NCBI GenBank assembly: GCA_030622435.1
Contig: JAUXGE010000004.1
Span: 1 to 35,003, forward strand
Source of the DNA: Planctomycetota bacterium
GTDB taxonomy: Bacteria; Planctomycetota; Phycisphaerae; UBA1845
Direction of reading: 5' to 3'
DNA: 35,003 nucleotides
The notes under the pieces are model-generated. The model was not told the origin of the DNA and did no database searches. It saw only the letters and a program-made list of their open reading frames with translations. Shown here piece by piece: positions 1-35,003 of this stretch. Numbering within the stretch: the first letter of the stretch is position 1; each line of letters begins with the position of its first letter. A program made the translations under genes and the position numbers.

Positions 1-229
1 CCGGTCCTCGCTGCTTCAGGAATCGCGCGATCGAGCTGTCGTCCGACGTCGGTTCCAGCAACTCGATCTGGACCTCACCCAACCGAAACGAGACGACACG
101 CACCTTCTGGTCCGGGATCGTCTCGGTTCCGACTACCTCCAGTCCGAGCACGTCGCGGTAAAGCCGGCTCGCTTCCTCGATGGAGTGCACGGCGATGCCC
201 AAATGATCTATCTGTGACGGCGGCTGCAT
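1..229 (-). CDS. mce: methylmalonyl-CoA epimerase, partial (3' end beyond window)
   Basis: Reading the minus strand from the ATG at 229 gives 76 residues starting MQPPSQIDHLGIAVHSIEEA and staying open to the window edge. The pattern IDHLGIAV, then a helix ending in YRDVLGLEV, then VRVVSFRLGEVQIELLEP is the N-terminal half of a vicinal-oxygen-chelate (glyoxalase-fold) methylmalonyl-CoA epimerase. The His of DHLGIAV and the Glu of IELLEP are expected metal ligands. The enzyme interconverts the (S) and (R) forms of methylmalonyl-CoA, feeding the mutase encoded just upstream. The 319-base spacer to mcmA is unusual for the group. No clear Shine-Dalgarno precedes this ATG, but an upstream ATG is followed at once by a stop. 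The assignment to methylmalonyl-CoA rather than another glyoxalase-fold substrate rests on both motif and context. Confidence 0.88.
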   Translation of the reverse strand, partial: MQPPSQIDHLGIAVHSIEEASRLYRDVLGLEVVGTETIPDQKVRVVSFRLGEVQIELLEPTSDDSSIARFLKQRGP

Positions 230-548
230 AGCACTACATAAACGTCGAAACGTCGAAAAGTCAAAACTTCAAAACAACAAAAGCAAAACAACAAAAAAGA
301 AGAACAACAAAAAAGCAAGAAAGCAAGACGGAAAAACGGCAAAAGGCGAAAAATCGAGAAGTCTAAACAAGGAACCGAGGAGGCGTCAACCTCCTCTTTC
401 AACGTTGTGCGTTTGTCCTCTTCGGCTTTTGTTGTTTGACATCTCAAAGTTTCAAAGTGTTGAATTCTCTTCTTCTCTTCTTCTCTTCTTTTTTTCTTTT
501 TTTCTTTTCTCAGTTTTGACGTTTCGACTTTTTGACGTTTCGACGTTT
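230..548. repeat. low-complexity imperfect palindrome between mcmA and mce
   Basis: This 319-base spacer has no credible gene. On the plus strand its left half (about 240 to 360) is almost all A with C/G-punctuated runs, and its right half (about 405 to 548) is pyrimidine rich, so one half is roughly the reverse complement of the other. The outer arms share the word CGAAACGTC: 240-267 contains AAACGTCGAAACGTCG followed by AAAAGTCAAAAC, and 513-548 contains the inverted equivalent, ending one base before the mcmA stop codon. At the middle, GAGGAGG (377-383) and CCTCCTC (390-396) form a perfect 7-base-pair stem with a 6-base loop. A transcript reading through could fold into a hairpin of about 300 bases. 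No T tract follows the central stem, so a standard terminator is not supported. Confidence 0.7.
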
Positions 549-2222
549 CTACGTCGTTTGTTCTTCGTACTCCCCGAACACGTTCCGCAAGCGATCGCAA
601 ATCTCGCCGACGGAAGCGTACGCGCTGACGGCGTCGAGAATCAGCGGCATGAGGTTGTCCTCGCTGCGGGCGGCGGCCTCGAGCGTATCGAGCGCCCGCT
701 CGACCGCTGCCTCATCGCGCTCAGCGCGGACCCTGGTCAGTCGATCGATCTGCCGGCGTGTGGCCTCCTCGCCAATCGTCAGGGTATCCGGCTGCGTGTC
801 CTCCTTGGTGGTGTAGCGGTTGACGCCGACGATCGTTCGCTCACCGCGCTCGATCTCCTGCTGATAACGGTAGGCGGACTGCTCGATCTCGCCTTGCGGG
901 TAACATCGCTCGATCGCCCGCACCATGCCGCCCATCTCGTCAATTCGCTTGATGTATGCCTCCGCCTCCGCCTCGATCCGGTCCGTTAGCTGCTCGACAT
1001 AGTAGCTGCCCGCCAGCGGATCGACCGTGTTGGCGACCCCCGACTCATGAGCGATGATCTGCTGCGTTCTAAGGGCGATCTGGACGGCCTGTTCCGTGGG
1101 CAGTGCGAGAGCCTCGTCCCGGCTGTTCGTGTGGAGCGACTGGGTGCCGCCTAGCACGGCCGCCAGCGCCTGGAGTGTCACACGAACGACATTATTATCG
1201 ACCTGCTGCGCCGTGAGAGTCGCGCCGCATGTCTGCGTATGGAACCGTAGCATACAGCTTCGCGGGCTCTTCGCGCCGAACCGATCTCTCATGATCCTTG
1301 CCCACAGCCTCCTGGCTGCGCGGAACTTGGCCACCTCCTCCAGCACGTCCGTCATTGCACCGAAGAAAAACGCGACCCGTGGGGCGAACCGGTCCACGTC
1401 CAGGCCCGCGGCTTGGGCGGCTTGGACGTAGGCAATGCCGTCGGCCAGCGTAAAGCCTATCTCCTGGGCGGCCGTCGAACCCGCTTCGCGGATGTGATAA
1501 CCACTGACGCTGATCGTGTTGAACTGCGGAACGTGCCGGGCCGCGAAGGCGAAGATGTCGGTGATCAACCGGAGTGACGGCGCGGGTGGGAAAATGTACG
1601 TTCCACGTGCAATGTACTCCTTGAGCACGTCGTTCTGGATCGTACCGGTGAGCTTCTCCGGCGAAACCCCCTGCTTTGCCCCGACGGCGATGTACATCGC
1701 CAGCAGCACCGCCGCCGGCGCGTTGATCGTCATCGACGTCGAAACATTGTCGAGCGGGATCGAGTCGAACAGAATCTCCATGTCGGCCAGGGTGTCGATC
1801 GCGACACCGACCTTGCCGATCTCGCCGGCTGCCAGGACGTGGTCACTGTCGTAGCCGATCTGCGTCGGCAGATCGAACGCGACACTGAGCCCGGTTTGAC
1901 CCTGTTCGAGTAGAAAGCGATAACGCTCATTCGTCTCCTCGGCTGTCGCGAAGCCGGCGTATTGACGCATCGTCCAGAAACGCGAGCGATACATCGTCGG
2001 CTGTACACCGCGCGTGAACGGGTACTCGCCGGGAAAACCAGTTTGACGCAGGTACCCCTCGCACACTGCCTGATCCGCCACGTTCTGGGGAAGATACAGC
2101 GTCTCGACGGGCGTGCCGGAAACCGTCACCTGCCGATCCGCCTGTTCAGGTATTTTCTCGACAGACCGAGCGAGCATCTCCGTCTTCCATCGCTCAACGT
2201 GTGGTCGCAACGCATCGCTCAT
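549..2222 (-). CDS. mcmA: methylmalonyl-CoA mutase, catalytic (alpha) subunit
   Basis: The 557-residue protein matches the TIM-barrel catalytic part of methylmalonyl-CoA mutase and stops where the B12-binding domain would begin in a full-length enzyme; that domain is a separate gene at 3504-3911. Active-site residues corresponding to Tyr89, Arg207 and His244 of the Propionibacterium enzyme are visible as Y78 (PTMY), R206 (ARGTYIFPP) and H243 (SGYHIREAG). This favours methylmalonyl-CoA over isobutyryl-CoA, whose mutase carries Phe and Gln at the first two positions. Other family blocks are [27 protein letters not shown] and [12 protein letters not shown]. The product isomerises (R)-methylmalonyl-CoA to succinyl-CoA with adenosylcobalamin. 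AGGAG lies about 8 bases before the ATG. It follows meaB by 84 bases, in the same direction. Confidence 0.96.
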
Positions 2223-2306
2223 AACCGGACTCCTGATGATCCGCCGTACGTCACGGATGCCGGACTCCGAAGCTCGGGCTCAAACGCGCCTGCAGAGTAG
2301 CATGTC

Positions 2307-3380
2307 TCATGCCGAGTCTTCTCCCGGCACGTCCCCCGCGTCGGGCGATTCCCGATACAGCTCCGTCGCCGCATCCGCCGCGAACCTGCCCGCCATCATA
2401 TCGAGAGAGCATTCGCCGTGAAGAAGCCTGTCGACATGGGCTCTGTATGTCGGATTGGACAACACACGATCCAACGATTCCTCGAACCGCTTCATCGCGC
2501 TTCGTCTGATCTCACCCAGGACACGGCGATCGTGGAGACTCTGCCGCCGCGCAGGCTCACGAGCCACCCGGTCAGCCTCCATGAGCGTATCGAGCAGTTC
2601 CTCGACACCCCTTCCGGATTTCGCCTCGACCCCGAGAACCTCCACACGCCTGACGCTCGCTGAGACCGATTCGTCACCCTCGGCGTCCGAACCTGCTGAG
2701 TCCGGCGTATGTGGATCAGGGAGCCGGCTCGCTTCAGCAACCCCCACGATGCCCGCAAATGCGCTATGCACCTCTTTCAAGAGCCGCCCCGCCTCAGGCA
2801 GATCACACTTGTTGACCACGACAACGTCGGCAACCTCCAGCAATCCGGCTTTGATGAGCTGAATGTCGTCGCCGTATCCAGGACCGAGTACCACCACGCA
2901 TACGTCGGCCACCGACGCCACATCGACTTCGTTCTGCCCGACCCCCACCGTCTCGATCAACACCGGGTCGTAGCTTGCCAACTCCAAAAGACGGGCACAA
3001 TGCACGGCCGCATCCGACAGACCGCCCTCCCGCCCGCGCGTTGCAAGAGAACGGATGAAAACGTCCCGATCGACCGCGTGCCGCATCATACGCACGCGAT
3101 CACCCAACAGCGCCCCGCCCGACACGGGCGAGGTCGGGTCTATGGCTATGATGCCGGTCCGATGCGCGCTCCTTCTCAGCAGCGTCACGAGGGCATCGAT
3201 CAGAGTCGATTTCCCGACGCCCGGCGGGCCGGTGAAACCCCACCACGGCACGTCACCCGTCGATTGGCGCAGGCGATCCTTCAATTCCGTCACGTCCGGC
3301 CCGACTCCGTCAACGAGAGTCATGGCCCGCGCGAGTGAGCGGCGATCCCCACGGCGTATCTGGTCGACGAGTTCATCCAT
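2307..3380 (-). CDS. meaB: methylmalonyl-CoA mutase-associated GTPase MeaB
   Basis: The 357-residue protein is a MeaB/ArgK G3E-family GTPase. Walker A is GPPGVGKST at residues 51-59, followed by DPTSPVSGGALLGDR, the switch segment ETVGVGQNE (143-151) and the guanine-specificity motif NKCD (190-193). In this family GTP hydrolysis gates cobalamin loading and protects the mutase from inactivation, so its location between the two mutase subunit genes is as expected. An acidic, Ser/Asp-rich stretch near residues 215-240 (PDPHTPDSAGSDAEGDESV) interrupts the usual order after the GTPase core and looks like a lineage-specific loop. The ATG at 3380 is preceded by GGAGG only at some distance, so the start is likely but not certain. 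Confidence 0.96.
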   Translation of the reverse strand: MDELVDQIRRGDRRSLARAMTLVDGVGPDVTELKDRLRQSTGDVPWWGFTGPPGVGKSTLIDALVTLLRRSAHRTGIIAIDPTSPVSGGALLGDRVRMMRHAVDRDVFIRSLATRGREGGLSDAAVHCARLLELASYDPVLIETVGVGQNEVDVASVADVCVVVLGPGYGDDIQLIKAGLLEVADVVVVNKCDLPEAGRLLKEVHSAFAGIVGVAEASRLPDPHTPDSAGSDAEGDESVSASVRRVEVLGVEAKSGRGVEELLDTLMEADRVAREPARRQSLHDRRVLGEIRRSAMKRFEESLDRVLSNPTYRAHVDRLLHGECSLDMMAGRFAADAATELYRESPDAGDVPGEDSA

Positions 3381-3503
3381 CTTACCGGTGTGCTAACCTC
3401 CGTCCCGTTCTCCCAGACATCTGAATCCCGTTAGCCTGCGCCGCCACCCCCATCCACTCACAGAGCTTCATCGGCAGCTCCGAACGCGACGGCGCCAGCG
3501 ACG

Positions 3504-3911
3504 TCAAACGCCCTCTTTCAGCTCCTCGTCCAGAGCGGACAGGATCTTCGACAGCGGCGCGCCGGGCGTGAACACCCATTTGAAGCCCAGGGACTCGAGG
3601 TGGGGAATGTCTCGGTCGGGTATCGTCCCGCCGGCGAAAAGGACGATGTTGCCGGCGTCTTCCTCACGAAGCAGCTCCGCCACGCGCGCGAGCAGCTCGT
3701 TGTGCGCCCCGCTCAAGAGACTGAGCCCGATCACATCCACATCTTCGTCAACGGCGGTCCGCACGATCTGCTCCGGCGTCCTGCGAATGCCCGAGTAAAT
3801 CACCTCGTAGCCGGCGTTGCGTAAGGCCCGAACGATGAACTTGGCACCACGGTCGTGACCGTCAAGGCCGACCTTCCCGATGAGAATCCGCTTGGTTCTA
3901 CTGCCGTCCAC
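3504..3911 (-). CDS. mcmB: methylmalonyl-CoA mutase, cobalamin-binding (small) subunit
   Basis: This 135-residue protein is a stand-alone B12-binding Rossmann-like domain. It carries the base-off/His-on motif DxHxxG as D17-G-H19-D-R-G22, then the SLLSGAH and GGTIPDRD segments that line the nucleotide-loop pocket in mutase C-terminal domains. It should pair with the catalytic subunit at 549-2222, which lacks this domain. The start is a GTG with GAGG about 9 bases upstream. It is the first gene of the mutase group in transcription order, with 136 bases without a gene separating it from dapF upstream and 123 bases from meaB downstream. A corrinoid protein for another mutase is possible in principle, but the neighbours make methylmalonyl-CoA mutase by far the best assignment. 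Confidence 0.94.
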   Translation of the reverse strand: MDGSRTKRILIGKVGLDGHDRGAKFIVRALRNAGYEVIYSGIRRTPEQIVRTAVDEDVDVIGLSLLSGAHNELLARVAELLREEDAGNIVLFAGGTIPDRDIPHLESLGFKWVFTPGAPLSKILSALDEELKEGV

Positions 3912-4047
3912 GATACGAGACCTCGCCTGGTCCGATGGGTATCACAATGAACACACCGATCAGCATACGCCTCATACGTCGAATCACAAGGGACGGATCC
4001 GCTAGGATGCCCCTGCCCACACGACCGGACCGATCGAAACATCTCGC

Positions 4048-5034
4048 CTACTCCGGCCATTCCCCCGTGAAAACCTCGGTCGCCGGGCCGGTCATATACA
4101 CGTGATCGTTGTCGAGCCACTCCAACTGCAGGTCGCCACCGGGCAGGTTCGCGGTGATCTTTCTCTCGGCCCGCCTGGTGAGGGCACCGGCAACGCAAAC
4201 TGCACACGCACCCGTACCACAAGCTCGCGTGACTCCGCTGCCGCGCTCCCAGGTCTTCATCGTCACATGCCCGGGTGAATCCACGCGAACGAAATGCGCG
4301 TTGATGCGCTCGGGAAACTCGGGGGCATGCTCGATCATCGGACCGACCATCTCCAACTCGACCGTATCAAGACCCTCGACAAACACGACCGCGTGAGGAT
4401 TGCCCATCGAAACGCAAGTCACCGTGTAATCGACCGCGACCTGCGCGCTGTCCGGCGGATCATCCGTCCCACCGACATTAGCGCAATCCGAAGTCCACGG
4501 CTCGTCATGGGACTCGGTATCCGCACAGGACAAGGCCAGCGGCTCACCATCATCCGCGGGCCGCACACGGGGAAAAGCAAGCAACGTCCTCGACCGCAGA
4601 CGAAGCAAATGGTTGATGATGCGGTCCGTGGAGATCGTCGATGGAATCTTGGAAGCGGACAGGGACGGCCGACCCATGTCGACCCGAACGGCATTCACGC
4701 GACCGCCCACAAGCCGGCACTCCGCGACCTTGACCCCGGCATCGGTCTCAATCCGCACGGCCGGACCCGATGCCAGACCCTGATCCACTGCGTACTTGGC
4801 AACGCAGCGGATGCCGTTCCCACACATCTGCGCACGCGATCCGTCGGAGTTGTACACGATCATGCTGACATCGGCAGTTTCCGAGCCCCCGACGAGAATC
4901 AGCCCGTCACTTCCGACGCCGGTGTGACGATCGGATATCTTGCGTGTCAGCGCGATTGGATCCGGGACGGTTTCTCTGCGCACATCGACAAAGACATAGT
5001 CGTTCCCCAGACCGTGCATCTTCGTGAACTTCAT
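4048..5034 (-). CDS. dapF: diaminopimelate epimerase with a central insertion
   Basis: The protein begins MKFTKMHGLGNDYVFVD, the hallmark DapF N-terminus, which decides for the ATG at 5034 over the upstream in-frame GTG at 5055. It converts LL- to meso-diaminopimelate for lysine and peptidoglycan synthesis. The two catalytic cysteines are C71 (QMCGNGIRC) and C272 (RACGTGACA), and SMGNPHAV and ERGSG are conserved substrate-loop motifs. At 328 residues it is about 54 longer than the E. coli enzyme (274). Most of the extra length sits between residues about 131 and 200, after MGRPSL and before SMGNPHAV, and is rich in Arg then Asp/Ser. Catalytic motifs are intact, so the enzyme should be active. 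It is not obviously linked to either neighbouring pathway. Confidence 0.95.
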   Translation of the reverse strand: MKFTKMHGLGNDYVFVDVRRETVPDPIALTRKISDRHTGVGSDGLILVGGSETADVSMIVYNSDGSRAQMCGNGIRCVAKYAVDQGLASGPAVRIETDAGVKVAECRLVGGRVNAVRVDMGRPSLSASKIPSTISTDRIINHLLRLRSRTLLAFPRVRPADDGEPLALSCADTESHDEPWTSDCANVGGTDDPPDSAQVAVDYTVTCVSMGNPHAVVFVEGLDTVELEMVGPMIEHAPEFPERINAHFVRVDSPGHVTMKTWERGSGVTRACGTGACAVCVAGALTRRAERKITANLPGGDLQLEWLDNDHVYMTGPATEVFTGEWPE

Positions 5035-5130
5035 GCCGGAATTGTACGCAGCCACGCGCTAATCACGAAACAGGTAGGTATCGTGAAGATGGAGTCTTCG
5101 AGCAAGAACGACGGGCATCAGCGGACCTCG

Positions 5131-5454
5131 CTACGCTTCAATGTCGATATGGAGCTGGCCGTCATCACCTCGCTCGATCCCCTTTCGGCCGGCATCTTCG
5201 CCGGCTTCCTCCTGGGTGGGATTCTCCTCCTCGAAGGGACGGCCCTTGCTGCCGGTCCCTTCCGCGTCGGTGAAGACGGCGACATCTTCATCTCCCGTCT
5301 CGACGGTGCTGCCGGCCTCGTCAACACTCTTGACCTGCCGGTTCGCGGCTGCCGCCTGACCCACGCGGCGGGCCTCCCGGTCTTTCGCAATCTCCCTGGC
5401 CTGAACGCCGGACTGAGCGGCAGAGGACGGGAGGTCGAGAGGTATCTCCGTCAT
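5131..5454 (-). CDS. small acidic protein of unknown function downstream of fliA
   Basis: This 107-residue frame starts MTEIPLDLPSSAAQSG. A good Shine-Dalgarno (AGGAAGTG) lies just before this ATG, favouring it over longer in-frame starts up to 5628. The N-terminal half has a basic, Ala-rich segment likely to be helical (about residues 17-40); the C-terminal half is strongly acidic and Gly/Glu-rich, ending QLHIDIEA. No signal peptide, membrane helix or enzyme motif is seen, and it looks largely disordered. It lies 278 bases downstream of fliA and 96 bases before dapF, so it may be the last gene of the flagellar unit. A regulator of FliA, such as an anti-sigma factor, is conceivable from position alone; no FlgM signature is recognised. 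Coding status is supported by the ribosome site and spacing, not by homology. Confidence 0.6.
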   Translation of the reverse strand: MTEIPLDLPSSAAQSGVQAREIAKDREARRVGQAAAANRQVKSVDEAGSTVETGDEDVAVFTDAEGTGSKGRPFEEENPTQEEAGEDAGRKGIERGDDGQLHIDIEA

Positions 5455-5497
5455 GGCGGCACTTCCTGTAACAAGTATCCGGCAGCCCGAAGGTCGA

Positions 5498-5515
5498 TCG
5501 TCAAGAGCTTGACGA
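5498..5515. promoter_or_regulatory. 18-base perfect inverted repeat upstream of the small acidic gene
   Basis: TCGTCAAG and CTTGACGA are exact 8-base inverted arms around a 2-base spacer, centred about 52 bases upstream of the ATG at 5454. The size and close arms suit a dimeric repressor site or a short mRNA hairpin. No sigma-70, sigma-28 or sigma-54 promoter was recognised beside it, so its role is open. Confidence 0.35.
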
Positions 5516-5732
5516 CCCGCCATGAGAGAATATCGGAGAGATCGAAGATTTGCGCCAGTTTGGACGCCCCGGCGGTCTCGACGAGCGCACCGCCCGGATC
5601 GGTCGCTGTCGCTCCGGCGGAACCTCAACGAGTGGACCTATGTCGGCCCGGCGCCGAACCCGGCAATCGAATGACCGGCAAAGTGTCGTGATACCAAGCG
5701 CAGGTCCGATTTCAAGGCGAGGGCGGCGCCCT

Positions 5733-6515
5733 TTATCCAGGGACGAATTCCTTCTTGCGCAGTTCGAGGTGTTCCTTGAGCCTGGCGAGAATGGCCGAGT
5801 GCATCTGCGACACGCGGCTCTCGGAGAGATCGAGCGTCAACCCGATCTCCTTCATCGTCATCTCCTCATAGTAATAGAGCACGAGGATGAGGCGCTCGGC
5901 ACGGGTCAATCCGCGCGTGACAAGCTCCTTGAGGTCTCGTCTCTGCACTTCGGAGATCGGATTCCTCCCGCGTTTGTCGACTATGACATCGATCTCGCAT
6001 ACGTCCTTGTTCGAGTCCGTCTCGCTGTACTTGCGGGAAAGTGACACCTGCATGACGGCAGTTGCTCCTCTCAGGAGTCTGTCGCACTCGGATCGTGAGA
6101 TCTCGAGCCTGTCGGCGATTTCGGCCTCGCTAGGCGCCCGACCCAACAGTGACTGCAGCTCCCTGGCAACAGCCTCGACCATATGTGCACGACTTCGCAC
6201 TAACCGGGGCACCCAGTCCATGCTGCGCAGCTCGTCGAGGATGGCACCGCGGATACGCGGGGCACAGTATGTTTCGAATTTGACGCCGCGACTGAGGTCG
6301 TACGCCTGGATCGCATCCATCAGACCGAAGATACCCGCGGAAATCAGATCATCCGGATCGATCTCGTCGGGCAGCTTGGCCCCGATGCGCTCGGCGTTGT
6401 ACTTGACGATAGGGAGGAATCTCTCCATCAACCGGTTTCGCAGCGCCCGGCCTCCTTCCGCCTTGAACCGCCGCCACAACTCACCGATGTCACATTCAGC
6501 CGCCGATGTTGGCAT
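5733..6515 (-). CDS. fliA: flagellar sigma factor FliA (sigma-28)
   Basis: The 260-residue protein has the FliA/WhiG/SigD layout. Region 2 reads DPDDLISAGIFGLMDAIQAY, followed by KFETYCAPRIRGAILDELR and the region 2.4 segment DWVPRLVR; region 3 is LQSLLGRAPSEAEIADRL; region 4 is a helix-turn-helix near the C-terminus (EEMTMKEIGLTLDLSESRVS). It directs RNA polymerase to late flagellar promoters. AAGGAG lies 8 bases before the ATG. It stands at the downstream end of the flagellar cluster, after flhA-flhF-flhG, an order common in several phyla. No flgM anti-sigma gene was recognised nearby; the unassigned small gene at 5131-5454 follows it. A candidate target promoter lies upstream of motA at 18658-18685. 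Confidence 0.97.
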   Translation of the reverse strand: MPTSAAECDIGELWRRFKAEGGRALRNRLMERFLPIVKYNAERIGAKLPDEIDPDDLISAGIFGLMDAIQAYDLSRGVKFETYCAPRIRGAILDELRSMDWVPRLVRSRAHMVEAVARELQSLLGRAPSEAEIADRLEISRSECDRLLRGATAVMQVSLSRKYSETDSNKDVCEIDVIVDKRGRNPISEVQRRDLKELVTRGLTRAERLILVLYYYEEMTMKEIGLTLDLSESRVSQMHSAILARLKEHLELRKKEFVPG

Positions 6516-6643
6516 CGAATCTGCTCCTTCGGCACCGATACGGGCCCGGACCGCGGACGCCGCAAGGCGCTCTCCAAGCCGGTCGAATCGAGGCCGCGGT
6601 TGTCACCACTCTATGGAGCAACCGGGAACCTACCGACCGATCC

Positions 6644-7027
6644 TCAATTGTCCTCGCTCGATTCCTCGTCCGGACCACCGCTGACCGCCTCGGCGGAATC
6701 CGAACGATACTTCTTCCGAATATCGGCCTGTCCGCTCGTCTCGAACTCGGTGATGACCATATTGGCCGCCGTCCCGAGCGCAAGTCCGAGCAGGCAAAAC
6801 AGCAACAGGGCGAGAAGACTACGGGACAGGGTGACCGACACCGGGTTCTGCGCCAGCAGACCGGTGATGATCGTGATGGTGAATGCAAGCAGTCCTAATG
6901 CGGCGCCAGCATAGCGAGCAACCACAACCGCAACCTCCCTGTCGCCCTGTTCGGCTGCACGAGGAAGCGACCGAAGTGCCAAACTAATGGCACGATGGTA
7001 CCCACGGACTAGGCTGTCTTCAGCCAT
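6644..7027 (-). CDS. small two-helix membrane protein between flhG and fliA
   Basis: This 127-residue protein begins MAEDSLVRGYHRAISLALRS. The ATG at 7027 is chosen because GGAG lies 9 bases upstream; an alternative ATG at 7045 has no ribosome site, and the longest frame would run into flhG. Two hydrophobic helices are evident, at about residues 33-58 and 68-93, followed by a charged, Ser/Glu-rich tail (about 100-127). The short amphipathic N-terminus and acidic tail are probably both cytoplasmic. I do not recognise the family. Its place between the FlhG ATPase gene and fliA, 65 bases after the first and 128 before the second, suggests a flagellar role such as a membrane partner of FlhF/FlhG or of the export gate, but that is inference from position only. 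Confidence 0.75.
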   Translation of the reverse strand: MAEDSLVRGYHRAISLALRSLPRAAEQGDREVAVVVARYAGAALGLLAFTITIITGLLAQNPVSVTLSRSLLALLLFCLLGLALGTAANMVITEFETSGQADIRKKYRSDSAEAVSGGPDEESSEDN

Positions 7028-7092
7028 GGTCGCCCACTCCGACATCCGTGCCGGAGCTTGGCACCACAGGCGAGTCAATCGTCCAATGCGAC

Positions 7093-7965
7093 CTAAACGA
7101 ACAAGCCGGCCACACGACTGAAGAACCCGCCACGGTGTCGTTGACCTGTCAGCGTCCGGGTCAACTTCCTCGCCATCGCAGCGATGCAGGCACTGGCGTT
7201 CGAGCCGGGGTACCGGATCACGAAAGGGCACCGCGCCTCAACGGCCAGTTCCACTGCTGCATCATGCAGCATATATCCGTGGTCCGCAATACCATAATTC
7301 AAAAATCTCCGCGCCACCTGCGAGACCCGGCGATAAGTATCCACGGCATCCGCCCGACCTCGAGCCATGTTCACGAACAATCCGATCGGAGCGGGGCATC
7401 GTTCGACGTGTAATGACTTGATCGTGGCATAGGCATCGGTCAAGGCGGTGGGTTGCGGAGTCGTGACGACAACAACCCGATCGGCCGCGAGTGCGAAGCT
7501 CATGACGTTACGTGAGATCCCCGCACCACAATCCAAAACCACGATATCAGCACTGTTCTCCAACGCTCTCAGTTGTGCTATGAGGTTTCGGCGTTCAAAC
7601 TCGGAGAGGTCGGCAAGCTCGCACAAACCTGACGCGCCGGGCACGAAGCGGATGCCGCCAGGACCGTCCATGCAAATCTCCTCAACGCTACGGACTCCCG
7701 AAATGACGTGCGACATCGTGTAGCGAGGCATGAGACCCATCAGCAGATCGGCGTTCGCCAACCCCATATCCGCGTCCACCAACGCCACCCGAAAGCGCTC
7801 CAAAGCGAGACAGATCGAGAGATTCACGGCGATATTGGACTTGCCGACGCCCCCCTTCCCGCTCAACACGGCGATAGTCATGGCATCAGACCGGCCACCA
7901 CGCGCCAGCTCGCGCAGGCGGCTTGCCTGATCTGCTCTCGGCATTGGGGTCGCTCCACGCGCCAT
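7093..7965 (-). CDS. flhG: flagellar number regulator FlhG (MinD-like ATPase)
   Basis: The 290-residue protein is a MinD/ParA-type ATPase. The deviant Walker A is KGGVGKSN (residues 37-44), followed by VALVDADMGLANADLLMGL and the Walker B region VVLDCGAGIS. The N-terminus, PRADQASRLREL, resembles the DQA-containing segment by which FlhG stimulates FlhF GTPase activity. FlhG limits flagellar number and works with FlhF at the membrane. The ATG at 7965 has GGGGAG 5 bases upstream, preferred over a GTG at 8085 that directly abuts flhF and would add a 40-residue extension unlike the family. The gene follows flhF by 120 bases. A short amphipathic C-terminal segment (FFSRVAGLFV) could act as the membrane-targeting helix, as in MinD. 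Confidence 0.94.
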   Translation of the reverse strand: MARGATPMPRADQASRLRELARGGRSDAMTIAVLSGKGGVGKSNIAVNLSICLALERFRVALVDADMGLANADLLMGLMPRYTMSHVISGVRSVEEICMDGPGGIRFVPGASGLCELADLSEFERRNLIAQLRALENSADIVVLDCGAGISRNVMSFALAADRVVVVTTPQPTALTDAYATIKSLHVERCPAPIGLFVNMARGRADAVDTYRRVSQVARRFLNYGIADHGYMLHDAAVELAVEARCPFVIRYPGSNASACIAAMARKLTRTLTGQRHRGGFFSRVAGLFV

Positions 7966-8085
7966 CACGTCTCCCCGCAAACGCCTCCCAACAAACACGT
8001 AGCCAAATCTTGTCGGTTCCAGACCAGGACCGGCCACCTCGCAACGGGTGGGTGCTGCACCTACCACACGACCACGGCCACTCAC

Positions 8086-9273
8086 CTAGTCGTGTTCACC
8101 TCCCTGGCGCTCCCGACCGAGGATCAGTTGGGCGAGAGCCTTACCCTCCCCCACCTGGATGTCCTCGGGTACGTCCTGCCCGGTCGTCACGTAGGACAGT
8201 TGTGCCTCCGCCTTCTTCAGACAACCCAGCATGACGCCGAAGCCAACCGTCTCGTCCAGCTTCGTGAAGAGAACACGGTCGATGCCGACTGCTCTGAACC
8301 GCTGGATGGCCTCCTGCAACACGCCCTCGCTGCACGCACCGGAGAGGACGAGGTGAACCTCGTCCGGCCTGACTACGTCGAAGAACTCCTTGAGTTCCTT
8401 GATCTTCTCACAGTCCCGCTGGCTCCGACCGGCCGTATCGATCAGGATCATCTCTCGATCCTGCATGCGCGTTATGGCGTCCTCGAGTTCAGCAGGAGAC
8501 ACAACGACCTCGAGCGGGACGTCGATTATCTGCGCGTACGTCTTGAGTTGCTCGACCGCCGCGATCCGGTAAGTGTCGATCGTAACGAGACCGACTTTGC
8601 GGTGCTCCCGAAGACAGAGGTTCGCCGCGAGTTTGGCAATCGTCGTCGTCTTGCCGACACCGGTCGGACCGATCAATGCGATAACTGTCGGACCGGATGT
8701 ACGCACGGGCCGAACCGGACCGGAAGTCGGCAACATCGATTCCATCGCACGAGCAAGATGGGCACGGACGACCTTCGCATCACGAAGTTGCTCGGCAGTC
8801 AACTCACGCCTCAAACCCTCGACCAACCATCGCGCGATCTCATCGGCCACTGCGCGCTCCACGAGCTTCCGATACGTTTCGTACAGCGCATCGGGAAGGT
8901 TGCCGGCCTGAGATCTTCGCGTTTCGCGCACCAAGTCATTTACCAGGCTTCGCAGAGAACCCAGTTCCGAAAGCACTTCTTCGGATGACGGAGTGGCAGC
9001 AGGTTGGAGGGGTGCGGACACCGGCGTGGCAGCTCCTTCTGCACAAACGCGTCGATCGAGTCCGACTCTTATGGTATCACGTCTCAACGGCGCAGGCAAG
9101 TCAGATATCCGCCTGGCCGCAGTGATTTCCACATAGGGTCTTTCCCCAATCCCCAACAGGCCGCCTCGGGTGAGCGTTCGCGTGTTGAGAATAACAGCAT
9201 CCCGCCCGAACTGGCGTTTGACCAGTTCCAGCGCCTCGGCCATCGTCTTTCCTCTGAATGTCTTAAGCTTCAT
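8086..9273 (-). CDS. flhF: flagellar positioning GTPase FlhF
   Basis: The 395-residue protein is an SRP-type GTPase of the FlhF subfamily. It has the typical FlhF N-terminus MKLKTFRGKTMAEALELVKR with VILNTRT, a Pro/Ala-rich linker (about 60-100), a helical N domain, and the G domain. Walker A is GPTGVGKTT (202-210), followed by VGLVTIDTYRIAAVEQLKTY, the DTAGR motif and the guanine-recognition segment TKLDET. FlhF recruits early flagellar components to the correct site on the membrane. The ATG overlaps the end of flhA by 11 bases, indicating translational coupling. Nothing is missing compared with characterised members. Confidence 0.97.
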   Translation of the reverse strand: MKLKTFRGKTMAEALELVKRQFGRDAVILNTRTLTRGGLLGIGERPYVEITAARRISDLPAPLRRDTIRVGLDRRVCAEGAATPVSAPLQPAATPSSEEVLSELGSLRSLVNDLVRETRRSQAGNLPDALYETYRKLVERAVADEIARWLVEGLRRELTAEQLRDAKVVRAHLARAMESMLPTSGPVRPVRTSGPTVIALIGPTGVGKTTTIAKLAANLCLREHRKVGLVTIDTYRIAAVEQLKTYAQIIDVPLEVVVSPAELEDAITRMQDREMILIDTAGRSQRDCEKIKELKEFFDVVRPDEVHLVLSGACSEGVLQEAIQRFRAVGIDRVLFTKLDETVGFGVMLGCLKKAEAQLSYVTTGQDVPEDIQVGEGKALAQLILGRERQGGEHD

Positions 9274-11341
9274 CCTTCAATATCACCATACCATGGGATT
9301 CGACTTCAAAACCGCGTATGACTTCGTTGTATGACAGTACCGCCACTGACGGCATCTGCGTCTCGATCATACGGCGCACCCACGGTCTCACTTGCGGTGG
9401 GCAAAGCAGAACCGGTGGGCGACCGCCAAGTGTCGGTGTCACCTCCTCGACCTGTGCACGAATCGCATTCACGATCCTAGTTTGAAGCGCCGGAGGAAGT
9501 GTCAGTATCGTGCCATGCTCGGTGCGCTCCAGCCCTTTGCCGATCAACTCCTCGAGTGACGGATCCAATGCGATGCAATGGATGCGCCCATCATCGCTCT
9601 TGTGTCTATGGCACAACGCACGGGCGAGCGCATGGCGGGCATATTCCGTGAGAATCTCGGGATCCTTGGTTCGCGGAGCCACATCAGCAATCGTCTCGAT
9701 GATGGACTCCAGGTCACGGATCGGCACACGTTCGCGCAGCAGCATCTGCAACACGCGCTGGATCTCTCCCGGCTTGAGTACATCAGGAATAACCTCCTCC
9801 ACCAACCGTCCCGCGCGCTCGCGAAGATGATCAATCAGCCTGTTCACTTCCTGCCTGGTCAACAACTCATCAGCATGGCGTTTGATGAGCTCGGTCAGGT
9901 ATGTGGCGATCACGCTGGACGGCTCGACCACCGTGTAGTTGCGGTGCTCAGCCTCGTGACGCTGACTCTCGTCGATCCAAAGCGCGGGCAGACCGAACGC
10001 CGGCTCGGTCGTCTCGATCCCGTGAATCCTCTCACTCACTGTCCCCGGATCCATCGCCAGCAGGTGCCCGGGCATCACTTCACCCTCACCTACCGCCAGA
10101 CCCTTGAGCTTGACCTGAAACCAGTTAGGCTGAAGCTGAATGTCATCGCGGATGCGAATCGGCGGCACGACTATGCCGAGTTCCTCCGCCACCTGGCGCC
10201 TCATGTTCGTGATTCGGTCCAGCAGATCACCACCCTGCTTGCGATCGACCAGCCCGATCAACCCATACCCTACGTCGAGTTCCATCGGATCCGGTGACAG
10301 GTGCTGTTCGATTCTCTCTGAGGCGGCCGGTCGTGACTTGGCCGCGGCAGCATGCGCGGCAACCGCACTGCGGTGCTGAGTCAACAGATGCGCCATCGCA
10401 TAACAGGAGACAATCAGGAGTATCAGCGGCGTTTTGGGAAGGGGCGTCAGCGTCAGCACCATCAGAAACACACCGGTAAGAACCAGAGCGATCGGCTGAC
10501 CGGTCAGTTGCCCGAGCAGCTCCTCCCCCAGGCTCTTCTTCTCGGCAGATCGCGTAACGATCATGGCCGCAGCCGTGGACACGATGAAGGCGGGAATCTG
10601 CGACACCAGCCCGTCACCAATCGTCAGAATCGTGAACCGTCGCAGCGTCTCGCCGATGGGCAGGCCCAACTCCACCAGTCCGACATAAATGCCGCCGAGA
10701 ATATTGATCAGCGTGATGACGATCCCGGCGATGGCATCACCCCGAACGAACTTGCTCGCTCCATCCATCGCCCCGTAAAAGTCGGCCTCACGCGTGATTT
10801 CCGCCCGGCGTTCTTTGGCCTCCACGTCGGTGATGATCCCGGCGTTCAGATCGGCGTCGACGGCCATCTGCTTGCCCGGCATACCGTCCAGGGTGAACCT
10901 GGCAGCCACCTCGGCGATCCGCGTCGCCCCCTTGGTGATCACGACGAACTGAATGACGACAATGATGGCGAAGATGATGATGCCCACCGTCAGTGAACCG
11001 CCCGCCACGAAACCACCGAAGGTCGTGATGACCTGCCCCGCGTCGGCGTTCGTCAGGATCAGGCGCGTCGTCGCCGTGTTCAGGACCAGCCGGTAAAGAG
11101 TCAGACCGAGCAGGAGCGAAGGAAACGAGGAAAAATCCAGAGGTCCCCTCATGTACATCACGGTGAGCAGAACGATGCCCGACAGCGTTATGTTGATAAG
11201 CAGAAGCAGGTCCATTATGGACGTCGGCAGAGGTATGAGGATGACGAGGATCAGGCTCAGCACCACGGCGGGCAACAGCAAGCCGTGGTACTTCAGCACG
11301 AACCCCGGAACCTTCAACTTCGGCATGCTCGCCAACGCCAT
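9263..11341 (-). CDS. flhA: flagellar export gate protein FlhA
   Basis: The 692-residue inner-membrane protein has the FlhA/InvA architecture. About eight membrane helices lie in roughly the first 330 residues, with the FHIPEP-family signature (RIAEVAARFTLDGMPGKQM, then DADLNAG) in the cytoplasmic loop near residues 140-165. A large C-terminal cytoplasmic domain then forms the nonameric docking ring for chaperone-substrate complexes. Length equals the family norm. The ATG at 11341 is preferred to the TTG one codon upstream; GGTGGTGA lies just before it. It is separated from flhB by 117 bases without a recognised feature and overlaps flhF downstream. It couples the proton-motive force to export of rod, hook and filament subunits. 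Confidence 0.98.
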   Translation of the reverse strand: MALASMPKLKVPGFVLKYHGLLLPAVVLSLILVILIPLPTSIMDLLLLINITLSGIVLLTVMYMRGPLDFSSFPSLLLGLTLYRLVLNTATTRLILTNADAGQVITTFGGFVAGGSLTVGIIIFAIIVVIQFVVITKGATRIAEVAARFTLDGMPGKQMAVDADLNAGIITDVEAKERRAEITREADFYGAMDGASKFVRGDAIAGIVITLINILGGIYVGLVELGLPIGETLRRFTILTIGDGLVSQIPAFIVSTAAAMIVTRSAEKKSLGEELLGQLTGQPIALVLTGVFLMVLTLTPLPKTPLILLIVSCYAMAHLLTQHRSAVAAHAAAAKSRPAASERIEQHLSPDPMELDVGYGLIGLVDRKQGGDLLDRITNMRRQVAEELGIVVPPIRIRDDIQLQPNWFQVKLKGLAVGEGEVMPGHLLAMDPGTVSERIHGIETTEPAFGLPALWIDESQRHEAEHRNYTVVEPSSVIATYLTELIKRHADELLTRQEVNRLIDHLRERAGRLVEEVIPDVLKPGEIQRVLQMLLRERVPIRDLESIIETIADVAPRTKDPEILTEYARHALARALCHRHKSDDGRIHCIALDPSLEELIGKGLERTEHGTILTLPPALQTRIVNAIRAQVEEVTPTLGGRPPVLLCPPQVRPWVRRMIETQMPSVAVLSYNEVIRGFEVESHGMVILKDEA

Positions 11342-11458
11342 CAATCACCACCCGCTTGACGCATCAGACTCCCGCCCATCGCAGCGCACCGTCCGGCCGA
11401 ACTCATCGCCCCGACTCCACAGACAGCCACACTCTCTCTGACAAAACCATGGCACTTC

Positions 11459-12553
11459 CTATGCATGAACCACCGAGCGCCCTCGCCGACCGGTCAGCGG
11501 CGACCGTCCCGTCAGCTCGTACACGTATGCCAGAATCTCCGCGATCGCCTGATACAGACGCTCCGGAACATGATCACCCACATCGACCGCCTCGTACAAT
11601 GCACGAGCCAGCGGCGGTCGCTGCACGATCGGTATCCCGAACTCCGAAGCCAACTGCCGAATCCTCAGGGCGAGCAGGTCGGCCCCCTTCGCAACGACCT
11701 TCGGAGCCGCCATCATCTCGGGCTCATAACGGATGGCGACCGCCACATGCGTCGGATTCGTCACCACGACGTCGGCCTTGGGAACCTCCTGGCGCAGACG
11801 CTGCAAGGCCAACTGGATCTGCACCTCGCGCCGGCGCCGCTTGATCTGCGGATCACCGTCCATACTTCGCAACTCGTCCTTTACCTCCTCCTTGGTCATA
11901 CGCATGTCACGCTCGTGCTTGTATCGCTGCCAAGCCAAATCCAGTAGCGCGAGGATCAGCAAGGCTGCAGCAAGACGCATCCCCAGGTCAAACACGAAGG
12001 ACGAACTCAAACTGAAGATCTCGGGAAACCCGAACGTAACCGCGTTGATGATCGCGGGAGCGCTCCACATAATCGTCAAATAAGCCACCGTGCCGACGAC
12101 AAGCAGCTTGCCGAAGCTCGACACCGCCATCATGACCGAGCGAATCGAGAAGAGACGCTTGAAGCCGCTGAGCGGACTTATCTTGCTGAGACTCGGCATA
12201 AGCGGCTTCCACGTGAACAGAAAACCCACCTGCGCAAAAACGCTCAAGAGGATGGCGAAAAAGAGAATGATCAGAAAGGGCAGCAGGCGTCGGAACGACT
12301 CGACAGCCACCGCTCCGGCAAACGGCATGACCTCGTCAAGCCGTGTCGCAGAGTCCATCCCCAGCCCCGTCCGCGTTATCGCGAGCAGAGTCCTCCAGAT
12401 CCCTGGCCCGAGCAGCGCCAGGGCGATGAAGCTCGACAGGAGAAGCACGGCCGCACTCAGATCCTGGCTCTTGGCAACGTTGCCCTGCTCGCGCGTCTGC
12501 TCACGCCGTCGCGGTGTCGGTGGTTCGGTCTTGTCGTCAGCGTAACCGGCCAT
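11459..12553 (-). CDS. flhB: flagellar export switch protein FlhB
   Basis: The 364-residue protein starts MAGYADDKTEPPTPRRREQT, the usual FlhB N-terminus, which fixes the ATG at 12553; it shares one base with the fliR stop (TAATG), so the two are translationally coupled. Four membrane helices occupy about residues 32-205, followed by the cytoplasmic domain with the autocleavage site NPTH at 266-269 (VVTNPTHVAVAIRY). Cleavage between Asn and Pro lets the export apparatus switch from rod/hook to filament substrates, in concert with FliK (21730-23094). The C-terminus ends in a short basic tail (TGRRGRSVVHA). Length and motifs are normal for the family. Confidence 0.98.
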   Translation of the reverse strand: MAGYADDKTEPPTPRRREQTREQGNVAKSQDLSAAVLLLSSFIALALLGPGIWRTLLAITRTGLGMDSATRLDEVMPFAGAVAVESFRRLLPFLIILFFAILLSVFAQVGFLFTWKPLMPSLSKISPLSGFKRLFSIRSVMMAVSSFGKLLVVGTVAYLTIMWSAPAIINAVTFGFPEIFSLSSSFVFDLGMRLAAALLILALLDLAWQRYKHERDMRMTKEEVKDELRSMDGDPQIKRRRREVQIQLALQRLRQEVPKADVVVTNPTHVAVAIRYEPEMMAAPKVVAKGADLLALRIRQLASEFGIPIVQRPPLARALYEAVDVGDHVPERLYQAIAEILAYVYELTGRSPLTGRRGRSVVHA

Positions 12554-13353
12554 TAGTTCACCAGGGTGTGATGACTCGGGTCGAGTCCGAACGTCACACG
12601 AATCAAATCCACCGAATCCCAAATCGCGTCAAGCAACACGTCTTGCGATACACTGATCGCAAGACCCGCGACCAAAAAGGCCAACAACAAACGTAGCGTG
12701 AATCCGACAGTCAATATGTTGAGCTGCGGCATCGTCCGCGACAGAAACCCCAGAGCAGTCCCCATCATGAACAAGGCAAGAAGGACGGGGCCGGCAAGGC
12801 GAATCCCGAGAATAAAGGCAGCCGCCAGAATCTCGACGATGAGCAGAACAAAGGTCTCATCAAGTCGAAACGTCAGAAGAGGGATCACTTCGAACGTATC
12901 CAGCAAGGCCGCCATCGCAGCCCTGTGCCCACCGGCCAGCAGAAACAGGAACGTCATCACGATCGTGTAGAGCTGCCCCATGACCGTCGCTTGTTCGTCA
13001 CTACTCGGGTCGAACACGTTGGCCAACGCGAGACCGGCTTGGCGCCCGATCATCAAACCGCCGACCTCGGCTCCCATGAGCAGTCCGCTGAGGGCGAGTC
13101 CGATGATCGCTCCCACCATTATCTCGGACACACCTCCCACCACGGCTCCGAACAACGTCAGCTCGGCCGGAGCCTGATCTCTGACCAGAGGGAAAATCAG
13201 TGCGGCCGTTATTGCAGCCAACCCCGCTCGAAAACGCACTGGAACCATCGAACTCTTGAAGAGCGGTGCCGTGAGCATCAGACCCGACACCCGAAACAGC
13301 ACGAGCGCGTAGGTCGGCAACTCCATCAGAATGTCAAGAGACCGCCAAGGCAT
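12553..13353 (-). CDS. fliR: flagellar export gate protein FliR
   Basis: The 266-residue hydrophobic protein has the FliR pattern: an N-terminal segment ELPTYALVLFRVSGLMLTAP with the conserved FxRxSG-type motif, five to six membrane helices, and the late segment RTMPQLNILTVGFTLRLL typical of FliR/YscT. With FliP and FliQ it forms the core of the export gate. The ATG at 13353 gives a family-like N-terminus; a GTG at 13386 would add 11 polar residues and has no well-placed ribosome site. It is 78 bases after fliQ, and its stop overlaps the flhB start. Confidence 0.95.
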   Translation of the reverse strand: MPWRSLDILMELPTYALVLFRVSGLMLTAPLFKSSMVPVRFRAGLAAITAALIFPLVRDQAPAELTLFGAVVGGVSEIMVGAIIGLALSGLLMGAEVGGLMIGRQAGLALANVFDPSSDEQATVMGQLYTIVMTFLFLLAGGHRAAMAALLDTFEVIPLLTFRLDETFVLLIVEILAAAFILGIRLAGPVLLALFMMGTALGFLSRTMPQLNILTVGFTLRLLLAFLVAGLAISVSQDVLLDAIWDSVDLIRVTFGLDPSHHTLVN

Positions 13354-13431
13354 ATCCGCTGCTCTGTCAGCGCGCGTGCAGCTCACCGCGCAGCATTTCC
13401 CTCTGATTCCACGTCGATCCCGACGATCTTC

Positions 13432-13692
13432 TCACCACGGCAACGTTCCGAGCATGTTCTGCGCGAACACCACCATCCGCTCTGAAATCCACGGGATGAA
13501 AATGGACGCCGCCACGACCATGGCGGCGATCTTGGGCACGAACGTCAGCGTCTGCTCCTGAAGCTGGGTGACCGCCTGAAACAACGCGATGGCCAGCCCG
13601 ACCACAAGCCCGATCAACAGGATCGGCGCGGATGTCGACATGGCCATCCAAAACGCGTTTCGGCCCAGCTCGAGCGCCTCGTTGAACTCCAT
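13432..13692 (-). CDS. fliQ: flagellar export gate protein FliQ
   Basis: The 86-residue protein has two membrane helices (about residues 15-38 and 50-75) and the FliQ core PILLIGLVVGLAIALFQA, TQLQEQTLTFVPKI. FliQ packs around the FliPR complex in the export gate. The ATG at 13692 has GGAG 6 bases upstream and gives a length close to the usual 89 residues; a start at 13722 would add ten charged residues. It lies 54 bases after fliP and 78 before fliR. Confidence 0.96.
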   Translation of the reverse strand: MEFNEALELGRNAFWMAMSTSAPILLIGLVVGLAIALFQAVTQLQEQTLTFVPKIAAMVVAASIFIPWISERMVVFAQNMLGTLPW

Positions 13693-13746
13693 TCTCTTCT
13701 CCGCATTAAGCTTAAATGCCACACTTGCGGCACCACTACCGCATGG

Positions 13747-14583
13747 CTATACAAAACTGAACAGCAGAGTCTCGACCACCAGATGCCAACCATCCGCCAG
13801 CACGAAAAGAATGATCTTGAACGGCAGGGAAATCAGCACCGGCGGCAACATCATCATCCCCATCGACAGAAGGATCGTCGCTATGACCATGTCGATCACT
13901 AGAAACGGAAGGTAGATCCGGAAACCCATGATGAACGCGGTCTTGAGCTCACTCAGCATGAACGCCGGAATCATGACGGTCAGCGGAACATCTGCCGGAT
14001 CGATCTCCTCCTCCGGCTGGACCTCGCGATTCTCGGCGTATTCGAGGAACAGATACATGTCCTCGTAGTTGCCCGCCTGGGCAATCTGTCGATACATGAA
14101 GTCCTTGAGGTGACCGGCCGTGATGTCGAACGCCGCCTCCTGACCCAGCCGGTTGTCCAGGTAAGGCTCCACCGCCTCCGCCTGAATCTTGTGCCACGTC
14201 GGAGCCATGATCAGAGCGGTCATGAAAAGCGACAACCCCAACAACACCTGTCCGGGCGGAAGTTGCGGCGTGCCCATGGCCTGACGAAGAAGCGCGAGAA
14301 CTACGATGATACGCGGAAAGGCAGTCGCCATCACCAGGATGGCGGGCACCAGCGTAAGCACCGTCAACAGAACGAGAATCTGCAGACTGGATGACACCCC
14401 TCGCGCATCGGAGGCCGGCGGAAGGATGTTCGTGATATCGGGAATGCCGACGGGGTTGCTGAGACCGGCGGGCATGTTGGGCGGCGGGGCCTGCGCGTAC
14501 GCCGCGCCGGTGCATAAAATCACCACCAACGCGGCCACCGCCAGACGGCGGCCGCCGATCGAGCATCCATGCTCTACGATCAT
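13747..14583 (-). CDS. fliP: flagellar export gate protein FliP
   Basis: The 278-residue protein begins with a cleavable signal peptide (basic start, hydrophobic LAVAALVVILCTGAAYA, cleavage probably after AYA near residue 30), as is typical of FliP. It continues with membrane helices and conserved blocks TAFPRIIVVLALLRQAMGTP, ALIMAPTW and the C-terminal helices LKTAFIMGFRIYLPFLVIDM and LPFKIILFVLADGW. FliP forms a pentamer with FliR and FliQ as the protein-conducting pore of the flagellar export apparatus. The ATG at 14583 directly precedes the signal sequence. A 266-base spacer with REP-like hairpins separates it from fliO upstream. Confidence 0.97.
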   Translation of the reverse strand: MIVEHGCSIGGRRLAVAALVVILCTGAAYAQAPPPNMPAGLSNPVGIPDITNILPPASDARGVSSSLQILVLLTVLTLVPAILVMATAFPRIIVVLALLRQAMGTPQLPPGQVLLGLSLFMTALIMAPTWHKIQAEAVEPYLDNRLGQEAAFDITAGHLKDFMYRQIAQAGNYEDMYLFLEYAENREVQPEEEIDPADVPLTVMIPAFMLSELKTAFIMGFRIYLPFLVIDMVIATILLSMGMMMLPPVLISLPFKIILFVLADGWHLVVETLLFSFV

Positions 14584-14849
14584 GCGCTACTCCACACGCA
14601 TGGTCACACCACAACCTCGGCGGTGTGATACGACAACTACCTTCTCATCTATCCGCGATGCGACCCCGGGTGCTTGCCCATGGATCGCAAGCCCAGGTGG
14701 GTGGCCCATGGCTTTAGCCGTGAGGGATGCGGATCGTCGTGCCCCCCATCCATAGGCAACCCATCAAACCAGCAGTGACAGAGCACTAGGCGTTTTCCCC
14801 TGGATCGCAAAACCAGGCTTTTCCGCATCGCCCAATCCCGTTTGGTCAC
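14584..14849. repeat. fliO-fliP spacer with REP-like hairpins
   Basis: This spacer holds two diverged copies of a 26-base palindromic unit exactly 120 bases apart (14672-14697 and 14792-14817). Both contain TGGATCGCAA, and 21 of 26 positions agree. In copy 1, GCTTGC (14672-14677) pairs with GCAAGC (14687-14692); copy 2 replaces one C-G pair with T-A, a compensatory change. Copy 2 also has the alternative stem CCTGG/CCAGG (14799-14803 with 14813-14817). Between them, near 14707-14722, CATGGCT and AGCCGTG form a third short stem with one G-T pair, resembling common REP elements built around GGCTTTAGCC. No coding frame or promoter was recognised. Confidence 0.6.
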
Positions 14850-15701
14850 TCAACTCGACTGCAGCGAACGCAGTCTTTGCAGCAGGTCGCCCAACGGCTC
14901 CCGCACCGGTGACTCGGCGTGCTCGGACAACCCGGCATCCCCAACGTCCACGTCCAGGAATGAACCGGATCCGATCGCCTCCCTGACACCCGATGGTTCG
15001 CGGTCGACTCGTCCAGCTCTATCAGACTCGTTGTCCTCGAGCGTTCCAGTGGTAGTCGATGAGGCATAGTCCCCGGACTCACGACTCAACAGGTCGTCGA
15101 ACACCCCACCGGTCCGCACGGCACCGGCACCAGCACCAGCACGAACTGAGAGCTCAGCCACCTCCTCAGGATCGGTAACCTCACCCAACGGAGTCACACG
15201 ATCCCCTGAAACACCAAGGAGAAGAAACCGACGCCCCACGCCAAGAAGCACAACACTATGCTTGGGGGAGACATTTGCCCGGGCCACAACTTGTAGTACC
15301 CGACCATCGACAGCACGCGCTGTCGGCATCCAACGGCGTATCCCCCATGCAGCCGCACCGACAAGGGCGAGCACGATGGCCAACGCGCCTATCCCAGAGC
15401 GGTACCATGGAGTGGCTCCATCGCCCATACGTCCAGCCGACTCGCGAGAGGATCTCTGTCGTAACCCGCGAGTTCTGCTCGAGGTCGCAGAAGGTGGATT
15501 CGTGTCGGCAGCAGCAGAATCCTCACTGACAATTGCATCCGAGGCAGATTGGTCAGAGGAATCGCCGTGGTTCAGCGAAACCGGATCATCGCCGGCCGGG
15601 TCCCCTTCCCCACGCGCGTTACCGGTCGTGCAGATCGAGATAACCGCGAGCAGCGCGATCCCCCCGCAAGCTGCAATTCCGAAACCGCGCATCCTTGCCA
15701 T
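14850..15701 (-). CDS. fliO: flagellar biosynthesis protein FliO, extended
   Basis: The 283-residue protein is assigned as FliO by position directly before fliP-fliQ-fliR and by its layout. It has an N-terminal signal-like hydrophobic segment (about residues 6-24), a Ser/Asp/Ala-rich periplasmic stretch, and a single membrane helix (GIGALAIVLALVGAAAWGI, near residues 102-120). A FliO-type beta domain follows (VDGRVLQVVARANVSPKHSV, then VVLLGVGRRFLLLGVSGDRV). The last hundred residues are low-complexity, acidic and probably disordered. FliO helps assemble the FliP ring. The ATG at 15701 has a strong AGGAGG 4 to 5 bases upstream. It is much longer than the E. coli protein (about 120 residues), mainly through the flanking low-complexity parts. 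Confidence 0.88.
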   Translation of the reverse strand: MARMRGFGIAACGGIALLAVISICTTGNARGEGDPAGDDPVSLNHGDSSDQSASDAIVSEDSAAADTNPPSATSSRTRGLRQRSSRESAGRMGDGATPWYRSGIGALAIVLALVGAAAWGIRRWMPTARAVDGRVLQVVARANVSPKHSVVLLGVGRRFLLLGVSGDRVTPLGEVTDPEEVAELSVRAGAGAGAVRTGGVFDDLLSRESGDYASSTTTGTLEDNESDRAGRVDREPSGVREAIGSGSFLDVDVGDAGLSEHAESPVREPLGDLLQRLRSLQSS

Positions 15702-15733
15702 ACGGCCTCCTTTCCGTAAAGCGGCGCGACTCG

Positions 15734-16492
15734 TCACGCGCTAACGCGATGCGGATCACCTGACAGCACCTCGTTGATCCGCACGCAGAAGTTGTCGTTT
15801 AGAATAAGCACCTCACCGCGTGCGACCAAGCGTTCGTTCACATAGACGTCGACCGGATCGCCCGCGAGCTTGTCGAGTTCGACCACGCTACCCTCACCCA
15901 AGCCAAGAACGTCCTCCACGAGCATGCGCGTCCGACCCAGTTCGATCTTCACGCGAAGCTTGACGTCATTGAGCATGGTCACCCGCTTGGGATCTATGCC
16001 CAGACCCGCAGGAATACTCAGCTCAGGCAACGAATACGGCGACGTTTCCGGCGGCGGGGCAGCAGGCACCGCGGGCGAGCCGGGCACCGGAACCGGATCG
16101 AGTGCCGAAGTCGGGCTCTCCGCAGCCTTTGCGGCTGACTCATCCTCCAGGACCGCCTGCCTAGCTACAGCCGCGTCGTCGAATGGCCGCCCCAGTGTGT
16201 CCAGCGGCGTATCCGGCTCTGCCTTCGGCTCCGGCCGTCCGGCAGATCCCCCCGGCACGGAACCGACCTCACCGTCACCGGCCGCGTTCAACAACGCATC
16301 GATATCCGCCTGGCTCACCCCCTCCGACGGTGACGCACTCCCGGCGCCGTCCCCCTCATTCGCACCGGCTGACAGGGCGTCGATGGACGACTGGTGGATG
16401 GGCTCACCAGCCCCGTCGGGCGTCTGTCCAGGTTGTTCTTCTGAAGGAGTTACCACAGGTCTAGTCCGCGTGAGTGCCTCGCCCAACCTCAA
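15734..16492 (-). CDS. fliN: flagellar motor switch protein FliN/FliY type
   Basis: The C-terminal domain (residues about 171-245) is a clear SpoA/FliN domain: [37 protein letters not shown] and [15 protein letters not shown]. It forms part of the C-ring and binds export complexes. The 170-residue N-terminal part is Pro/Ala/Glu-rich and contains two short motifs like those opening FliM and FliY: HQSSIDAL (33-40) and [12 protein letters not shown] (60-71), the latter the classic EIDALL type that in FliM and FliY binds CheY-P. No CheC-like middle domain or GGxG FliG-binding motif is present, so this is not FliM. The TTG start at 16492 has no good ribosome site; a GTG at 16456 is an alternative. 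It follows fliL by 43 bases. Confidence 0.9.
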
Positions 16493-16535
16493 TAGCTACC
16501 CGGTATTATCGGAGAATCGCCGATGGGGGCGACAC

Positions 16536-17066
16536 TCAAAGCCCGGGTCCGGATTGCATGAAATGCGGGATGAGCACTTCCTCGATTAACTCGTCATCCT
16601 TGAGAACCTCGCCGAACTCATGCTTGAGCCGACGCCGGATTGTGTCCAGATTCGGCTCGTCGAAGTATTTCGGTTCAGCACCCCTGATCACAGTATTGAC
16701 GCTGTCCTCGAATCGCGCCCGGTTGTCCTTGGCAAGCTGCTGCGCTCGTGTCAGGTTCGCCGACACTACCAGCCCTGATACGCGGAGGTGAAACGAGATG
16801 AACTTACCGGACAGGGCGTTACTGGGCCTGCACTCGGCGAGCTCCACCTCCGCATACGCCTGACCACCCTCCGCGCCTCCCCCTTCGTCAATACCCCCGG
16901 CGCCGGCCGCAAGCGCCGGCACGGGACTGGGGCTGATAGCCTTGGCAAGGAGGAAGACGCCCAGCCCCTCAGCGCCCATCAGTACGGCCACAATCACGAC
17001 CGGTACCAGTCGCCCCTTGGCACGCGACTTCACGACCGGTGCAGAATCGAATTGCTCATCCGCCAT
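16536..17066 (-). CDS. fliL: flagellar basal body-associated protein FliL
   Basis: The 176-residue protein has a short cytoplasmic tail, one membrane helix (about residues 20-43, LVPVVIVAVLMGAEGLGVFL), a Gly/Ala/Glu-rich periplasmic linker and a C-terminal FliL domain. FliL rings surround the stator and support motor torque. The domain ends with the segment LKHEFGEVLKDDELIEEVLI, where family members have their conserved C-terminal helix, followed by a short extra tail. The ATG overlaps the end of motB by 11 bases and has AAGGAG upstream inside motB, indicating coupled translation with the stator genes. The overall match is by architecture and location more than by strict sequence motif. Confidence 0.88.
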   Translation of the reverse strand: MADEQFDSAPVVKSRAKGRLVPVVIVAVLMGAEGLGVFLLAKAISPSPVPALAAGAGGIDEGGGAEGGQAYAEVELAECRPSNALSGKFISFHLRVSGLVVSANLTRAQQLAKDNRARFEDSVNTVIRGAEPKYFDEPNLDTIRRRLKHEFGEVLKDDELIEEVLIPHFMQSGPGL

Positions 17067-17820
17067 CGGAGGACTCCTTCAGATCATCCGCCAGGGTCGA
17101 CCCGGCGTAGTCGTCGATCAGGTCCTCCGTAACCAACAGCTCGACGCGCCGGTTCAAGGCACGTCGCTCTTCCGTGTATGCCTGCCGCACAAGCGGCTCC
17201 GTATCGCTAACCCCCACCAGCGTCAACCGAACACGGCGGACGCCGCTGCGCTCGAGCTCCAGGGCCACAGCACGCGCGCGTGCATACGACAAATCGCGTG
17301 CATCCTGGTACAGAGAATCTCCCGGCAACGGCTCGCGTGTGGCGTGCCCTCGCACGAGAATCTTCGTGTTATAGCCCCGCAGCACCTGCGCGGCCCTGCC
17401 GATGATCTCGCTTGCCTCGGGCTTGAGGGTGGCGCTGAACCGGTCAAACGTGACCCGCCCACCCACGACAACCTCCAGCCCGTCGCGCACGTTGGTCACG
17501 CGGAACTTCTTGCCCTGAATGCCCTCCTCGTCGGCATCGCCCTTGTGCTTCGTGAGTTTCGGCACTTCGATTTCCAGGAGCTTCGCCAGCAACGTGTTGG
17601 TCGGGAGGCCCTGGATCGGAACCGCCCCGACGGCTCCCTGATAACCACCGAACGCGCGACGTAGCGACTCCATCACCTTTTGAAAACGCTGATCCTGCTT
17701 AATCTCGCTCATGGAAACGATGATCACGAAGAAACACAGCAGAAGAGTCATGGCATCCCCGTAGGTCACCATCCACGCCGGGGCGCCAGCCTCTTTCTCT
17801 TCTTGCTTGCCTCGTGCCAT
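17056..17820 (-). CDS. motB: flagellar stator protein MotB
   Basis: The 254-residue protein opens with a charged tail, then AWMVTYGDAMTLLLCFFVII. Asp22 in this segment corresponds to the proton-accepting Asp32 of E. coli MotB. The single membrane helix is followed by a plug/linker region and a C-terminal OmpA-like peptidoglycan-binding domain (RFSATLKPEA, ILVRGHATREPL, LSYARARAVALELERSGV, NRRVELLV). Together with MotA it forms the ion channel that drives rotation. It begins 11 bases after motA and overlaps fliL. The residue after the channel Asp is Ala, as in proton-type MotB proteins, but ion specificity cannot be settled from this alone. Confidence 0.97.
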   Translation of the reverse strand: MARGKQEEKEAGAPAWMVTYGDAMTLLLCFFVIIVSMSEIKQDQRFQKVMESLRRAFGGYQGAVGAVPIQGLPTNTLLAKLLEIEVPKLTKHKGDADEEGIQGKKFRVTNVRDGLEVVVGGRVTFDRFSATLKPEASEIIGRAAQVLRGYNTKILVRGHATREPLPGDSLYQDARDLSYARARAVALELERSGVRRVRLTLVGVSDTEPLVRQAYTEERRALNRRVELLVTEDLIDDYAGSTLADDLKESSDGG

Positions 17821-17831
17821 CGTATAACCAC

Positions 17832-18608
17832 CTATGCCGCCTGAGCTTCGGCTCCACTCTCGCGCATCCGGTTCGGCAGGAATGTCTTGAGCTTCTGCTC
17901 CACAATGCGCGGATTGTCCCCCGACTGGATCGCCATCACTCCCTTGATTACGATCATTTTGAGCAGCACCTCTTCACGGCTCCGCCTGCCCAGCTTCTCC
18001 GCCATCGGCAGCGCAAACAGGTTCGCGAGCAACGCCCCGTAGAGGGTCGTGAGCAGCGCGACCGCCATGGCCGGACCGATCTTCGACGGGTCCGCCATGT
18101 TCTGCAGCATGATGACCAGACCGATCAGCGTCCCGATCATGCCAAATGCCGGCGCAAACTTCCCGATGTTGTCGAACAACGCCTTGCCTTCGGAATGCCT
18201 CGCCTCGACCGACTCGAGGTCGCTAACCATGATCGCCTCGATCAAATCCGGGTCGGTCCCGTCCACCGCCATCTGAATGCCGGACACGATGAACGGATCG
18301 TCAATATCAGCCGTAACGTTTTCCAACGCGAGAATCCCGTCGCGGCGAGCCACCTCGGCAAACTTCACCATCTCTGTGATCAGGCTGCCCGTATCACGCG
18401 TCTTGGAGAAGAAACAGTTCTTCACGATTCTCGCAATCGCCATGATGTTCCGGAGCGGGAAGCTGATCAGGGCGGCACTGACCGCGCCCCCTATGACGAT
18501 CGCCACCGAACCGTAGTCGATGAACGCACCGATATCGGACTTGCCCATGATGGCCCAGAGCATCAGGGCAACCCCCGAGATCAGCCCGATAAGTGTTGCG
18601 ATATCCAT
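17832..18608 (-). CDS. motA: flagellar stator protein MotA
   Basis: The 258-residue membrane protein has the MotA layout. Two N-terminal helices (about 4-20 and 33-52) are followed by a long cytoplasmic loop with charged torque-generating residues (RDGILALENV, VSDLESVEARHSEGKALFD). Helix 3 carries the conserved proline (P153 in FAPAFGMIGTLIGLVIMLQN), and helix 4 is near residues 180-205. It assembles with MotB as the stator. It is the first gene after the 335-base flbD-motA spacer, so it probably opens a separate transcription unit with motB, fliL, fliN and fliO; a candidate sigma-28 promoter lies about 50 bases upstream. Confidence 0.97.
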   Translation of the reverse strand: MDIATLIGLISGVALMLWAIMGKSDIGAFIDYGSVAIVIGGAVSAALISFPLRNIMAIARIVKNCFFSKTRDTGSLITEMVKFAEVARRDGILALENVTADIDDPFIVSGIQMAVDGTDPDLIEAIMVSDLESVEARHSEGKALFDNIGKFAPAFGMIGTLIGLVIMLQNMADPSKIGPAMAVALLTTLYGALLANLFALPMAEKLGRRSREEVLLKMIVIKGVMAIQSGDNPRIVEQKLKTFLPNRMRESGAEAQAA

Positions 18609-18657
18609 TGGCTCTCACCACCCGGCGCACCGGCGCGCACCTGTTCCGCTTCTAGTC

Positions 18658-18685
18658 CTATCGACGCGAGCAACAGGCGTCCTTA
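18658..18685 (-). promoter_or_regulatory. candidate sigma-28 promoter upstream of motA
   Basis: On the minus strand TAAG (18682-18685), a 16-base spacer, and GTCGATAG (18658-18665) resemble the FliA consensus TAAA-N15-GCCGATAA, matching 9 of 12 positions with a spacer one base long (or 15 with AAGG as the upstream box). The downstream box ends 49 bases before the motA ATG. motAB are classical FliA targets, and fliA is in this window. The match is imperfect and was found by eye. Confidence 0.42.
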
Positions 18686-18815
18686 GGCATCACCTTCCGA
18701 CACCTGCTCTGATCAGCCACGACATTCATCCCAACTAAACACACCCTTCGTCCGTCCGATACCGTTGGTCGTCGCCCAGGCCCATACCCGTGCGCGCCCG
18801 CAGCCCGCTCTAAGC

Positions 18816-18939
18816 GTGTTCGAGAAGTCGAGTGCCACCGGCAGCTTGCCGCCAGTGCCACTCCGCTCGTCGAGGAAAACACCGGCGGGCAAGCCGCCGG
18901 CGGCACCCCACAACGGACATCGATCGGATTCTCGAACAC
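18816..18939. repeat. inverted-repeat-bounded element with two nested hairpins
   Basis: The flbD-motA spacer (18609-18943) has no gene. Its part nearest flbD is bounded by exact 11-base inverted arms, GTGTTCGAGAA (18816-18826) and TTCTCGAACAC (18929-18939). Inside are two palindromes: one at 832-861 past 18000 (30 bases, starting GTGCCACCGG, with a CTTG centre) and a perfect stem CCGGCGG/CCGCCGG at 18882-18900 with loop GCAAG. The two palindromes read like inverted copies of one unit, the arrangement of REP pairs. The whole element begins 4 bases past the flbD stop. It could mark the 3' end of the flgD-flgE-flbD transcript or be a small mobile repeat. Confidence 0.65.
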
Positions 18940-18943
18940 ACCC

Positions 18944-19138
18944 TCAGACCACCTGAAAACCGCGCACCTGGCGCTGGTAATCTATGGCTCTCCTGACCAC
19001 CTCTTCGACCGATTCCCGCACGACCAGGGTGTCTCCTCTGATCAGCGTGATAATCGTGTCGGGCGTCGCCTCGAGCATCTTGATCAGGTCGGCGTTGAGC
19101 ACCACGACCCGCTGATCCAATCGTGTAAGCGTAATCAT
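18944..19138 (-). CDS. flbD: FlbD family flagellar protein
   Basis: This 64-residue protein matches the small FlbD family found after flgE in many flagellar operons: MITLTRLDQRVVVLNADLIK, then MLEATPDTIITLIRGDTLVV and VRESVEEVVRRAIDYQR. It is unrelated to the Caulobacter response regulator of the same name. Its function is unsettled. The consistent position between the hook gene and motA, seen here, suggests a link to hook completion or stator assembly. GGAGGAG lies about 9 bases before the ATG. The gene is 35 bases after flgE and is followed at once by the inverted-repeat element. Confidence 0.93.
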   Translation of the reverse strand: MITLTRLDQRVVVLNADLIKMLEATPDTIITLIRGDTLVVRESVEEVVRRAIDYQRQVRGFQVV

Positions 19139-19173
19139 GGTCGTCTACTCCTCCCGGCCGAGCCCGCGCAAAC

Positions 19174-20871
19174 TCATCGCACAAGCACCAGCAGCTCATC
19201 GAGAAGCTCGTCAGCCACCCGCACCACTCGGCTCGCGGACGAAATACCGGTCGAGGCCGTGATCAGGTTGACAAACTCCCTCGCAATCTCCACGTTGCTC
19301 TGCTCCAGGGCCGCGGACCGGACGGCACCGGTGCCCTCGGTCTGCGGTGCCACGATCGAGGCATCCCCGGAGTTCGGACCGAACGTGAAGGTGTTTTCGC
19401 TGAGAGCAACCAATCCCTCCTCGTTCGGGAACGTCGCAAATGCCACCTGCCCGAACACCCGGGTCTGCTGGTTCGAGTAGGTCCCGGTCACGATCCCGTC
19501 GGCGTCGACCGAGTATCCTGTCAGGATACCGGCCGGAGCTCCGTCCTGGCTCGCCATCACCAGTTCGGACGAACCGTCGGGACTCGCGAGTCCGGTCAAT
19601 CCCGAGAAATCGAGAGTGAACGATAGCGGCGACAACGACCCGACACCTTCACGGTCGATCGTCAGATCCGTCCCGGTCGCCCCGACGAACTGGCCGTTCG
19701 CGTCGAACGTAACCGTTCCGGTACCCAACGCAGGTGACAGGTCACTGTCATCAACGGATTCGGCATGGAACCGCCAGGTCGTACCGGCCGAGGATTTCGA
19801 CTCCATACTCAGGCGCAGCCTCGCATCCACCGGGTTGCCCAGAGAGTCGAACACGTTGAACGACGTGGTCACACCACCTCCCACACCGTCGGTTTCCGTC
19901 GAGAACGAGAAGGGCGATGTCACCGCACCCGTCGTGTTGGTGATCGAGCCGGCGTCGAGTTCGACGGCGTTGATCTCGCCGGTGTTCGAACGCACGACCA
20001 GAGCACCGACCGGAAAATCGGTCCCGTCCGAGACGCTCACACCGACCGATCCGTCAGTCACCCCGTCTGTCTGAATACCCAGCAGAGACTCGAGGAAATC
20101 GGCCAGGTCACCGAGAGTGCTCCCGGTCGTACCGACGATGAAGGTCGACTCCGCCGTCGTGATCTCTCCCTTCGTGCCGGCGATGCTCAACACGTCGCCG
20201 TCGGCGAACAACGGCACGCCGTTGTCGTCCACCAGATCGTTCAGGGACGAAGTGGCCGTCGCGGGGGCGCCGCTGGAAGTGGTCGATGCCTGCGAGACTG
20301 TAACTGCGCCGGTTGAAGCGATGTTCGTTCCGCTATCCAACCGGCCGTCCATGACCACGCTTGTGGTGGCAATTGCCTCGCTGGCGGTCCCGAGCGGTAT
20401 CACCAGATCGGACAACGTACCCCCGGAGATATTGCCGTCGGAGTCCGCGCCGAAGACCTGTACGTGCGCACCGCCCGCGGAGACAAGTGTCTGGCTCGCG
20501 TCAAGCCTGAATGATCCGTCGCGCGTATAGACCTGGTCCCCGGCAGCGGTATCGAGAACGAAGAAACCCTCTCCGTCGATGGCCAGGTCGCTTGAGAATC
20601 CCGTGCTGTCCAGCGCTCCCTGCTCAAAGTTCCGCTGGATCGAGCTGACGGTCGATCCGTACCCGATCTGTCTCGGGAGGGTTCCGCCGCTGTCGCCATC
20701 GGGGGCATCTCCCTCGCTGATTGTTCGATAGAGCAGCGTCTCGAACAGGGTCCGCTGCCCCTTGAATGCCGTCGTATTCAAGTTCGCCAGGTTGTTGCCA
20801 ACCGTAGCGACGGCGATGCTGTTGCTGTTGATGCCGGTGAACCCGACAAGCATGGTACCGGTCAATGACAT
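19174..20871 (-). CDS. flgE: flagellar hook protein FlgE
   Basis: The 565-residue protein has the FlgE ends. The N-terminal rod-like motif is MLVGFTGINSNSIAVATVGN followed by NLANLNTTAFKGQR, and a C-terminal segment ends NVEIAREFVNLI. Between them lies a long Gly/Ser/Thr/Asp-rich surface region, including the FlgE block IGYGSTVSSIQRNFEQGAL and GFFVLDT. It is some 160 residues longer than Salmonella FlgE. The conserved C-terminal QRxYQxN segment (MIVAQRNYQSNAQTI in Salmonella) is replaced, at equal length, by LITASTGISSASRVV. GAGGAG lies 8 bases before the ATG. A weak sigma-54-like site lies in the 124-base gap after flgD. Confidence 0.96.
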   Translation of the reverse strand: MSLTGTMLVGFTGINSNSIAVATVGNNLANLNTTAFKGQRTLFETLLYRTISEGDAPDGDSGGTLPRQIGYGSTVSSIQRNFEQGALDSTGFSSDLAIDGEGFFVLDTAAGDQVYTRDGSFRLDASQTLVSAGGAHVQVFGADSDGNISGGTLSDLVIPLGTASEAIATTSVVMDGRLDSGTNIASTGAVTVSQASTTSSGAPATATSSLNDLVDDNGVPLFADGDVLSIAGTKGEITTAESTFIVGTTGSTLGDLADFLESLLGIQTDGVTDGSVGVSVSDGTDFPVGALVVRSNTGEINAVELDAGSITNTTGAVTSPFSFSTETDGVGGGVTTSFNVFDSLGNPVDARLRLSMESKSSAGTTWRFHAESVDDSDLSPALGTGTVTFDANGQFVGATGTDLTIDREGVGSLSPLSFTLDFSGLTGLASPDGSSELVMASQDGAPAGILTGYSVDADGIVTGTYSNQQTRVFGQVAFATFPNEEGLVALSENTFTFGPNSGDASIVAPQTEGTGAVRSAALEQSNVEIAREFVNLITASTGISSASRVVRVADELLDELLVLVR

Positions 20872-20918
20872 CGAATCCGCTCCTCAATGCTGATCGATTG
20901 TGCCGTCCGACTGCACTC

Positions 20919-20933
20919 GCAATCCCCCGACCC
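20919..20933 (-). promoter_or_regulatory. weak candidate sigma-54 promoter upstream of flgE
   Basis: The minus strand carries GGG, then GG-N10-GC spacing, ending in a perfect TTGC (-12 box), but the -24 box matches TGGCACG at only 3 of 7 bases. A start about 12 bases downstream would leave a leader of roughly 36 bases before the flgE ATG. Hook genes are sigma-54-dependent in several bacteria, and a sigma-54 activator is encoded at 31056-32450. The match could be chance. Confidence 0.25.
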
Positions 20934-20995
20934 GGTTGATGCGGAGATACGCAGCCCTCGGCCCTCAAAGGAAGAAACACGTATCAAACCCGGCA

Positions 20996-21610
20996 TCAGA
21001 TCGCCTCCGCGGAACCGACTCGAACGAAATCCCGAAGCCGCAGGTCCTCGCCGGTGTCCAGCTCGAGGCATACCTCTCCGGTGGTCTCGCTGCGCACACC
21101 AGTCACGATGCCTTCCACAACTTGCGGAGCGTCCGGATCACGCCGATCCAGACCCAGGATCGATTGACCCACAAGCGACTGGGCAACCTCGAGGGGTGTC
21201 TGAATGGTGACAACCTGATCCACGGACATCTCGCCTCCGTTGGAAAGCTGTAAAACAGGCTGGCCTGCATCGGTGAATCGAACACCAGTGACGAGCGCAC
21301 CCTCCGCCACGCCGCTACCGTTGGAAATACCCGTAACGTACTTCCCGATGAACGACGCCGCCGACGCGAACCGCTGCTGCTCGGTGAGAGTCGAGAGCGA
21401 GGCGGTAAGTGAGGTGGACAGCTCGATGTCACGGATGGACGAGATCTGCTGAAGCAGTTCAGAGTTATCCATGGGTTCGAACGGGTCCTGATGTTGAAGC
21501 TGCATGATCAGCAACTTGAGGAACTCATCGCCGCCGAGTTCGGCCATCGAGTTTGGCGCGGCGACCACTGACGACGATGACGCCGACAAGGCAGTGTTGA
21601 TTGCTTCCAC
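20996..21610 (-). CDS. flgD: flagellar hook assembly scaffold FlgD
   Basis: The 204-residue protein has the FlgD N-terminal signature LGGDEFLKLLIMQLQHQDPF, then EPMDNSELLQQISSIRDIE, a coiled segment, and a C-terminal beta-rich domain (GKYVTGISNGSG, GEMSVDQVVTIQTPLEV). FlgD caps the growing hook and is not kept in the mature structure. The start is a GTG at 21610 with AGGAG 9 to 10 bases upstream; no ATG gives an equivalent N-terminus. It is 119 bases after fliK and 124 before flgE. The C-terminal part diverges from E. coli FlgD, which is common outside Gammaproteobacteria. Confidence 0.95.
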   Translation of the reverse strand: MEAINTALSASSSSVVAAPNSMAELGGDEFLKLLIMQLQHQDPFEPMDNSELLQQISSIRDIELSTSLTASLSTLTEQQRFASAASFIGKYVTGISNGSGVAEGALVTGVRFTDAGQPVLQLSNGGEMSVDQVVTIQTPLEVAQSLVGQSILGLDRRDPDAPQVVEGIVTGVRSETTGEVCLELDTGEDLRLRDFVRVGSAEAI

Positions 21611-21634
21611 GCGCGGATCTCCTACAGTACAGGT

Positions 21635-21666
21635 CGGGGCATCGAGGATTCCACCTCGTCGCCCCG
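21635..21666 (-). promoter_or_regulatory. stable hairpin just upstream of the flgD ribosome site
   Basis: CGGGGC (21635-21640) pairs with GCCCCG (21661-21666), and after a symmetric 2-by-2 internal loop CGAGG (21643-21647) pairs with CCTCG (21654-21658), leaving a 6-base loop. It ends about 25 bases before the flgD GTG and is not followed by a T run on the minus strand, so it is more likely a transcript-structure or processing element than a terminator. Confidence 0.4.
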
Positions 21667-21729
21667 GCGTTCATTCCTTGGAACCGATGCTCCGATCGGT
21701 CGTCGGCAGGCCGGCGAACCTGTCCCGAT

Positions 21730-23094
21730 TCAAACCCGGATATCCAGCCGCGTCTCCGCCGCGACCGCCGTAGGCAACGCATTGCGCCAGGCTGTGGATG
21801 CTGCGGTGTCATCCGGTGACACCGCATCCGAGCGTAACGGCGAGTGCCGGTCCTCCTCGCCGTACTCACGATCCTCGAATAACTGAGAATCCGAGACGCC
21901 CGCGTCAAAAGCATCGGGGGCGTCAGACGGGCCTTGCTCCTGCCCGTCGGTCAAGACTTCGAAACGATCTACGGAAAGTCCATGCTCCTGCAATGCGGCG
22001 GCAAGCCGCGATGCCTGATGGGACACGAGATCCCGAGCCGTGGCCGTCTCCGTACGAACGATGATCTCCAGTCGCTCCCCATCCACACGTACGTCCACGT
22101 GAACACGACCGAGTTCGGGCGGATCGAGCCGTAATTGAGCCGATGAACGCCGCGCACCGGCGTTTAGCCGGATCGATCGAACGAGATCGTCAAAAGTCGT
22201 GCGTTCGGCGGTCCCGGTTTTGCCGTCGGCTCCGCCGGATCGCTGCGCAGAAGAGCCCAGGCTGCTTTGCCGGCCTGTCGTGGAACGTCGGGAGGTCTCT
22301 CGCCCTGCATTCGACGTTCGCGCATCCGCCGTCGACGGTGACGCCGTCCCACGCACCGACTCGACCTCACCCGCACGCTCCGTGCCCAGAAGCTGTGCCA
22401 CTTGCTGAGCGGGCGTCACTGCTCGCGACCCGCCCGTTGCGCCGGCCTGACCGACACCGGCCATACCTGCAACACCCGACGTCGCCAAATTCCCCGTTGC
22501 CGAGGATGCCACCCCCGTGTCAACGGAAATGAAAGATGAGACAGTGCCGTTGACGCCCCTGTTATCCGTCGGCGCCATCGCCCCTTGGTGACCCCTGTCG
22601 AACGCGCGAGCTGCGTTCCACAACTCCGCGTCGCCGCCGACTCTGCGCGCCTCCACGCCCGTGTCGGACCGGATTCCGCTCATGTCGATACCCGCTGATT
22701 CGAGTGTCGAGTTGGAGACTGTCGCTCGTGTATCAGTAGAAGGACCCGCGTTCGGTGCTTTGTTCGCATGCCCGCCGCTTGCATCGATCCGGCTGTCAGC
22801 GGCGCGAAGTCTGTCTCCACGAGACTCCGCGGTCAGAGCGGCAAGACGGCGATCGTGAGGATCGGATATGTTCTGCTCGAACATCTGAGTTGGAGACCTC
22901 TTGTCTCCACCCCGCACGCAATTGACCTCAGGGATGCTGCGCAAGGCATCCAACAGCGCCTCGAATGCCAAGGTAGTGACATCGTTTCCGGTCTCGCTCC
23001 CCTCCATCCTATCCCGCATGACCCGAATCGCCTGCGCATCGCCACGAGGCGATGTCGGCGTCGGTACGAGGTTTGTTGTCGGGTTCACTACCAT
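21730..23094 (-). CDS. fliK: flagellar hook-length control protein FliK
   Basis: The 454-residue protein has the FliK plan: a long, variable, Ser/Thr/Gly/Asp-rich N-terminal and central part without clear motifs, and a conserved C-terminal hook domain. The latter reads LRLDPPELGRVHVDVRVDGE, then LEIIVRTETATARDLVSHQ and LAAALQEHGLSVDRFEVLTD. FliK acts as a secreted ruler and triggers the FlhB substrate switch (flhB at 11459-12553). A low-complexity tail follows the domain. The ATG at 23094 is 12 bases past the MotE-like gene; the ribosome site is weak, consistent with coupling to that gene. Confidence 0.94.
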   Translation of the reverse strand: MVVNPTTNLVPTPTSPRGDAQAIRVMRDRMEGSETGNDVTTLAFEALLDALRSIPEVNCVRGGDKRSPTQMFEQNISDPHDRRLAALTAESRGDRLRAADSRIDASGGHANKAPNAGPSTDTRATVSNSTLESAGIDMSGIRSDTGVEARRVGGDAELWNAARAFDRGHQGAMAPTDNRGVNGTVSSFISVDTGVASSATGNLATSGVAGMAGVGQAGATGGSRAVTPAQQVAQLLGTERAGEVESVRGTASPSTADARTSNAGRETSRRSTTGRQSSLGSSAQRSGGADGKTGTAERTTFDDLVRSIRLNAGARRSSAQLRLDPPELGRVHVDVRVDGERLEIIVRTETATARDLVSHQASRLAAALQEHGLSVDRFEVLTDGQEQGPSDAPDAFDAGVSDSQLFEDREYGEEDRHSPLRSDAVSPDDTAASTAWRNALPTAVAAETRLDIRV

Positions 23095-23106
23095 ATCGAT
23101 ACTCGT

Positions 23107-23793
23107 CTACGATTCATCAGCCCCGATTGCCGCCGACCTGTCGGGCGCCACCTCCCGAACACGCTGGAGAATCCCCTTCATCTTCTCCAACTGATCACCG
23201 CGCTTGGCCGCCTCGACGATCTTCTTGGACTTGCGCGTCTGGATCTCGAGCAGGATCCTCGCCGCCTCGTCCGGATCGGGCATGGCCAGCAAGTGCTCCA
23301 CTGCCGTCTTCGGTGCCAGCGATTCGTAGATCTCGATCTGCTTCTTGAAACCTTCGTCGTTTCTCTGTTCTCGCATTGCCTCGCGCCGGCGATCCGCCTC
23401 GGCTTGCTCCTCCTTGAACATCTCACGTTTCTCGACAACTCGCAGGAGGATGCTGTTGTTCAGCGCGAGACGCTGATCGAGTTCCGCCTTGATTCGCTCT
23501 CCCTCCCGGCGAAGGATCTCCTGATCCATCTGCGATTCAGCCACAACGTCCCGAACCGATCTCTTCTCCCCATCCTCGCTCTCCTGCTCGGTTTTCTCGG
23601 CGGGAACATCTTCCACTGCAGCAGCGGCATCCTCACCCCGAAGAACGGCCACGATTCGGCGCGCCTTCTCCGCGTCCACGCCGCCGCCGCCCACGAGGTA
23701 CAACACCAGCACAGCCAAAGCGCCTAAGTTGAGCAAGGCGAACAACGCCGCCGCGTCGTACGCTCGTCGGAAGATTGACGGGTTCGTTGTCAT
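23107..23793 (-). CDS. MotE-like membrane coiled-coil protein in the fliJ-fliK interval
   Basis: The 228-residue protein has one N-terminal membrane helix (about residues 13-36, AAALFALLNLGALAVLVLYL). A charged region and a long Glu/Arg/Lys coiled coil (about 90-150) follow. The C-terminal segment (YESLAPKTAVEHLLAMPDPD, then EAARILLEI) resembles the MgtE N-terminal-type domain of MotE and of similar proteins placed between fliJ and fliK in several phyla. MotE acts as a chaperone or stabiliser of the stator MotC in rhizobia; whether this protein does so for MotA/MotB is unproven. The ATG shares an ATGA overlap with the fliJ stop, so the two are translationally coupled. Confidence 0.82.
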   Translation of the reverse strand: MTTNPSIFRRAYDAAALFALLNLGALAVLVLYLVGGGGVDAEKARRIVAVLRGEDAAAAVEDVPAEKTEQESEDGEKRSVRDVVAESQMDQEILRREGERIKAELDQRLALNNSILLRVVEKREMFKEEQAEADRRREAMREQRNDEGFKKQIEIYESLAPKTAVEHLLAMPDPDEAARILLEIQTRKSKKIVEAAKRGDQLEKMKGILQRVREVAPDRSAAIGADES

Positions 23794-24263
23794 ACCGCGA
23801 CCTCATGTTCTCCCTGACGCCCGCGCATATACTGCTGCTGCGCCGCCTCATCGTGATCGAGACGTTCTTCGCGGGCCACCTCCGTCAGGTGCCGTTGCAA
23901 CTGTCGTTCCCGGAGCTTCTCGATCACCTTGAGATCCTTCTGAGTCTCCGCCAGCTTGGCGCGTTGCCTGTCGAGCTCAGCCCGCTTTGCGGACAGCTCC
24001 TCCTGAAACTGGACTATTTTTCGCTGCAGCCAACCTCGGTAGTGCTGGTGCCGGCGCAAAAGCACGGCGTCCAGACGACCCATCCGCCGGGCGTCGCGCG
24101 ACTCGGCCGAAACCGACCGCAACTCCCGTGAAGACTGCTCGATCCGATCCTCCGCGGACTTGACCACGCGCGCCGCATCCGCGACGACTCGCCGCTGGGC
24201 ATCTCGCGCCTGTTCACGCAAACGGCGAACAGTCTCGAGTCGGAAGCGAAACACTCTGGCCAT
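23790..24263 (-). CDS. fliJ: flagellar export chaperone-escort FliJ
   Basis: The 157-residue protein is predicted to be nearly all helical coiled coil, starting with the FliJ-like segment FRFRLETVRRLREQARDAQR and rich in Arg, Glu, Gln and Ala throughout. FliJ sits in the centre of the FliI ATPase ring and links it to FlhA. The family has little sequence conservation, so the assignment leans on the N-terminal motif, length and the position after fliI. It lies 58 bases after fliI and overlaps the MotE-like gene by 4 bases. Confidence 0.92.
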   Translation of the reverse strand: MARVFRFRLETVRRLREQARDAQRRVVADAARVVKSAEDRIEQSSRELRSVSAESRDARRMGRLDAVLLRRHQHYRGWLQRKIVQFQEELSAKRAELDRQRAKLAETQKDLKVIEKLRERQLQRHLTEVAREERLDHDEAAQQQYMRGRQGEHEVAV

Positions 24264-24321
24264 CGCACATCCACCAACAGAACACCTTCACCACGCGAGA
24301 CGCCTTCGCACCTCCCGCGTC

Positions 24322-25695
24322 TCAAGAGGCCATCCTCACTTCGTTGGGCGTCGTCCCGGACGTCAACTTGGTCCGCAACGCCTCAATGTCCGTCGCCAGC
24401 GTCAATAGACCTTCCCGCGTCTCCGGCAGCGAGGCGCGCCTCTCGATCGGCTGCCGCAGAAAATCGTCTATGGCCGGCTTCATCCGCACGGCTACGTCGA
24501 ACTCCACATTAGTCCCTGTCGTGTAGGCACCCAGATTGACGAGGTCCTCGATATCATGCCAGACAGCCAGGACTCGTCGTATCGTCGCAGCCGCCGCATT
24601 GTGTTCCTTGTCGACCACGTCGACCATCACGCGGCTTATGCTGTCGAGAACCGAGACGGCCGGGTAGTGTCCGCGGTTGGCCAGATCGCGCGACAGCCAG
24701 ACGTGCCCGTCCAGCGTGCCTCGAATCGCATCCGACACCGGCTCGGTAATGTCATCACCTTCAACCAGAACGGTATAGAGCCCGGTGATGCTACCTCGCT
24801 CTGTCTGCCCACTCCGCTCGAGCAGCTTGGGCAGCAGACTGAACACGCTGGGCGGATACCCCTTCGTCGTCGGGGGCTCGCCGGCGGACAGCCCGATTTG
24901 CCGCTGCGCCATGGCCATGCGCGTGGTCGAATCCGTCAGGAGCAGAACGTCACTGCCTCGATCCCGGAAGTACTCCGCCACCGCCGTAGCCACGAACGCC
25001 GCACGAACGCGCAACACCGGCGATTCATCCGACGTGCTTACAACGAGCACGCTGCGCTCGAGACCCTCGTCCCCGAGATCCTTCCGCAGGAAATCACCCA
25101 CCTCCCGTCCGCGCTCACCTATGAGTGCCACTACTATGACATCTGCGGAAGTGTATCGGGCGATCATTCCCATCAGCACGCTCTTGCCGACACCCGTTCC
25201 GGCGAAGATCCCCATGCGCTGACCGCCGCCGACGGTGTGCAGGGCATCTATCGACCGGATACCCGTCGCGATCGCCCGCTGGATGGGCCTGCGGCTGAGG
25301 GCGGGAGGCGCATCGGCGTAGACGGGATAGTGCGCTTCGACCGTGTAGTCGGTCCGACCGCCGATCGGTCGACCCATACCGTCAAGAACGCTGCCCAACA
25401 TCTGCCGGCCGACAGGCACGTACTGCAAACCGACCTTGCTCGTGACCGGATCACCGACCCCCATCCCGAGCGGCTCCTGTAGTGTCATCATGATGGCACG
25501 ATCGCCTCGAGCTCCCACGACCTGCGCAGCGATCGGCGCGTCGCCGGCTCGCTCGATCTCACAGAGCGATCCGACCGGCAGCGCCAGCCCCTCGGCAACC
25601 ACCGTCAACCCGGTCACTTCGACCACGCGCCCCGTGATCCGGCAGGTTCGAGCACGCTTCAACAGCGCGCGATGGCTCACAAAAAGATCAGCCAT
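24322..25695 (-). CDS. fliI: flagellum-specific ATPase FliI
   Basis: The 457-residue protein is an F1-beta-like ATPase of the FliI/SctN type. The P loop is AGTGVGKS (165-172). It is followed by ALIGERGREVGDFL, the Walker B segment DVLLLTDSTTRMAMAQRQIG and the catalytic-loop block GEPPTTKGYPPSVFSLLPKL. It energises unfolding and delivery of export substrates. The ATG at 25695 has GGGAGG 6 bases upstream and overlaps the fliH stop by 8 bases (ATGGCTGA), showing coupling; an upstream start at 25710 would add 5 residues. Length is the family norm. Confidence 0.98.
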   Translation of the reverse strand: MADLFVSHRALLKRARTCRITGRVVEVTGLTVVAEGLALPVGSLCEIERAGDAPIAAQVVGARGDRAIMMTLQEPLGMGVGDPVTSKVGLQYVPVGRQMLGSVLDGMGRPIGGRTDYTVEAHYPVYADAPPALSRRPIQRAIATGIRSIDALHTVGGGQRMGIFAGTGVGKSVLMGMIARYTSADVIVVALIGERGREVGDFLRKDLGDEGLERSVLVVSTSDESPVLRVRAAFVATAVAEYFRDRGSDVLLLTDSTTRMAMAQRQIGLSAGEPPTTKGYPPSVFSLLPKLLERSGQTERGSITGLYTVLVEGDDITEPVSDAIRGTLDGHVWLSRDLANRGHYPAVSVLDSISRVMVDVVDKEHNAAAATIRRVLAVWHDIEDLVNLGAYTTGTNVEFDVAVRMKPAIDDFLRQPIERRASLPETREGLLTLATDIEALRTKLTSGTTPNEVRMAS

Positions 25696-26401
25696 CGAAC
25701 ACCTCCCCACCGGTCAGAAGCGCCACGACCTCCTCGACCTGCGTCTCCAACGTCGCGTCCACACGGGTCGGACCGCTCTCCACCTTGCAGCCGCCGGGCG
25801 ACAACGAATCGTCGGACACGACACCGACCACGCGAGATGTGTCCACCTGCCTCAGCACGTCGTCCGCGAATTTCTCGGCGGACTCCGCGTCGTCGGGATG
25901 CACTCGGATGATGACATCCCTCCTGGACTCGACGAGGCGAAGCGCCCGCCGGAGGTTTTCAACCGCCGACTCGCGATGAAGCCGGCCTACGGCGAATGTC
26001 AACTTCTCCGCCAACATGACGGCGAAGTCGAGCAGATCCTTCTCGGCCGCTATCCTCAGGTCCTCCTTGATCGCGTTTATGTCCGCGACAGCGCCACGCA
26101 GGGCGGAGACCAGATGTCCCTGCTCCCGCTCGAACCGCTCGATCGCCTCATCGTGAGCTTCAATGCGACCGGCCTCGACTCCTTCCGAGTGCCCTTTCTC
26201 GCGGCCTTCCTTGTAGCCGGTCTCACTCGCTTCGATGATCGTGCGCTTTGCCTGCACCTCGGCATCCGCAATGATCTGCGCTGCCCGGTGCCTCGCAGCA
26301 TCGACGACCGAACGGGCCTCGGCAAGGTGGTCAGCAAGATCCACGGTCGATAGATGCTTGACAACACTGCCTGCCTCGCCGGCTTTGATCACGGTCGACA
26401 T
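25688..26401 (-). CDS. fliH: flagellar assembly protein FliH
   Basis: The 237-residue protein fits FliH, the negative regulator and stator of the FliI ATPase. It has a helical N-terminal region with a Gly-punctuated stretch (TGYKEGREKGHSEGVEAGRI, the GxxxG-type repeat seen in FliH), then an AhpC-like pattern (ALRLVESRRDVIIRVHPDDA) of the V-ATPase E-subunit fold. The ATG at 26401 has GGAGG 7 bases upstream; a TTG two codons earlier is less likely. It is 64 bases after fliG and overlaps fliI by 8. Confidence 0.94.
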   Translation of the reverse strand: MSTVIKAGEAGSVVKHLSTVDLADHLAEARSVVDAARHRAAQIIADAEVQAKRTIIEASETGYKEGREKGHSEGVEAGRIEAHDEAIERFEREQGHLVSALRGAVADINAIKEDLRIAAEKDLLDFAVMLAEKLTFAVGRLHRESAVENLRRALRLVESRRDVIIRVHPDDAESAEKFADDVLRQVDTSRVVGVVSDDSLSPGGCKVESGPTRVDATLETQVEEVVALLTGGEVFDG

Positions 26402-26465
26402 CGACAACCCTCCGTCGTTTTGGGGTGCCGCAGTTCGAATCGGTCAGAGCTGGCTCGCAGCGCGA

Positions 26466-27509
26466 TCACACAATCATCTCCCTCTCCGTTCCGCGACCGG
26501 AGATAATGAGTTCGCCGGAGTCCTCCAATCGTCGAACGACATCGACGATCCGCTGCTGTGCCCCCTCCACGTCACTTACACGGACCGGGCCCATATACTC
26601 CATATCCTCCTTGATGAGTTGAGATGCCCGATCGGACATGTTCTTGAAGATCTTCTCCTGAAGCTCTTCGCTCGCGGTTTTCAGGGCGAGGGCGAGTTCT
26701 TCGTTCTCGATCTCCTTGAGCACGAGCTGGATCCCCTTGTCGTTGACCAGGAGGATGTCCTCGAACACGAACATCAACCGCCGGATTTGCTCGACCAGAT
26801 CCGGATCCTGCCCCTCCAAGGCTTCGAGGATGCCCTTCTCGGTCGTCCGATCGGCAAGATTGAGCACCTCGGCAACCGCCTCCACTCCTCCCGCAGTCTG
26901 AAACGTCTGCGACATCACGCCCGAAAGACGCATTTCCAGGCCTTTCTCGACCTCCTTGATGACCTCGGGATTGGTGTTGTCCATGTTGGCAATGCGGGTC
27001 ACGACCTCGAGCTGCTTGTTCAGCGGCAGACCGGCCAGAATCTCCGCCGACTTGTCCGGTGTGACATGCGAGAGAATCAGCGCAATCGTCTGCGGATGCT
27101 CGTCCTGAATGAACGTCATCAGGTTCTCGGCGTCCGTCTTGGCCAGGAAGGCGAACGGTCGCTTGTTCACTTCGTGCTCGATGACCTTCAGAATGTAGCT
27201 GGCCTGGTCAGCCGGAAGCGCTTTCTCCAACAATGCCCGCGCATAGGGGATACCACCCTGCTTCATGTATTGGCGCGCGAGGGCGAGGTTGTAGAACTCC
27301 TCGATGATCTTCCCACGCTGCACCGGATCAACCAGATCCAATTGCGCAATCTCGCGCGTGATATCCTCCACGATGTCCGAGTCCAGGTGCTTGAGCACCT
27401 CGGCTCCGGAATCCCGGTCGAGGCCGACGAGCAGAATCGCCGCCTTTGTCACACCTTTCACCGACGCACTGTCGGAACCTGTAGAGTTTGTCTGCCGTTC
27501 TATGGACAT
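26466..27509 (-). CDS. fliG: flagellar motor switch protein FliG
   Basis: The 347-residue protein has all three FliG domains. The N-terminal domain (KGVTKAAILLVGLDRDSGAE) binds FliF. The middle domain carries the EHPQT motif (DEHPQTIALILSHVTPDKSA). The C-terminal torque helix has its charged face in QEKIFKNMSDRASQLIKEDM, where conserved Lys/Arg/Glu residues contact MotA. FliG links the MS ring to the C ring and receives stator torque. It starts with a poorly conserved 15-residue tail. It is 134 bases after fliF and 64 before fliH. Length is close to the family norm of about 335. Confidence 0.98.
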   Translation of the reverse strand: MSIERQTNSTGSDSASVKGVTKAAILLVGLDRDSGAEVLKHLDSDIVEDITREIAQLDLVDPVQRGKIIEEFYNLALARQYMKQGGIPYARALLEKALPADQASYILKVIEHEVNKRPFAFLAKTDAENLMTFIQDEHPQTIALILSHVTPDKSAEILAGLPLNKQLEVVTRIANMDNTNPEVIKEVEKGLEMRLSGVMSQTFQTAGGVEAVAEVLNLADRTTEKGILEALEGQDPDLVEQIRRLMFVFEDILLVNDKGIQLVLKEIENEELALALKTASEELQEKIFKNMSDRASQLIKEDMEYMGPVRVSDVEGAQQRIVDVVRRLEDSGELIISGRGTEREMIV

Positions 27510-27643
27510 TCCCGATTACCGAAACGGATCGTCGTGATGGCGGATGCCCCTGTTGGGCACTACCTCAGACTCTGAGCACCGCCATCCAGTCCATCGCCTC
27601 ATCGAACCTACCTCATGACAAGCTCGACCATCCCACACGACCA

Positions 27644-29329
27644 TCACTTGGAATCCGCAACCCATCGCCGAACCAGAGAGGCCGCACCCCCCGGGTCGTT
27701 TCGCACCATCTCGGAAACTTCCACCATGAGTTCCTCGTATCGCAGAGTCTCCGGATCGACCTCCTTGGCGGTCAGCATCGTCTCCGATACCTCGGCTCGA
27801 CCGACGGTGCCCGACGACACGGTCAGGGGTACATCCCCCTCACCCTGATCACCGGCTTCGGCACCGAACCGGCGGTGTGGAGGCATCATCTCTGATGACT
27901 TGCGGACCATACGCATCATCATCGACAGACTCACGAGGGCGAGCAGCCCGAGCCCGACTTGCGGACCGTACGTGCGCACCATGCCGATCGTATCGAACGC
28001 CTCGTCACCCGACGGACCGATTCCCGCAACTCCCGGCGCACGACTCCTCAGGCCGCCCTCCGCCGTCCATTCCATGTCGGGGTACACATCCACCTCGACG
28101 TCATCCGAGTCCCCGGCCATCACGATCCGTTCGACGCCGGCCTTGACCCGCGCAACCTGCTCGTTGCGGACGGCAACGAATTGTGGATTGTCGTCCTTGG
28201 GACCCTCGGTCACATCCGGATACTTCACCCGGTACACACCGACGATGAAACTTCGAGGAATGCCGATCGCAGCCGTCACCTTCTTCGTCGTGAGCGGAAT
28301 CTGCTCGACCGTTTCCCTCTGTGTAACCTGCGGGGGGAAGTTCTCGACAGTCGTCTCTTCGGTCGTGCCCGTTTGTTCCCCGGAACCCGCAGTCAGAGCC
28401 GTCCCCAGGTTGGCTTGCACACCCGGCTCCGCGGCAGGTGCGCCCGAAGACTGTTCAGTCGAGCTGCCCGTCTCCAGCCTGGGCTGCGGAAGACCGTGCT
28501 TGATGTTCTGTGTCACACGTTTGTTCGTATCCAGCTCGACCGAGACTGCAACCTGAATGCCGGGGATGTCTGCAAGCTTGTTGAGAATCTTGGCGCGGAA
28601 GTGCTCCTCGCGCTCCTTGATCAATGACAGAAGATCGAAACTGATCTCATCATCGGGATGAGGCACACTGTAGGACCTCCAAGTGCGCCTGTCCGTGATG
28701 TTCACATTATGTGGCTTGAGCCCCGTAACCGCCCCCGCCACCAGCTTCGCAAAAGCCTCCACCATCCTGTGGTTCATCTCCCTGCCCTGAGCCAGAGTGA
28801 CGGCCACAGACGCCGTCGGCGTGTCAGTGACACCTCCGAGGCGACGCTTTGTGGTCGGGTTTACGATCACCGACACCTGCTTGACAGCCGGCGACGTCGC
28901 GATGATTTTCGCCAGCTCGTTGCCTTTCGCGTAATTCTGAGCAAATTCCCGAGCAACCGGCGACTGAAACGGATTCGTCTCCTCCACGACGCTCGCCATA
29001 TCGAACAGGCTCCCCTCGGGAAGCGCTTCATCAGTATGGAGCAGGCGGAGCGCGTTGTGTCGATCGGCAGTACGGACGAACATTCTCGTACCACGTATCG
29101 AATAGGTAATGCCGTTGGCTTTGAGAGACTGCTCGGCCGCATCCAACTCTTCATAGGAGAATTCACGCATGACCAGCGGCACCATCTCCGGGGCCGTGGA
29201 CCATTGCAGCAGCCAAAGTAAAGACCCGGCGGCCAACGCGGCGCAGAGACCGATCGCAATGCGCTGGGAGATCGTCAGTACGCTCAGTTGAGCGCTGATG
29301 TTGATGAGTAACTGTCGCAGTCGCTCCAT
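27644..29329 (-). CDS. fliF: flagellar MS-ring protein FliF
   Basis: The 561-residue protein has two membrane helices (about residues 22-43 and 458-475) enclosing the large periplasmic part with the YscJ-type ring-building motif (ELDAAEQSLKANGITYSIRG, FQSPVAREFAQNYAKGNELA). A low-complexity Thr/Glu/Gly-rich region near residues 290-335 corresponds to the beta-collar variable loop. The C-terminal 30 residues (YEELMVEVSEMVRNDPGGAA) are the FliG-binding tail. FliF forms the MS ring, the first structure assembled. The ATG is clear. A 223-base spacer separates it from fliE, without a recognised promoter. Confidence 0.97.
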   Translation of the reverse strand: MERLRQLLINISAQLSVLTISQRIAIGLCAALAAGSLLWLLQWSTAPEMVPLVMREFSYEELDAAEQSLKANGITYSIRGTRMFVRTADRHNALRLLHTDEALPEGSLFDMASVVEETNPFQSPVAREFAQNYAKGNELAKIIATSPAVKQVSVIVNPTTKRRLGGVTDTPTASVAVTLAQGREMNHRMVEAFAKLVAGAVTGLKPHNVNITDRRTWRSYSVPHPDDEISFDLLSLIKEREEHFRAKILNKLADIPGIQVAVSVELDTNKRVTQNIKHGLPQPRLETGSSTEQSSGAPAAEPGVQANLGTALTAGSGEQTGTTEETTVENFPPQVTQRETVEQIPLTTKKVTAAIGIPRSFIVGVYRVKYPDVTEGPKDDNPQFVAVRNEQVARVKAGVERIVMAGDSDDVEVDVYPDMEWTAEGGLRSRAPGVAGIGPSGDEAFDTIGMVRTYGPQVGLGLLALVSLSMMMRMVRKSSEMMPPHRRFGAEAGDQGEGDVPLTVSSGTVGRAEVSETMLTAKEVDPETLRYEELMVEVSEMVRNDPGGAASLVRRWVADSK

Positions 29330-29552
29330 CGTCTGCTACATCCTCGAGGACCCATGCGCACCCCCGGTCAATACCGACGGTATGCCGCACTTCGCGGGAA
29401 ACACGTCAAAGGCGGCAGGTCGACCCTCCATGTCCCACCTCTCGCCGATCTCTACACCCGGAAACACCAAACACCTCTCAGCCCGCAGATGGACCCGGTG
29501 AAACTCGCGGCGTCCGGGATTCTATGTGCCACGTCAACAAACAAACGCGGCG

Positions 29553-29867
29553 TCAGATCCTCATTTGCTGGATCTCACGATACGCCTCGGTCATCTTGTT
29601 CCGAATCTCCATCAGCAGATCGAAGGCGATGCCGGCCTTGTTCACGGCATGCATGACCTCGGCCACGTTGTCCGTCTCACCCGTGACAAGCCGCTGAACA
29701 CCCTGATCCGCCTCCTGCTGCAGCTTGTTCACCTCTTCGAGACTTTCCAGCAGAATCGTCTTGAAGTCCCTGCCCTTGACCTCCTGGGCCGCGGGGGCTC
29801 CCGGCGGTTCAACCGACACCGGTAGCATCTGTTGAATCGAACCCGGCATCTGGATCGGATCAGTCAT
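29553..29867 (-). CDS. fliE: flagellar MS-ring/rod junction protein FliE
   Basis: The 104-residue protein has the FliE C-terminal two-helix pattern: DFKTILLESLEEVNKLQQEA, then VMHAVNKAGIAFDLLMEIRN and KMTEAYREIQQMRI. FliE links the MS ring to the proximal rod and is the first export substrate. The N-terminal 30 residues are Pro-rich and probably flexible. The ATG at 29867 is preceded by AAGGAG at a somewhat long distance. Size matches the family. It follows flgC by 65 bases, the usual flgB-flgC-fliE order. Confidence 0.96.
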   Translation of the reverse strand: MTDPIQMPGSIQQMLPVSVEPPGAPAAQEVKGRDFKTILLESLEEVNKLQQEADQGVQRLVTGETDNVAEVMHAVNKAGIAFDLLMEIRNKMTEAYREIQQMRI

Positions 29868-29932
29868 CCCGCAAACCTTCTCCTTGTACGAACGTCAGCA
29901 CTTCCCACGGCCCGCGACCGACCGACCGGCGC

Positions 29933-30352
29933 CTACCCAATCAGCCTCAGGGTCTTCGCCGCCATCGACTTGGCCATTTCCATCACGGTCACGTTGGCCT
30001 CGTACGCCCGAGCGGCCGTGATCGCGTTGACCATCTCAGTGTGATAATCCACGTTCGATGTACGAACGTAGCCCTTGTGCTCGCCTTCCTTGACCGCATG
30101 CACATGGTCAGGATCCCATCGCAAACCGAAAGGCGCCGGATCCTCGATGATCCCGGCCACATGAACGCCCGGAGCATCGCGACCGCGCGACGGATCACCC
30201 GGCGCCAAGAGCGGAACGCGCCGTCGGTACGGAACGGCCTCTCCACCCTCAAACCGCACCGCATCCTTCATCGCGATGTTGCCGGCGACCACATCGAGGG
30301 TCGACCGATACGCCACAAGAGCCGAAGTACTGACATCCAGCACACCGAACAT
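29933..30352 (-). CDS. flgC: flagellar proximal rod protein FlgC
   Basis: The 139-residue protein has the FlgC ends: an N-terminal rod motif (DVSTSALVAYRSTLDVVAGN with IAMKDAVR where NIAN-type residues stand in most members) and the C-terminal block VDYHTEMVNAITAARAYEAN, typical of FlgC with VNxxxEM. It assembles in the proximal rod with FlgB. The N-terminal LANxxT motif is altered to GNIAMKDAV, a mild departure. It lies 18 bases after flgB and 65 before fliE, so it is part of the same unit. Confidence 0.96.
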   Translation of the reverse strand: MFGVLDVSTSALVAYRSTLDVVAGNIAMKDAVRFEGGEAVPYRRRVPLLAPGDPSRGRDAPGVHVAGIIEDPAPFGLRWDPDHVHAVKEGEHKGYVRTSNVDYHTEMVNAITAARAYEANVTVMEMAKSMAAKTLRLIG

Positions 30353-30370
30353 TACCTACACCTCATCAGA

Positions 30371-30841
30371 TTACACTTGCCCGCGAATCGCCTTCCGCAG
30401 TCTATCCGTTCGGTCCCGCAGCAACGACGTCGCCAGATCGTGCCACATCCCGATCCGGGCCAGATCGGCCATCTCCCGCTCGATCGAGAGGTTCGTCCCG
30501 TCGTGGTGCAGGGTATGTTCGACCGGCCGCTCCGACGGCGTGACAGCCAGGTATCCTTGCTCGTCAGTCCGCACTTCCCGGCCGACCTCGACGGTAAACT
30601 GCCTGTTCCCGCCGCGCCCCCTGGTATCGAAGGCCTTCCGCAACGCCGCACGGAACGCCCCATCATCCAGTTGCTTCGCTCGATACCCGGGCGTGTGGAT
30701 GTTGGCGACGTTCTCCGCAATAACACTCAGCTTTGCCTGGCTATACGCAAGGGTCTTGACCAGCGCGGGCGTGGCTCCGCGATCCGTTATGGATGACAGA
30801 AACACTTCCGACTCAACCTCCATCCAGACCGAACAGACCAC
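30371..30841 (-). CDS. flgB: flagellar proximal rod protein FlgB
   Basis: The 156-residue protein carries the rod/hook N-terminal motif AENVANIHTPGYRAKQLDDG and ends with a helix typical of FlgB (NLSIEREMADLARIGMWHDL). It forms the base of the proximal rod. The GTG at 30841 has GAGGTG about 10 bases upstream; an ATG at 30823 would trim six residues but lacks a ribosome site. It is the first gene after a 214-base spacer following the response-regulator gene and is preceded by a candidate sigma-54 promoter, so it probably begins the main structural operon. Confidence 0.94.
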   Translation of the reverse strand: MVCSVWMEVESEVFLSSITDRGATPALVKTLAYSQAKLSVIAENVANIHTPGYRAKQLDDGAFRAALRKAFDTRGRGGNRQFTVEVGREVRTDEQGYLAVTPSERPVEHTLHHDGTNLSIEREMADLARIGMWHDLATSLLRDRTDRLRKAIRGQV

Positions 30842-30893
30842 ACACCCGAAACACCTCGTGACGGGCGCAACATCTCGGCTTCACCGCCCGATC

Positions 30894-30908
30894 GCACATT
30901 CCATACCA
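30894..30908 (-). promoter_or_regulatory. candidate sigma-54 promoter upstream of flgB
   Basis: The minus strand reads TGGTATG, four bases, GTGC: the invariant GG and GC are exactly 10 bases apart, and 8 of the 11 conserved positions of TGGCACG-N4-TTGC match. Initiation about 12 bases downstream of the GC would leave a leader near 40 bases ahead of the flgB GTG. The gene immediately upstream encodes a GAFTGA-containing sigma-54 activator, which makes a site here plausible. Found by eye. Confidence 0.45.
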
Positions 30909-31055
30909 CTCGCACAAACCACGCTCTTGGCCCGGTCAAGGGACTCCGCGCGCCATACGCGACCGGCAAAATCTGCGCATCGGCCGTTTCTGCGCCATGC
31001 AGACACCAGCCGCTCACCAGCACTCAAACCCCTCCGCGAGACCGAGCCCACAGCA

Positions 31056-32450
31056 TCACACACCGACGCCGACGGTCACCAGGGACCGCTGCGGCTCCTG
31101 CGACTCTTCCCGCCACTGCTTGAGCTTCATGCCCAGAGTCCGAACGCCCATGCCCAGCGCCTTGGCCGTCTTCGCACGGTGACCATTGAATCTGGTCAGC
31201 GTCCGCTCGATGAGCCTCCGCTCCATATCCTCCAGCATCCGCCCGTCTCGCAACGGCCCCAACCCCTCGACCGCCGGAACTCTCGAACCCAACCAGGGTT
31301 CGATCAGGTCGGCAGTAATCCTCCCGGTCTTGCACAGTGTGCCCGCCCGAAGGCAGAGGTTTTCCAGCTCGCGGACGTTCCCAGGCCAGGAGTAAGCCAC
31401 CAGAGCCCGCATCGCATCCGGATCAATCTCCAATGCGGCACCACCCTCGTGCCGGGCAGCACGCTCGAGGAAGTAGGCGGCCAGTTCCTCGACATCCTCC
31501 ACATGGTCACGCAACGCCGGAACCGTCACCGGCAGCACGTTCAGCCGGTAGTACAGATCATCTCGAAACCGCTTCTGCGCAACCCACTCCTCCAGGTTCC
31601 GATTCGTCGTCGCGATCACCCGCACGTCCACACGCCGCGTGACGCTGCTGCCAACCCGTTCGAACTCGTTTTCCTGAAGCACGCGAAGCAGCTTGGCCTG
31701 GAGCGGCAACGCCATCTCCGACAGCTCGTCTAGAAGCAGCGTACCACCGTCCGCCAACTCGAAACGCCCCTTGCGCGTCCTGTCGGCACCGGTGAACGCC
31801 CCACGCTCGTGACCGAACAGCTCGCTTTCCAGGAGACTTGCCGACAACGCGGCACAGTTCAGGCACAACATCGGCCGATCCGCGCGCGGCGAAGCCCGGT
31901 GAATGAAGGCACTGACCAATTCCTTGCCGGTTCCGGATTCACCTGTGACAAGCACCGTCGCGTGGCTGGCAGCCACTCGCTCCAACTGCTCCTGGAGCGC
32001 CGTCATCGCAGGCCCGGAACCGATGAGCTCGTGGCGCCTCTGCAGGTCGGCAACCGACGCGCGAAGGGCCTCGTTCTCCCGGCGCAGACGCGCGTGCTCC
32101 AGCGCCCGCTCGACAAGTACCACCACCGTGTCGGCCTCGAAAGGCTTCTGCATGTAGTCGAACGCACCGAGCTTCATGGCCTCGACTGCGGTCGCCACCG
32201 TCGCATAGGCGGTCATCATGATAATGGGCGTGTCACAGCCGGCCGACCGTATCTCACGGATCAGCGTCAACCCGTCCATTCTGGGCATCTTCAAATCGGA
32301 GAGAATAAGGTCGAAACGGCGTTCCTTGATCTCAGCCAGCGCCTCGGTCGGATCGGCAAACTTGCTGACCGTATGGTCTTCACGCTCCAACGCCGCCGCC
32401 AGCGACTCCCGCAGAATTTCCTTGTCATCCACGACACAGATACGGGACAT
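31056..32450 (-). CDS. NtrC-family sigma-54 response regulator of flagellar genes (FlrC/FleR/FlgR-like)
   Basis: The 464-residue protein has a receiver domain with acceptor D52 (LILSDLKMPRMDG), acidic D8-D9 and K102 (YMQKPF). The AAA+ domain has Walker A GESGTGKE (170-177), the sigma-54-contacting loop GAFTGA (217-222), Walker B GGTLLLDE and the arginine-finger region RFRDDLYYRLNV. The C-terminal Fis-type helix-turn-helix is GHRAKTAKALGMGVRTLGMK. Phosphorylation by the adjacent kinase should activate sigma-54 promoters of rod and hook genes. It starts directly after the kinase stop with no gap and precedes flgB. Exact subfamily (FleR, FlrC or FlgR) cannot be told from motifs, so no symbol is given. 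Confidence 0.95.
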   Translation of the reverse strand: MSRICVVDDKEILRESLAAALEREDHTVSKFADPTEALAEIKERRFDLILSDLKMPRMDGLTLIREIRSAGCDTPIIMMTAYATVATAVEAMKLGAFDYMQKPFEADTVVVLVERALEHARLRRENEALRASVADLQRRHELIGSGPAMTALQEQLERVAASHATVLVTGESGTGKELVSAFIHRASPRADRPMLCLNCAALSASLLESELFGHERGAFTGADRTRKGRFELADGGTLLLDELSEMALPLQAKLLRVLQENEFERVGSSVTRRVDVRVIATTNRNLEEWVAQKRFRDDLYYRLNVLPVTVPALRDHVEDVEELAAYFLERAARHEGGAALEIDPDAMRALVAYSWPGNVRELENLCLRAGTLCKTGRITADLIEPWLGSRVPAVEGLGPLRDGRMLEDMERRLIERTLTRFNGHRAKTAKALGMGVRTLGMKLKQWREESQEPQRSLVTVGVGV

Positions 32451-33314
32451 TTACTCCGATCCTCCTGGCAAAGTTTCTTCAAGCTCATCATCCGCCGACG
32501 GAATCGACAACATGAACGCCGCACCGCCGCCCCGACTACTCCCCGCACGGATCGACCCTCCGTTCATCTCCGCGATGCGATGCACGATCGCCAACCCCAA
32601 GCCGGTTCCAGTGTGCTTCGTCGTGTAGAACGGGTTGAAGATTCGATGCAACAGCTCGGGATCGAGCCCCGGACCGTCGTCCTCCACCCACACGCGGAGA
32701 AAACGCCCGTCGGCTCGACGATCATCTCGGCGAATCCGGATATGTCCGTCAGATGAAATCGCGTCTATCGAGTTGAGGACCAGATTCAACAGCGCCCGTT
32801 CCATCTGAGCGGCGTCGCAGAAAACCTCCGCCGACGCCAGGGATGGATCCACGTCTATCCTGATCCGTGACGCCTCGGCCTTTGGCGCGGTCTGATCGAC
32901 CACGGCCTCGACAATTACGCCCATGGTGACCCGCTCCCTATCCGGCGCGGCATCACCGGCAAACACCAGGATATCCCCGACAATGTTGTCCAGGTTTCGC
33001 ACACCCGCCGACAACTTCCGAACCAGATCCTGCTCCTTGGGGCGATCGTCCAGATCCCGATAGAGCAACGAGGCATACAGCCCTATCCCGCCCAACGGGT
33101 TGCGAATCTCGTGTGCCACGCCGGCGGCCATCTCCCCCAATGCCGCCAGACGTTCACGCCGCTCAAGTTCCTTGTTCTTCTCATGCAACTCATCGCGAAG
33201 CCGGCAAACCTCCCGTGCCAGAGCCTCATGCGAACGTTTCAGCCTCTCCGTTACGGAGTTGTAGGCCTGGATGATTGAAGACAAATCGGGCTCTGTCGTT
33301 ACGGTCGCTGGCAT
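32451..33314 (-). CDS. cytoplasmic sensor histidine kinase paired with the flagellar regulator
   Basis: The 287-residue protein has a helical coiled-coil N-terminus (about residues 12-55) and the dimerisation and phosphoacceptor motif VAHEIRNPLGG with H68. The ATP-binding domain has its N box (LVLNSIDAI), G1 (DDGPGL), F box (FNPFYTTK) and G2 (GTGLGLAIV). No membrane helix, PAS or GAF domain is present. It should phosphorylate the regulator encoded immediately downstream. The lack of a sensor domain resembles FlgS-like kinases that respond to the state of the export apparatus, rather than PAS-bearing FleS/FlrB. It starts 8 bases after the FlgN-like gene. Confidence 0.93.
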   Translation of the reverse strand: MPATVTTEPDLSSIIQAYNSVTERLKRSHEALAREVCRLRDELHEKNKELERRERLAALGEMAAGVAHEIRNPLGGIGLYASLLYRDLDDRPKEQDLVRKLSAGVRNLDNIVGDILVFAGDAAPDRERVTMGVIVEAVVDQTAPKAEASRIRIDVDPSLASAEVFCDAAQMERALLNLVLNSIDAISSDGHIRIRRDDRRADGRFLRVWVEDDGPGLDPELLHRIFNPFYTTKHTGTGLGLAIVHRIAEMNGGSIRAGSSRGGGAAFMLSIPSADDELEETLPGGSE

Positions 33315-33322
33315 CGTTGAAA

Positions 33323-33799
33323 TCAGACTCCGTCATTCATGCAGTCGAGGAGGCCCGCTTGAGCCGTCGTCGTTCGATACGCCGTCATCGCACTCCCCTT
33401 GACGTGCGTCGACCGCAACGCGGCGGCCACCGCCTGCTTCCGCCCGGACAGCACACGGGAATCCTGCTCGTCACTTTCGATGATCCGCTGGAGACGCTCT
33501 CCAACCTCATGGAGCTGACGATCGGCTTCGACACGCTCATCGGGCGTGAATCGGGCTCTATATGCCTCCCAGTCTCGCCGCACCGGCAAAAGCCGCGTCG
33601 CAATCTGCGTCAGCCGCTCCGACAGCTTCTGTCGATCCGCCAGCACGGACAGCAACGGACCGACATCATCACCCGAAACCAAAGATCGTTGACGCGATGC
33701 AAGAGACTCCAAACGCCCATACAACGACGCCTGCTCACGCAGCAGTCGCAGCACGCCATCAGTCCCGGCGATGTCATCATCTGCAGCCATGCCTTGCAT
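33323..33799 (-). CDS. flgN: FlgN-like flagellar chaperone
   Basis: The 158-residue protein is largely helical and matches the FlgN pattern: LLREQASLYGRLESLASRQR with VSGDDVGPLLSVLADRQK, then LTQIATRLLP, in order and spacing typical of FlgN. FlgN escorts the hook-filament junction proteins FlgK and FlgL to the export gate; flgK and flgL are not in the window. The ATG at 33799 has GGAGG about 11 bases upstream. A GTG at 33826, with AGGAAGGG before it, would add nine residues and is a fair alternative. The family is divergent, so this is a likely, not certain, assignment. It is 8 bases before the kinase gene. Confidence 0.8.
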   Translation of the reverse strand: MQGMAADDDIAGTDGVLRLLREQASLYGRLESLASRQRSLVSGDDVGPLLSVLADRQKLSERLTQIATRLLPVRRDWEAYRARFTPDERVEADRQLHEVGERLQRIIESDEQDSRVLSGRKQAVAAALRSTHVKGSAMTAYRTTTAQAGLLDCMNDGV

Positions 33800-33979
33800 C
33801 CCGGCTCTATCCTCCACCGCTGTCACCTCACCCTTCCTCACGTCACTCACAGTCCTAATCTTCGACACGCATCGCAACCGCCGAGCGACAACTCACGATC
33901 AGGTACCGCCGGGCCGATCCGCTACTGAAGCCGAGCTGTCTCCCGGAATCCACGGGGGAACCCACTCGCGCATCATGAT

Positions 33980-35003
33980 TCACAGCAGCTCGGACTCCCC
34001 CAGCCATCCAAAGTACCGTCTCCAATCCTCCCGCGTCTCCGGTGACACCGTATCTGCAAAGGCCTCGTCGGAGATCGCATCAACCAACACGAGCGCCCGA
34101 GCCAGCGCAGCCCGTGCCCCATCCCTTTCCCCGAGGAATACATGGCTGTTAATGATCTGAACGTACGCAGCAAGTGCACTCGGCGTATCCTTGTACATCC
34201 CGCTCGCCTCTTCGTAGAGCTTCAGGGCACGCCCGTAATCCTGGGTCTCGAAGAAACAGTCCGCCTCGTAAAGGTATGCGTGACGGAGGTACATCCGCTC
34301 GAGGCGGTTCAGCGCCGTCGGATCGCGAAGCTCATAGTCCGCAACCAACTGGCGGTATAGCCGCTGCGAGGCCCGGAAGCGGGCGACGTACTCCAACCGC
34401 ATCTGCTCGATCTCACCCGCCGACGTCGCACTCGCAACCTCGGCCTTGAGCGCCAGACCGCTCTTGCGGTGTGAATCCGCCAGAAGATAGCTCGCACGCA
34501 CGATGCGCGGATCGTCCGGGTAACGCTCCAGCACCTCCTCGAGCGTGGCGATCGCTCGCTCGAAATCGCCTCGCCGGTTTAGCGCGTCACCGTAGAGAAA
34601 CAGCGCGTCGGCAAACTCCGGAGCCTGCGGCGTGAATACTTCGGATTCCTCCAGCACGACACGTAGCGTCTTCTCGGCCAGATCCTCGTACTCCGGCCCC
34701 ATCGCCAGATAGCATCGCGCCAACGGCGTCAAAACACGCGCCCCGGCCAGGGTGCGTGGAAACCGCTGATAACATTCCTTGTACCCCTCGATGGCCTCCG
34801 GAAGTCTCCCGGAAAGCTGACGCAGTTGACCGACCCGCAGCAAAGCCCGGGGAACCAGGGCATGATGGGGACGCTCGACCGAAAACGCACGATACAGCTT
34901 CACCGCGCGATCCCGTTCACCAGCACGCACCAGCAGCTCGGCCCCACGCCACGTCACATCGGCGGCGAGTTCCTCGTTCAGAGCGTTGATTTGCGCTACC
35001 TGA
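33980..35003 (-). CDS. TPR-repeat protein, partial (5' end beyond window)
   Basis: The frame stays open upstream to the window edge (340 codons seen, no start reached), ending at 33980. It is made of tetratricopeptide-like helical pairs, for example ERDRAVKLYRAFSVERPHHA, ALFLYGDALNRRGDFERAIA with TLEEVLERYPDDP, and QDYGRALKLYEEASGMYKDT. The spacing of Ala, Gly and aromatic residues fits about six to eight repeats. Such proteins serve as scaffolds; members with this repeat style also act in the periplasm or at the outer membrane, and the truncated start hides any signal peptide or membrane anchor. It lies 180 bases ahead of the FlgN-like gene in the same direction. A flagellar role is possible by position; no closer assignment can be made. 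Confidence 0.8.
   Translation of the reverse strand, partial: QVAQINALNEELAADVTWRGAELLVRAGERDRAVKLYRAFSVERPHHALVPRALLRVGQLRQLSGRLPEAIEGYKECYQRFPRTLAGARVLTPLARCYLAMGPEYEDLAEKTLRVVLEESEVFTPQAPEFADALFLYGDALNRRGDFERAIATLEEVLERYPDDPRIVRASYLLADSHRKSGLALKAEVASATSAGEIEQMRLEYVARFRASQRLYRQLVADYELRDPTALNRLERMYLRHAYLYEADCFFETQDYGRALKLYEEASGMYKDTPSALAAYVQIINSHVFLGERDGARAALARALVLVDAISDEAFADTVSPETREDWRRYFGWLGESELL

Follow-up and report, generated by a model that had tools for sequence, protein, structure and literature searches.

Dispersed intergenic arrays of heptamers or octamers have been reported repeatedly, with neither an origin nor an agent. Rehm et al. (2015, PMC4692102) reported heptameric intergenic repeats in Xanthomonas (GGGAATC) and Nostoc (GGGGA(C/T)T) that show the same edge preference as the arrays described below; no function was assigned to them, G4 structures were proposed, and four-helix proteins are unmentioned. 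Dispersed heptamer arrays are also found in Beggiatoaceae, as TAACTGA direct repeats (MacGregor 2015, PMC4679880). The 23S rRNA IVSs, for their part, are suspected to be mobile and lack a mechanism. The IVS of Coxiella burnetii (PMC4990558) is an element made up of a hairpin and an S23p/IVP ORF and is excised by RNase III. The Pfam family of such proteins, PF05635, resembles Avd of diversity-generating retroelements (PMC10053308), and "23S rRNA IVP" appears in a figure legend of domains in a 2023 clustering study.

The window, that is, the whole stretch of 35,003 nucleotides (nt) analyzed here, is a single contig (C70) of genome G000 (4.2 Mb in 423 contigs, 76% complete). On the minus strand, the gene order is meaB, mcmA, a spacer, and mce, whose start ATG lies at 227 to 229. 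The gene beyond the spacer is a Glyoxalase_4 protein by profile match, and by its context next to mcmA it is mce, encoding methylmalonyl-CoA epimerase. The spacer contains a palindrome of 309 nt, at positions 240 to 548 (Table 1). The initial annotation had it begin at 230; the palindrome is real, but positions 230 to 239 are plain spacer.

Table 1. Features of the mcmA-mce region (positions in the window)
Feature	Position	Strand	Basis or remark
mce-like glyoxalase-fold gene, cut by contig end	1..229	-	PF13669 E=1e-12
Plain spacer, 10 nt, element to mce start codon	230..239	.	Sequence
Left arm, octamer array AAACGTCG AAACGTCG AAAAGTCA AAACTTCA AAACAACA	240..279	+	5' edge 240, facing mce start
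Left arm inner part, decayed, A/G-rich on plus strand	280..373	+	
Central hairpin GAGGAGG-TTGACG-CCTCCTC (minus strand), 7 Watson-Crick pairs	377..396	.	
Right arm inner part, decayed, A/G-rich on minus strand, period about 8	397..516	-	Complementarity at composition level
Right arm, octamer array AAACGTCG AAACGTCA AAAAGTCG AAACGTCA	517..548	-	5' edge 548, directly after mcmA stop
mcmA stop codon TAG	549-551	-	Read from sequence
mcmA, methylmalonyl-CoA mutase	549..2222	-	PF01642 E=1e-229 and translation

The element consists of two inverted arrays of an A-rich 8-nt unit, AAACGTC[G/A], both reading inward from the edges. The arrays are perfect at their outer edges and decay inward to purine- or pyrimidine-rich sequence. 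Unit scores (matches of 7, edge to center) run 7,7,6,6,5,3 and onward on the left and 7,7,6,7,4,4 and onward on the right; as the arrays were anchored at the outer edge, the perfection there is partly built in, and we do not count this gradient as proof. Direct reading of the sequence bore out the initial description of arms built of CGAAACGTC-type words, with a purine-rich left half and a pyrimidine-rich right half (in the middle, an A/G-rich stretch gives way to a T/C-rich one around a small central GC hairpin). The perfect central stem of 7 bp (GAGGAGG/CCTCCTC) is likewise present, and the right array does begin directly after the TAG of mcmA.

Folding of the minus-strand RNA, which had been suggested as a check, gave a strong structure (minimum free energy [MFE] of -113 kcal/mol for 331 nt, z = -6.2). 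Under a stricter null, in which each half was shuffled separately and the purine/pyrimidine asymmetry was thus retained, the 309 nt still folded at -110.2 versus -75.7 ± 5.0, and none of 200 shuffles was as low. An origin of the palindrome by chance or composition is thereby rejected, although the interior alone, without the outer 40 nt per side, fails the same test (23 of 200 half-wise shuffles were as low). The true complementarity therefore resides in the octamer arms, and pairing of the interior is mainly a matter of composition; the earlier view of the two halves as rough reverse complements is right, with the refinement that the inverted repeats proper are the arms. No Rfam family matched above its gathering score (best match, 16.8 bits; cutoff, 100). 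The spacer contains two weak terminator-like motifs, with a terminator count near the shuffle level.

The same site was compared in relatives. In G001, of the same genus, the mcmA-mce spacer contains a palindrome of 116 nt built of the same octamers, and its interior is not conserved with that of the window element. The congener G002 shows the same array start at mcmA, followed by a run of N, and the other-genus genome G009 has an empty mcmA-mce spacer of 33 nt. As judged from these three sites, the element is a genus-level, length-variable insertion or expansion, and the G001 palindrome leads us to reject an assembly artifact. A target-site duplication could not be read, as the arms vary in length and the sole empty site for comparison is that of the divergent G009. 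Two further observations concern the assemblies themselves. G002 is a single-contig assembly in which the N run begins inside the octamer array (L091, G002:C1 near 2554663), as if a hairpin had stopped assembly. In G000, the end of contig C194 (L076, 11400 to 11720 in contig coordinates) corresponds to window positions 1 to 296, with a nearly identical copy of the 3' part of mce and the left arm (99% over 73 nt), and departs from the window sequence after position 11600; either it comes from a variant strain or the two contigs overlap and the assembly broke at the element.

Octamer arrays are dispersed through the genome. Searches with the element and its word returned 71 BLAST places, and the octamer pattern with at most 2 mismatches gave 122 matches, versus 19 for the reversed control. 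Most octamer copies are solo arrays beside genes (taken from the pattern matches), and no constant palindrome was found among the copies compared. A search for further copies, proposed initially, thus succeeds for the arm word, in dozens of places, but yields no complete second copy of the full spacer. Of 52 arrays taken from the genome and from two congeners, 18 have a stop codon, belonging to an ORF of 80 codons or more, directly at the 5' edge of their A-rich strand; the figures for comparison are 2 of 52 at the 3' edge and 3.7% for random positions. Often the array itself completes the stop codon, as in TAG|AAAC, T|AAACGTC, and TG|AAAC. Many copies beside stop codons had been named as the mark of a dispersed element, and together with the spacer that is empty in another genus, they agree with the suggestion that the element has its own history. 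The contrary case, an assembly artifact with no other copies, is excluded by the dozens of arrays and by the palindrome at the same site in G001.

Some arrays lie in other settings. In-frame octamer arrays occur inside long ORFs, namely uvrA on C40 (L070, near 9228 and 10022) and a molybdopterin-dehydrogenase-like gene on C261 (L029, near 1445), both named by eye from their translations, and are translated there as K/R/S-rich inserts. A second dispersed repeat, CCGCTCCCT(C/T)ACGGTCGCGGTTC(T/G)GAT, occurs in tandem next to several octamer arrays (C315, C410, C189, and C13; L010, L019, L068, and L028). A third, intergenic, contains TGATCGCTCAAC...CACCCCGCACGTTATTCATATAGGAAGGAAGTGCGC and lies beside octamer and GGATGAA arrays (C260, C143, C385, C137, and C247).

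On contig C227, between moxR and DUF58, two octamer arms with the same outer geometry as the window element are separated by about 640 nt (edge to edge); the window element matches this locus at 81% over 79 nt. The ORF between these arms matches PF05635, 23S_rRNA_IVP (E=3e-19), and TIGR02436, four helix bundle protein. A profile search of the genome found four PF05635 loci, none on contig C70, so the window element has no IVP gene; nor was an IVP remnant seen in its interior. At three of the four loci, the inverted tandem-repeat arms are clear, and no two of these loci share a word (the octamer on C227, AATTACG on C103, and GGATGAA on C66), and the arms of the fourth, on C176 (GAATGCGG), are short and weaker. 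The IVP gene on C66 (L087, 7760 to 8057) is split over two frames and is probably decaying.

This arrangement is not confined to one genome. Among 78 PF05635 loci from this genome and 60 relatives, flank-flank complementarity had a median of 43 for a locus's own arms versus 18 for swapped flanks, and 46 of the 78 lay above the 99th percentile. At 77 named loci from Acidobacteria, Chloroflexi, Cyanobacteria, Proteobacteria, Bacteroidetes, Planctomycetes, and other phyla, most arms have a period of 7, with words such as NNTCAGC; in the TCAGC class, a locus's own arms are often no better matched than those of other TCAGC loci. IVP genes with the same arm type and annotated neighbors are found on cyanobacterial plasmids, and in Calothrix brevissima an arm starts directly at the stop of the upstream gene. 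In a gammaproteobacterial sample, 20 of 27 loci exceeded the 95th percentile for arms. The solved IVP structure, 2GSC, is that of XCC0516, a Xanthomonas campestris locus tag; the locus itself is absent from this sample, but the sample includes relatives (best, 65%), several with G-rich arms such as GGGAATA (L337). In total, inverted arms of a 7- to 8-nt tandem repeat bracket most IVP genes at about 200 loci from many phyla. It is also worth recording that at three cyanobacterial plasmid loci (L321, L324, and L327), the IVP gene sits between CRISPR genes (cas6-IVP-cas4 and cas10-IVP-cmr3), a placement that may be the reason for its listing among CRISPR-linked domains.

Arm word and IVP sequence go together. 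IVP identity correlated with arm 5-mer similarity (rho 0.51; null maximum, 0.10). A prospective check agreed: AAACG-type arms are present at most of 16 additional IVPs with scores of 100 bits or more against the C227 protein, and octamer arms at none of 13 IVPs at 69 to 77 bits. The octamer-type IVPs compared are not many independent insertions, as might be supposed; all lie at one orthologous site, between genes for a MoxR-type ATPase (PF07726) and DUF58 (PF01882). We therefore repeated the test without syntenic pairs. Omitting pairs that share a flanking homologue, rho was 0.49 overall (null maximum, 0.09) and 0.41 for the named loci (null maximum, 0.21). For the window's relatives alone, it was weak, at 0.14 (null maximum, 0.10), so it is chiefly the cross-phylum set that carries the coupling outside synteny. 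For the octamer subfamily, vertical descent can account for part of the coupling and of the co-occurrence, because all of the IVPs compared occupy one syntenic site.

That site itself lends independent support to the coupling: the same interval in G001 and G002 (moxR TAG to DUF58 start) holds an IVP with GATTGTC arms that is 36 to 38% identical to the octamer IVP of G000, between neighbors that are 86 to 87% (MoxR) and 93 to 94% (DUF58) identical to those of G000. To judge from this comparison, the IVP and its arms were exchanged together. Of 397 genomes of the class, 17 carry an IVP that reaches 100 bits or more against the C227 protein; octamer arrays were found in 13 of these and in 18 of the other 380. 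The contrast within the order was 13 of 17 versus 18 of 81 (Fisher P = 4e-5), a test that still contains host phylogeny. Four genomes (G001, G002, G004, and G317) have many octamer arrays and no close octamer-type IVP that we could find. The arrays kept in G001 and G002 after the IVP exchange fit relics, and they also count against strict dependence.

Taken together, we are inclined to read the 309-nt palindrome as an ORF-less member of a repeat family whose fuller form is the IVP cassette, defined here as a PF05635 gene between inverted 7- to 9-nt tandem-repeat arms. The palindrome has such arms, and their word is that of the IVP cassette on C227 in the same genome, but it has no PF05635 gene inside and is thus a related ORF-less form only, probably non-autonomous. 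In the fuller form, the gene of a small four-helix-bundle protein of the 23S rRNA IVP family (PF05635/TIGR02436) lies between two inverted arms of 7- to 8-nt tandem repeats that often begin right at the stop codon of a gene. We infer that the IVP protein recognizes its own arm word, as DNA or as a long hairpin RNA, and that it may help to copy the arms to other locations; pairs without an ORF, such as this one, and solo arrays would then arise in trans. The arms would be homogenized at the outer edge and decay inside. A transcript of the mcmA-mce spacer would fold into a long hairpin, which by analogy with the 23S IVSs would probably be cut by RNase III. We know of no catalytic activity for IVPs.

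The occurrence of the same inverted-arm type around small four-helix-bundle genes across many phyla suggests a little-recognized family of mobile cassettes. More broadly, and tentatively, IVP genes with matching inverted arms could constitute a widespread, previously unrecognized class of mobile elements without a recognizable transposase or a reverse transcriptase of their own, in which each IVP lineage recognizes a 7- to 8-nt word of its own and, at stop codons, seeds solo arrays as well as pairs lacking an ORF. This might account for the dispersed heptamer and octamer arrays of many bacteria, the Xanthomonas and Nostoc ones among them. A protein family from whose sequence the adjacent repeat word can be predicted joins the array problem with that of the IVSs and makes both testable. 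It would also explain the "four helix bundle proteins" found inside unrelated operons, CRISPR loci among them, and would counsel caution against assigning them a role there.

Several other explanations must be weighed. Two solo octamer arrays of the same repeat family could have grown or inserted independently, one at the mcmA stop and one at the mce start, forming a convergent pair that never had an IVP gene. We regard this as a real possibility, if not a favored one: solo arrays are the majority of the genome's octamer copies, Xanthomonas has many convergent heptamer pairs (70 in Xcc; PMC4692102), and the interior has neither an IVP remnant nor complementarity beyond its composition. On the other hand, the paired state at this site is common to G001, and the outer geometry equals that of the C227 cassette. 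Replication slippage in a plain simple-sequence repeat, with no protein recognition, would suit the short tandem units, the length variation between congeners at one site, and the inward decay. It is nevertheless very unlikely, as slippage makes neither inverted pairs nor dozens of dispersed arrays of one word and gives no account of the one-sided preference for stop codons, and the word follows IVP sequence across phyla and is swapped with the IVP at one site.

The initial annotation also offered an RNA structure that separates mcmA from mce expression. A transcript would be predicted to fold strongly, and such an effect is possible, but the reading is not needed. As an account of the element's origin, a host regulatory RNA, that is, an intercistronic hairpin or terminator insulating mcmA from mce, draws on the very stable predicted RNA, the location exactly between the two genes, and the two terminator-like motifs. 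We think it unlikely given that G009 does without the element, the interior is not shared with G001, terminators are no more frequent than in shuffles, Rfam gave no match above threshold, and arrays of this kind stand behind unrelated genes and are even found in frame within two genes. Dispersal in many inverted, intergenic copies per genome is also what a REP- or MITE-type element moved by a Y1 (RAYT) or DDE transposase would show. That there is no fixed palindromic body of 20 to 40 bp and no constant terminal sequence, that the arms are tandem repeats of variable length, and that the gene between equal arms is an IVP rather than a transposase make this hardly probable.

Read as an ORF-less relative of the IVP cassettes, the element can be set against the described systems. 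The 23S rRNA IVS shares with the cassettes the protein family and the plan, in which stem-forming inverted repeats bound an element with an ORF in its loop. The elements described here differ in lying in intergenic regions of ordinary operons (the window element between mcmA and mce, not inside a 23S rRNA gene) and in having arms made of short tandem repeats, with a word that changes with the IVP; the window copy, moreover, is ORF-less. With respect to Avd retroelements, RVT_1 was not found in 6 of 18 tested genomes carrying an octamer-type IVP (G000, 76% complete; G044; G056, 97% complete; G237; G320; and G359). Retro-mobility dependent on an RVT_1 enzyme in the same genome is thus not supported, with the reservation that G000 is incomplete, and a reverse transcriptase of its own seems not to be required. 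REP/REPIN sequences with their RAYT (PMC3116915, PMC2817692) follow an analogous plan, with one coding locus that has matching flanking repeats and many non-autonomous copies; the protein here, in contrast, is a four-helix bundle without transposase motifs, and the repeats are tandem arrays, not fixed palindromes.

The closest repeats are the Xanthomonas and Nostoc heptamers, with which we group the cyanobacterial STRR sequences. The octamer arrays resemble them in being tandem units dispersed in intergenic regions with a gene-edge preference, but the window unit is an A-rich octamer and not a G-rich heptamer. The Beggiatoaceae TAACTGA arrays are alike in that they are intergenic, are common to distant lineages, overlap stops in some cases, and are suspected of mobility; they differ in their mostly single orientation toward start codons, and no IVP link has been reported for them. 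We found no paper in the open-access literature that links IVP genes to tandem-repeat arms. The parts are known already, in the 23S IVS and in the Xanthomonas and Nostoc heptamers; the link between them appears, within that literature, to be new.
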